Below are positions 1 to 64,000 of a stretch of DNA of 64,000 bases, piece after piece; positions within the stretch are counted from its first letter, which is position 1; each line of letters opens with the position of its first letter. Source of the DNA: Xylogone sp. PMI_703 (Eukaryota > Ascomycota > Leotiomycetes); NCBI GenBank assembly GCA_021399445.1, contig JAJTUQ010000005.1, forward strand, positions 2,356,001 through 2,420,000, in the 5' to 3' direction. Under the pieces are notes generated by a model, which had not been told where the DNA came from, ran no database searches, and saw only the letters and a program-made list of their open reading frames with translations. Both the position numbers and the translations under genes were made by a program.

Positions 1-89
1 TATTCTAGTGAATATTGTTTCATCTATGAAGCAAAATCTTTGAAGCGAATCTTGATGCCTGTAAATACTCAATAGTACTATTTCCACCT

Positions 90-1733
90 TTATTGTCGAT
101 CACGGTAATGAATGGCTATAGTTGGGATAACTCCAAATAAAACAATGAGACCACATAGTAAACCAGATCCACCTACCAAACCTAGATTATCATACATCTT
201 GGGAAAGTAGAACGGTCCAATCTAAGTGCGGTGAGCTAGGGTTTAATTGATGATTATAACCTTTCAACTTACAAATGCCCAAGTTTGCCTAACCACGTTG
301 ACAAATACACCAACATCAGCAGATCTTTCTCGATAATTGTCTACTGCAAACGTAATCATTGTAGTTGTTATAACCTGACTTCCAAAGTTGGATATCGCGG
401 CTCCAATAAGTGGCGTCACATTCCACTTCATCTTCAGTGAGTCAGTATCGAGACGCTATTATCGACTGATGGTATTCAACACTTACCGGCTCTGCTTTGT
501 TTAGTTGAACACCCCAAACTATAATCCCAACTATGGCTGTCAAAAATCCAAAATATGCAATCCATAGACGATGTGCCGGATGCCTGTGACCAATACGCCT
601 AGAATACCTATTGAGGAACATGTCCGATAGCGGTCCACTAAGTTGTTCTCCAAGCCCTGAGCCTATAATAACTGAAATGTACTGGAGACCAATCTGCTGA
701 GCATTGAAGTGGAACCTCTCCCCGAATTGCTGAGGCAACTCCACAGTGATTGCAGTGTTTGCGTAAGTAAACACAAGGGCGAATGCAATGGCAGGTATCA
801 TTACCCTGGAACATTTGGCAAAGTCAAGTGGACGGACAAAGTCTCGAATAGTTAGAGGAGTAAGATCTAAGCGGTGGAAGTGCAGGCGATTACGACTTGG
901 AGGGCGCCAGTTCTCATTACCAGATCGATCGTAGAGTGTCTCTGCATTGAACGCCAGATACCCAAGAAATTCGCAGAAGTTTATACATGCGAGAATCCAA
1001 AATATCCATCTAACACCCAGTTGTTGTGTCACAAATCCAAACACGAGCGGCCCCCCCGGAATTCCAATGGTTACCATCAAAGTCCACCAACCCATCTTCT
1101 GGGCACGCTCATGACTGAAGAACAATTCTGTCACAACAGCACTTCCAAATCCTAATGGAGAGCATCCAGCAATAGATAAAAGGATCCTGGTAACCATTTG
1201 TGATCCGTACGACTTGCAGAATCCTCCCGCAATGTTCATAATACAGCTTATAAACGTTGAGATCAAGAAGATTGGGCGACGACCGAAACGTTTAGATAAC
1301 GGATTCCACATGAATGGGGAAAGCCCTAGAAATAGGATCTGAGGGCGGTTTAGCATTTACATATCAATGGGTAAAGTTGAAACGGAGCCTGTATAATTAC
1401 CTGAACGGAGCATAAATAAGAGGCAGTGCTGATCGAGACGCCGTAGAGTTCAGCAAAGTTTTCGAAACCTGGGATTACTGCTGCGGAGGAAAATGTACTC
1501 ATCGCGGCATGGATAACCATCATAAACATTTGGAGATTCTTCTTCCATACTGGCCAGTTCAAAGGGTCATCTGGCGATTCTGACGGAAGAGGATCGAGAT
1601 CTAAGGTTCCATGCCTCTGTAGTAGATACCGCTCGTGATCGGGATGAAGACCACATGCTTGCTTCTCAAGTGCTTCTTCCGTGTGAGTTACCTGAACGCT
1701 TTTATCGGATTCTATATCTGTCGGAGGTGCCAT
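90..1733 (-). CDS. MFS transporter, DHA1-type drug/metabolite exporter
   Basis: Proton-coupled exporter of the major facilitator superfamily, expected in the plasma membrane. Four exons join in phase: 1733-1401, 1338-487, 431-273 and 221-90, giving 491 residues. The N-terminus is cytosolic and ends in the family hallmark DDPLNWPVWKK just before the first membrane segment. The loop 2-3 signature appears as PLSKRFGRRP, and about twelve hydrophobic segments follow. The last exon ends HYRDRQ. Its neighbour on the same strand is a Baeyer-Villiger-type monooxygenase, and a Zn2Cys6 activator lies beyond, so export of a small metabolite is a reasonable inference. The substrate cannot be read from sequence. 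A TATA-like element at 1849-1855 lies about 116 bp upstream. Confidence 0.9.
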
Positions 1734-2572
1734 TTTGGCCTGGAGAGGCCTACGTTTGAAGCAAGACCTGAGAGCCAAGAATTGGCAAAGGAGAGCGGCA
1801 TCAATCTTACAACATTTTATTTTCCTCCCAGTGTGCAATTCCAGAGCGATATATAGACCGCTACCCCCTGCTCTTAGCAATTATTTATCCAACATCTCGG
1901 TACAACCTCTCGGGTTGGTTTCCGGCGCAAGAAGAGTCGCTTTCGGCTCCACCTCCGCACCTACGTCTGCCATGGAAAATATATCTCAAAATGAATACTT
2001 TCAGAATAGTCTTTTGATATGAAACAGTTATTAAATTGAACGGCTACCAGATATGTAACTTTATTACAACAACCACGATGTCTTGTGCCATGCGTGGTTA
2101 CTGTTACGTGTTAGACCTTTCACCCTCTGTACTCTTTTATATGATAGAATAGGACATGACGGCTGGAAATACTTTTAGGTTTATAGCTCCTTAAAGAATG
2201 GTAGCTCCAATGTAATGCTCCCTAAGCTCACCGTCACCTGTTTACAGTAATTTCCCCAATTTTAATTAGGCATAACGCTATTCCCTAATCCTAACAAGCT
2301 TAGAAAACCAGCATATCTACCGCCCACATCAGGATCCTCCATTGGAGAGTTGAGTGGCTACGGATCTTTTCAGGCTATTGCTATTGGGAGATCAATGTGT
2401 ATTAGAACCGTTGACACCATTGATGTCATCGACACCGTTGACTGCGATTGCCGATATACCATTAAGGCAATCATTTGATACGGCAGGCTCAATTGCCTTG
2501 CCGTGCTCATCTAATTCAATAAACCAGCTACCAGAGTCAAAATCGCACTTTCACTTGGTTATATAGAAAAAC
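1734..2572. other. intergenic region upstream of the MFS gene
   Basis: No gene is supported. A TATA-like TATATAT on the minus strand at 1849-1855 probably serves the MFS gene. Around 2405-2460 there are loose repeats of a GTTGACACCATTGATG-like motif with no evident function. Confidence 0.5.
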
Positions 2573-4525
2573 TTACAAATCATCCTCTTTCCCTTCTACC
2601 TCGCTCGCCGTGAAGCCATTCCCCATCCATGCAAAGGCAAGATCAGGATCAGAGCATAAACTCGTCCATTCGTAGTCCTCATATCTAAGATTAGTAAGGA
2701 GGTAGTAGAGCTGATGTCGTGATCCAGGATGCAAAGCTCTGAGCTCGCCATCTTTCCGACCATTCTTGTAGGTACTCGCACAACCCGTGGCCCACACCGT
2801 TCGAGTTAAGAATGCAAGGGCATGATTCTGATACGCCCGTGGAATATGAGGTTTAACACAGAAGGAAGATAAGTTCTCTGTCTGTAACTTATGAGTCATC
2901 TTGCAAATATAGCGTACAACAAACTCTATGGACGTGGGAATACTGCCGTGAGCGAGCGGGCTTGCTGGACCAAGGATAGAGAAATAATTTGGCATGTGAG
3001 CTGCAGCAAGGGAGAGATAAGACTCTGGCTTGTCCTTCCAAATGTCTTGGAGGTTTATCCCATTTTGGCCAATAATTGGGAACCGTGGTGCAATAGAGAG
3101 CTCAAAACCCGTTGCGCAGATGATGGTATCACTATCATGTTCCTGTCCAGAGACAGTGCGTATACCGCCCTTGGTGAATTCTTCTATGGGCCCGAACACT
3201 ACTTCAACTTTTTCTGACACTAAAGCCTCGAGATAGCCAATTCCTGGAGTAGGCCGGCGACATCTGAAGTGATCATGTCAGTCTCCCTATTTCTGTGTCT
3301 TTGAATTGTGCTCACCCAACAGCGTAGTCTGGTATCATGAAGTCTAGCAATTCCGGTCTTGCAGCCAGTGCTTCCGTCAGGTTTTCTAAGCAAGCTTTCC
3401 GAGCAGCTATCTGTGCGGGAGTATGGTTCATGTACATGATGAACCTCTCGTTCAAGTTTCTTTCTATGGCTTTTCGATATTCAAGGTATCTGTCAGGGTG
3501 CTCCGTCCACTGCTGTATTTGCTCTTTACTATACTGAAGAGTTGTCCCCTTAGGGCCTGCGAACTTCTCAGCCATTCGGGGTGTAATCCAAGTTGGGTTT
3601 CGAATATGGTAATATATCTTTTTTGCACGAGGTAGAATCGCTGGAAGAACTTGAACACCACTACTACCGTTACCAATAACGGATATCACCTTTCCGTCAA
3701 TGTCCTTATTGGTATCAGTTGGCCAATATGCCGTATGAAGCATGCGACCCGTAAATGATTCGCGCCCCGGAATTTTAGGCCACTTCCAATTATTAAAGAA
3801 ACCACAAGCGTTTACAAAGATATCACACTCTTCTACCCAAGAAGTCTCCGTCTCGCCCTCGGTAATTCCTGGGCTGGAAATAACTAGGTCCCTTCCATCC
3901 GTTTTGACGATCTTCACCTGCCAGACCTGGCGCTCTTCAATCCATTTAGCTTCGGTGACTTTGTGTGAAAGTTTGATATAGGGCCTTAGGCCATGCTGGT
4001 CCACGACAGATTCAAAGTAGTTTTGAATCTCTTTTTGAGGGGCGAAAAAGGCACTCCAATTCGGATTCGGTGCCCAGGAGAACTCGGCACTCTTAGACAA
4101 AGTATCAAATGAGGATGATTCAAGATACGAACCTGATAGATATGAGCTGGCACATCGCACGCACAACTATTGTGCTAGATTAGCAATTCAATAGTTTTAA
4201 TATACACATGTTGAAATCTTGCACACCCCGGATACCTATTTTCCCACCAGGTACCGCCAATGCCAGCATCTTTCTCATAAACCGTCAGAGTGGCTCCAGG
4301 CAATTGTCCAACATTCACAGCTCGGGCAAGTGAGATGCCTCCGAATCCGGCACCTGCTGTAATGATTTTGATCGGGCGTCGAGTTAGCATAGGGACACGG
4401 GAGAGTGCATACGCCAGCGCATCTCTCTCCTTGTAAGGTTCGGTGGCAGCACCTGGTGCAGGTGGATCAGGTCGTAGAGATTGAAAATATTCGGTAGCTT
4501 TTTGAGCTGCTACATTTTGTGCCAT
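2573..4525 (-). CDS. Baeyer-Villiger-type flavin monooxygenase
   Basis: FAD- and NADPH-dependent class B monooxygenase that inserts oxygen next to a ketone, giving an ester or lactone. Exons 4525-4227, 4166-4133, 4082-3316 and 3263-2573 join in phase to 596 residues. The first Rossmann motif GAGFGG is near residue 57, followed by GIGGTWWENRYPGCACDVP, which is spliced across the first intron. The Baeyer-Villiger fingerprint is present as FTGRMLHTAYWP, and the NADPH-binding motif as GNGSSG. Length and motifs fit the cyclohexanone/steroid monooxygenase-like group that often occurs in polyketide and terpenoid clusters. The stop codon sits inside a perfect donor-like GTAAGT, so an alternative C-terminus by splicing is possible. 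Substrate unknown. Confidence 0.9.
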
Positions 4526-5525
4526 GGCGACAAGGTAATTCAGTGAAGAATACCCAGGCAGGAGACATATGATCTAACCTTACAACCTTCTGTCCTAATG
4601 GGTGATTTGACTTGCAATTGAAGGTTGCTATACATAGAGACCATCATCTTCATCAGAAGTAAATAGTAAGATATTCAGAGAGCTGGTTCCGTCTTCGGAA
4701 CCAACACCGAGCGTTATCCCAGAATGCATTCGATTTCTGTGTTCAACTCTCAGGTCTTGGATTCAGGATCCCGGGTGTAATGAGGGTTACATTCGGCTTC
4801 AAGGACCCCGATGCAACGAAGCAAAAACGGTTGACCCGTCTGCAGAGAACAATATCAATTGTACCGTTACGCTGAGCGCTTCCATCCTCGGTGCTATGTC
4901 CGAGATGCCGTGAAACTGCTGCATTGCACCCCGAACTCCCCGAACGTGCGTTTTCTATGCTGATTCGTTGCTAGCGCTGATCCGAACTTGAAGTCACTCA
5001 ACCCCCCTCTTTCATTATAAAAGGTGTAACAGGCACCTTGCTCAGGGAAGAATGCATGAGGAGGAGAATGGGCTCAAGAGAGAAGGTGAGGGCTACAGGA
5101 GTGGAAATACTGGTAAATGCACGCACGGAGGTTAGTCAAGTGTTGCGTATTATGCACATTGGAAGCGATCCATTGACGGTTTATTTCTAGCATTGCAAAT
5201 ATTGAGGCATTATTGACTCTTGGCATATCACTTAATTGATCCCAATAGCAATCACAGTTATAATGTAGTCTAATCTTGAGGCATTGCAAATGATCAGCTC
5301 TATTTTCCTAGCCAGCCGTGTCAGCCATCCCTAGATCATCGTCCCCACAGAATGTTGGTGGCGCTGGCGACTTGCTGCAAATGCACTCTTATGTTTATAA
5401 TTAATCGTTGATATCCATATTCCTCATGAAAAGGTGGAAAACTAGATCATTACACCTTAATTCATTCCATTCAATATAAAAATATTCTGTCTGAAGAAGC
5501 ACTGTGTGTGCTGGATCTTCGCGCA
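4526..5525. other. intergenic region between the divergent BVMO and activator genes
   Basis: Shared upstream region of a minus-strand monooxygenase and a plus-strand Zn2Cys6 activator. A strong TATAAAAGG on the plus strand at 5016-5024 lies about 500 bp before the activator start. A tiny ORF opening near 5053 follows it, which could be a leader peptide or chance. No other gene is supported. Confidence 0.4.
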
Positions 5526-8295
5526 ATGACTCCTCGGCCGGACCAAGGTATTGTTAGTTCAACTCTCACATTATTCCTGTTTGAACTTCTGATAAGGTCC
5601 TTTTCAGTTCTTTTCTAAATCTTATCTCACTACCTTCTATATTCTGTGACTACTGAGTATCTAAACTCGAAACAAAAGGAACACGATGAACCCAAAGAAT
5701 CAGAAGCTGGCTCCAAGAAGAGGCGCAAAGTCGCTTTAGCATGTGAAGAATGCCGTGAGCGAAAAGTACGGTGTGATGGTGTGGTACCAATCTGTGGAAC
5801 TTGTCGCCGAAGACACAATGGCCAGAGGCCTTGTAACTATCCGACCAATCTATCTAAGTCAGCCCTTGATCGGCGGTGAGCAACCAAGCTAGAATCTCGT
5901 GGAGTCAATGATTACTGATATTGAGGGCGATTTCAAGTTATGTACAAGCTCTTCATGATCGAATTCGACACCTTGAGAGTATATGTCAAGTGCAACAGCG
6001 ATCTCACGCGATCACCCCCGACTTGTTCCACTCATATGTTTCTCCACAGAAGGAATCTCCATCCTGGGACTGCAACGACCAATCACAACTGCTAGTAATT
6101 GGCGATAGCGACGACGTTGAGAAACGTGGACCATCAGAGGAGGTGCTTGATCCAGCCCTGTTGTCAGCCAATGCTGGTATTCACATGCCGATGGAGAAAT
6201 CACCAATCGATGATGAATCGAGCACGCACGAGAGCCCAGTCAATGCTATGGGGACAACATCTGTGGGATATCACCACACGCAGGCTGACTCCCAGGGCTT
6301 CTATGGGCAATCTTCCGCTGCTTCCTTCTTCAATCAGGTTCAAGTGGCATTCCAGCGACGAACTGGAAAAAATATTTACCATCTTTTCCCTCCATCTACA
6401 CTTAGCCAGGGCCGCATTGCCAAGCAGCCGTTGAGCCAGGAATTTGAGACAGATAGTTTTGAAGACTGTGCTCTTCCTCCGCGAAATATAGCAGATAAGC
6501 TTCTTGACCTCTACCGCAGACGAATATATGGCCTATATCCCTTTGTACATTGGCAGACACTACTAGACGGCTATCAACGTCTTTGGAACCCAGAGTCGGA
6601 TTCTTTTGATAGCTTAGCTGGGGTTGGATTAGGGTCATCTGACTGCCCTTTACCGATTTTATATTCAGCACTGAACGTCATGCTAGCATTAGGCCTGCAA
6701 TTCTCTGATGAACCATTTAGTAAGCGAGAAGCCATGTCTAAGGTGTTTTTCCGTCGAGCAAGACGCCTCTCTCAGATTGATATTCTGGACCAAGGAAATT
6801 TAGCCCTAGTTCAGGCGTTACTGATCTATGCACAATATTTACAAAGCACCAATCTTCCCAACCGTTGTTGGAATGTTGTAGGATTGGCTTGTCGAGCTGC
6901 TCAGGCTCTTGGATTGCATCTCCAAGAAGGTGATGAGTCAAGGTCTCAGCTGGCCCTTGAAATCAGGCGACGAACATGGCATGGATGTGTGCTGTTAGAT
7001 ACGTCGGTTAATCCTTCTCCTGTATGGAAAGCAAAAAATATACTGACTGATCATATTGATTGTCTAGCGTTCTAAGCATGACCCTTGGTCGACCAGCAGC
7101 TTTGTCATACAAATCCTCTGTTCCTCTACCAAGCAGTATAGATGATGAGTATCTCATCCCCGGAAGGTCTAACTACGAGCAACCAGAGAACCTGTTTCCA
7201 AGGACCGCATTCTACGTACAGACGCTCACTCTAAATAAAATCCTAAGCGAGGTGTTATCTAGAGTCTACAACTCCTGGAACGAGACTGGGAAATCTGATC
7301 AGGGTGCATCGCATGAGAAAATGAGCAATGAGATGATTCAAATAATCGTAGAGCTAGATACAAAGCTAGTGATGTTTGAGCAAGAGCTACCTCCGATTTT
7401 CCGGTGGGATGAGATTGATCCCAGAGAATTGCGCCCTGAGAGCATAATACAGTTGCAACGTAATGTACTCGGTGAAAGGTTAATACATTCTCTCATTGAC
7501 TAGGATGTTGCTAATCACTCACAGGTTCTTTCTTATTCGATGTCTCCTCTACCGACCAGTGTTTGCCAGCCTTTGTCACAAGCAGAACTTAGAACCGCAC
7601 TCAGACAAAGCGGCTACCAATACTTTGAAGAGCAGTGTTGACCTAAATCTGGCATTTGTACACAATGGTTCAATTATCTGTATTGAAGCTGCACAACACC
7701 TCATTCAACTAGTTCATATGACCGCAGACGCCTTGGGAACTGAAACTGGAGCATGGTGGTATAACCTTTATTGTAAGAGGTCATTCTATAATATGGAAAT
7801 ACTCTAATAATTTTTATGAGCAGACACGTTTACCTCAGCAGCAGTACTTATCCTGTCCAATTTATGTCCTTCTGTTCGAAGCATGGTTGATAATGAGAGC
7901 TTTATGCGATCATGGCAGCAATGCCAAGACATCATGATATTAATGTGCAGTCACAACCCGACAGCACGGGAATTAGTCAGAGTCCTTCTCAAAATGCAGA
8001 CAATTTTGCAGGTAGATAATCTTAGTATGTTTATGTTCTGGATAATCTGCGTCTATTATATGTGATTCTAAATCTTTCTCCAGCACAAGATTTTCCAGAC
8101 CCTCGATCGAATAAATTTAGCAATTCACTGGATCTTGATGACCGAGAATCCGGACAGCAAAGCATATCTTATTTACCAGAACTGGATTTGAATTTAGATG
8201 GTAGCTTTCGGATGGAGGATTGTGGGACGATGGATCTTTTATGGAAAGATAACTGGACGTTTACAAGTGGACAGCCAATGCCTTGGGAAGGGTGA
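5526..8295 (+). CDS. Zn2Cys6 transcription factor with fungal-specific domain
   Basis: Nuclear binuclear zinc cluster activator. The DNA-binding domain reads CEECRERKVRCDG, then CGTC and RPCNYP, and is preceded by a basic KKRRK stretch. The middle homology region (LYRRRIYGLYPFVHWQ, later GLHLQEG and RRRTWHGCVLLDTVLSMTLGRP) identifies the fungal_trans domain. Exons: 5526-5547 (tentative, starts MTPRPDQ), 5704-5875 (tentative start), 5926-7002, 7068-7478, 7525-7772, 7824-8024 and 8084-8295, about 780 residues. From 5704 on, the phases agree throughout. The first exon is the weak point, because no in-frame ATG precedes the zinc cluster without an intron. It is a divergent neighbour of the BVMO/MFS pair and a candidate local regulator of it. 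Confidence 0.85.
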
Positions 8296-8459
8296 AAACC
8301 GAGAAACATTTCTGGCAGAGGCAGAAAGCTAGATAGTAAATTTAGCACAAACCATTCCCTCTTTATGAGCAAATAAGGAGCTATATTGAACCATAACATG
8401 AAGATTATTTTGTTCATAGATCCATCAACTACCCAGCTTCTCTTTTCTCATTTCCTATC

Positions 8460-10407
8460 TCACAAAATATCCTCTTCCACAATTTTTATCCCAACCGCCA
8501 TTCCCCACCCCTCCCTTCCTCCAATCCAATTCTTCTTCTTCCCAACCTTCTTAAGATCACTAATATGATCTTCCAATGCCTCTTTAAATTTCATGGGATC
8601 CTGCTGGACTTTCTGAATAACAAAGGTCAACTCCACTCCTTGCTTATTCTTTTCCTTGCCAAGAGTACTGGACCATTTAGCTGAGAGCAGCAGTCGAGGT
8701 TTAGTCTCCTCAATCGAACCTGCAGGATACAGCCTACTAATGATAAGGCCTACTCTACCTAGATATCCGGTCCACCAAACTTCTTCCGGTGTCAAGATAT
8801 GGCGCAAGCTCATCTTGAAGTCGACCTCGCGTGGAGGCAAGTCACCTTCGTAACGCTCTTCTAGCATGAGAGCAATGCGGGCGCGGTCCGCATGAGTGAC
8901 ACCATGTGTTGAGGACATCAAACCTGTACTAGTGCTGTATAAAGCAGACATGGATGATGATTCTTTTGACATGGTGGAATGCACGTAGAGGACGTTTGTG
9001 AAACTGCGAATAACATGGCTTGATATTGACTCGGGAAACTTCCTTTCTCCTGTCACAGATGGCTTTGGGATAGAGGTCATGAGCAAGCTATATATCGCGT
9101 CCCCGGACGGCGGAGTAAAAATCGCAGTAGCAACCTCGAGAGGATCTTGCGCACGAATACTGGGTGGAAGCTCCTGGAACAGAACTCCTTGTCGTACACC
9201 ACCTTGGCAGAAATTGGCTTCCTTAATACCGTGTGGTATTGCTTCAGCTAGGACTTTCACGAGAAACGCTACTGCTGGGACTTGCATCCGTCTCCTGTCC
9301 GATACGCGAAATATCTTATGTGCGGTTTTGGCTACTTCTTTCAACTTTTCAGTGTCTTGGAAGTCGGATCTGTATGCGGAAAATCCGTTGATGATGGAAA
9401 TAGGATAATGATGACCATGGACTTGGCTTAGGTAGAGTAGTAGATAGCCCCAACCACGGAAGCCTCCACCCGATAGGTAGAGTGGAAATCCGCCTTCTTT
9501 CTCAGCTCTTTCAACGAGCTCATCCGGAATGTTCATACTATAAAAGGCTTCTCTAAACTTGACTGTCATCTCTTGTCGAAACTGCTCAACAGCGCGGTCT
9601 CCCTCCTCCTTACTTTTATCTTTTCTCAATTCTGCTAGCTTTCTTGTCAAAGCTGCTGCTCCATACGGGAAGCTTACGGCTCCTTGTGGAGGAAGTCTAA
9701 CGTTGCCGCCTCGGAAGATCAGCCAGGTAATCTGCATACTACCACCGCCGAGATCCATTGCGAGTCCTTGGATATCTGAGAAACCGCTTGCTATTCCCAG
9801 TGCGCCGATTCTGCCTTCGTTTACTTTAGATAAAAGCTCTACGTCCAAACCGGTCTGTTGTTTGATTGTTTTAAGAAATTCTTTCGAATTAACAGCTTTG
9901 CGTGTTGCTTCGGTAGCTATAATCTGAATGTTGTCCTGGGATACGCCGAAGTCCTCGCAGATATGCTGAAACCGTAAAAGAGCCGCAACAACTGAAGACA
10001 TGACGGATTTTGGAATTGGAACTTGCTCGCCGGTGTCATCGTCAAACTGTGCATCATAAAGCGAGATATCAACACGGTTGACGTAGAGTGTGGGCATAAT
10101 GCGAGCGGTGCTAGGGGAGAGATCGGATACTGAGAACCGTATGCCATTGCTAGATAACGCAAACGCATTATTAACCATTCATCCAGTGTGTTAATTCTTT
10201 ATAAAGAACACTCATTCTTCACAGGGGATAAGGAGCATGAATGAAACCGCGAGGATTGTGTTTCCGGTATCCCGAAAAGGACAACAGTAGTTACCTTCCC
10301 ATATCAACTATACCACGAAGGTGTTCACTCCGTCCATCTGGCAAGCGAGGTTTCCAAGGGACTTGTGGCCGTTGGGCATCTCGTCGGAATGGGGGAGGAC
10401 CCTTCAT
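8460..10407 (-). CDS. Rtg2-like Ppx/GppA-family protein
   Basis: Member of the exopolyphosphatase/pppGpp phosphatase (ASKHA) fold, close to yeast Rtg2, which senses mitochondrial status in retrograde signalling. Two exons, 10407-10295 and 10149-8460, give 600 residues. The small first exon matters: it supplies HLRGIVDMG, which joins SNGIRFSV to complete the phosphate-1 motif. The second nucleotide motif is MDLGGGSMQITW. SGGGFRGWGYLLL and the C-terminal region are typical of the fungal retrograde regulators. The start has a good ACCATG context, though a further upstream exon cannot be excluded. It looks like a housekeeping or signalling gene unrelated to its neighbours. Confidence 0.88.
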
Positions 10408-11554
10408 GGTGACTTTGTCCACCTAGGACTCTATTAAGCATGGACGTAAAAGAAGCTCTCACCAATCCACCTACTTGTCCGCACAGCCTTCAAGAAAGTC
10501 AATCAGCGGTTAAGTCTCGGAAAATAAATCGAGCTAGTAGTGGAAGCTGTTGATTGTGGTAGCGATATTTGACTCGGCGCCTTGGGAGCCACTCTTGGCT
10601 GAGGTAATGTCCCACTCAAGTCAGAAGCAAAACAGCTTCTACCAAGTTGAAGTTAAGTAAAGATAGAATAGCCAGAGAGAGATTCTTCAATCGTGAAGGC
10701 GCAGACCAAATCAGACTTATATTGGCTTTGCTTTGCTTTTCTTTGCTTTACTGCTCAGCTTGCAGTATGCTTGAGAGCGATTTTATACGCGGTCGTCTGA
10801 CTACGTGTAATGACGTCAGCGGACCAGCTGAATGTTTACACCAACGCATCACGGCAATGTAACCACGTAATAATGGAACTCTTCCACTTCAACCATATTT
10901 ACTATTTGCTGTTACAGCCTCTCGTACGGTACCAGATTTTCTGGAACCAGCACGATGATTATTAAGTCAAAAAAGCTTAATGAAGGTAGACCATGGCGTG
11001 ATATTCTTTTTATCCATCAAACGCCCTCTAGATCATGCTGGATGAAGTTTTGGATATTGAAGTATACTGGTAAGACTCTTGTTGGCATATTTGTAGGTTT
11101 GGAGGAAATCAATAAGGTGGTAAGGTTTGTGTCGTTGATACTTTTCATGCATGGAAGACTCTGGGTTGGTATAAAATGCCCGCATGCAGTTGTCTAAGGA
11201 CTCGTATATTCCAAATGAACTCCTCCAACATTCATAACAAAGTAAAGTATAAAAGCCTACCATGATATTCATTTCAGGAAACCAATGCCGAACTGAGGCT
11301 CCTTGTTTGACTATTCGTGGCATTCGATGGCTGTGTATTCTCTGGGAGAGCTATGAAGTAATATCTCTTCTCTAGTATCTTCCTAAGGGCACAGCCCAGT
11401 GGTGTGACTCAGTGATTCTACGTCAATCGTCTCTTATTGCTGTTTTGAGAACACTTACGCTTTGTGAAACCAGAAGTGCCCTTTCCTTAAAAAGACGTCT
11501 TGAACTGCTGAGTTGACAACAGACTCAGTTACTTCAAGACAGCATCATTTAATC
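10408..11554. other. intergenic region
   Basis: No convincing gene. A pyrimidine-rich CTTTGC repeat tract lies at about 10728-10750. Short ORFs on both strands show no family resemblance and no splice logic. Confidence 0.4.
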
Positions 11555-12360
11555 ATGGGTTTAATGTCAAAGGCAGCCTCACTACTTCTACGATTCTGGC
11601 AGCTTGCATGTGCAAGTATTGTTGCCGGGCTCTTCGGCCAGTACCTGCATTATCTAGACCTTGCCAGCGCCCCAGGAAGCGGGCGTATTATCTATGCAGT
11701 TGTGCTTGCTGGCATTAGCATACTAGCTGCTCTCCTGCTCATGATTCTTCTAAAACACTCTTTCCGGATTTTTATTCTAGATTTCATCTTTTTTATATGT
11801 TGGATGGTTGCCTTTGGATTAGTGACAAACGTATGTTAATCTGCATTCCCAAATAACATAAATAATAACTTCGATAGCTTGCTGGCACACATGGCTGCCA
11901 TTCTGGCTGGTATTGGAGACGCTGGGGCTACTTCTGGGGCGGCTGGTGGCGCAGAGCTCCCGTTTCAGCCATTTCAGCCTCCACAGTGGGCACAGCGGCC
12001 TGCGGAAAGTGGAGAACACCTCTAGCCTTTTCCATTCTAGGTGGTTGGGGATGGTTCATTAGTGGAATTATTGTATGTATAACACTGCCCATTATCATGA
12101 AACAAAATTACTAATGGTTCTTGTAGGGAGCCTATATGTTTTCAAAATCAAGGACGCGTGAAGGGATCAGCGATGGCATGAACGATATGTCTAGGGCTCC
12201 TAACCAGCCTCACCATTGGTATCATGGTTTCCACCACTCAAACTATGGAGGTCCCAATGATGCGGCTGCGGCTGATGAATATGAAATCAAAGAGCCACAT
12301 TTACAACATCCAGACAGAACTAGAGAAAGGGAGCAAAATAGGACTTTTGCATATAGCTGA
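11555..12360 (+). CDS. MARVEL-like four-helix membrane protein
   Basis: Small integral membrane protein with three exons, 11555-11830, 11878-12072 and 12127-12360, all phase 0, totalling 234 residues. Three hydrophobic helices occur in the first exon: LACASIVAGLFGQYLHYLDL, a stretch ending LAALLLMILL, and FILDFIFFICWMVAFGLV. A Cys-, Gly- and Trp-rich loop follows, then TAACGKWRTPLAFSILGGWGWFISGII as the fourth helix. A Cys before the last helix and a polar His-rich tail are common in fungal MARVEL-domain proteins, thought to sit in membrane contact or eisosome-like regions. Assignment rests on topology and general pattern, so the exact family is tentative. No functional link with its neighbours is visible. 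Confidence 0.75.
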
Positions 12361-13129
12361 AGGCTGATAATATGGATATGGAAAGGCTTCAGTCATCGCT
12401 ATTGTCGAAATCTAGATAAAGGGTTGGCCTACTTAGCATCTATGGGAGACTGCTGAAGATGGTTAGACGATATCTGAAAGTTGTTAATGATTAATTGACC
12501 TAGCATTATGTTGACAATTTTTGTTAGTTTGTATTGTAAGGACCCGGGTTATGATGCATTTAGATGAATAACTTGCCTATCCCATTTAATACTAAGTATA
12601 AATATGTTCTCATTGGTGTCAATCCTGGTATTGTTAGTGGGAACTACTGTCTTACCGGCTGTTAAGCCCGCTTTACGAGGTAAACGAGGAGCAGAGGCGA
12701 TTGCCGATCAATGTAGACCATAACCGTGACACTCAACACGGAGTTCCGACAAAGTCATGCAGTGATTGGTTGATTCTCTGCGGAGTTCAGCTGGTACATC
12801 TGCGGAGTTTGGCTGGCGCGTTGCGGACTCCTTATCCTATTACACCCCGTAGACTTTGAGAACTGTCTGGCCAATTGGTGTGCGCTACAGGACTCGGTGC
12901 TTACGAGGACATGTGTGAACTTTGAAGATGACTTCAGCAGTAGATGAGTGATAGATCGCACAAATGCGCTCAAAAATTCCACATATATTAGGCTTCAAAG
13001 CAAGTCAAGGAGGGACTCAGAAAAGTATATAATATTGGCGGATTCTCCTTCATAAGCGTATAGCAATACCAAACACTTGACAAATTAGCTAAATTGCCAC
13101 AAGATTCTAAAATTCCACTAATAAAAATC
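12361..13129. other. intergenic region
   Basis: AT-rich with no gene supported. It carries the TATA-like element of the following dehydrogenase gene near its right end. Confidence 0.4.
13026..13033 (+). promoter_or_regulatory. TATA-like element of the alcohol dehydrogenase gene
   Basis: TATATAAT lies about 100 bp upstream of the ATG at 13130, the usual distance for a fungal core promoter. Position and motif only. Confidence 0.4.
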
Positions 13130-14250
13130 ATGTCGTCGCCAAAGCAGTACGAGCAATATCAAGTCAACCTCAAAAATGCTCTGGGCAATTCCCCATCTGA
13201 AACTTTGACTTTAACGAAGAAATCAGACCTTACCTTGCCATCAGAAAAAGGCTATGTTATGATTAAAATTCACGCAGCCGCCCTGAATTGGGTGGATTTA
13301 CTCGTCGCTGCCAACTCGCCTCTCTATCTTCCAACAACAGACGGGTTAGTTCCGCTTGGCGATGGAGCGGGCGAAGTAATTGAAACTTCTGGAGGGCAGA
13401 GCAAGTGGTCCATGGGTGACAGGGTAATTTTCGCGCCAAACAAAGCCTGGCTCCAGGGCGAGGATACCAAAGAATTCGTAGCTACGGCTGGGGTTGGTTC
13501 GGGTACCGAGCACGGCATCTTGAGCCAATATGTTATTGCTCATGAAGATCGCCTCGTACGTGCGCCTGCAAATCTCACATGGGAGGAAGCTGCCTGCCTT
13601 TCAATTGCTGGAGGAACCGCGTGGAATGCGCTATTCTGTGGCCCAATGCAACTTAAGCCTGGCATGACGGTGCTGACCGAAGGCACCGGAGGCGTCAGCA
13701 GCATGGCAATTCAGGTATGCTCCCCAATATTCAGCTTGTGATCTTTGGTTAACGCCTTTCATAGTTAGCAAAATCAGTAGGTGCTAATGTAATAGCCACT
13801 TCATCCTCAGATAAAAAGCTGGAAGTAGCCAAAAAGCTTGGCGCAACCCAGACCATCAACTATAAGACTCATGAAAAATGGGGTGAGGAAGCTCTCAGAT
13901 TAACGAAAGGCGTAGGTGTTGATATGGTTGTTGATGTTATCGGACTGAAGACTGCAGAACAAGGAGTCAAAGCCCTTCGTCAAGGAGGTTTGATAAGTTT
14001 TGTGGGATTCTTAGGTGGCGTTGACACTGCTCCTCCTGATACTGTTAACGCACTTCTCCTAGGTGGGAAACTTGCACGTGGAATACTGGGCGCAAGTAGG
14101 AAAATGGTCGAGGATCTATGCAGGGCAGTTGAGACCCAGAACATTCATCCTCCAGTAGCAAAGGTCTTCGGATGGAATGAAGTGCACGAAGCATATGCTA
14201 GCCTGACTTCAGGTTCCGTCACTGGAAAGGTGGTTATCAAAGTTACATAA
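13130..14250 (+). CDS. zinc-type alcohol dehydrogenase-like reductase (MDR family)
   Basis: Medium-chain dehydrogenase/reductase of the quinone oxidoreductase type, using NADPH to reduce enones or carbonyls. Exons 13130-13714 and 13765-14250 give 356 residues. The GroES-like half carries VMIKIHAAALNWVDLLV and LGDGAGEV. The Rossmann half has LTEGTGGVSSMAIQLAKSVGA, a GTGGV-type nucleotide motif interrupted by the intron, followed by a sugar-binding SSSDKK. The cysteine cluster for structural zinc is absent, so this is a zinc-independent member despite the common database name. A Zn2Cys6 activator lies directly downstream on the same strand, 372 bp away. Confidence 0.9.
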
Positions 14251-14622
14251 GTGTTGGTGTTGTTTTTCTTCTAGTCGCTAGATGCTTAAGGTCACCTGTA
14301 CTCTACTCTTTACAGATCTAGTTATGTCCAGGTAGAACAACCCAACGAGTAATGTTACGCTATAGCTTCATACTAGGGAATTAGGTGGTTTTGATCTCAA
14401 TACGGGATAGGAAGTATTCGGGGTTAAATGTCAGCCTTCAATCGATAATATTGCTGACAAAACAAGCGAATTCACTAGGTTGGCTACACGTAAAAACGAT
14501 ACAAGACCAGATCTCCACTGCACAAAACTTTTAGTCATACTCATATGCCGCACACGTACTTCTCTCAGACTAAGTGTTTGAAAGTAGCCATCCGGATTTT
14601 ACTTCAAATTACTATTTAAGTC
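14251..14622. other. intergenic region
   Basis: Spacer between the dehydrogenase and the downstream activator. I see nothing recognisable in it. Confidence 0.4.
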
Positions 14623-16722
14623 ATGTTTTACACTTTCAACTCTAAAATATCCACAAATAGGAGTCAGCTCAAGCAGGCATGCGACTATTGTAGACTTCAT
14701 CGAGTCCGCTGTGATAACAAAACACCCTGCTCGCAATGCATTGCACATGATACTGAATGCCTGTTCTCACAAGGACGACGCAAACGGGGTGACAGGCTCG
14801 GATTACACAGCCTCGCCCACAGGGAAGAATCTGCTCAACAACAAAGCCATACGATTCATTATAGCAGAGAAAACTCAAGATTTCGAGGAACGAGTAGCGA
14901 GCTAGTCCGGATGCGAGTCAATGATGTTCAGTTAGTTGAGCCCAGAATCAGCAATGATGTTGATTCAATGCCAGAGTTTATCTCGAGAATGAACTCTTTC
15001 TTTTCAGTAGTGCTCTCCCGAGTCTCTCCGGAAGTCGGGAAACCTCTAAATGAGATGTCTCCTTATCAGCATCTACCAATAGAAACCACCATACCAGAGG
15101 CATTCAATCTGAGCAGAGCTAAGTCTGGTCATATTGTAAAGATGTACTGGATTAAATATCATTATTTAGCACCGGTAATTTGCAAAGAATTCTTTGAACT
15201 TTATTGTGAGAGTCTATGGCCCGGGAATGCGGAACAGTCGCAATATCAGCCTCTCATAGATGGCTTAATAGCACTATCTATACGGTATCTTCTCAACACG
15301 GGGATGAATGATCGTATATTGTGCTTACAGAATCGAGGATCTTCTGAAAGAGAAAGCCTCTATATGCTAGAACAATACTACTTCAAGCGATGCTCCCAAG
15401 CTATGAGCTACGGTACTCTCATAGCACCAAATACCGCAACTATCCAAACATATATCATTATAACCCTGTACCTGCTTGCTGGGGGACAAGTAGAATCAGC
15501 CTATAATATGATTGGTATAGCGGTACGCGCAGCGTATGCTTTAAACTTTCATCAAGAACCGGAAGAATTGTCTCCCAATCTGTCAAGTTTGAGAAAGCGA
15601 ATCTGGTGGAGCATCGTACACCTCGACTTCAATTGCTCGAAAAAGACGGGAAAGCCAACTGGGGTGCATTTAGAAGATTCAACTTGTGCACTTCCAATTC
15701 CTGATGCTGAGTCATCTAATGATTCCGATACAGAGAGGCATGACTATCACGCACAATCAGTCCATCTCACATGTGCAGCACTGAATACAGCAGATGTCCT
15801 CTCAAAGAGTACATATCTTGCACAAGACCGTCCGATTGATCAAATAGAAGCCAAAGCCCAGGCTCTCTCAAATGAGCTACATCGAATAAGGGTGTGGGAA
15901 GACGAAATTAGAAAACATCCAGTTTTTGGGGATTTGCTTTTAGATACTGATACCATCCTTGCGTTGAATTTAAATGGGAATAGCAGGCATCATTTGCCCC
16001 CCTCTCAGATTATACAAATGACGCTCCTAGAGCTACAGTACCATGATATTATGATTGGACTCTACCGACCATTCATTCAGTTTCCCGTCAAGTTCTTTCA
16101 GGCTCAACGGAGTCCACAAGCTGATACATACGCCACAGAAGCTATGAAACATGCTATGGCGGAAATTCATCTGACGTATTCTCAAATGCGAACTGATGAT
16201 ACGCTCTATGGAATCTCGGAAATATATCAGTGGCTGTGGGATGCGGTCTTGACACTGGGCGGATTCATGCTTGCTCATCCACTGTGTTACCTCCATTCAG
16301 ACGCGCGAAAGTACGTCAACTTTGCTCTGGAAATATTTGAAAGTGCGCAAGATAGGAGTCACGTCGCTACAAGAGCCGCCACCCTAACGAGGCAGTTGTG
16401 TTCGAGAGTTGACGGTCTACTTACTCTCCTCAATGCGCGCAACCGTGATAGCTTCCTTCACACCCGCCCGTCGTCAGAAAATGGAGCTACTCAGAGCGAC
16501 GCAAACCCAATAATAGATGATTTGGCACATGATGCCGATCATGAAAGTCATGATGATGGTGGTATTGGTAATCGTTCTCTTACTAGCCCGGATTTAACTT
16601 CGAATCCATTGTGGTCATGGATTGATGAAGACCATATTGATCCCTGCCCAAGTCATCGCGCTGAAGCGGATGAAGTCTTCAGTAGTTTTTACGATTACAT
16701 ATTTCCTGAGCAAATTTTGTAG
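14623..16722 (+). CDS. Zn2Cys6 transcription factor, intronless
   Basis: Single-exon gene of 699 residues. The zinc cluster sits very close to the N-terminus: CDYCRLHRVRCDNKTPCSQC then ECLF, residues about 20-48, followed by basic GRRKRG. The fungal_trans region is recognisable from TIQTYIIITLYLLAGGQVESAYNMIG and AVRAAYALNFHQEP to LRKRIWWSIVHLDFNCSKKTGKPTG, residues about 270-350. The C-terminal third is acidic, with DDLAHDADHESHDDGG, and could act as an activation domain. The lack of introns contrasts with the seven-exon activator at 5.5 kb, so the two are not recent duplicates. It may control the dehydrogenase upstream and the ABM protein downstream, but this is inference from position only. 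Confidence 0.93.
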   Translation: MFYTFNSKISTNRSQLKQACDYCRLHRVRCDNKTPCSQCIAHDTECLFSQGRRKRGDRLGLHSLAHREESAQQQSHTIHYSRENSRFRGTSSELVRMRVNDVQLVEPRISNDVDSMPEFISRMNSFFSVVLSRVSPEVGKPLNEMSPYQHLPIETTIPEAFNLSRAKSGHIVKMYWIKYHYLAPVICKEFFELYCESLWPGNAEQSQYQPLIDGLIALSIRYLLNTGMNDRILCLQNRGSSERESLYMLEQYYFKRCSQAMSYGTLIAPNTATIQTYIIITLYLLAGGQVESAYNMIGIAVRAAYALNFHQEPEELSPNLSSLRKRIWWSIVHLDFNCSKKTGKPTGVHLEDSTCALPIPDAESSNDSDTERHDYHAQSVHLTCAALNTADVLSKSTYLAQDRPIDQIEAKAQALSNELHRIRVWEDEIRKHPVFGDLLLDTDTILALNLNGNSRHHLPPSQIIQMTLLELQYHDIMIGLYRPFIQFPVKFFQAQRSPQADTYATEAMKHAMAEIHLTYSQMRTDDTLYGISEIYQWLWDAVLTLGGFMLAHPLCYLHSDARKYVNFALEIFESAQDRSHVATRAATLTRQLCSRVDGLLTLLNARNRDSFLHTRPSSENGATQSDANPIIDDLAHDADHESHDDGGIGNRSLTSPDLTSNPLWSWIDEDHIDPCPSHRAEADEVFSSFYDYIFPEQIL

Positions 16723-17465
16723 ATAGAGAAACGTATAAGCTCAGTTTATTTGATTTTGAGAATGAAAGTGCTAATAAATTTGTCCCACTTGACTTTGAAG
16801 AATAGAGCAAAATATATTCTGAGAACCTCCCGACATCTATAGTGGATGTCAGCTTTACATAAAGTGATGTTCACGACTTGATAGGAAGTGCTACCACTGT
16901 CCATCTCCCTGACCATTTCATAACAGGTTTACACATCGCGATTATAAATGATACAGACCGAAAAAGTGTATGCTGAAGGATACACATACGGTGATTTCAA
17001 ACAATTATGACCTTACTAATTGACCTCCTGATTCTCGGCCAGCGATGTGGTATTCAGCTTCGTAATTTTGTATAGCGATACTATCCAAACACCTAGAAGG
17101 AGGAATACTCCTTTCGGCTAGCCAATAAAAGCGCCGCAACTTGACTGCTTTCGGCAATTCCCCTTTGGGACAAAGAGGCTCATTGCGATACGGACGTCTT
17201 AGAGTTGCAAGCAAGATTATTGCGCTGAGGTATGCTCCACTAGTTCGAAATAGCTCATACACGTTCTAGCCCATACGTAAAGAGATTTGCTTTGTAAAAA
17301 GGCCAGCCCAATGGTAACATTTGTGTGTAACCCAGCCAAGCCAGCCAAGCCAGCTTATACCCCCCTTACGTATGGACTAGAACATATATACTTCGCAGCC
17401 TGCCCCCAGAAATTTGCACTTCTATCACCTTACTCAACGTTTAAAGACCCCTTCAGCACTTCAAC
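16723..17465. other. intergenic region with hairpin-forming sequence
   Basis: No gene supported. It contains the inverted repeat at 17263-17383, listed separately, and a TATA-like ATATATA at about 17384-17390, roughly 80 bp before the ABM gene. Confidence 0.4.
17263..17383. repeat. 18-bp inverted repeat flanking a short tandem repeat
   Basis: GTTCTAGCCCATACGTAA at 17263-17280 is matched in reverse complement by 17366-17383 with one mismatch. Between the arms lies a CCAGCCAAG tandem, about 2.5 units at 17332-17354. It may be a hairpin, a tiny MITE remnant or paired regulator sites ahead of the ABM gene. Confidence 0.6.
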
Positions 17466-17994
17466 ATGACTTACACCGGGGAAATTACCACCATTCTTGT
17501 CCATATTTCCATTGCTAAACACGACGAGCCAAAGTTCGTCGAGGCTCTACGTGAGTGTATCGCACATGTCACAAAAGAGCCTGAATGCGTACGATTCGAG
17601 ACTTTCACAGTCCCTGAGGATGGCTCATATTTTCTGTTGGAAACATGGAAACAAAGTCGGGAGTGGCTTGTGAACGTAAGTTAAGACACTTAATCTCCAC
17701 CCATCCCAGTTTTGTTACGTTGGTCCCGTCATCACTAATATTTCTTTGGTTTTTCTCGAGGCTGACGGAACCCGTAGACACAATTGAAGAGAGAGTATTA
17801 TGCGCCTTATATTGCTGTAACTGAACCGATGTGGATCAAGCCTCGTAAGTTTAACCCTGTCCACTTTCAAGATCTAAAAGACAACAGTACAGCATTGGAA
17901 ATTGATTGCTAACCAGTCTTGCATAGGCATTATTCATTTCATAGAAGGTGTCCCTACGCTTCCACCAGTGTTCAAGCCTGAATGGAATGAATGA
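17466..17994 (+). CDS. ABM-fold small monooxygenase-like protein
   Basis: Antibiotic biosynthesis monooxygenase (ABM) ferredoxin-like fold protein. Exons 17466-17675, 17778-17844 and 17927-17994 join in phase to 114 residues. Family features are the N-terminal ILVHISIAKHDEPKFVEALRE strand-helix, then EPECVRFETFTVPEDGSYFLLETWKQ, the usual beta strand with a conserved acidic and aromatic core. The tail ends KPEWNE. Such proteins act as cofactor-free quinone-forming oxygenases or as dimeric heme/quinol enzymes and often occur near polyketide genes. Substrate cannot be inferred. It lies between an activator gene and a tRNA. Confidence 0.85.
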
Positions 17995-18263
17995 TATTTC
18001 TTACGGATTAATATGTCTCTATTTCTAATATTCTTATCTTAATTCAGTACCTATATCTAAATCTCAAAGACATTTCATGTTGGAATCCAACCCTTTCAGC
18101 CTCATCTCGTACCTTCTTTCCGGTTTTCTTATTTGGATCCAGGATATATCCACTTGTACTTCGTAATCATATCTTGGTGCGAGAATAAAGAGGGACATAT
18201 TACACATGGTGGCCACGAAAAGATATTTATACAGAGTTTAGATGGCGTCCAATCACCTCATTG

Positions 18264-18344
18264 GGCAACGTGCCAGAGTGGTTAATGGGTAGCACTTGAA
18301 ATGCTATGGCTTCGGCCGCAGAGGTTCGAACCCTCTCGTTGTCG
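18264..18344 (+). tRNA. tRNA-Ser (anticodon UGA)
   Basis: Class II tRNA with a long variable arm. The acceptor stem GGCAACG pairs with CGTTGTC at 18337-18343, with one G-U pair. The anticodon stem TAGCA/TGCTA encloses the loop CTTGAAA with anticodon TGA. The variable arm GGC-TTCG-GCC is followed by a T arm AGAGG-TTCGAAC-CCTCT that abuts the acceptor strand. The A box resembles the eukaryotic serine consensus. No intron is apparent. CCA is not encoded, as expected for a nuclear gene. Confidence 0.93.
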
Positions 18345-18875
18345 CATCTTCTTGCCAATTTTTGCACAATATGCTTTATTGCCTCGTAACCTTCCTTTTT
18401 TCTCCAAGTTTTCATATGTTTCATTATGTTTTTGTTGACGAGTTCTGAGCTATTTCAAATGCAGTGTTTAAACCAATGATAATCCACTAATGATTAATGT
18501 TCCCAAGCAACTGTCGGTCGGCTAAACTGTAGTTGCAAAGCCTTTTCCTTTTGTAATCATGATATGGATCCATCTATATAAATAAATACTGTATTGATAT
18601 TATGCAAGGAGTTATGCTTGGCATGAATCGTACCGTATTACATCGTCTCACAGTCAGACCAGGTGTTGGGGTTACCCCAAACGGCAGCTTCTCCGCAGCC
18701 GAGCCAGCCGAGGTATTCTGAGCTCTTGGACGTGTATGGCAGAAACACCACGGCTCTGCCGATGCTCCAAAAAACGATCATATAATATCAACCTCCACTC
18801 TTGTCCTTCTCCGATTAGACTCTTGTGAACCCACGAGAATCGCTGCCATTGACATCACCATCCACAACAGCGAAG
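18345..18875. other. intergenic region
   Basis: No gene. A near-palindrome TTGGGGTTACCCCAA at about 18666-18680 and a CCGAGCCAGCCGAGG stretch at about 18699-18713 stand out as GC-rich islands. They are possible regulator sites of the downstream acyl-CoA dehydrogenase. Confidence 0.4.
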
Positions 18876-20464
18876 ATGTCGGTACCATACTTGCTCAACA
18901 GCTCTTCGGGCTACATCCCCGCGTCGGAGAGAATCCCCTTGATCGCGCGACCTTTTGTCAGTGAGCGAGCAAAGAAGACCCTGGATCTGGTAAGGCGCCA
19001 CATCCCACCGCGCTGATTGTAGGGCGATTGAGGGCTAACAACCTGCACAGGTCGAACGCTTTGTAGAGGAGGAGTGCGTTCCCGCCGATGCAGTCTATGA
19101 CGCGCAAATCGGCAAGGGCGAGTCGCCCATCAAGCGATTCTCTGCCCATCCACAAGTGGTGGAGGATTTAAAGAAGAGAGCGAAGGAACTGGGTCTCTGG
19201 AATATGTTCTTGCCCAAGCACTTCGCTGAGGGTTCCGGCTTCACCAACTTAGAGTATGGCCTGATGGCTGAATATCTGGGCAAGAGTGTCGTCTCCCAGA
19301 TAGCTACCAATTGCGCTGCTCCAGATACAGGCAACATGGAAGTCCTGGCCAAATATGGTACTGAAGAGCAGAAGCGCCGCTGGCTCCCCCCGTTATTGAA
19401 TGGGGAGATACGGTCGGCTTTCCTGATGACGGAACCTCAAGTTGCATCGAGCGACGCCACGAACATCGAGCTGCGAATGGAAAAGGATGGAGACTATTGG
19501 GTCCTAAATGGCCAGGTATATAAGATATCTTCATGTTACAGTTAGGTCCTGAAGCTGACAGATTTATTCTAGAAATGGTGGAGCAGTGGTGCTGGCGACC
19601 CTCACTGCCAGATTTACATTGTTATGGGAAAGTCCGATCCAAGCAACTCTAATGTGTACAAGCAACAGTCTGTTATCCTTGTCCCAGCCGACACTCCTGG
19701 CATCACAGTTCACCGGATGCTTTCCGTCCTTGGGTTCGACGATGCCCCTCATGGTCACGGCCACATTATCTTCAAGAACGTCCGTGTACCAGCCTCGAAC
19801 ATGGTTCTCGGAGAAGGACGTGGATTTGAAGTCGTCCAAGGTCGTCTCGGACCTGGCAGGATCCACCATGCAATGCGATCTGTTGGAGCTGTAAGTATGG
19901 CACGTATCCGCTGCCGAACAAGACGAGCTGACAATAAACTTACAGGCTGAAAAAGCGCTGGAGTGGTTCCTTGCGCGACTAAACGACCCTGCCAGGAAGC
20001 CCTTTGGCAAGAATCTGTCCGAGCACGGTATCCAGTTGGAACGTGTTGCTCGCAGTCGCATAGAGATCGATGCCGCTCGCCTTGCGGTTCTCAATGCTGC
20101 AATCATGATTGATCAACAAGGCGCAAAGAAGGCGCTCAAGGAAATCGCCGAAGTTAAAGTCCAAGTACCAGCAGTGCTACTTGATGTAATTGATCGAGCA
20201 ATGCAGGCATACGGAGGCGCTGGTGTTTCCCAGGACACTCCTCTTGCATACATGTGGGCCAACGGTAGGACGATGCGAATCGTCGATGGCCCAGACGAGG
20301 TTCACATGCTGCAACTGGGCCGAAATGAGACCAAGAGAGGTCCTAATTTGCACAAGAAGATTGAAGCTCAAAAGCAGAAATCAAAAGAGCTGCTAGCACG
20401 GTATGGTCTGCAGCATAAGGATGTGTTGGAATTGAATCGGGTTTCTGGAAAAGCAAAATTGTAG
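18876..20464 (+). CDS. acyl-CoA dehydrogenase, ACAD10/11-like
   Basis: FAD-dependent acyl-CoA dehydrogenase that forms the alpha-beta double bond in beta-oxidation. It is expected in peroxisome or mitochondrion; the gene ends GKAKL, where AKL is a plausible peroxisomal PTS1 signal. Exons 18876-18989, 19051-19515, 19573-19890 and 19946-20464, all phase 0, give 471 residues. Visible hallmarks are [18 protein letters not shown] (FAD/substrate binding), [56 protein letters not shown] and the C-terminal [35 protein letters not shown]. These point to the long-chain ACAD10/11 clade. A metabolic role of its own is likely. Confidence 0.92.
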
Positions 20465-20886
20465 TATCTTGTGTTAGGATGCCCAAACAGATTGGATGTC
20501 TTAAATGGGAGCTTCTCATGTAATTCTTCTCAAATAGCGTGGGTAAAACCCGCCCGCTAGTTATGACCGGAGAATGGGAACACTCCCTAGAATAAAAGTT
20601 GTAGTAGCCAGCTCCTGTTATATTTACTGCTACAATGCATCAGGATTGCCAAACTGAAGGCCTTGCACTAGTGCAGACCAGTTTGGCCACTCATCCTAGC
20701 CGCTGTCCAGACCAAGTTCATCCCCACTGGAGTCAATGTGCAGATATGTAGAGGCGTTTTCAACAAAAGATAGAATTTCTCTTGACGCAAGTTTAATACT
20801 ACCTAGACAGCGTCTACTAAGATTGTTATTCATTATTGGTCTTAAAAGTCTCTATTCTAATGTCATAAGTCTTAAGATAGTATCTG
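20465..20886. other. intergenic region
   Basis: Nothing recognisable except possible eroded coding sequence upstream of the transporter remnant that follows. Confidence 0.35.
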
Positions 20887-21303
20887 CTGCCCATCTTGAA
20901 TGCTGGTTCTTTGTTCAGACGTCTTAGTTCCGGCTTTTGGAGAGACAAAATAAGACGTTACAACGTTTTCATTGTCGTCTCCTACCTCTCTGCAATTTGG
21001 ATCCTGGCCCTTTGGCTTCCTGAGACTAGTGATGCTGCACTGGTCGCCTTCGCCATTCTCTTCGGTTTCTTCTCTGGCGCCTATGTCTCATTGATCACAC
21101 CTTTGATCATGCAAATCTCACCGATGGCAGAGATTGGATTCCGTAACGGCACTGTCATCTTTGTTAGTGCAATTGCCGGTTTGACAACCAATCTAATTAA
21201 TGGTGCCATACTGGATAACGCAAGTGGCTAGATTGGTATTAAGATTTTTTCGGGGGTTTTCTGTCTAGCTGGTACTACGTGTATCTGGCTGCGAGAGTTA
21301 GAC
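20887..21303 (+). pseudogene. remnant of an MFS monocarboxylate-type transporter
   Basis: Only the C-terminal part of a monocarboxylate transporter-like MFS protein is recognisable. It runs from NAGSLFRRLSSGFWRDKIRRYNVF through LFGFFSGAYVSLITPLIMQ and EIGFRNGT to INGAILDNASG. An in-frame TAG at 21229-21231 interrupts it, and the same frame continues IGIKIFSGVFCLAGTT, which is the expected next membrane segment. Family members have tryptophan near the stop, so a TGG to TAG change is likely. The N-terminal two thirds are missing or unreadable and no start or splice model works. It is a decayed copy, consistent with repeat-induced point mutation or simple drift. Confidence 0.8.
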
Positions 21304-21780
21304 ATTCAGTGTGGAAACTCCTTGTTCGTTTTTAGACAATGTCTTACGGAAATCTGAAAGCCGAACTCCTATATGAAAACTGCTCACCTCATGTTTTACT
21401 CGACCTTATCATGTATTATTAAGCCCGCATTCTTCTCTCCTTGACTTGATCTTATCTGTTTCAAGGAGATGTGTTGACTCATGTGACCGTAGACATCCAG
21501 CCAGTCCCTTTGTATGTAGCTCTCTTTGTAGCTAGTTCTCTCTGCAATCTATCAACGTCACCACGTCTCACATCCTCCTACAATATCGTACTATTATTAC
21601 ATTGGCTACCAAGACAAAGATCTACTGTATATAACCTGATAATAAATGAACCAGCCAGATTGTTTGCTCTTCCAAGCTTCTTGTCGCATCTAATGTCAAC
21701 ATCAGCAACCTACAGTCTGTCCCCAGCCTTATTACGTCGAGCTCCTCATTGCTTACAAGACATTGCTGCCAGCATTTCAA
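21304..21780. other. intergenic region with one copy of a dispersed repeat
   Basis: No gene. Contains the repeat copy at 21390-21470, listed separately, about 310 bp before the BTB gene. Confidence 0.4.
21390..21470 (+). repeat. dispersed repeat, copy 1 (partner at 25067-25152)
   Basis: CATGTTTTACTCGACC, ATCATGTATTATT and CTTATCTGTTTCAA recur in the same order and spacing at 25067-25152. Several differences are C to T or G to A transitions. Probably two decayed pieces of one element. Confidence 0.5.
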
Positions 21781-23103
21781 ATGTCGACTGTATCTATTGA
21801 CTTCGACTCTGACGGGGATGTAGAGTTAGTCCTCGAAAAGGAGGATACTGCATTTCTCAAAGCAGCACAACCACCCTCGGAGTCGAGACATGATGGACAG
21901 CCTGCGCTGTGCAGCGTGGGACCTCTAAGTGTAAAGTTCACAGAATTTCGTTTGCGGGTTTCTTCACTCAAGCTTATTTCATCATCGTGCTATTTTCGGG
22001 GGATGTTTGAAGGACCTTCGTTTCGCGAAAGCAAAGAGCTGAAAGAGAATGGTTTCGTGGAGATTGATCTTGTAGATACGGATGATGAACCGGCAGCCGT
22101 GATGATAATACTCGGCATACTGTACGGATCCGAGGTTCAAGTTCCTGCCAAGCTTGATTTCCAAACACTATATAGCGTTTCAATACTGGTAGATAAGTAT
22201 GGCTGGCATGCACTGGTGACTCCTCACGCGATATCGTGGCTTGACAACCTGCTAGGCTCTGGGGATTATTCGCATGTATCTCATCACGATCTCCTGACTT
22301 GGCTGTGGATTGCGTGGCTCTTTGGTGCGAAGCAGTATTTCATATTATTTTCACGGGTCACTCAGTTATTTATCTACAATTCAATCGATGTGATGGACGA
22401 AAATATTCGATTACCCACCAGAATACTTGGTAAGTCGCCGTCTCTTTGAAACTATTAGCCAGTCAACACCATTTTTGCTTCGGAACTACTGAATAAAGTT
22501 CCAAGGTAAAAGATTGCAGAGGTTTCTTCAACAATGGTCCACGCGATTCGAAAGCATGGTGACTGTATGGAGTCGAGGTATCATTGCTTTTCGCTCGGGA
22601 TATTTCATTATTGGTTGAAGTAATGTTAACTGTGACTCCCACTGCCCAGCTGACAATATTGAACAGGGGCCATCAATGAGCGACGCAAAGCTGTTTTCCA
22701 GAAAATTGAACAAACACTTGAGGCATTCAAAAAGAAGATACTCGATTATGAAGCTCAGAATGGGTACTGCTCATCACCCAGTTCAAGACTGTTGATATGT
22801 ATAGCACTCGCATTGGTCACATTCAATTACCAAGAGTTCCGGCTTGGGGACTTTGCCCGACCAGATTACGCTGGGGGTTCAGTCAGTGCGCTGAGATATG
22901 AGATACAGTCATCCCAATCAATGCAAGGCTTCTGCATTACCTCTCCTGATGGTGATCGTATAGGCTTTGATTCTGGATGGGATCTAAAAAATGAATTGGA
23001 GAAGGCTATGGATGACCTAAAAATCGATGACTGGTATCTTGAATACGACGATTTTAAACCATCACTTGTTGACGGTCGACAAAGGAGATTTCTTGGTGTT
23101 TAA
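21781..23103 (+). CDS. BTB/POZ-domain protein
   Basis: Exons 21781-22429, 22506-22577 and 22667-23103 join in phase to 385 residues. An N-terminal acidic region is followed by a BTB-like fold: VKFTEFRLRVSSLKLISSSCYFRGMFEGPSFRES, then EIDLVDTDDEPAAVMIILGILYGSEVQVP and LYSVSILVDKYGWHALV. This is the usual fungal BTB pattern of strand, SS-x-YF-x-GMF, and a Val-Asp-Lys-Tyr helix. The second half has a Lys/Glu-rich helix (RRKAVFQKIEQTLEAFKKKI) likely to be a coiled coil. It ends in an unassigned C-terminal region. Such proteins are numerous in filamentous fungi and mostly uncharacterised; substrate adaptor for a Cul3 ligase is one possibility only. Confidence 0.82.
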
Positions 23104-23729
23104 TACGGGTATTTGAAGCTGAACCAGATAGGATTTTATTTTCTGACTATAAAATATAATTTATATCGAAGCGAAGGATATTTCTAGCAGCTAACCTCTT
23201 TTGATAGCTCCTGCTGCTCGCCCCATTCTAGACTTTGACTGATTTGGTTGTTGAAAGCTACAGTCTGGGACAAATTGTCTATAGTCTAGGCTCTTTTATT
23301 AAAATCAATGTGAATGAACTGAATTCTTCTACTTTAACTTCCGAGCCGTTTTGTCACATATTGTATTCGTAGTAACATAGCCAACAGTATATGACCTTGA
23401 CTTTCAATTTCAGGATCTCACAGCCCAACTAATTGATAGTCATCTGCAGCACTTATTAAAAACGTTACCAGTAACCTCTGTAGCAGCTTAGGAATGTCCA
23501 ATATTTGACTTATTAGACACGTACACGCCACCTGGCAAACTTTGATATCCCAATACGGTTGGATATACTGGAAAGGGATACAAGGGCTCATAAATGCCGA
23601 TACATCTATCCTCAAAGAGTACCAAGTTGGATGTCCTGGTTCAAAAACCTTCCAGCGTATATATTCTGTCAAGAAGTTAGTTATTGCTTACTGGAGTGCT
23701 TATCGACCCGCCACAAAAACACACTCACC
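23104..23729. other. intergenic region between convergent genes
   Basis: AT-rich 3' flanks of the BTB gene and the alpha-kinase gene. No gene recognised. Confidence 0.4.
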
Positions 23730-24588
23730 TCAACCCCATCTCTCCTCCAGAGCTGGCAGCGTGAGAGGCATGCGGCTCGTTCGGGTTGGTAGCGCCATGC
23801 TCGTGCCCTGCCGCATAGGGAAGACTGCCTTTCCGACAATTTTGGGGCGGGACCATGCTGAATTACAGAAGCGTCCACAGCGGTGTCGCGAGAAGAACGA
23901 GCGAATACCGTCCGGGCCCAGGTCGGCAGGGCCGTAGCTCCGCAACTGCGACATGATGACTGGGTCGGAAAGGATGCTACAGTAATAAGCTTGCCCGATC
24001 TGCTGCCTTGGATACGGTAGGCTGGGTAAGGTACTTACTATCCATCACTGTAGACGCCGCCCTGGAGATCGCAGAGCAGAAATTGGCCACCCGATGTGTG
24101 ATAAGAAAAGTGACTGAGCGCCTGAATCGCCTCGCCCCACGCGCCTCCAGTGATGTCGACCCTGAATTACAAACTGGTTAAGTGGGTTTCCCGATAGGTA
24201 ACCTTTGGCCATGGATGGAAGCTTACCAGCCAGTGTTACTGTTAAACTTCTCGTAGTTCTGGATCATCGGCTCGATGAGAGTCTTATGCTGCGACTCTTC
24301 GTACGTCCAAATCTCGGGGGTGTTGAGGAGGATCTTTCTATTGATGATTTTGGTATCGTGCCAGGCATCTATAATGGCTTGCGAGCGCCGGATGATTTCC
24401 ATCTCCTTGTCGAAGTAGTGATCCTCGTAGACGGAGCCTGTCTTGAACTCCTTAGACACGCACTGTTGGCCAGCACGCGCCCCTACGGTGTAGTGGCCCG
24501 CCCAGACATTCTTGAACGTGCCTGAAGCGAAGATTTCAGAGGTGTCGATTTCCGCACGGGACGAGTTATTCTGGCGCGCATACGCCAT
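23730..24588 (-). CDS. alpha-kinase (MHCK/EF2K family) domain protein
   Basis: Atypical protein kinase of the myosin heavy chain kinase/eEF2 kinase family. Exons 24588-24227, 24161-24039 and 23976-23730 join in phase to 243 residues, so the protein is little more than the kinase domain. Visible features are FASGTFKNVWAGHYT, then CVSKEFKTGSVYEDHYF (the ATP-anchoring lysine region) and TLIEPMIQNYEKFNSNTGWV. These are followed by IQALSHFSYHTSGGQFLLCDLQGGV with the conserved Asp, SDPVIMS and DLGPDGIRSFFSRHRCGRFCN, the zinc-binding His/Cys tail. All canonical elements appear intact. Substrate unknown. Fungal genomes often have lineage-specific expansions of such small alpha-kinases. Confidence 0.9.
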
Positions 24589-25400
24589 GGTATTGCAATG
24601 TATAATAGAGTTGACAGTGGAATAAGGTCGATATAATATACACTCCTGTCAGGCTGTCAAACAGTGCCTGAAACACGTATCTCACTCGCTTAATAGTTTT
24701 TCCACTGCCGAAAGCATAAAATGAGGAGAGCGGCTCGGTTGGTGATACAGTTTTGAGGTTGATCGCAAAGCTGTCCCCTAACGCTAGTAGCGTTCTGATC
24801 TCTGATTGGCTATCCTATTGTACGATGGATGGTGTCGTTCCGACCCACAACTTCCCATGATACTGTTATTACATCACGTGATCGCTTATTGAAATTGATC
24901 ACACGAGATGCACAATTCGCATAATTTCGAAGTCTGTACAGTATACAATGTATAATCAAGAGGCTAAAGCTCTAAGGCCATAATTAGGGTCAACCTGTTA
25001 CACCTGCTTTATAATTATACCACTATTCGTAGATAGTTTGTATTTTACATCTTTCTCTGCACATTACATGTTTTACTAAACCCTTACCATGTATTATTAT
25101 TTAAGTGCACTTTCCTCTCTTTTTCATTTAATCTTACCTGTTTTAAAGTGATACTACTATTGTTATGGGCTAGTGAAGACGGAGGTTTACCGGTACACAG
25201 CTTAATAATTTACTTATGATTAACTACTCGTGGAGCCTTAATAGTTACTTCAATTGCAGACGCTTAATTATTGGTGGACGGATAGCCATAGTTGTGTAAC
25301 GTCACTATAATTGCCAAGAGGGTTGTTCAAGTGCGGAGGTGTAGAACTTCAAATGCTTCTCTCCTGCATCATAGAAGTGGCCGCTAACAAAACAGCCACG
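24589..25400. other. intergenic region between divergent genes
   Basis: Shared upstream region of the alpha-kinase and the MATE-like gene. It contains a perfect 10-bp palindrome ATCACGTGAT at 24873-24882, a CACGTG E-box of the kind bound by bHLH factors, and the second repeat copy at 25067-25152. No gene seen. Confidence 0.4.
25067..25152 (+). repeat. dispersed repeat, copy 2 (partner at 21390-21470)
   Basis: CATGTTTTACTAAACC, CCATGTATTATTAT and CTTACCTGTTTTAA match copy 1 in order and spacing, with mainly transition differences. It lies upstream of the MATE-like gene. Confidence 0.5.
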
Positions 25401-27094
25401 ATGCCATCAAAAAATGATGTGGCTGTCATAGCCAGTGATCTATCCGGAGTCGAATCGCATCAGCCTCAGGATTCTGATCGGATTTCCCAATCGGAACAGG
25501 ACGTTGTCTGGAACAAAAAATGGTGGTCTCGAGAACGGTAATAATGACTGCGTTCCCGATACGAATCGCGAGCTGACTGAGTATTTTCTAGATATGCCGG
25601 TGCACTTATCTTCAATCTCTGTGCCTTTCTCCTTCCTGCCTTGTATGCTACATTGTCTAAAATATGGGTGGCCGATTTCGATGCATCTCTGGTAGTCACG
25701 ACCGATGTGTACACATATATTGGAGTTGTGGCAGAGGTACTTAATGAAGGACTCCCTCGAGCTGCTTGGGTCATCATTGGTGACAAGAGTTCTCGCACAC
25801 TACTCTCTCGATACGGGCTCGCACACACGCTCATCCTCTTCCAAGCTCTTCTGGGTCTCCTTATGAGCGTTGTATTCATATCGGCAGCTAGTAGTTTTGC
25901 AAGCAGCTTCGTACCCTCCGAAGTGAGGGGCGTAAGCTTGACATACGTCAGAATAAGTTCCTTCTCTGCACTCAGCTCGGCAATTGAAACAGCTGTTGCC
26001 AATGCGACGAGGGCTTTGGATCATCCTGATGTTCCTTTGATTATCAGTTCTATCAAATTCATAATCAACATCATTCTAGACTTGTTAATCATATCTCGTT
26101 TTCATGTTGGACATTATAAACCCTCAATCAACACCCAGGCATCTATTCGGCTGGCCTGTGATATGTCTTCGGCAATTGTCGGACTTCTGTATCTGGTAAG
26201 TGCTATAACAGTCGGTAGGCATCGCAACGAGAGGCAAAAGTATCAGATGCTGCCAAATTTTAGAGCCTTGATGGTGCTCATCCGGCCTGGCTTTATCACA
26301 TTTCTGGAGTCCGCAGTTAGAAATGCATTGTACCTCTGGCTGGTAAGTAGTATAGTGTCTATGGGTGCAGACTATGCGACAGCATGGGGCGTCTTCAATA
26401 CTATTCGCTGGGGTCTGGTAATGGTGCCTGTACAAGCACTTGAAGCTACTACTTTGACATCTATAGGTCATCGCTGGGGGAAGTGGAGAAAATCAATAGG
26501 CGTGAACACGCTTCGAGCTAGATGCGATTGGAAGATTATCAGCTGTAAGTAAGATTCTGCATGGTTAATGTTAGGCTAATGATAACTTTAGATCTCATTC
26601 GACCTGCGTTAATATCTGTTGCAATTGCTCTTGCAGTTGAAATACCGCTGTGTCTCTTCCTATCGTTTTTGGGATGCCTTCCCTTTGCTCGATATTTGAG
26701 TGGCTCTGAGACGGTGGCACATATTACAGCTCATATGTGGCGGACAATCGATTGGTAACTGCACCCACGCTCCTCACTAAAGTATTGACTAACTCTAAAT
26801 TCGAGGTGCTATATATTCTATGCTACATCGACTCAGCTTGCTACCATACTCCTGGCCACTCGGCCGCGCTGGTATCTTTATCAATCACTTGTTTCTAATA
26901 TATTGTACGTTCTTCCGTGGGCAATCGTCTGCCAAACAGCCAATCTCAATGCCGATGATGCTTGGACCTATCATAGTCTTGTGTTTGGAGGAAGTCTGGT
27001 GTTCTCTTTCTTTGATGTCCTCCTTGTAGATATATTATGGGCTTGGAGGCTTCATTCTGGGAAAGCACGCTTGGAAGTGTTTCGGGGCACATGA
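25401..27094 (+). CDS. polytopic membrane protein, MATE-like exporter
   Basis: Exons 25401-25537, 25592-26544, 26592-26754 and 26806-27094 join in phase to 513 residues. The N-terminal 45 residues are soluble and end NKKWWSRER. The rest holds roughly twelve hydrophobic segments starting at [27 protein letters not shown]. The pattern [25 protein letters not shown], the loop [21 protein letters not shown] and the repeated half after [12 protein letters not shown] resemble fungal MATE/MOP-superfamily proteins, which export organic cations or drugs in exchange for ions. There is no clear single-residue hallmark, so the family call is tentative. An in-frame ATG upstream near 25350 would add about 17 residues. 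The ATG at 25401 was chosen for its better context. Confidence 0.72.
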
Positions 27095-27979
27095 AGGGAG
27101 AGATTAAATCATGAATAACCATCCTAGCAGGTAGTGATCCTACCAACTCTCAACCTTTAGTAAAGAAATAATACCTTATCAGATGACCATAGTCACATGC
27201 CATTCATTGTTACTCTCTCTAGTGAAACTGACTTGGCAAAGTCCAATGTTCATTTGATGTTATCGAAAACTTTCCGGCTGACTATATATTTCCTTCACAA
27301 CTGATGAAAGTAAATACAGTATAAGTTCGTTCTTCCGTGCAAGGGCTCTGGGGAGTGAGCCCTTGGGAAGGTCGAAAAAATTGAAAAAGTTATACATATA
27401 TGTATATAAGGCCAATTATTGTCTATAAGTTGTGAGGCTTAAAATAGCTGATATATTCGACTATTTGAGTGAAATATATGAAATATAATTCGTCGTCCTG
27501 AGGTTGTCTATTGACTCCGCGGAATGAATCGCGCTACTCGATGTTTCCGCTTCATTCCGCGGGGTGCTCCAGTAGTTTCAGCCACCTCCGCACACTATCA
27601 GTCATATCCCCTGAATTGGATGATGCACTCAAAACTCGGAGTTGAAGATAATGAGCAATTGATAGCAATTTTTGCTCTCGGGAGGCTATATTATATACCA
27701 CCTACCTCAATTTCTCGGTCTCAATTCGAGATCCGAGAAAAGTTCGGATCAGGGATTTGAATCGCCGACTGCATAGGGTCCTGGTCCAATTCCACTCCTT
27801 GGTTGAAGTAGCCAAGAGCTTTCCATATGACGAAGCTAAGGAGAATAGTAATATATATTTGATGTCGGGCCCCCTGGACGATCAACCCTCATTATTCAAC
27901 GCAGAGTAGTCTAAGCTTATCTCGTCCATCAGCGTTAACCCCTTTTAGGCTCTCTATCAAATAGGCACGTGTGGTTTCA
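27095..27979. other. intergenic region upstream of the MFS gene
   Basis: AT-rich with no gene supported. It holds a TATACATATATGTATA palindrome at about 27392-27407 and the CCGCGG inverted repeat at 27517-27562, listed separately. Confidence 0.4.
27517..27562. promoter_or_regulatory. paired CCGCGG sites in an inverted repeat
   Basis: CCGCGGAATGAA at 27517-27528 is repeated exactly in reverse complement at 27551-27562, with 22 bp between. CCG/CGG triplets are the usual half-sites of Zn2Cys6 activators. One such activator lies just downstream of the adjacent MFS gene, and its own promoter has TTCCGCGG at 30241-30248. Binding is inferred. Confidence 0.45.
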
Positions 27980-29768
27980 ATGTCATCCAACACTTATAAC
28001 GATGATGTTGAGTCCAAAGCGTCTGCTCATGCTCATGAGTTCTCTCCGGATACTGAAACACGCAGCACGACCCTCAAGCTAGATCCCAACGGATATGAGC
28101 TTCGTCCTCAGCCCTCTGATGACCCCTTAGGTTAGCAGCGACGAAACAAGACCTTCTAAACTTACACTTAGTAACATATGTTAGATCCTCTGAACTGGCC
28201 TTCGTGGGCCAAACTTGTAGTACTACTGCAGGTTTCATTTCTAGGATTTCTGGGCCCCTTTTCTCAGGGCACCATTGTAAGTGCAAAGGCTCAGGCCTCT
28301 CCAATCTATCGTCATGTTGATGGAATGTGTAGAATTCCGCTTTTGGTCCTCTGTCCAAAGCTATGGGAGTCAGCGTTACAGTTGCATCTTATTCTACAAC
28401 AATAGCCATCGTGGTAGCTGGAGTCGCTCCATTAGTGTACTCGCCAATCTCCAACATCTATGGACGTCGCCCGGTCTATATAATCAGCACGGCTGTAGGG
28501 ATTGCTGCTAACGCAGGCTGTGCGGTTTGTAAATCCTGGGCGCCCCTGCTGGTTGCACGTGCCTGTGTGGGTATTGGGACGTCAGTTGGAATGGGTATAG
28601 GAGCATCGGTGGTCTCGGACATGTATTTCATGCATCAACGAGGACTGTAAGTCCGGCCATGGCTGATTTGTATTTTGAAAGACTAATATTTTCTGCTCCA
28701 GATACATGGGCATATACGTTGTCTTGTAAGTTAGCAATTCCTGAGATTTTCTTTAACTACTTAACACTGATAACATGAAGCGTTACGAACGGTGCACACG
28801 TTGCAGCAATAGTGGGTGGGTTCACGGCCAAATATGCTGGATGGCGGTGGTGTTACTGGGTACCAACAATAATCCTTGGAGCTACCTGGATTGTCAACAT
28901 ATTTTGTTTACCAGAAACGCTCTACCATCGAGACCCAATAACCGGAGCTTCCCAGGAACCGAAACGTTCACTTATTCAGCTGTTCAATTTCAAAGGAGTC
29001 TCGGTCAAGCGTCAGCCAAAGCTATGGGATATCACTCATTGCTTCATCATGCTAAAGTACCCTTCTGTTCTTTTGGCAGGATTCTACTATAGTATCGCTT
29101 TTGGTGCTGGAACCGTCCTGTTCGCAGTCACCGGCGCAGCAGCATTTGGTGGAATCTATGGATTTGACACGTCCCAGGTTGGATTGGCTATCGGGCTGTC
29201 CACCACTATAGGGTCCCTTCTCGGTGAATTGGTTTCTGGATCAGTCAGTGACAAATTCTTATACTTTGCCAATAAGCGGAAGGGAGGTAATGCGGATCCC
29301 GAAGCAAGGCTTCATGCTACATGGCCTGGGGCATTTATTCTACCAGCTGGGGTAATCATAGAAGGAGTATGTCTTCAATACAAAACGCACTGGTCCGGGC
29401 CTGTTATCGGTATCGGTATTGGGGCTTTTGGCCTTCAGATCGTTTCAACAAGTATTTTTGCCTATTTGACCGATTGCTACAAACCACAATCTGCTGAAAT
29501 TTCGACTTTGCTAAATTTTGGTCGTCTGACCTTTTCTTTCACTCTCGGCTTTTACATGGTAACTCAATCTTTGGCTTCCAATTATTGGACAGATTGCTGA
29601 TTCACTATAAACTAGACACCATTTGCTCACGAGACCACTTACGGTATTGCATGGGCGGTTATTGCTATTATTACTTTCGCTCTATACGCTGGGGTTGTGC
29701 TTCTGATGTGGAAAGGTGCTGAATGGAGGAAGAAGTTAGGCAGACCCAGCTTCGACCGAGATCTGTAA
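27980..29768 (+). CDS. MFS transporter, DHA1-type exporter
   Basis: Exons 27980-28130, 28185-28276, 28333-28646, 28702-28725, 28781-29558 and 29616-29768 join in phase to 503 residues. The sequence has DDPLDPLNWPSWAKL before helix 1, SNIYGRRPVYII in loop 2-3, and ARACVGIGTSVGMGIGASVVSDMYFMHQRG in helices 4-5. ATWIVNIFCLPETLYHRDP marks the central loop. These are the DHA1 multidrug/metabolite exporter hallmarks. A 24-bp micro-exon (YMGIYVV) is unusual but shared with the transporter at 39836-41816, which has matching exons of 92, 314, 24 and 153 bp, so the two are paralogues. The Zn2Cys6 gene immediately downstream on the same strand may regulate it. Confidence 0.92.
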
Positions 29769-30423
29769 TCGACTTCGGCATGAGATGTTGCGAGTCGTTA
29801 CCCTAGTCACTGCGAATTTGTGTTACCGTTGATTGTTTATTTGACATGGAGGTATTCAATCTGTCTTCCAATAAGCTAATATTGTTCCAATAGAAACTGT
29901 ATTTACAATGTATGCCCAAGCGTGGCTCGAATTAAAGTTTCGCTCATCCTCTTTCAAGTAGATAAAACGAGTAGAAAACGAAATGTGGCTATTGTTCACC
30001 ACGGCGAAAGTGGAAACTAACATGCTTAGAGACAGTCTAGATAAAAAAAAAAGTATCATTGCTCAGACTGCTTTTCCAGAGACTCTCAAGGTTCTGTCCT
30101 CTACCTGCCTCATAGTTAAAGAGTATGTGTGTCCTTTTTACTAAATAATAAAAGCAAAATGTATCCAGTTAAGCACGTGGTAAAAGAATAGTTCATCTAT
30201 ACACGAGGTTGACTCGATACCTATGCCCCGAATTCACTTATTCCGCGGTTCGCCTCCTGGCTAACGCTTATACCGGAATCCCCGCAAATTCGGGAAGCGA
30301 CCTGGCTTCTCCACAACCCCAGCTTTTGGATCACTAAACAGCGTGGAATCTAACATAATCTTCTCCGCGCTTCCGATCCGAGATACTTCAGCAGCTTGAC
30401 CGAATCTTGCTCCATCCGCAATC
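29769..30423. other. intergenic region
   Basis: No gene. TTCCGCGG at 30241-30248, about 175 bp before the downstream activator, repeats the motif found ahead of the MFS gene. Confidence 0.45.
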
Positions 30424-32769
30424 ATGGCCGAGGAACGGATTAAGAGACGGAGACTCCCTTCACGACAGGCGTGTCTGGGCTGTCGAAAGAGGAAACACCG
30501 CTGTGATGGCGAACGCCCCCAGTGCGGAAACTGTCGCAGCCGCTGGATTACATGTGAATATGTATCCGATGCTACGCTTCCATTGTCCCTAGCTCAGTTA
30601 GTCTTGCTTCTAAAAATTGCCTCTAAACACAAAACTAATTTTACATTAAGGGTTCCCAAGATAGCGAATAGCCCCGGCCAAGGTTCTGCTTCTGAAGTAC
30701 GAGATGTAGCCCCTTCTTTAGCCACAGAGAAAGAGCTATCCCAACATGCAACTTCGATATCACTACCTAGTTTATCTCTGAATACTGAGGCTAACACTCA
30801 AGACACCGTCTGGGTCTCATCAACACACCTCTCAGGAGTGGCACGAGGCACTCCCCTACCTGGAAGAGCATTGTTCCAATCAGGTAGTGTTGAGCTGGTG
30901 ACCGCGGATCAAAGACATAGCAATTCAAGAGCCTCATCCCCGAGTGATTCTGGTGGACCAGATGGGTACTTTGGCGACTCGTCGACGTTTGCTTTTGTAT
31001 CAAAGGTCCAGCCCGAGTCTAAAAACGAGACAGGGGTTCATCTACGTAATGCTAGGCCTCGAAAGAGCTCAATCTCGAATTTTGTGACGAATGCAGAAGA
31101 TAATGCTGAAACTAGTCCTGCATTTAACGAAGCTGATTATAAGCTTCCTGATCGCCAACTGGCGGATAGCTTAGTTGATGGATATTTCGAACGAGTGCAT
31201 CCGCTTTACCCATTTGTCCATGAGACAAGTTTTAGGGCTGATTATGAGAGAGTATGGACCAGGTCTTCGGTATCGGCTCTCCGACCATCTTGGTATGCGC
31301 TTCTTAACATTATATTTGCTCTTGGGTGTGAATTTTGCGATGCCTTCCAAGACGGCGAAGTGATGGCAACTGTTCGGCCCTTTGTAACGCGTTCTCGGAA
31401 CATCATCTTCTCTCACGTCTTTAAGAAAGGAAACCTAGAACTTATTCAGTCCCTACTTCTGATGTCACACTATTTACAAGGTACACTTGAACTCAATGAA
31501 TGCTGGAACCTTGTCGGGTTGATGATCCGGACCGCTTTCACAATCGGTCTTCATTTAAACCCAGAAGTGTTCTCACTCAAGGCCATAGAAATTGAAGTCA
31601 GGAAACGTGTTTGGTGGGGCTGCGTCATCATAGACCGTACTCTGAGCATGAAATTTGGTCGTCCTACGTCAATTCAAGCAGCAGATGTATATGATGTCCC
31701 GTATCCACTATCAGTTGACGACCAATATATCCATGACGACTCACTTACACCTCGACAGCCCGCTGGTAATCCGTCCAACACAGCATTTTTCATCCATACT
31801 ATCGAATTATCGAAAGTAATTGATGGCATACTTAGAGACTTATATGGCACTAATAGAAGGGCTCCTCGACAAGATACGGGGCTATTCGAAAGTATCAGTC
31901 AATATCAATTCATCAGCCGTGCAGTAATGCTGGATGGACAACTTCGAGCATGGTGGAAAGATGCCCCAGCACATCTTCAGCCGGATGCTATTCCTGATGG
32001 TCGAACATTCAAACGCCAACAGATGGTAATGCGTGTGAGGTGAGTACTTTACATTCCATTATATTTGGAGTATACTGACTGAAAATACCAGATATTTACA
32101 AATACGAATCCTGCTCCAACGACAGTTATTTCTCATGTTTAGTCGGCAGAATATTGAGGATCATTTCCTCCGAAGTATCGCTATTGCCGGTTCTCAGACT
32201 TGCATATACGCAGCCCGTGAGACGGTTAAAATTATTCATAGCCATTACCACTGCGGGCATCTTAACTCTCTGTGGTACAATCTTCACTGTAGGTTAATGT
32301 CTACAAACTCTTTTTTGCTGTATCATACTCATAGTTACTAGATATCTTTACTTCCATGGGAGTGTTGCTTCATGTCCAAAGTATGGATAAGCAGCGGTTG
32401 GAAATGTTAGGTATCCAACCTGATATAGAGACTTTGGATTGTGGCATGGAATTTTTGCGATCTGCTGCGAATACTAGTAGTTTGGCCGCGAAATATGTCA
32501 TGATGCTGCAGCATGTCCGGAACAGGACCAAAACAGATAATGCAAACAACGGGTCCATGCTCGGACTTGATTCCCAAATGAGCAACCTTAATACACCGCA
32601 CATGCAACCATTATCTTCAGAGCAGCTACAGTTGCAAGCACAGGAACTACGAAATCCCCTGGGAGATATTGACTTGGATGGCATGAACTTTGATGACTTT
32701 TTACTTGGTACAGGGTTGCCACAGGATGTGCTCTCATTTGAGTATCCCAATAGTGGCTTTTTCTTATGA
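30424..32769 (+). CDS. Zn2Cys6 transcription factor with fungal-specific domain
   Basis: Exons 30424-32039, 32092-32288 and 32342-32769 join in phase to 746 residues. The zinc cluster lies at residues about 16-45: CLGCRKRKHRCDGERPQCGNC, then ITCEYV. A serine-rich linker precedes the fungal_trans region: YFERVHPLYPFVHETSFR, LNECWNLVGLMIRTAFTIGLH and RVWWGCVIIDRTLSMKFGRP. This is the same layout as the activator at 5.5 kb, with similar phrases (YPFVHW, CWNVVGL, LDTVLSMTLGRP), so these two belong to one subfamily. The tail GDIDLDGMNFDDFLLGTG is acidic and resembles a nine-residue activation motif. It follows the MFS gene on the same strand. Confidence 0.92.
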
Positions 32770-33003
32770 TGGGGTATAAACTAGCTGCGTTATGGTGGCG
32801 TTAGTCTATATGTTTTTCTTTGCTCTATGAGGTACTTGGAACTGTAAATGTACCAGACTTACAGTAACTATTCAGTAAGAAAATAAATCATATATTTTCA
32901 CAGAAGGTAGCAGAACAGAAAGAGTGGGAACTATCCTAAAATTAATTCAGAACTAGTAAACTTGAGTTATCTCAACAATAATGCTATTGAGGTAATTATA
33001 ACC

Positions 33004-34990
33004 TTATCTAGTAATCCCGGGCCAACCTTCGCGACCCAGTTTTATAGAGGCACTCACTACATCATTCCAGAATCTTACGCACTCTTCACGAAGTCCAAAC
33101 TCCCCACTACCCTCTTTCATTATATCCCAGCTTCCTTGTCGAGTAAGAACATTTAACATCCGATCCTCTCCCTCAAATTTACGCCAAGTCATACGTTCAC
33201 TTGAACTTGCAGCGAAGAAAATAAGTTGGTCTGCAAAAGTATAAGCAACCTTGAGGTCATCAGAAGTGAAGCTCTTATGGAGAAATGTGGGTAAAATATC
33301 GGCTGTATGTGTTGCCGGACAATCTTGTGGCCAATTCTTTGGCGTCCAACACAATATGTATTTATATAATACACGCTTCTTGCCAGCTGCAGACTTCGAG
33401 TTGATTAATGTGTTTGATAGCAGCTGTGTTACTGCATAATACTTGGCATGGCCTTCAAGAGCCATCCAGCAAAGGTCATCATCTGACATTCCGATGCTTA
33501 TACCTCTTTGATACCATTTGTATTTTTCCACCATTGATGCACTATATATATCTACGACTCTTCCGCGCAGATCTTTTATAGGAGGGACCCGGCCGTTAAT
33601 GAGAATGTGTTTGTTTTTAGCTGCTGAGGGGAAAGAGGCAAGTCTTAACCATGACTGCGAAACGAACGATCAGCTAGGGATCATGCGTTTACAAACATAG
33701 TTCGTTACCTCATTCTCACAGTGACCGAATATAATCTCTTCTAGTTTATCATCCCATAGACTTGGATCTTTGAGGACACTACGAGCATCATACGTTATAG
33801 TGATATCATCCCAAGTGGGTCTGAACGCACTGCGAGCAAAGTTTGTATGTAATATGAGCGACTCAACAGGTATCTGACGAAGCAATGAGACAGTCTCTTC
33901 CGTATTTCGAGGAACACCGCACTTATCACAAATCGAATCGAACCAAGTCTGAGCCTCTGAAGCTAGGATAGGATGATGTGCGAAGACCGTAGTGGAAGAA
34001 AGGATCATGCGTGGGACTTTGACATGGAGATGACGGAAAAGGGCAAGGTAGTTGAGAATAACTAACAGCGTCAAAAATAGATAACAAGTCTCTGGATATT
34101 TACCTGCACCTACCTGCACCGGCAGATTCTCCAATTCCTGTAATGTTATCTGGATCACCACCAAAATTCGAAATGCGATTCTTTACCTAGTTCGGACAAT
34201 TAGTTTAGCTACTGGAGAGAATATTTTTACAGGTACCCATTGAAATGCCATATAAGTATCCAATAGACCAAGGTTACCCGTAGATCTGAATTCTGATGGG
34301 ACGTCCTCTTGTTTAGCTGCGTCAAGAGCGAGCTCTCTTGAATGTAAATAACCTAAAACACCTAGACGATAATTACATGTCACGACAATCAAAGGAGATC
34401 CAATTCGAACAGATCGTGCGACAAGCTCTGAGCCATCTGCATGCGTCAGAATACAGCCTAAGAACGAGAAAAGCGGGCTACTAACCATACAAATCTACGC
34501 CACCAGTTCCAGTCCACTGACCACCGCCATGAACCCAGACTAAAACTGGAAGCTTTTGCAGATGCCTCTTCCCTTGTGGCAGGAACTCCAACGGCGCAAA
34601 TACATTCAAGTTTAGACAATTGAATTCATCATGTATATCGCTCTGAACAGGGAAGCTGTATTTGCCCAGCTTCCCGAAAACCGGGATGTCTACGTTAAAT
34701 AACGGATCACTTGCTTGTGGGCATTGCGGCCCGAAGTTTGTTGCATCTTTGACGCCGATCCAGGGCACGGTTTCCGCCCTTGGAGACGCCCATCTATAAG
34801 GAATCTTTGCGAAGGGAATACCTAGACACTTAACCACATCGACAGAGCGATTATCACCGGCTGTCGAAGTCCTTGGATGGCACGTCTCTAGGCGTGCTCT
34901 GAGTTGCCCAATGTTCGTATCTAGCAGGATAGAATTCGCTTTTGAACTACGAATCCCATGAGAGAGATTATTGTGATTTTGATGATCCAT
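33004..34990 (-). CDS. type-B carboxylesterase
   Basis: Alpha/beta-hydrolase of the cholinesterase-like carboxylesterase family. Exons 34990-34486, 34436-34237, 34186-34114, 34061-33709 and 33654-33004 join in phase to 593 residues. Hallmarks in order: KCLGIPFAKIPY, FNCLNLNVF, the oxyanion HGGG in VLVWVHGGGQ, YRLGVLGYLHSREL, NLGLLDTYMAFQWVKNRISNFGGDP, and the nucleophile in ITGIGESAGA, just before the third intron. The catalytic His is probably in ATHTADILPTF. There is no recognisable signal peptide, so the enzyme is probably intracellular, unlike many secreted members. Substrate unknown. It converges on the Zn2Cys6 gene, only 234 bp away. Confidence 0.9.
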
Positions 34991-35935
34991 AACTGGTAAT
35001 GGCTGGCTTATGTCGACAGAATTTCTGATTAGTATGGGTTGGTCTTATTTCATAGCTCAAATCCGATCTGTTCAAATGATTACCGATTCGGAATACGGGG
35101 AGAAAGCGATATTGAAGTACGTTCATTCGGCAAGCGGGGCAATTTAAAGTTTGGAGCTTTGAATCATATCAACACAAATCAGTGCATCTATGGCATCGCT
35201 CTTCATAAATACTGTCCCACCATATGAGCAACAACTACAACTTCGACCGTAAACTACTTGAAAGAAGTGGCTTCTGTGTATTTACGTCCCAAATTACTAT
35301 TCGTCACCGCCACCGGGTTTAACTTTCTTTTAGCCTTCCTCCACCTCTTGGACTTGGGCTTTCTCATATGCTATCATCTAGTTAACTCTATGAAGGAACC
35401 TTTCATAGCCTAAAAATGATAAATTAAATATCATCAAAGTTTTGGTTGGTCCATGTCTTATATACCCCCTGGCCCACAGCTAGAGCGCCTTGAGAGAAGT
35501 TGCCTAAGTGAAATATCATCTTGGTCCTATGCTCTTCAATAGGCCGTGATGATCTTCCACTAAAACTGAAACCATGGGGAAGTACTTTGTACTAGCATCC
35601 CGGCTGCGCCGCACGTATACCGAGTCAAACAAGGGTCTTTAAGCTTAATCTTCTCGTAGAAGCCCCCCAATAGAGCATCGGCGTGATACTCTTCCGTTGT
35701 AATATTATCACAGCAGAGGTATGTTACGACCTCGGCCAAATCTAAAAGCATCGATAATAGCCTCATTCTATGTAATTGCAGAATACAGTTAAATGTGAAA
35801 AGATCCGTTGGATTTGTGCTAAATCACAAAGTTAACCCTACCATCTCAGGAGATACAGAGCATTCTTCACTCCCAGAATTATCATTCTATATACATGGAT
35901 TACCGCCGCCACCACTTTTCTCAGGCCAGCTTCAT
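34991..35935. other. intergenic region
   Basis: No gene I can support. A minus-strand ORF of 68 codons at 35560-35766 looks protein-like in composition but matches no family I know and has no convincing splice partners. Confidence 0.35.
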
Positions 35936-37210
35936 TTACTTAGTCTTCGGTATAACCTTCTCCTTCTCCAAATCGTCAAACGTCTCCTCGAAAGCCTCCC
36001 AGGTATCAATGTACCCCGTCCATCCCAAGCTCCGTGCTTTCGACATGCTGATAACAATATTATAGCTGCGACCAAGCACAAACCCCAGGAATTGCCATGT
36101 CGCCTTTTCAAGAGCATCCTTATCTACGCCTTCTCGCTCAGCAATCTTGGCCCATGCATCTTTTACTTCCTTCTTCTGCGACCACTTCACGAGATCTATC
36201 CTCTGCTCCACCTTCCCCGGCTTGATCTTGCCTTCCATCCCAGCCACCGCGGCAAGATCTTGATATGGAGGATTATCAATCAACTTCGTCTCGCTTGAGT
36301 CAGGGGTGTCTCGTTCAAACTGCCTAGCGGGCACTTTGCACCCAAACCTCTTTGCTACCTTCGGCCACAGATTCGCCCACGTCTCAGTATCTCCATTCAC
36401 AACGTTAAACGCCTGGTTGCCGCATTTGGGTTCCAGAGCAGCCCAGAGATTGAACTGCGCATGCAGCCTCGAGTACGTGAAGCAATCGAAGTAATTGTAG
36501 AACGTCTCCGATCCGGGAAACTCCAGCTCGCCCGAGAGCTCTTTATTCACAGCTGCGTATACCGCGATAGATGTACTCAGGTTCATGAAGTTGCTGCGCG
36601 CGAACCCAATGACGTCGTTTGGGTATGTCACGACCCAGTCCCAACCGCCTTTCTTCGCAGCGTCGTATAAGATTCTCTGTTGCGTGTAGTAGAAATTGGG
36701 TGGACGACCCTCGCCTTCGACCCATGGATCGGTTTCGACCATGGGGCATTTGACGGGACCGAGATGGACGCCGTACTGTTTTGCGCCGGTGGTCAGAATC
36801 ACACGCTTCAATTTCTTTTCTGCGCCGCTGATTGTGAGTGCTTTGAGGAAATTCTTGAGCATTGCACCTAGAGAATCAGGTTAGAAGATCCATTCATATC
36901 GTGTTCAATTGGTTTTATTTGCGGTTATTTATTTACCGTTGACGTCCGATGCATCCTTCTCGTTGTCCCGGGCGAGATACGCGGCAAAGAAAAGGTATTC
37001 TGCTTCAACATTGTCCTCCTTGATTTTCTTCGCGATATCTTGGGCGCTGCCCGTCAAATCTAGATGATGATGCTGCACGCTGGGAGGATATTCGTCTTTC
37101 TGGCTGCGGGAGAAGGCATGAACTTTCGTCCACTTCGAGTCCTTCCCCAACGCAGCGACAATCTCCCTCCCGAGAATGCCAGTTGCGCCGGTGACGATGG
37201 CAGTAGGCAT
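35936..37210 (-). CDS. PRISE-like short-chain reductase
   Basis: NADPH-dependent reductase of the progesterone 5-beta-reductase/iridoid synthase-like (PRISE) group within the extended SDR family. Exons 37210-36937 and 36867-35936 give 401 residues. The Rossmann motif is GATGILGREIV near the N-terminus, followed by HAFSRSQKDE and HHHLDLTGSAQDI. LTTGAKQYGVHLG carries the PRISE-type catalytic KxYG. The distinctive NFYYTQQRIL and WDWVVTYPNDVIGFARSNFMN replace the classical YxxxK. These enzymes reduce the double bond of enones. Several fungal metabolite clusters contain such reductases, but no cluster partner is certain here. The upstream flank is shared with nothing recognisable. Confidence 0.88.
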
Positions 37211-37604
37211 TGTCGTCCTGTTGAATGTAAAAATAGCAATAAGTTAAACTGATAAAATAAATAGAATTTTAAGTCGCTCAAATATTTTGAAGTTTTATGT
37301 TCATCTCAGTTGATATGACGTCTGCCGAATTTGGAGCTTGTATGACGTTTGGCCGCTACATTAATCTTCGCACTCTTTCGCATTCTACTCACTTCTTTCT
37401 CCCACCAATCAGTTGTTCATCTCAGGTATTTATTTACTTCCATTCATATATTCGTTGTGATTTAAGCATACTCACAAAACTACATTAGCCTACGTGCTGG
37501 AACATTATTACCCACCAACACCACTTTATATACACCCTACGCCTATACCAAAGTCCTCACACATCAGTGGATCCAATCATTTAACCAACACCAAGATTCC
37601 ATTT
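37211..37604. other. intergenic region
   Basis: Short spacer between two minus-strand genes. Nothing recognisable. Confidence 0.4.
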
Positions 37605-38790
37605 CTAATGATGGCTTCCACAGCACGACCCGCCCATTGCTGCTCGTGCTAATTTGGCCCGGCTGAGAGGCCCCGGGGCAGGCCGTACGTCCAACTCAAG
37701 GTCCCTCTCATCTTCCACTACGTCCTCTCCACGCTCCTTCACCATGCGCTTCGCCGCAATGCTCTGTGCGTAAATCATGTTCAGCCAATTGCCAAGACGA
37801 TAACCACCCTTAGCAATCTGTAGCTCGACAGTGCCAATGACAGAGTTGTAGTAAGTTGGGTATAAATCACCCTTCTGGAGAGCAGCGGCACCATTGGGCA
37901 TGACAACGGTGCAAACCAAGGCGTTGGCGTCAGAAGCCCAGCGTGTAGCCGTGGTGACGACATTAGTGATACTATCTCCTGCGATCCAACCAGCCGCCTG
38001 GGACTTGTAGGATCCAGAAGTGATATCGGAGATGAGAGTGTTGGCCCAAGATTGGGCATCAGCAAGAGAGCTACCTCCGACAAGTTTCTCAGGAATGTAA
38101 GTATCCCAGTCAGAGTGCAGATTATCACTAGTGTAGCCGTCGAAAGTGACTTTGATGTCGTTTCCACCGACTTCGTAGGCCTCGTCGTGCAATGGCTGGG
38201 TGATGTCGCCGACGAAGTGAACGAGGAAGCGGAGTGCCTCCGCAATGTGATCATTGCTCAGTCGTCCATCGCCAACACGCTGTGTGTAGTTGGCCATGGC
38301 AGAGACGGAACAGCCGGTGCTGCCACAGTCACGGCTATAGTTGACATCGCAAGTAGTAGGTGGGCTGTCCTCTGCGTCAATGAAGTGCAGAGGGGCGGAC
38401 CAGGCGCCTGCTGAGGTTGCACGGTAGTCATCTGCCCATGAAGCAATGTTGGCGAGATAGGAAGTGGAAGTGTCACCGAGGACCCCTTTGGCCCTGCGCG
38501 CACATTAGTATCAACGTTGAATGCAGACTTTCGGATCTTCTTTTTTAGCTACGAGATGTATAGCTGAGGCAAGTTGAGGTAGAAGAAGCGATACACACGA
38601 CAACAGAATCAATCGAGTAATAGGAGAGAACTAGGAGGATAATCAGCCAAGGCACTCACCAAGTTGCAGTGTCAGCAGTCAGATAATGTTGCGCAATGTA
38701 CGCAATCGTCGCATGGCCTAGGGATCCCCAGGCCTGCACACCCTGCAGCGCAGCGAGGCCGAGGAGGAGAGACTTCGTATTGAAAGACAT
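37605..38790 (-). CDS. secreted S1/P1 nuclease
   Basis: Zinc-dependent single-strand nuclease of the S1/P1 family, secreted and active on RNA and ssDNA. Exons 38790-38660 and 38493-37605 give 339 residues. A signal peptide of about 20 residues (MSFNTKSLLLGLAALQGVQA) is followed by WGSLGH. The mature protein thus starts with the zinc-binding Trp and soon has the second ligand His. Other ligands are visible in SAPLHFIDAEDSPP, FLVHFVGDITQPLHDEA and NLHSDWDTYIPEKL. Cysteines in CDVNYSRDCGSTGC form the usual disulfides. The extended tail ends GGSCCGSHH and is richer in basic and acidic residues than typical P1. A TATA-like element lies at 38866-38872. Confidence 0.94.
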
Positions 38791-39835
38791 CTTGGCAAGA
38801 AAAGCTTGGTATAACTGCTTAGGGAGCCAGTTACCCAACAAGGTGGCAACATAACCGTATATATACTATATAAACCCCCATCATCGTTTTGCATGAATAG
38901 ACAACCACAGAAACACATGCCAGCAAACAATGGGGATGTCACTGTTGCTGCTGCTACTCAGACGAACCAGCGGAGCTACATTGCCTATTGGGGCAGGTGG
39001 GAGAGCTGGCAGGACCCCACGGTAGGAGGAAGCGCAGTGTGTGATGCATCTTATCGCTCTGATAGGAGCGTTGATGGCCAGGAACGCAGCTGTTCAACCT
39101 TATGAGCTGCTGCAATTGGTTAGGGTTCAATCTATATTGCATTGAGCTATTGATTAAGCAGCATTTCTTTCTTCTTTCTTTTTTATCCCTCTTTGCTGTG
39201 GTCGTTATCAATTGCAACCGTAACAGCCCGGAGGATCAAGCTTTGTTCACGGGTATCGGAGGAAATAAGCACCTTAGTGAGAGCCACAGCGCAAGCCTAC
39301 GTAGCATTCTAGCGATGCGACGGTGACAGAGGCAAGCCAAGAACGCAATGACACTTTCTGTATTGAAAGCTTCGGGAACAATCGATTATCATAGAATTGA
39401 CAGAAGCAGCTGTAGCAAGTTACGCGCCGGGCAGTGCCGCCCCCTGGAGTTTCTGGAAGACTTGGTGAGCGCGTGCTCAAACACTCTCAGCAATTGGCTG
39501 CCAGTGCAAGTCTCCCCTGGGAGGATTGCCCGGCAGTTGTTCTGTTCTGCAGCTATGGCTTTCATGTTATGCAGGAGGAATCCCCTCCGCTCTTTGGGTT
39601 GGATATGCCCAATAGAGTCCTACACGTGTAGCTCAACGCGAGAAGAAACTTGGAAGTCCTAAAATCATGGAGTCTCTTTGATAATACAATTACTTGACGT
39701 GGGGCAACCATCGCGACATAGTAGCCTTGGACGGTATAGCAGCTTGCTCTCATTATCTACATTTTGACAGCCAGCATAAACGGCCAATCGATTCATAGAT
39801 AGCTCTCACTCCTAACTAATCAAATTTGTCCTCAA
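38791..39835. other. intergenic region
   Basis: Apart from the nuclease core promoter I see nothing. Short ORFs lack family features. Confidence 0.4.
38866..38872 (-). promoter_or_regulatory. TATA-like element of the S1/P1 nuclease gene
   Basis: TATATAG on the minus strand lies about 75 bp upstream of the ATG at 38790. Position and motif only. Confidence 0.4.
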
Positions 39836-41816
39836 CTAAATGCCCACATCAAACTTTGGAGCGCCCAATTTCTCTCGCCATTGCCTGCCCCTCCACATCA
39901 GCAGGATAACCAGCGTAAACAGAGACATGTTGCCCAAAGCCATGACCGCCCATGCGACACCGTATGTTGTTCGCTCCGCAAACGGTAGCTTAAACGCAGA
40001 TATATACATTAGCAAGAGCTACCCGGGATGGCACGTCACTTGAGAGGAAAGAAAACGCATACCATGTAAAAGCCCAGGGTGAATGAAAATGTCTGGCGGC
40101 CGAAATTGAGTAAGGTGCTGAGTTCAGCAGATTGAGGTCTATAACACTATCGACCAGAAAATGAATGCTATTAGTACATTTTCCATGCTTTGCTTTGCGA
40201 AGAGATTGCAGATGAGGGTAATATGAGACTCACATCCATCGTATAGGCAAACAGATTCGTGCTCACAATCTGCAAGCCAAACAGCCCCAGCGCCATCCCC
40301 ATCGCAGGCCCGATCCAATGAGTGCGATATTGCAAACAAACACCCTCGATAATCACACCGGCCGGCATAATGATGAACCCAGGCCAAATCGCCTGCAATC
40401 GCGCCTCGGGAGTCGCAATTCCATTGTTGCGCTTGGTATGCAGATACATGATCCAGTCAGACACAGGACCAGCGCACATTTCGCCAATGATAGACCCGAT
40501 CAAGGTAGGCAACCCGATAATCATGCCAATCTGCGCAGTGTTGAAGTGGTATATGCTTCCAAAGGCCGCGGCACCAGTCACAGCGAACAGCACCGTGCCT
40601 ACACCGAAGGAGATGCTGTAATAGATCGTGGGGAAGAGCACACTGGGGTATCGCAGCATCTTGACGACGTGAGTGAGATCTCTCCAGACGAACTTGCGTC
40701 GAGCAACGGATCTGCTGTTGAATGTGAAGAGTCGCAACCAGGGCTCCGGCTTGGTTTCCTCCTCTGTAGCACTGGGCCGGCGATAGTAGAGGGTTTCAGG
40801 GAGGCAGAAGACGTTCACGAGCCAGTTGACGCCCCAGATGATCGTGGGCAGCCAGAAGCACCAGCGCCATCCCCAGGCTCTGGCAACGAAACCGCCGATG
40901 ACAGCTGCAAGATGAGCACCGTTCTGGAGGCTGTTACACGTTAACATCAAAGAGAAAATAAGTTATCAGCGCCTTTGACAGCATAGGAACTTACAAGAGG
41001 ACATAATAACCCGTGTACCTGAATTTCTCTTATAATCAGCCTCTATCCATTTTCCTCTGCCATGATATGTATGTAGTGCATCTCTCACCTTCCACGCTCG
41101 TGCATGAAGTACATATCCGCCACGACGGCAAATCCAATTCCTGATCCCGCACTCGTGCCAATCCCCATAATTGCCCTCGCGGCCAAGATCCCGCCCCAAG
41201 ACTTGGCTGCGCCCGATGCTGCATGGCACACGATGCCGAGGATAGAGACAAACACGAAAATAGGACGTCGACCGTAGATGTTAGAGAGCGGCGACCAGAT
41301 CAGAGGGAAGACGCCTGAAGTGACGATTGCGACGGTGAGGGAGTAGGAAGCTTGCTGGACAGTGATGTGCATCGCTTTGGAGAGCTCGCCGTACGCGGAG
41401 TTCTAGGATGCCAATTGAAATCAGTGATTGGTACTTTTATTTGTCTGGCTTGTTTGTATGGTATCATTAATCTCATAAGAAATTTACTTACAATGAAGGC
41501 CTGCGTGAATGGACTCAACATTGAAAGCATTGAGACCTGGAACAAGACCCATAGTTTGAGCCATGGACTCCAATTCAGAGGATCTAGATCAACCCATCAC
41601 GATCAGCTACTTTGCCAGCAAAATTCTACATCATACCCAGCTCGACCAGTGAACAAGTGCTATCAATTCTTGACATTACTTACCTCGAGGATCACTCGAA
41701 GGCTGCGGATGCAGTGGGAAGCCATGTGGGTCGAGCTTCAAGCCCGCAGCCGCAAAGTCGATAGCTTCCGCCTCCTCAACCGTCGCGGGTTTGACATCTT
41801 CCTCTGATTTCGACAT
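39836..41816 (-). CDS. MFS transporter, DHA1-type, paralogue of the one at 28 kb
   Basis: Exons 41816-41684, 41583-41492, 41402-41089, 41018-40995, 40930-40234, 40146-40063 and 39988-39836 join in phase to 498 residues. Hallmarks: SSDPRDPLNWSPWLKL, SNIYGRRPIFVF, ARAIMGIGTSAGSGIGFAVVADMYFMHERG, NWLVNVFCLPETLYYRRP and the long FGVGTVLFAVTGAAAFGSIY segment. The last is nearly identical to the corresponding part of the transporter at 27980-29768. Exon lengths of 92, 314, 24 and 153 bp are shared, and one extra intron splits the large fifth exon. The pair therefore comes from duplication. It is divergent from nothing; an aldehyde dehydrogenase lies upstream on the same strand. Confidence 0.93.
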
Positions 41817-42733
41817 GGCTGAAGGGAAAGTTAAGCTTAAAAAGACTGCTCAATCCAGCGAGAGCATTAGCTTCTGCTTCATAGACATGGAAATGGATGA
41901 AGGGGAGGAGACGAGGTGGGAGAAAGGATAAATTTTAAAATGGCCGGTATGCAAGGTAGCTATGTAATGCCGCGGTCGATGATTGAAAGTTGGGGGGCTC
42001 CTCCGTCCACATCTTCTCCGGGCTCCATGTTTAGATTCTGTAATTTTAATCCTGGTAGCACATCTCCGATTGTCTTCTTTCTCCCACTTCTTCTGCGCTC
42101 TGTTCTGTGCCCCAGCTCTTACTTTCCCCATAAAGTCCGGGGATTCCCCGCATATTTCATTCTCCGGGAGTGCAGTCCCGGATCACGGGGAGATGAGCTG
42201 GGATGAAGCGAATGAGGGCCTTTGTTGGGGTTTACGAGTGATGATCCTTGCTTTGTTTGCCCGTTATCCGGAAATAGATCCCGGGGAGAATCAGTTTATC
42301 TTATTTACAATATGAGATGCATCAGAAGTAGATGTTGTTGGTGAGTATCATTTGCAAATGATGATTGCAAACAGGTTGGTTTAAAGAATGTTTCTATCAA
42401 TACATAGACCCTGCCGAAAATTCAAGCAAGTCTCCATGCATCTTGGCGTTCAGGCGCTGCTTTATTCGAAGACTTGACTCTACGGCAGTTATCAGATGGC
42501 ACGGTGCAAACACATTATCTCCTAATGAGTAATTATCGTCGAATCATACACTCTGTAATCGGGAAACAACGACTATTTCTTTACGCATAAAATTGTTATT
42601 AAGTTCTATTAAACATGGCTATAACGCTTTACATTACAATTAGAATGACTTTTCTCATGGCTTTGGTGGTAATTTCATGCTGAACTCCTCGTTAGTCGAA
42701 TCTCCTAAAAAAAGGGCCAGATAAAGCCAAGAC
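41817..42733. other. intergenic region, CGG-rich promoter
   Basis: No gene. Unusually rich in CCGG and CCCCG motifs, including a near-palindrome CGGGGATTCCCCG at 42138-42150 and CCGCGG at 41970-41975, about 155 bp upstream of the MFS start. Likely regulator sites; identity unknown. Confidence 0.4.
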
Positions 42734-44526
42734 TTACTTGATGAAAATGGATTTAGTTTTCATATACGCCATTAGGCCGTACTTCCCGTTCTCTTTCCCT
42801 TTCCCGCTTTCCTTAAATCCACCAAATGGTACTTGTGGTGATGGGAAGTGAGGGGCGTTTATAGAAACACTGCCGGATTCAATCTTCTCGGAGAGACGAA
42901 GGGCGCGGTTGAGATCATTAGTGTAAACGGTAGCTATGGAGTAAACACAGAGTTAGTGAGGACACCATAGAGAAAGAAACTTGAAAACCTTGGACTAACC
43001 AGAGAGGCCGGTAACGGTATTGTTGGCCAGTTCAACCACCTCATCCTCCGTCTTGAAAGTCACGACGCTCAAAACCGGGCCAAATACCTCCTCCTTGTAA
43101 ACGGGGTTCTCAAGACCGGGGTTGAGGAAAATAGTAGGCTCGATGAAGAGACCCTTGTCTCCTTTTTTGGTGCCGCCAATTATTGGTTCTCCTCCATGCT
43201 GCTTGCCAGCGTTAATGTACTTCATAACAATGTTGAAGTGCTTCTCATTGGCAAGTGGTCCATGACTGGTGGACATCTCTTTAGGGTCAGCTCCCATTGA
43301 AGAAGAAATGGCCTTGAATCGCTCTTTGACAGCCTCAATAAAGGTGGGAGCAATGCTATCTTGGACAAAAAGACGTGATCCAGCTATAGAACGTCAGAGA
43401 TTGCGAAATGGAAGCAAAAGGGGGATTACCGACCAACACAGACTTGTGCATCGTTGAAGAGGAAACCATCCGCCGTGCTAGAAAGATTAAGCTTAAAATC
43501 GAAAAAGAATTGGATATTCTAGAGAACTTACGACCCAACAGCATTCTCGATATCAGCGTCAGCAAAGACAATAGCCGGCGACTTCCCTCCAAGCTCCAAT
43601 GTGACTTCCTTCATGTTACTATCTATCGCCAGTTTCTGGACAATCTTTCCCACAGTAGTCGATCCCGTGTAACTGATCTTCGCAACCGTCATGTCTGAAG
43701 CAAGCAGAGCACCAGTCTTCCCTGCTCCACTCACTAGTTGAAGAACTCCAGGAGGAAAACCAGCCTCGACGACAAGTTTACCCAGTGCCAGGGCGCTCAG
43801 TGGTGCGCCTTCAGAAGATTTATAGACGAACTTTATTCATTTAATAAACAGGTAATAGTTATCATTTTACTTGAGGGGTTTTGACTCACGGTGTTACCAG
43901 CAGCCAGCGCTGGACCAACCTTCCAGGCGAAAGTCAACATGGGAGAATTCCATGGTGCAATACCGGCACAAACTCCCAGCGGCTGGTGGCGAACAATCTT
44001 ATAAACTCCATCATCAGCCGGGAAAGAGTCTCCTTCGATCTTGTCAGCCCAACCGGCGTAGTCTTGACGCTTTTTTATCAGCCTATCATTGCAATCAAGT
44101 GAACTAGGTTGCCTTCTACTACTCACATCTGATACAAGCAACGGCTTCGGGTATAAAGAATCCCATATTAGGGGCTACGGGCGCGCCCATACACAAGCAG
44201 TCCAGCTCTGCTATCTCTTGAGCATGCTTTTCTATCAGGTCTGCAAACTTGAGAAGAAGTGCCCCGCGTTGGGCTCCAGTATATGTGCTCCATGGTCCAG
44301 TCTTGAAGGCTGCATGCGCGCCGGCTACCGCTGCCTTAATTTCGGCTTCGCCAGCTACCTGGACTTCCCCAGGGAGTTTGGATTGATCAAATGGGTTGAA
44401 GAGGGTGAGCGTCTCCCCGGATTTGGAGTTGACAAACTATTTATTTAAGCAACGTAAGAAAGAAAAGATAGTGAAGAACATTGTTACCTCGTTGTTGATA
44501 AATAGTCTTGTCTCGTACGTTGCCAT
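42734..44526 (-). CDS. aldehyde dehydrogenase (NAD(P)+)
   Basis: Oxidises aldehydes to carboxylic acids. Exons 44526-44488, 44436-44127, 44062-43890, 43830-43532, 43477-43434, 43383-43000 and 42933-42734 join in phase to 482 residues. The motif series is complete: [15 protein letters not shown] start ([13 protein letters not shown]), [12 protein letters not shown] across intron 2, [26 protein letters not shown], the catalytic Glu in [10 protein letters not shown], the catalytic Cys in [25 protein letters not shown], and [15 protein letters not shown] near the end. All active-site residues are intact. The stop codon overlaps a donor-like GTAAGT, as in the BVMO gene. It may act on the same pathway as the neighbouring transporter, but there is no direct evidence. 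Confidence 0.93.
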
Positions 44527-47500
44527 GGCTTATCCGATAGAAACGGCCTAGGAATAGTACTGATGAAGGTGGGGAATTGGGAGCTACATCATGAATTTTA
44601 TAACGAAGATAGCACTTCTTATATAGAGGAGCTGAGACGCAGCTTACAGTATTTGTCAGCTTACCCTGCTCCATATCATCACAAGTGATAGGCTGTGAAA
44701 CCCTTTATACACTGAGTGAAGAGCTTAACGATGGATCAGATCTTGAAAGCTGCTTAAACCCGAAGAGGAAAATGGTTTGTCTTACTTGCCGGAATGTGGC
44801 GGGAGGGGGAGGAATTGACCGCCGACGGATATAGACGAGTTTTACTCGTATCTGACAATTGTATGCCGATATAGTAACACTTATTCTCGCGTATCATTTC
44901 ACCAGAAAATGAACGACACTCTTTGATATGCGTAAATCTGGTATTGCTCTTTGATATTGATTGATTGCCTGTTTTCCATATCCACTCGTTACTCGATCGT
45001 CAATCGTTTCAGCCAGCTCTCTGGTAAGTACTGATTATTGCAGCGGTGGATTGGACGAGACAAGGTAAGATTCCATACCAGACGTCTGGGACCGTCTTAT
45101 GTCAGATTGCTCTAATACTCATATTCCACTTTTTCGGTCCCATCTGCATGATAATCATCTAATAATGTACCCATACCTACAGTACACGTAGCTAGCCTTC
45201 TTGAACTGTGTAGAGGCGCCCCAGGAATAAATTCCAGTTAACTTTCACTATTACCAGGACTTCTGTGGTATGCAGTATTACTTGCATGGCCTTGTCTAGC
45301 TCATTCGTGAGAGTTGCAAACTCAGCCAGATCGATCGGATAATCCTGGATTGCCGCTGTGGCGGCCAGTATTAATTGGTCAAGCGGATAGCTCCCGGAAC
45401 CGAACACTACGGTTAATGCCTCACTGTGCTAGTATCCCGTTGAAGGACCTTTCCAATTAACCAACAACAACCGTGGTCGTCTTAGCAGAGCATTGAATGT
45501 CCACCATGTGGTAGGGTCACAATGAGACACCTCGGAATATTGAGAGGGCATTGGCAGCTTGCAGCGGTCCTCAGGCTTTCCACTCCCTGTAAGCACTATA
45601 ACTACAAGGGAGATTTGGGTATATCTTGCCAAGCCTTCGAGCCCACAGCCCCCGTATTGCTGGAAACCTTCCGCTAGCTTCTCCACTGGGTTCCGCCGTA
45701 CGGAACATAAAGGTCTCGAAAGGTAGTGAACGATTCCGTTACCTGGTCCCCTCTCAGCGGGGGTCGGAGAAACTTTTGCAAAAGCTCGGCGAGGGTAAAA
45801 GGGGTAAATAATCCGGTATACTCAGCATATACTACGCGTACAGAGCTTACAGCGATACGAAGCCTACAGAGCTATAGGGCTTACAGGGCTTACCTCCGTA
45901 CAGTATAAAGCCTACAGAGCATATGCTGAGCATACCGGATTAACTCTATTGACCCTTCCTGAACTTTTGTAAAAGTTTCTCTGACCCCCGCCGACGTTTT
46001 GCCGAACACCACACTTTTGACCCCTGTTGAGAAAAGTTTGACCCCCCGCTGAGCTGGGACCCGGTTGAACTGAAACCTCTTCTGTTGCGGGAACCCAAAG
46101 AACGGCCCACAGCGCTGTTCAATGATCGAGTCGATACTTCTTTTTTGGACAGACGGTTCGAACTGTAGGTTAGTCGGAGATGGCTAAGCCAAAACAATCA
46201 AAACTACAACAGGGTAAAAGGCATGTCTTCAGAGCATCCTCGACTGCATCTTTTAGACCATAGAGAGCAATTGCTATTATACTGTAGATGAGAAATTAAG
46301 CTTGAAGAGGTTCTCAACTTATTGCGTACTCGATATGACCGTACCAATGTAAATATACCGAGACATATAAAGAGCAATGCAAACAGGTGTGCATTATTCT
46401 TGTCCAGCAAAATATAGAGATGTTGAACGAACGATTGGGATGACTCTGTAAGTTTGTGCTTGATTTGAGTGGTGAGGAATGCGTTGTAAAGTTGATACTT
46501 AGAATGTCTTTAACGGACATAGACCAAGCACCTCAGACTCCTCTAGGAGTGGACTAAGTGGTAGCGTCCACGGCATCGGTCTGCTCATACTGCGAGACAG
46601 CTGCGAGAGTGGATGCCGTTTCAGAAGGAGCTGGTTTTCTTGCTATGCTAGCGACAAGCTTGACTCTGAAAACGGTACGATCCATATGCGTCACTTTTAT
46701 CTTACAGTTTTTATACTGCCATACGCCTTGATAGACCCTTGAACAAGATACACGTCCCCCGTCCCACACAGAAAAGCATAGTGAGGTTTTAGTTTGTTTT
46801 GCTGTGGCTGACGCACCTATACGCTTCACCTCTAATCTTCTAATCTTTAACAAGCCCTCAACGTATCCGATACCGAAGTCGAAGGCTGTTAGTCGTTGTA
46901 TATCTCACTAAAGTCCCAATATAAAACAAAGGGCAGATTTTGAAACATACCAGAACCATACTCGATACTCTAGCTCATGCTATATGACTGCTACCTAGAC
47001 AATGAACGCTCCTTCTGCCTAATTCATAACACCATAATCAGACTCTGGCTGCCATAGCAAAGAATAACTGTCTCAAGGAAATATGACATATCGGGTTGGA
47101 GAACATTTTGTAGCCAGAATGTCTACATATCAAAATTCAAGCAACGAAGACACACGGCAGTGGCATTCCTACTATATCTGCCATTCATTCTAAGTTTAAT
47201 ATTCTCTACCTATGAGTGTACGTCTCAATTACCTGATAAATCTCTTGAAGGAATTGGAGCCGTAAAATAGCCTATGGTTGTGATTTTATTCGGAGATAGG
47301 AAGCAGACTACTAGGCTCTCGAGGATTAGCAACGGCACAGCCAAGTTGTTTTGAAAGTGATAAATCCCGAAATCCAACGTATTTCTATTGGTTCAGTGGA
47401 TTTAGGCATAAGGGATGAGCTTTATAGGGCCAAACCATTAGAAAGCTAGTCAATAAATATTAAATCTCTGGTACAAGGATGTCGGCGGCTGCGGACGTAC

Positions 47501-48767
47501 GCAGACAACACACCGGACAGATGGATATTCATTTTATGAGATAACCCTTCATTATATCGGAGAACAAATAGATTATTTTATACAGAATATCACTCGCTAC
47601 GCTGTTAAGGACCCACTTATTTAGCAAAGCCCATTACAATTTATATCCTCGAAAAGGTAACAAGGACCATACTACCTCTTTCTCAAAATGGGCTAAACGA
47701 CTACTCTATCGTTCCTACTTGTGAACGACCCACACCTGTATCATCCCACTGACTTTGACAAGGTTTTCTAACTATGCTCTTTGATATAGATCTGGTCATG
47801 GTAACAATCAATCTAATGCAGGTATTACCTAATTGCCCGCAGCAAATTGTAACTAATTATATCTTGCATACTGAGAGAAACCTAAATAATACAGTGCCCA
47901 CGAGTACCGGTAGCTCTAATCAAATGAAAATATTAATTATTTAACACACTATTGCTAATCAATTATCTCTTAAAACTATACCACGTCTAGTTCCACCTAT
48001 GCGGAATTCTATACCATATTGCAGTAGCTGTAAAGTGGAGAGGTTCTGAGCCGAAGCATCAGTACAGCTGGGCATCACTGCTACGAAGGGCTGCAGCAAC
48101 CCTTCACCGCTCTCAAATATCAGTAGTCATTCCGGAATTTTGATTTCCACACTTCAGCTACAGGAATCCTTGGCCGCATTACACGTGTGACTACATGACT
48201 CTAGAGAGGGACTCTTGAGGGTTTTGCTGACCATGTTGTTCAGCCCTAGGAGCCACAGTTCTAAATGCGACCAGGGGGCGGGTTGAAAGCTCCGCTGTCC
48301 GCCCCCTGTCATGTGGAACAGGCGCATAGAAATTCTGTATTGGACGGAAACCTTCCGCTATTCCCTGTTTGCGATGTTACTCTCTCCATGCAATCAATAT
48401 TCGACAAGGCATGTAAGCTTACAATGAACTTTGGGATTCGCTCAATCTACAGTGTCTGACCATGAAGGAGATCCAGCTATTGAACTACTTTAAAGTGAGA
48501 ACCTGGAATGCTGTTACGTATGAAAGCGAACTCTTCAAGAAATAAGAAGATACATTTATTATTATTTTACTAGTCCCAAAAATTATAATAATCATTTTTG
48601 TGACATAAAATCTTCTTCGGGGCGGAACATAAACTCTCCAATTTGTGCAGATGAACCATCCATCCTGATTATCGATGTCTATGATATAGATAGCTCCCTG
48701 CATGAATTGTATAGCATAAGAAACGAAAAACTCAGAGGTAAAGTCCATTTTATGGTGACAATGCTTC
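44527..48767. other. gene-poor region of 4.2 kb
   Basis: No gene of a known family on either strand. Apart from the inverted repeat at 45754-46067 the sequence is AT-rich and without clear ORFs. A minus-strand ORF at 46554-46853 (99 codons) is unassigned. It could be a decayed transposon, but no transposase or reverse transcriptase motif is visible. Confidence 0.5.
45754..46067. repeat. large imperfect inverted repeat
   Basis: The left arm at 45754-45830 (TCAGCGGGGGTC, AAACTTTTGCAAAAG, AATCCGGTATACTCAGCATAT) is matched in reverse complement by 45921-45994, with a 3-bp indel and mostly transition differences. A further segment at 46034-46067 matches the left arm and its flank again in inverted orientation. 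The loop contains short GCTTACAG/GCCTACAGAG repeats. It looks like a foldback element or nested MITE. Confidence 0.7.
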
Positions 48768-49679
48768 TTATAAGTACTTAGCCAACAGATCCTCAATCTC
48801 CTCATCACTCATTCCCTTAATCCCAAGTAATTCATTATCCAGATGTTCTGAGAAATCTCCCCCATATCCTTCCGCGAGGACAGATAGATGGAGCAGTGGA
48901 AATAGCCCCTTCGTAATATCTGGCTTGTCTTTCTTGAGCTCCTCATATGCACGAGCTTCAGCTTCAGCACAAGTTATGTGAGTGAGATTCCACTCCTTGC
49001 CATCCAACTTCTTTGCCATCGCGATAAGCTTGTTCTGTGTGACTACCGCATCGTGAATATACACATGCCGGTTTTTGGTCTCCTCAAGGTGATTAATGAT
49101 GCTCACAACGGCCTTCCCAATTGTTGCCGTGGTTGTGGTGCTGAATGGAAGGTCGCCACCGTCGTAGATAGTAGCACTATGTGTCTTTGGACTAACAAGG
49201 AACCCGACCTCGAATCCCCAGTCGAGGAATGCTCCGGGGCAGAGTGCAGTGTAGCTGAAGGAAGGATTTGTGGCCACTTTAGCTTTGAGATACTCCAATG
49301 TCTGTATCTTGTTATCAAATATCGGGAGCTTCCTGCATTTGGGGTTTTCCGTGTCGGTGCCAAACTCCGCAGGAAAAAAGCGCGTTACTCCCGCAGCAAT
49401 GCAGGCATCGATAAGTACGTCTTGACTGCCTACAGCAGCTGCGACGGGTACACATGCGATCACAACTTTGTAGCCCTCTAGAGCACTGGTTATAGAGGTG
49501 AGTGAATTATAATCCACTTCAGTAACACTCAAGTTAGGGTGCTTGGGTAGCTTGGAGGAACTTGTACTTCCAGGTCGACTAAGTGCCGTGACCAAGTGCC
49601 CAGCTGCCAACAGTTCGTTTACTATGGGAATACCAGCATTTCCTGTGGCTCCGACAACCGCAACTTTGATGGGAGACAT
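48768..49679 (-). CDS. NmrA-like/isoflavone reductase-family protein
   Basis: Atypical SDR of the NmrA/phenylcoumaran benzylic ether reductase family, 303 residues, single exon. The N-terminal GATGNAGIPIVNELLAAGH is the NADP-binding motif, followed by LSRPGS. The segment VDYNSLTSITSALEGYKVVIACV and RFFPAEFGTDTENP are typical. The family can be a redox enzyme or a redox-sensing regulator. It sits at the far end of the minus-strand group with the FAD monooxygenase and the repeat precursor, so it may reduce an intermediate of the same pathway. That is inference from position only. Confidence 0.9.
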   Translation of the reverse strand: MSPIKVAVVGATGNAGIPIVNELLAAGHLVTALSRPGSTSSSKLPKHPNLSVTEVDYNSLTSITSALEGYKVVIACVPVAAAVGSQDVLIDACIAAGVTRFFPAEFGTDTENPKCRKLPIFDNKIQTLEYLKAKVATNPSFSYTALCPGAFLDWGFEVGFLVSPKTHSATIYDGGDLPFSTTTTATIGKAVVSIINHLEETKNRHVYIHDAVVTQNKLIAMAKKLDGKEWNLTHITCAEAEARAYEELKKDKPDITKGLFPLLHLSVLAEGYGGDFSEHLDNELLGIKGMSDEEIEDLLAKYL

Positions 49680-50387
49680 GATTTCTGGAAGATGATAAAG
49701 CCTAAGAACAATCGAAGAGTAGGATCAATCAGCCTTGGAGTGCTAGCCAGAATGGAACGAAGAGCAAGCCCTGGGAACAGCGATTCTTACAGTATATATA
49801 TTTATGGCAGTGGGGTGACGTAGATTTCCGATGGGGAGTTAGGCTGGCTCTAAAGTAAAACATTTTCACCTGACATGTTCCAGGATTTGTCGATTGAAAT
49901 CTCTACAGACCTGTGGAAAAAGCCAATCTGATATGACTGCAACCAATGAGCTTATTGACCACTTAGCCCCGAAATGACATATTGGATGCGTGTGCGGGTT
50001 GACTTTAATGGATCTCATAAATCCGCAGAATTTCCGCCGCTTCCAATGTCCAGCATAGACGACTAACTCGCGGTTACTAATCATAGCAGGATCTTCCTCT
50101 TATCGCCGAATCTCGAGCTACATTGGTAATTATACCTTGAAAGTTCCCTATGGCTTAATTGAGGCAATATTGCAGAATCGGGTTAAAGACGAAATGTGGA
50201 TGTTGTTGACGTCCACTAAGCATTGTTACGAGACTACTTCCCTGTCAGAACCCAGACACAACGGGGTATAAGCAGCCAGTTCAACCTGAGTTCTCCTTTT
50301 GTTCTGACATTCCCGTACATTTGTAGTCTTCATGGTAATGAGAAATCGGTAAATTTCTGCTTCTATAGTCTATTACCTTAAAATACT
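49680..50387. other. intergenic region
   Basis: Spacer between two minus-strand genes with a TATATATA at about 49792-49800 for the reductase. Nothing else recognised. Confidence 0.4.
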
Positions 50388-51835
50388 TTACCGCCTCAAT
50401 CCAGCCTTCTCTACAGCCTCGTTGTACTCGGCATTGATATCCGCCGTCCACACCCACTTCATTCGTCCCTTCAGTTTCGCGCTGAAGATGGGGAGGCGCT
50501 CATCGTAACTCAATCCCTCGAACTCAGGGCCCCTCATTTTCAGTGTCTCACCTGCCTCTCGAGACGCTTTCTGTGAACGCTGGGCCCTTGGTAGTCGCAG
50601 ATTCTGATACATTTGTGTCCATGTTGATAGCTTGTTTGTGATATCTTCGGATTTACCTTTAGACTGGAGGTAATCCCTTAACGCTAAACCGAGAATGAAA
50701 GCGTCTTCAATTGCATGGCCAGCTCCAGATCCTGACATTGATCAGCAGTCTTATCAAAAGGTCACTTACTAATATATACATACCTTGATGCGGTAGCATG
50801 GCGTGAGCTGCGTCACCTAAAAGCACCACCTTTCCATCAAGATATATCCATTGCTCCAATAAATCCCTGTCATTGATTCTCCATTTGCCGACTCGTTGGT
50901 CCATTTGCTCGATTAAGTGTCTAAGCGTTGGATCCCACCCTGAAAACTCGGCCTCCAACTCACTTCTATCGGCGGAGCTCGTCCAACTCTCTTTCAGATC
51001 ACCCAGCTCTTCTTCGGACTTGGCAACAAAAGCAACAGCATTGAGCGTCTTGTTCTGAGAGATGGGAAATATCAAGAAATGTTTGCCAGGCCCGACCCAT
51101 GATACAGCATAGGATGAGAATGGCCAGTTGGACGATACAGAAGACATGGGCAGGAGACCACGGTATGCGATCTGTCCAGCATAGCGAGGAGAGTCATTCG
51201 GGGCAAACTGAGAGCGTATTACAGAATGAATACCATCCGCACCAATAACAAGATTGGCAGTTACAGAAGTAGAGTCTTGAAAGGTAACTGTCACTTGCTC
51301 CTCGTTCGTTTCCTAAGCATCAGAGCAGGTTAGCCCTAGTCATGAAGAAAAACAACTTTAGCATGCATAAAAGGATAATATCATCGCTCACCTCAACTTC
51401 AACCGCCCTTTTATCCGTATGCAATGTTGCTACCTTTTGATCTTTGACTGCTTGGACCAGAACATCTAAGAGCTCAGCTCTATGAACAGACAACTGTCTA
51501 ATGGCCGGATCTTTTGAATCATCCATGGCCTCGATGGTTACTATCTCAGAGCCATCATCGTATCTCCGATTGCTCCGGTGAATGCCATCACGCTCGCCTG
51601 AGATTGCGTTGACCTCTGGACCAACTCCGATGCGATGCAGGATTCGAGTGGCATTGACGCTGATACCAATGCCAGCTCCGATCTCCTTGTACTGAGGCGC
51701 CTGCTCGTAGACGGAGATGTTGATGCCAGGACAATGATGTGCCAGAGAAAGCGCAGTGGTAAGACCACCGATGCCACCGCCAATGATGGCGACGTGAAAA
51801 TCTTCTACGTTTTCAATATGTGCGGTTGACCCCAT
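50388..51835 (-). CDS. FAD-dependent monooxygenase, salicylate hydroxylase-like
   Basis: Class A flavoprotein hydroxylase (PF01494-like). Exons 51835-51392, 51312-50784 and 50731-50388 join in phase to 438 residues. Motifs: the dinucleotide site VAIIGGGIGGLTTALSLA at residues about 15-32, an Arg region SVHRAELLDVL, the DG motif NLVIGADGIHSVIR and the GD motif VVLLGDAAHAMLPHQGSGAGHAIEDA spanning intron 2. All are intact. Flavin monooxygenases occur in ustiloxin-type RiPP clusters, where they oxidise side chains of the crosslinked peptide. Here it lies beside the repeat precursor, 1.2 kb away on the same strand. Other roles, such as aromatic hydroxylation in an unrelated pathway, remain possible. 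Confidence 0.92.
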
Positions 51836-53018
51836 GTTGTGCCCTAGTCGTTCAACTCTCAAGCACTCTCAACCTGGGAAGATGTTTCTCTGATCATCCG
51901 GACCCTTGTTATACATGAAATAAGGTTTTCTTTGGAGATGAAGTTCTATGCCCACCTATGACCCGAAGCTTCGGAGTTACATCCGACGTGCAGATTCACC
52001 TCTGGTGGTAGCTTGGGGGAGGGAGGTTGATGTGGGGAATGCGGGGAGTTTTCAAGCACAATCTCTTTTATTGTGTATCACTATTTCTTATTTATCTTTT
52101 CGAAATGCATCATATCCCTCATTTCCATTCAGTTCAATATCCTCAACTCTGCATCCCCGTGCAAGCTAAATAAGCATTTTATAATCGATCGCTGTGTGCG
52201 TTTAGCAATCCTATCTTATAGCATCTTGTCGATGGGCCTGCACGGAGTTTGCGATTTGGACATTCATAGCTATATGCTGCATCTTTCATCCCGTGGGGAT
52301 ACTGCAAACGTGGCTACTCCATCTCAACCTGGAGGTCTCCATCCCTCACAGCGACTGTACTTCCTAGATCTAATGGTTATGGGGGGGTTACACTAATAAA
52401 TAGCAGAGTAATACGGAGATTATGTTTTGAGTCTCTAAAGTTAATAGCCTACCTTATCAATCTTACTAGCCTACTTTTGAAAAATGATTAATCACTGTAG
52501 TAACTAAATGGTTATATGAGTGGATAATACGGAAGATATGCGTTCCACACTACTTGAAGATACCGAATAGTAATCTCATGGCAATCTTCGAGGTACAAAG
52601 GGCATCCCGCAACGTACGGGTATATATAGTCAGAGACATTACATGGTAAAGCAATAACACTCACTCAAGGAGAGTAATGCCTTATAAAGGAATGACACAA
52701 AGCGCAAGCATACACAGTGCTTGGGTCCTGCATATTGCCGTTACGCATATAGAGAGAGATAAAATCATGATATTATTTCTCCGCAACGTATCTTTTGATT
52801 TCAACAATGTATGTTAAGGCGTTGTGGACGGCTTATAACGAGCGACTGGTATGCGGCGTGAAAAATGCCTGGCTTTAAGTCGTTCACGTCAAATTTCACA
52901 AGAAATAAAGGAGGATTATCTGTATCATCTCATCTTATTTCACGCGTATCTAATCTAATTTATCTTTCTGGTCTCAAGTTACCTTCATCTGCAATTTCAT
53001 AGCTACATGTTACATTTC
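51836..53018. other. intergenic region
   Basis: 1.2 kb with no gene recognised. A TATATATAG at about 52621-52629 on the plus strand has no ORF behind it. Confidence 0.4.
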
Positions 53019-53781
53019 TTAATTTCCATTGGCCTTCTTCTTTGCAGCGGCGGCCTCTTTTGCTGCAATCTGAGCTTCTGTGTGGTGAGGTTCTCTCTTG
53101 CCATTCTTTCCATTAGCCTTCTTTGCGGCAGCTTCTTTAGCAGCAATCTGGGCTTCAGTATGGTGAGGTTCACGCTTATCAACCCAAGATCCGAATTCAT
53201 CTTCCTCAGAATCCCAAGGCCCAAACTCATCGGGAGGGGGAGTTTGAGGTTCGCGCTTGTTATTCTTGTTCTTGTTCTTCTTCACCGCGGCGGCTTCCTT
53301 CGCAGCAATTTGAGCTTCGGTATGATGAGGTTCTCTCTTGCCATTAGCCTTCTTTTTCGCAGCCGCCTCCTTGGCGGCGATTTGAGCCTCAGTATGATGA
53401 GGCTCGCGTTTATCAACCCAGGACCCGAATTCGTCCTCCTCGGAGTCCCAAGGGCCGAATTCATCAGGTGGTGGAGTTTGAGGTTCACGTCGGTTATGAC
53501 CCTTCTTCTTTGCTGCGGCTTCTTTGGCTGCGATTTGAGCTTCGGTATGGTGACGGGCTTCAATATCGGGTAGGATAGATCGCACAAGTCTATCAGCCAG
53601 AGCTGATTCGGCATCCTAAGAAAATAATGAGATCTAAGCCGAGAAGTTGGAATTGGGATCATAGGCTTACAGCAACTCGCCGTGCAAGACCTTGAGCGCC
53701 TGCAATTGGGAAGGCAGCGGTCATAGGAACAGAAGCAACGAGGCCGAGAAACAAGGCCTGCGTGATAGATTTTGAATGCAT
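53019..53781 (-). CDS. Kex2-processed repeat protein, candidate RiPP precursor
   Basis: Secretory protein of 235 residues from two exons, 53781-53671 and 53615-53019. A signal peptide of about 23 residues (ends SVPMTAA) and a short pro-region lead to seven units cut at dibasic sites. Two identical acidic units (residues 81-105 and 159-183) begin EPQTPPPDEFGPW and end DEFGSWVD before KR. Each contains the motif EFG-x-W twice. Five basic units share HHTEAQIAAKEAAA followed by a Lys/Asn-rich tail; the first lacks the EP start. Most units begin EP after KR, suited to Kex2 and then dipeptidyl peptidase trimming. No cysteine is present, which argues against an alpha-factor-type cyclic pheromone. 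Two UstYa genes lie divergently upstream, as in dikaritin clusters. I know no family with this core. Confidence 0.85.
53022..53552 (-). repeat. coding tandem repeat array of the precursor
   Basis: Order of units in the direction of transcription: basic 53552-53487, acidic 53486-53406, basic 53405-53334, basic 53333-53253, acidic 53252-53172, basic 53171-53094, basic 53093-53022. The two acidic units differ at 13 of 81 bases and every difference is silent. Confidence 0.9.
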
Positions 53782-54525
53782 CTTGAAATATGTGAGGTTC
53801 GAATAAGTGTGATCAGAATGATGAGTAAAAAGGAGACTTAGTTGAGGATAGAAAGAGAGCGTATGAAGCAAGATGAAGTTAAACAAAGACTGGCCAGCAG
53901 TCAACTAGAAAAGAATACAAGTGATTGATGAGATGAGATGAAATGTGAATGAGATAAAAAAATGAAAGTTGAAAGCTTGCCACCCTTATATACTCTTCGA
54001 ATGTAGAGCCATTGGCTACTATTAACCAGAAGATCAAAAGAATACCCGCAATTCAGCGCGTATTGTTACCGCTCACCCCTTCAAACTTGTCTTCCCGACA
54101 GTAGATCGTTTGACGAAGTGGAAATACTACCATATTCCTTGTTATTCATGCCAATTTCTACAGAGATGCAATTCGATACGAGTAACTGAGTCTCGGGCTG
54201 GGGTAGAAGCGCGTTGCCAAACCTCGCTTGTAACAACTTGGGATCAACAAGGAGCTCGTAAAACACTAGGCGGTTACGGAGAGAAAACGGGAGAAAGCTA
54301 GCATTGTAACAAAATTCCGCATCTGAGAACAATTCAAACTATTGATGGCAGGCTGGCTCCTCGGTATTAATCACAATTCTCAGACCATTTTCCCGGTGTT
54401 AGCTAAGGAAATCCTCTTCCCACTTGCTCCTATATACACAAAAGTCTCGTCGAATCCCTCTAGGCTTTGCTCTTTTAACCACCTTGCTCACATACAAATT
54501 TAACACTTCCATACTTCACATTATC
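53782..54525. promoter_or_regulatory. divergent promoter of precursor and first UstYa gene
   Basis: A 744-bp region separates the precursor start from the UstYa start on the other strand, so both may be switched by one regulator. A TATA-like TATATAAGG on the minus strand at 53984-53992 suits the precursor with a 5' leader of about 200 bases. A TATATA at about 54431 suits the UstYa gene. No regulator site was recognised. Confidence 0.5.
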
Positions 54526-55525
54526 ATGGTCTTCGAATATCGATCTATACAGTCAGTACCTCTTGATGAGAAGCAGCGCCGTTTGTCAACAGACTCGGCT
54601 TCGACTCTCCATGTTATCGGTGATCTCGACTATTTATCACAAGAATCAGGCCCAGTCTTTGGCAATACACCTTTCGGTCAAAGAGCATCTTTGTGGTTGG
54701 GATCAAAGTGGATATTGGCAGTCAATGCTATATTGTTCCTTTCCTCCTGCGGCATACTTGCGATTTCTCTCTTAGTTCACCCATCGACGTTATATCATGT
54801 TCAGCACGTTTCAGCATGGTGTGAGTATTTGATGCAATAGATTTTGAAAGGATTTTCACTGATATCACTCAGCACCGGCGGATAAATCAGTGCGATATGA
54901 ACATGTTCGCTACAATATCACCACCCAAGATAATCCATTTGTTGGTGCGGGTCCAGAAGTTGATAAAGCGTGGAGGGAAATTTCATACGATAGTGAGTGA
55001 AATTTTACTAGTAGCATGCAGTATCCTAACTTTTGCCAGTGGGAGACCAGTGGATATCGAAGGCAGATCTCCCAAGATTGGACATGCCAGTGACTTCACT
55101 CACAGTTGATCATCCCACTACAGGAGAAGAAGGATACCGCGTTGGGATGGAAGTTTTTCACCACCTTCACTGCCTCAATCTCTTGCGACGAGTTACCTAC
55201 AAACATTACTATGAACCACTTGGCGGCGAATTTGGACATGGCCCCGAAGCTCTGAAGATGCACACTGGTAAATAATCCGAGTCCACCATTGAAATCATGA
55301 TAGCAAGATTAACAGGTGCCAGATCACTGCATTGAAGTACTTCGCCAAAATATCCAGTGTAACGCCGATATAGGTTTGTTCACCTTCTACATGGTTCCTG
55401 GAGACCCGCTCGCTTGGCCACAGCTGAATTCGAAGCATGTATGCCGCAACTTTGACGCAGTGCGTCAGTGGGCAATAGAGAACTCAGTTGGGAATATGGA
55501 AATTATTGTAGACAAGGTTAATTAA
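54526..55525 (+). CDS. UstYa-family (DUF3328) oxidase-like protein A
   Basis: Type II membrane protein of the UstYa/DUF3328 family, whose members catalyse oxidative macrocyclisation, hydroxylation or chlorination of peptides. Exons 54526-54820, 54873-54992, 55040-55267 and 55323-55525 join in phase to 281 residues. A cytosolic tail of about 60 residues precedes one membrane segment (KWILAVNAILFLSSCGILAI). The lumenal part carries WREISYDMGDQWI and the two family HxxHC motifs: HHLHC at 179-183 and HTDHC at 213-217. The second is split by the last intron, whose acceptor is GTGCCAG rather than the nearer AACAG. The conserved LRQNIQCNADIG follows. It is divergent to the precursor and tandem with a second UstYa gene. 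Confidence 0.9.
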
Positions 55526-56258
55526 TGTAGATATGTTTGAATCATAACTGATAGACAATATAAACGTAGTGAAGACTGCTACCAGAGTTTACTGGTTATT
55601 TACTGAACATGCCGCAAAATCTGAATTATACTGTTTCTAGGGTACAAATTATGAGTCCACTGGGAAATGATCCATTATGCTCTAGTATTGCTAAAAAGTC
55701 GATATGCAAGTATGCACTTTTGCAGAGTTGCATTTGCGTCGTACCTCAAACCCTGCCAAGCCGGTTATTCTGACTGCGGCATTTAACTCTTATGGTAGCA
55801 CAGGCCGCTGAAGCGCCAAGACTTTATCCGTCAAGACTTTCCTGAACGCTTGGACCTTAAGCACTCTAATTATTCTGGAATGAAACATTAGCTTGATCAC
55901 CGGAAAGAATACGCATCATTATGGACCTCCCGGAGAAGACTACCAATAACGCACACCCACGGAAGATCCCTCAACTTGGTGTTCCAGATGTAAAATCGGC
56001 CATTGTCGATGAGACGTTTGAGGAAGCACCGGCCGCATTTGAGTACTTCGGGCAGGGTTTCGGATTCATGTTGTATTAGCTGAAACACGGGGTTTTGGAT
56101 ATTCTAACAGTATGGTTTTGAAGTGAAGCAGCTACATTAGTTCTCTTCCATTCTACGTAGCTAAGATCAAAAGATAAACAAATATACCATACTCTTTTTT
56201 AACTTTGAAGGCTTCTTCCTAGACCGGCAGATTGGCCTACCTTAGCCGCAACATCAAA
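55526..56258. other. intergenic region between the two UstYa genes
   Basis: AT-rich, 733 bp, no gene recognised. Confidence 0.4.
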
Positions 56259-57327
56259 ATGTTAACAGGAGACGAATATTTGAGATTCAACAAAGATGCT
56301 TCCAGTCACATGCTTGAGGACGAAGATCTAGAAGACATTGGTTCTGACACAACAAAAGCTTCTGAGGAGACTTTCCGCAAATCACATCTTCTTCCTCATG
56401 AGCAATTTCTGGACCCGTCAACTTCTCCATTAGCACAAAGAAGGGCAATAAGAAGAGCTCAAAAGTCAAACATGTTATGGACTTGGTTAAGATGGGCACT
56501 AGTCGTCGGATTACAGGTGATTATGATAATACTTCTGTTGGTCACTCGGAGAGAAAAGGGGTCACCAAAAGAGAGCCCTGTTCTTCTGGCTGCGGGCAAT
56601 AAGGCAGTCGAAACAGGTGGTGATATTAATGGACTTTACAAAACATGTAAGTGCTACATAATTGGATATGTGGCCTCGGACCAAAGGTATGCCTAACACA
56701 ATACAGTGTCCCATTCTTATACGTTTCTAAAACCCGAAGAGGATAAATATATCCCTAACATGACTTCAAATGATAACCGTATGGAAGTGCGGAAGAATTG
56801 GGATTTATTAATGCCACGTATGGAATCAGCTCCTCGTTATGAGAAAATTCATTGATAATCCTCACAGTTGGGAGTGGGAGTGTCTTAATTCCAGATTATC
56901 GCGATCACCCTCTCCTTGGGAATCCCATTACCGATGATCCCATTCGTTCAGGGCCGTTATTCGAGGCATCTTGGACGCATGCGCTCCATTGTGTAAGAAA
57001 TCTATATATTCTCTGCAAGAGACATGACCACCATTCACCATACTGACTCTGTTTTCGTACGTCTAGCTATATTACGCCGTTGATAGCTACCACCAGCTCA
57101 TACTCAACGGTCCAGGCGAGAACGACAATCCCTACCATGCTGCGCACTGTTTTGAGTATCTGCGCAACAGCATCTTATGTAACCTTGATATGACCCTTGA
57201 AGGATCAATGTCCACGCCGAACGATAAAGATAGAGGCCAGCCACATGTCTGTAGAAATAGAGAAGAAGCGATTGCTTGGATTGAGGCCAGGAGGGCCGAC
57301 GATGCACAAGACATTGTAGGGCCATAG
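56259..57327 (+). CDS. UstYa-family (DUF3328) oxidase-like protein B
   Basis: Second member of the same family. Exons 56259-56646, 56707-56817, 56868-56992 and 57067-57327 join in phase to 294 residues. The N-terminal tail is about 70 residues, with basic RRAIRRAQK before the membrane segment WLRWALVVGLQVIMIILLLV. The lumenal part has NWDLLMPLGSGSVLIPD, then HALHC at 204-208 and HAAHC at 232-236, both of the HxxHC type, and LRNSILCNLDMTLEG. It differs strongly from protein A outside the motifs, so the two are not a recent duplicate and may do different steps. Paired UstYa enzymes are usual in ustiloxin-type pathways (UstYa/UstYb). Confidence 0.9.
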
Positions 57328-58239
57328 ATATAATACTTATCTAGTACGCTCTCATTGTAGAATAATTTGAATGAAATTAGCGATTTTGGACTACGTCAAG
57401 CTTTTTGTTTAACTGCAAGTTTCAGAAAAGAAGACTGCAATTTTAGTAACCTAAATAATTTTAAATATAATAGATATCTGAATTCTTGATTAACGGGCTC
57501 ACAATCCGTTCAGAATTCAAAATCCGTAGGGAAAATTGCCGGAGGAATCAGTGCGCAAAATCTACTCACCAACTCAAGTCAAACATAAGTTGGCTGATTT
57601 GAGTTTGAGTTTGAATTTGGGCACATCAAGAAGCAGTTGACTTTGAACTGATATGTATAATATTTCATAAAACTAGCATAACATGTGTATAACTTTACTA
57701 ATACAGAAATGTAGATCACGTGCCTGACGCATATGAGCTAGTCCTGGTGGGTCAAAAGCTGTAACCGGTTAGCTGGAGTGGCTAGTAAAGTGGCGAGTAT
57801 AGTCGATTAGCTATTACGGTATTAGTTGATTCTGGTGAATAAGCATAAACCAAACTAAGACAGGAATAGCGTTAATGTCCTACTGAAGCTGAGCTTGAGT
57901 TGACTGTTGGCTAGTAACCTGAGTTGGATTTCAGGTGCTCAAATTTATTGACTTCAGTTTGATTAAACCTCAAACTCAACTCGGATCCCAGAATTGTACA
58001 TTTTGAGGCAAATAATGACTATTGTGTTATTAATTTATTGAAAAAGACGAGAATAAAAAAATGAATATTTATAACAAAGCTAGATTTAATTGAAATAAGG
58101 AAAGGTCAAATAATTACACCAAACAGATTAAAAGTAACAAGCTTTCATTATCAATCTTTAAACGACTTGAAAGTTAAAGAATCAACAAATGAAATACAAT
58201 ACTCCTGGATTTTAAAATGCCTGTGTGATGATATACTGC
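57328..58239. other. intergenic region between UstYa B and the NRPS
   Basis: Convergent 3' flanks, very AT-rich. TTTGAGTTTGAGTTTGA at 57598-57614 and its partial inverse CAAACTCAACTC at 57971-57982 suggest remnants of an old element. No gene. Confidence 0.4.
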
Positions 58240-61200
58240 TCACGCCGCTCCACCAGCAGCAGTAGCCTTTGGTCTTATTATTCTCTTGGCTAGACTCCAT
58301 AACTTCCCACTTCCTTTCTTCTCCCGGACGCTCGTCTCTACTACTTTAGGCTCATCTTCCTCTGGGGAGCTTAATCTTGCTAGCAATACCAATTGCTCCA
58401 TCAAAATAGGATGGAGAACTAGGTCTTCTAGGCGAAGTTTCAAGCCTTCCTGTTCTAACAGCGATGCCAGTTGTGTAAGTCCCATAATATCTCCTCCAAG
58501 ATCGAAGAATGATGACTCTGGATCGACCACGACATCTCCAAGGATCTGCCGCCAACTCCGGGTGAGAATATCAGAGTAAACTAGGAGATACTTGCGGGGC
58601 AAAGAGTCAAGGCTCGTCATATTGCGTACTGATACAAATGAAGCGTTGTAAGGTCGAGGAGCCGCAGAGAATTCGGTTGGAAGAGGCCAATATGGGTTCC
58701 TTGAGAAAGTTTCTGCGGTTTGGCAGAGTGTGTTGAAAATACCTTCCGTTGTCGCCTTGGACATGTGGATATTGGATAGGCCAAATATCATGCTGATCTC
58801 AATGTTCTCATCGTCTTGTGGAACTGATAAGATAGTAAAATCTGCAAAATCGTCCTGGGAGCCCACGCCGCCGAAGTTGTATCTGTTTTGCCCTAATTCA
58901 ATTTCCGATGTCCGCCGCATGTTTTGGTGCTGGCAGACAGTGGTGAAGTTGGTCCAGTCTGGCCATTCTGTGCAGTGCTTAACTATCTCTCGGAAGCCTA
59001 AGGACTCGTATGGCATACCGGCAACTTGCTGGTTTTGAAGATGGCAGAGGAGATTGAAAGCTGTCCAGCCTGGTTTCAAAGTGGCTCGAACCGGTATGGT
59101 ATTGACGCAGGGTCCGACAATGCTCTCAAGTCCCGAAATTGAAGAATTCCGGCCACTAATGACGTTTCCAAAGACAACATCTGGTTTTCCGGATATCTGT
59201 GCAAGTACCAGAGTCCATGCAGCTTTGATGGTAATTGCCGGGGTGATATTTTCAGGAAGCGACCTCAGCTTGACGGTACGTTTGAGAATTGTTGGTGGAT
59301 CTGGTCCTCGAGTGTAATTTGGTCCTTGGCGATGGACAATCTCTGTCATTTTCGATCCTTTAAGCAGAGATGTCCAGTATTTATAGTGGTCGTCTGTGTT
59401 CTTCCCCACAGCGCCACGCACATACCTGGCGAATGAGGGAGCTGGAGGAATTGTCTGCCCATCATATGCAAGCCGTAGTGCATCAATAATGCGTGGTAGG
59501 CAAATACCGTCGTACTGTGCATGAGAGATTCTCATGATAATACGATGATTTTCTGAGCTTCTTAGCTTGACTACTGTAAATTGGAGGTAGGATTCTCCAA
59601 GACCTGGGCCGGCTTCTCGATCTCTACGCTGCATCTCGGTAGTAAAACCATTTAGATCGTCAGTCAACTCTACGTTAAAGACTGGAGTGAGTTTCCGCAG
59701 GATGACCTGGAAGAATTGGCTACCGTACGGAATGAAAACAGTCCTCAGGATCTCGAATGCATCAACGACCCGGTTAATCGCCTGCCTCAATCGCTTAAGA
59801 TCAGTCGATCCCGTGCCTTCCAGATAAAAGTAGTTCAACATCCATCGTGACTCAAGGAGGCTGCCGGTGACAGATAAACTTTGGAAGTCTGTACATGGCA
59901 GGACATCGACAATGCCGCCTCTGAAAAGCTTAACCTTTGGACATACATTGTCCTGGAGGAAGGAATTAACATCAGCGGCCCGTAGGAGTGAGAACTTCTG
60001 GTAACGAATGCTGTTCTTTCTTGATAGGCTTGTATTTACCGCGGGTAACTCATCGTTTGTGTCCTTGTGGCGAGGATCGGACATTCCAGTCTCCACACGA
60101 ACAGCTTCGACAATATCAGCAAAAGAGGGATATCGGAATAGGTCAGCAACTGTCATAGAGAGGCCCTCCTCGCGTGCTTGTCCAACTAACTGCATTGCAA
60201 TGATTGAATCTCCCCCAAGCTTGAAGAAGTTATCTGTTGACCTGATTGACGACTCGGGGAGTTGAAGAAATTCACTCCAGAGATGGAGCATCTTTCGAGA
60301 TATGTCGTCTGCTTCGTCGACAACTGTGTTATTGAATCTTCTGTTTTCCAATTCGTCTACGGTGGTTAGAGCGTGGTTTTGTGGTAGAGCTTGATTGGTG
60401 ACTGGTGGTTGAGGAATCTGGATTTGTTGAGTCTGTATCTTAATCAAGTTCTCAAGCTGCTCTGGTAAGCTGCTTCCTGAGCTCATCAGTTGCCCGATGA
60501 TTTGCTGTACACATTCCTTGACCAACATTTGAATCTGAGCCGTTTGGTCATTTACCAGCGGCTGAGATGCGAGGCTTGGATTCAGTTCCTTGGGAAATTC
60601 CATTTCTGATACTACCTGATGAGGTTTGTCGACCGTATTGTGTAGCACATTGGCGAGATCGTTAAGGAGCTTATCAGCATATTCATCAGATAGCGCATCT
60701 GTCCAGTATCTGAGAACCGCCCCCTCGTTCTCGTGGGTAACACCGATATTAAGGGTTATAGCGTACTAATATAATATGAGCGGTCGGAACAATCTGTGAG
60801 AGGGCTCTTACTTACCTCGTTCGGATCTAAAGCGATAATTGGTGTAAATGAAATTAAAGTAGATTCCCCTACAGATGGACTGCCACTTCCCTGAACTGAT
60901 ACTGCAGTATTGAATAAATTCTTGCCAGCTAAACCGAGTTCATGCTGTATCTGCGCTAGAGAGCAGTGTTGGTATTGTAGACCTTGAAGGTAGCCATCTT
61001 GTGCAATCTGGAGGATGTCTTCTATCGTTGACTTCTCCGTAAACTTCATCCGACAAACAAGCATATTAATCACAGGCCCAACGGTGCCTTGAATCCCCTC
61101 CACTGGGATATCCCGGCCGGATGCGAGGTAACCAAAGCAAACGTCATTGGAATTGATGTATGTTCGTAGACAGATTGCCCACGCTGCTTGGAGTGCGTTT

Positions 61201-64000
61201 GCAAGCGTGACGTTCTTTGCCTGGCAGAGTGTTCGGAGCTCTGGGAAACGGTTGAAATTCAACTTGGCAACTTTCAGCTGCTTCATATTTGTGGGAACGG
61301 CGGCTGGGGATGGTGGGATGATGCAGGGCCTTATTCCTCGCAAGTTTGTTTTCCAAAACTGGATTCCAGTCTCTTCAGACTGACGCTTGAGGTATGCGAT
61401 ATAGTTTTTATACGGTGGTGCTGGAACATCTGGAAGTTGACTCTCATAAGCTGTTGCCAAGTCCGCAAGTATCACTGGTAGAGATCTACCGTCCATAATT
61501 GCATGGTTCAGCTGAAGTTTGAAATATATGCGATCCCTCGAAGTCTGGCACACCGTAAAATGATGTGGTAGACGTGGCTGTCCGACATTGTAATCACTCG
61601 GAGAGTATGATTCTAGTTTCTCCAGAGCATGCGCATCCTCAAGCTCTATGTATGCTCCTTGTTTGCCAACATTCTTTATTACAACCTGATTGAAAACGTC
61701 TCCTCGGCAAACACTATCAATAAAAACAGTTCGTAGAGCTGCATGCCGGTCCACAACTTGCTGCCATGCTCTGACCAGTCTCTTCGGGTCAATGGGGCTG
61801 GAACTTGTGGTCTCATAGATTGCATGGAATTGATAGGCGTCTGGGTCTCTCACTTGGCTGAGCAGCATGCCTTCTTGCGTTGGGGCACATGGGTAGATGT
61901 CCTCTACTTCTTGGGGCGTGATACTTGCGGCTGGCAGGACTTTTTCTAACAGTTTCTGTAAACCATCCTCGGATATCGGTAGAAGGGGTAAATCACTCAA
62001 AGTGAGGTTATACCGCCTGTTTGAATGCATAAGAGAATCGATAGACTCTTCTAATGTGTGTTTGCATTCGGAGATCCACTGGCGAAGCCGCTTCTGGTGC
62101 TTCATGTAGCGGTTGAAGACGAAAGAGAATGTCAGCTGGTCTTGGATAACAATGACGGATATTTCGATCAATGCGAGCCTTCTCGTTTGTGGGCCAACAT
62201 CAGGGGCCAGATTATTCTCGGAGTCGCTTGTTGGGCCATTCCATTGCTGCAGTAGAGAGTCTGTCTTCTCCAGTTGCTGCATACGGCCAAGATAATTGAA
62301 CATAATCTCCATCGGGCCGTTATGGATTGCAAAGTCTGATCTGCCTACAGACGTCAAATATCGTCGTGCAAAGTATGGCCTTCCATTGTTTGGTACTTTG
62401 CGATGAATTTCTTTTACTCGACAGATAGATTTCAACACATCGTCTTCTTCGGTGTCCACTTCTACATGGAGTGGATAGAGAGATGTAAACCACCCTACTG
62501 TTCTGGAAAGATCAATACTATCGTCCCAAGGCTCACGGCCATGATTCTCGTTGAAAATCGTTGGACAGTCTCGGTCTAAGAACGTACGATTGAAGGAGTG
62601 GGCGATGGCGGATAAAAAGAGCTCCACCGGTTCTGTTCGCAGTGATGCGTGACACTCTCCTATAGCACAAGTAGTCAAAGCCTTATCAATGGTGAAAGTT
62701 TCAGAATAAACATCTGAATATATATTGTTTTGGCCATCCATACCCCAATACTGAATATTGGAAGCAGGCACTTCGAAAGGTAGTACTGTATTGGCTCCGC
62801 TGAGCGCCTCCTCTTGAGCGTGTTCTGATTGCATCATACACCAGCTCTGGAACGAAATCGATGTGCTCTCTGATAATGCTCCAGTTGTGAGTATCTCTTC
62901 CAGATCTTGTAGAAGGATGCGCCAGGACACCATATCCACCACCAAATGATGTGCGGTTAAAAATAATACCTGGTCGCTTCCTAGAATATTGAATAGATCA
63001 GCGGACATCAGTGGCCCTTGTTTGATGTTGAGATTGTTCTGACTATAGTTGACATATGGAGCAATCTCAGTGGCACTTCCTATATCATAACTCTGAAAAC
63101 GATAGGAACTGGCGCAATCCTTTACTATGCGCTGCTGCCAATGTCCAGCAGAGCTTCGACTAAATCGGGCTCTAAGCACTGAATGCCGCTCAACAAGCGT
63201 ATCAATTGCAGACCTCAACTGCTGCGGTTGTATCGGCTGGGTAATCTTGAGCAGGAAACTTTGGTTGAAGTATTTTTCATGCCCATGATCGGAATCTCGC
63301 TGAGACTCCACATACATTTGTTGTATCGGAGAAAGCTCGAAATTTTGTTCCAGTTGATCATCAACCTGTGGAACATTGCTCCCCTTACGACAACTTAGTG
63401 CGAGCTGCTCGATAGATTTACTCTGAAGGATTGTTTGCAGTGTAACTTGAATAGACTCCTTTCGGCACATTGCGATCACCTGCATTCCCGTAATGGAGTC
63501 GCCGCCCAGGCTGAGGAATGAGTTCTGTAGCCTGACGTTTTGAATCGGTAGATTTAGTACTTTGGATATTATTTCTTGTATAATTTTACTCATATCCGTA
63601 GCAGGAGTGCCTTGGAAATCTTCCGTAGCTACGGAGGTGATCTTGTCGTAAGTTTGTTTGTCGATGGATTCAACCCAACTCTCAACCATACGGCGTTCGA
63701 GTTTGCCAGCGGTTGAGATGGGGATGGCTTCAACCACCAGCCATGTTGTTGGTACCATGTACCCTGGGAGTAACGAGGAGAGACGGTTTTGAACCTTTGT
63801 TGACTGCTGCTGTGCTATTGCTACTCCCGGGCCATCTTGAATCAGTCTACATGCTTGTGCAGCATTATTTGTTCTAAGGTCGTCTAAGGTCATAACTGTA
63901 ACTAGTCGTTTCTTGAATGGACCTGACTTAGGAAGTATGACCATTGCCTGATTGACATGTGGATCCTGGGCAATCGTGTGCTCAATCTCGCCCAGTTCAA
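58240..64000 (-). CDS. nonribosomal peptide synthetase, C-terminal part (gene continues past right edge)
   Basis: Two exons in window, 64000-60816 (open at its 5' side) and 60765-58240, about 1,900 residues. Domain order: end of an adenylation domain (ISTAGKLERR, its A10 lysine motif), carrier T (LGGDSITG, Ser codon at 63497), an epimerisation-type domain (AHHLVVDMVSWR, NENHGREPW, DLSRTVGWFTSL) and a condensation domain (LNHAIMDGRS). Then comes a second carrier (LGGDSIIA, Ser codon at 60207) with no adenylation domain before it, and a terminal condensation-type domain (ISHAQYDGICL). The last carrier reads DLGGDIMGL, with Ile in place of the phosphopantetheine Ser. No thioesterase is present, so release is probably by the terminal C domain, as in fungal cyclic peptides and siderophore synthetases. 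Substrates cannot be read because no whole A domain is in view. Confidence 0.95.

What the first reader, a model, noticed from the sequence alone, without database searches (positions are those of the whole stretch)
48768..57327. Candidate new fungal RiPP (dikaritin-like) gene cluster
Seen: a secreted precursor with seven Kex2-type repeat units, two divergent UstYa/DUF3328 genes with intact paired HxxHC motifs, an FAD monooxygenase and an NmrA-like reductase within 8.6 kb. Known: this set (repeat precursor, paired UstYa proteins, flavin monooxygenase) defines ustiloxin, phomopsin, asperipin and related pathways. Inference: the acidic unit with two EFG-x-W motifs is crosslinked through Phe or Trp side chains. 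It does not match any core peptide I know, so the product would be new.
Basis: partly seen in the sequence, partly recalled or inferred. Interest (0 to 1): 0.92.

Follow-up and report, generated by a model that had tools for sequence, protein, structure and literature searches.

The report
Conserved fungal repeat-peptide (RiPP) gene cluster
A fungus carries a gene for a secreted repeat protein that would release two strictly conserved small peptides, next to two copper-type enzyme genes likely to modify them; the same set occurs in several distantly related fungi, and what the peptides become and do is unknown.

Summary
In detail: a secreted precursor with seven Kex2-type units, two tandem UstYa genes with intact paired HxxHC motifs, a flavin monooxygenase and an NmrA-like reductase lie at 48768-57327 (Xylogone sp. 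PMI_703). It is a repeat-precursor/UstYa (dikaritin-type) locus, but not new as a type: it very probably belongs to KEP type G-3 of Umemura 2020 (64 proteins, 20 genera, 57 near DUF3328 genes). The family's invariant unit is not the acidic one: HHT occurs in 58 of 58 homologues, the acidic EFGxW motif in 42. Botrytis precursors lack it, and the two counted have no Phe, Trp or Tyr after the first HH; yet Botrytis keeps relatives of both UstYa genes. So Phe/Trp cross-linking is unlikely to be the general chemistry. Both units are under purifying selection here (no replacement, many silent differences). Precursor and UstYa genes share a contig in 8 of 24 named genomes, consecutively numbered in Varicellaria. 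Both UstYa trees place Xylogone with Trichoderma, not with other Leotiomycetes, which suggests horizontal transfer. The product is unknown; any cross-link must be tyrosine-free. Whether the monooxygenase and reductase belong was not testable.

The parts
53019..53781 (-). Secreted repeat precursor (KEP), 235 aa; exons 53781-53671 and 53615-53019
   Evidence: identical to F5884DRAFT_902211; no second locus found in own genome
53511..53552 (-). HH unit 1 (HHTEAQIAAKEAAA), preceded by single Arg
53406..53486 (-). Acidic unit 1, EPQTPPPDEFGPWDSEEDEFGSWVDKR
53358..53399 (-). HH unit 2, preceded by KR-EP
53286..53327 (-). HH unit 3, preceded by KR-EP
53172..53252 (-). Acidic unit 2, identical in protein to unit 1, 14 silent differences
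53124..53165 (-). HH unit 4, preceded by KR-EP
53046..53087 (-). HH unit 5, preceded by KR-EP
54526..55525 (+). UstYa-1 (PF11807), 281 aa, 4 exons; HxxHC at residues 179-183 and 213-217
   Evidence: identical to F5884DRAFT_902212
56259..57327 (+). UstYa-2 (PF11807), 294 aa, 4 exons; HxxHC at residues 204-208 and 232-236
   Evidence: identical to F5884DRAFT_441358
50388..51835 (-). FAD monooxygenase (PF01494, nearest solved relatives salicylate hydroxylase, tropone monooxygenase, TropB), 438 aa, 3 exons; membership not shown
48768..49679 (-). NmrA-like reductase, 303 aa; membership not shown

Best explanation
This is a conserved ascomycete RiPP locus of the Kex2-repeat/UstYa kind. The precursor enters the secretory path, is cut after Arg by a Kex2-type protease, and is trimmed by a Ste13-type dipeptidase (X-Pro/X-Ala steps), so that the main peptide starts exactly at His-His-Thr-Glu-Ala-Gln-Ile. 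In this lineage the same precursor also yields a second, acidic peptide with two Glu-Phe-Gly-x-Trp motifs. UstYa-1 and UstYa-2, membrane-anchored proteins with the HxxHC pair that holds two copper ions in the relative CctR, oxidise the peptide(s); the HH unit is the shared substrate across the family. The invariance and the lack of a second copy in this genome suggest a conserved signal or interaction peptide rather than a fast-changing toxin. Shown here: gene structure, repeats, dipeptide pattern, conservation, linkage, motifs. Inferred: processing, substrate, chemistry, role.
For: Published: type G-3, 57 of 64 precursors with DUF3328 within 15 genes. Units: HHT in 58 of 58 homologues; anchored on T[EKDG][AS][QR] alone, His precedes in 259 of 259 and His-His in 255 of 259. 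Of 255 HH units, 73 directly follow Arg or Lys and 182 follow a stretch ending in X-Pro or X-Ala, the Ste13 signature described in PMC6339444. Selection: five HH cores, mean 8.9 silent differences over 9.7 silent sites, 0 replacement; acidic unit 14 silent over 16.3 sites, 0 replacement. Enzymes: HxxHC residues invariant or at least 90% conserved in alignments of 32 UstYa-2 and 36 UstYa-1 proteins; models put each motif on one of two helices behind a long N-terminal helix, as described for CctR.
Against: No expression or product data. For 16 of 24 named genomes no UstYa hit of the same genome on the same contig was listed (the database shows one representative per 90% cluster, so this is weak). 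In Scytalidium lignicola, the nearest named precursor, the only UstYa-1 relative listed is of the other lineage and on another contig. No genome in my own data shows a Botrytis-type precursor and a UstYa on one contig; that link rests on Umemura's counts for the type as a whole. The deposited Botrytis tulipae UstYa-1 model lacks the second HxxHC, perhaps a splicing error since Rutstroemia has it. HH could be a recognition or structural element rather than the modified part. Nine of 58 homologues carry some Tyr after the first HH. The models are of middling confidence (pLDDT 71 and 68), are monomers, and UstYa-1 had no significant PDB match.
Confidence: 0.66

Rival explanations
1. One reading: the acidic unit is the RiPP core and is cross-linked through its Phe and Trp residues by the two UstYa proteins; HH units are spacers.
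For: The acidic motif is conserved across classes (DEFGSW 84, DEFGPW 70 copies) and under purifying selection; it holds the only Phe/Trp of the Xylogone mature region; victorin is cyclised through a Phe side chain (PMC9233826, passage). The UstYa-2 clade that goes with acidic-unit precursors is separate from the Botrytis-type clade.
Against: 16 of 58 homologues, and 9 of 24 named genomes, have no acidic unit but keep HH; Botrytis, one of these genera, has a UstYa-2 with both motifs and a UstYa-1 relative. The clade match is one evolutionary event only.
Confidence: 0.25
2. The two UstYa proteins tailor the product of the adjacent large NRPS, as DUF3328 proteins do for cyclochlorotine, and the repeat precursor is a bystander making linear peptides.
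For: NRPS 3' end at 58240, 0.9 kb from UstYa-2, convergent; DUF3328 proteins do act on an NRPS peptide.
Against: The UstYa-1/UstYa-2/precursor trio is linked in other classes, in consecutive gene numbers in Varicellaria, and type G-3 precursors are near DUF3328 genes in 57 of 64 cases. Whether the NRPS is also conserved there was not tested.
Confidence: 0.06
3. Linear-peptide system: Kex2/Ste13 processing yields unmodified secreted pheromone- or hormone-like peptides; the UstYa proteins act on another substrate.
For: The Ste13 dipeptide pattern is that of alpha-pheromones, which are linear; the HH unit has no Tyr.
Against: KEPs annotated as pheromones or mating factors are, with three exceptions, not beside DUF3328 genes (abstract), whereas 57 of 64 of type G-3 are.
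Confidence: 0.15
4. Side question, compatible with the best explanation: the flavin monooxygenase and NmrA reductase are a separate small-molecule pair that happens to lie beside a three-gene RiPP locus.
For: The monooxygenase is closest in the PDB to salicylate hydroxylase, tropone monooxygenase and TropB, enzymes of small aromatic substrates; no conservation evidence was obtained.
Against: Same strand as the precursor and within 5 kb of it.
Confidence: 0.55

Closest known systems
KEP type G-3 (#6) of Umemura 2020 (PMC7329392)
   Same: Di-histidine repeat, overlapping genera (7 of my 14 named precursor genera, Botrytis and Botryotinia counted as one, are in its list of 20), DUF3328 genes near 57 of 64; very probably the same family
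   Different: Only a computational type: in the sections I read there is no product and no mention of the second acidic peptide, the two UstYa lineages or cross-class transfer. Its motif figure and supplements were not seen, so identity is inferred
Dikaritins (ustiloxin, phomopsin, asperipin-2a, epichloecyclin, victorin)
   Same: Secreted Kex2-cut multicore precursor plus UstYa-family proteins
   Different: No Tyr in the Xylogone mature region, no tyrosinase or S41 peptidase nearby; product unknown
CctR / DUF3328 binuclear copper enzymes (PMC12435403)
   Same: PF11807/DUF3328 family, HxxHC(x)nHxxHC pair, one membrane-type helix, motif on paired helices
   Different: CctR hydroxylates an NRPS peptide; here the likely partner is a ribosomal precursor; copper not tested
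Ascomycete alpha-pheromone precursors
   Same: Repeat precursor, Kex2 sites followed by X-Pro/X-Ala dipeptides
   Different: Pheromone precursors almost never have linked DUF3328 genes; they are linear

Membership tests
Dikaritin RiPPs | Secreted precursor with repeats between Kex2 sites | tested here: met
   signal peptide judged by eye only
Dikaritin RiPPs | UstYa/DUF3328 gene(s) linked to the precursor gene | tested here: met
   linkage elsewhere in 7 further named genomes
Dikaritin RiPPs | Core peptide cyclised by UstYa proteins | not testable with these tools
   Needs mass spectrometry or reconstitution
Ustiloxin/phomopsin/asperipin type | Tyr in the core | tested here: not met
   0 Tyr after the first HH in the Xylogone precursor
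Ustiloxin/phomopsin type | Tyrosinase gene in the cluster | tested here: not met
   Nearest tyrosinase match on the contig is about 390 kb from UstYa-2
Ustiloxin/phomopsin type | S41 peptidase gene in the cluster (recalled feature) | tested here: not met
   Nearest match on the contig is about 800 kb from UstYa-2
KEP type G-3 (Umemura 2020) | Di-histidine repeat unit and DUF3328 gene within 15 genes | tested here: met
KEP type G-3 (Umemura 2020) | Sequence homology to the listed members | tested here: inconclusive
   Homologues found in 7 of its genera, but the type's own sequences and motif figure were not seen
DUF3328 copper enzymes | HxxHC(x)nHxxHC pair behind a membrane helix | tested here: met
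DUF3328 copper enzymes | Two copper ions per monomer, O2-dependent oxidation | not testable with these tools
   Needs purified protein
Alpha-pheromone precursor | No linked DUF3328 gene (three exceptions in Umemura 2020) | tested here: not met
   Two linked UstYa genes

The most novel reading that the evidence does not exclude
The UstYa pair installs a tyrosine-free macrocycle on the N-terminal HHTEAQ[I/V] peptide, joining a His imidazole nitrogen to the beta carbon of the Ile/Val at position 7. That position is Ile (245) or Val (10) in the 255 HH units counted, both beta-branched, like the Ile that ustiloxin and phomopsin cross-link. This would be a His-based dikaritin, present in five classes of Ascomycota, carried between classes as a unit, and accompanied in one lineage by a second peptide from the same precursor.
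Probability: 0.15. Interest if true: 0.78.

Novelty: new variant of a known kind. Interest (0 to 1): 0.52.

Why it matters
Five dikaritins were reported up to a 2022 review, four of them cross-linked through Tyr, and most KEP types are confined to a single genus. Here the core is nearly invariant from lichen fungi to Trichoderma, has no Tyr, and comes with a matched pair of a protein family only recently shown to use copper. That makes it a good case for asking what UstYa enzymes do without Tyr, and what so conserved a RiPP does for the fungus. Trichoderma reesei has the UstYa-2 orthologue, so a genetically easy host may be at hand.

Tried and rejected
Asked whether UstYa-2 tracks the acidic unit: it does not as a gene (Botrytis has it), though its two clades do. 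Searched paper full texts for HHTEAQ, TEAQIAAKEA, DEFGSW, DEFGPW and HTEAQIAAK: 1 paper of 5.39 million, an unrelated immunology paper. Read the Results of the Trichoderma RiPP survey (PMC7099791): the one precursor described in detail (cluster 55) is different; the others are not given as sequence in the text. Looked at passages of the T. virens M7 deletion paper: two DUF3328 genes are listed, one in a PKS cluster, one as hypothetical; not compared by sequence. Pfam on 7 precursors gave no family above cut-off. PDB sequence and fold searches for UstYa-1 gave nothing significant. Looked for a second precursor in the own genome: none; the one weak match on another contig (E 0.05) is a zinc-finger/RING protein, not a repeat precursor. 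Papers: PMC7329392 abstract and sections 6, 7, 9; PMC6339444 abstract, section 10 and passages; PMC7099791 abstract and Results; PMC12435403 abstract and passages; PMC9233826, PMC10512285, PMC7303927 passages; PMC12048977 abstract and outline; all others only as search listings. No supplementary file was seen.
Full report
What is there. The window is part of a 5.55-Mb contig of a 50.1-Mb fungal genome. The precursor, UstYa-1 and UstYa-2 are letter for letter F5884DRAFT_902211, 902212 and 441358 of Xylogone sp. PMI_703, on a contig of the same length; Xylogone is in Leotiomycetes. Gene order: NmrA (-), FAD monooxygenase (-), precursor (-), UstYa-1 (+), UstYa-2 (+), then a large NRPS (-) whose 3' end is 0.9 kb from UstYa-2 and which continues past the window (its gene model was not built). 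The introns modelled have GT-AG borders.

The precursor. It has a signal-peptide-like start (judged by eye), one 55-nt intron, and then five HH units and two acidic units, cut at KR or RR except that the first HH unit follows a single Arg. The five 14-residue HH cores are identical in protein but differ on average by 8.9 silent changes over 9.7 silent sites; the two 27-residue acidic units are identical in protein with 14 silent differences over 16.3 sites. The units were found by short motifs (HHTEAQ, EPQTPPP), so part of the identity is by construction, but the residues outside the anchors are identical too, while the Lys/Asn-rich tails of the HH units differ. Both units are therefore held by selection and are not fresh copies.

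Relatives. A search of 5.77 billion proteins gave 58 homologues at E up to 1 (7,989 candidates scored); 24 carry a genome name. HHT is in 58 of 58; the acidic EFGxW motif in 42 of 58. Of the 24 named, 15 have acidic units (Capronia, Xylogone, two Talaromyces, Scytalidium, two Fonsecaea, Cladophialophora, four Trichoderma, Icmadophila, Varicellaria, Bogoriella) and 9 have none (six Botrytis/Botryotinia, Ciborinia, Stipitochalara, Acephala). In the two Botrytis-type precursors counted for composition (P0039, P0046) there is no Tyr, Trp, Phe or Cys after the first HH. Of 255 units found by HHT[EGK][AS], position 7 is Ile in 245 and Val in 10; anchored on EAQ instead, 257 places give 243 Ile, 10 Val, 3 Ala, 1 Leu. 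Of the 255 units, 73 follow Arg or Lys directly, 162 follow one X-Pro/X-Ala dipeptide after Arg, and 20 follow longer stretches such as EAEA or SPSP. This is the Ste13 signature known from alpha-pheromones (PMC6339444, passages); I infer from it that the mature N-terminus is His-His.

Linkage. For the other 16 no such hit was listed; the database shows one representative per 90% cluster, so that is weak evidence either way. In Scytalidium lignicola the only UstYa-1 relative listed lies on another contig. UstYa-1 and UstYa-2 also have neighbouring numbers in Verruconis, Venustampulla, Bathelium and Fonsecaea monophora. Independently, Umemura 2020 (PMC7329392) lists KEP type G-3: 64 proteins, 59 strains, 20 genera, a di-histidine motif, 57 of 64 with DUF3328 within 15 genes. 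Seven of my 14 named precursor genera (Botrytis and Botryotinia counted as one) are in that list. I infer that this is the same family; its motif figure and supplements were not seen.

Enzymes. In alignments of 32 of 78 UstYa-2 hits and 36 of 115 UstYa-1 hits the residues of both HxxHC motifs are invariant or at least 90% conserved. The deposited Botrytis tulipae UstYa-1 lacks the second motif; Rutstroemia, its nearest relative in the tree, has it. Predicted monomer models (pLDDT 71 for UstYa-1, 68 for UstYa-2) show one long N-terminal helix, then two helices each carrying one motif. CctR, a DUF3328 protein, has this arrangement and is a binuclear copper, oxygen-dependent hydroxylase (PMC12435403, abstract and passages). 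The family is also linked to halogenation and macrocyclisation, so family membership alone does not tell which reaction happens here.

History. I chose 30 of the 78 UstYa-2 hits and 29 of the 115 UstYa-1 hits for trees; class labels other than those of Xylogone and Scytalidium are from memory. The UstYa-2 tree splits (100/95) into 14 rows (12 Leotiomycetes, 2 Dothideomycetes, with one very long row, Podosphaera) and 16 rows of Lecanoromycetes, Eurotiomycetes, Dothideomycetes, Trichoderma and Xylogone. The UstYa-1 tree shows the same split less firmly (86/54 and 85/95). In both, Xylogone sits with Trichoderma (100/97 and 100/99); holding the Leotiomycetes together is rejected (AU p 7e-91; p 2e-5). 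I had seen the identities before naming the group. Horizontal transfer involving Xylogone, or an ancient duplication with losses, both fit; direction is not shown. Xylogone also keeps a lone Botrytis-type UstYa-1 on contig C12 (four exon-level matches, 65-89% identical to Scytalidium g2726) with no repeat precursor seen in the 19 kb around it and no UstYa-2 match there.

How it most likely works. Kex2-type and Ste13-type processing releases HHTEAQIAAKEAAA plus a tail, and QTPPPDEFGPWDSEEDEFGSWVD (inferred). The UstYa pair acts on at least the HH unit, because that is what all members share (inferred). The reaction is unknown. If it is a cross-link, it must be tyrosine-free; a His-to-Ile/Val link is my boldest candidate. 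The monooxygenase is nearest to salicylate hydroxylase, tropone monooxygenase and TropB and the NmrA protein to eugenol synthase and pinoresinol reductase; nothing obtained here ties either to the peptide.

Novelty. The kind of system is known and the precursor family had very probably been counted as a type. Not found in print in ten paper searches of open-licence full texts (supplements not seen): the two-peptide anatomy, the purifying selection on both peptides, the matched UstYa lineages, and the cross-class placement.

Noticed in passing
58240-64000 and on into L013 (minus strand): Large multimodular NRPS whose 3' end converges on UstYa-2; condensation, carrier and adenylation domains found.
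   Followed up: partly
55921-56079, + strand: A 52-codon ORF between the two UstYa genes, no Pfam match; may be a gene remnant or nothing.
   Followed up: partly
G000:C12:1938255-1939242 (L018-L020, L022): A lone Botrytis-type UstYa-1 gene, the Leotiomycete lineage, with no repeat precursor or UstYa-2 seen beside it.
   Followed up: yes
own genome, 25 contigs: 108 exon-level UstYa (PF11807) matches, a number of them close together: this fungus is rich in UstYa loci.
   Followed up: no
UstYa-2 alignment A1: Botrytis-type UstYa-2 proteins carry an extra stretch (such as FGFDGERND) before the second HxxHC that acidic-unit-clade proteins lack; possibly a substrate-pocket difference.
   Followed up: no
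PMC7329392, Table 2: KEP type G-8 is a second di-histidine type with DUF3328 genes in 45 of 49; His-His may be a wider theme in Tyr-free UstYa substrates.
   Followed up: no
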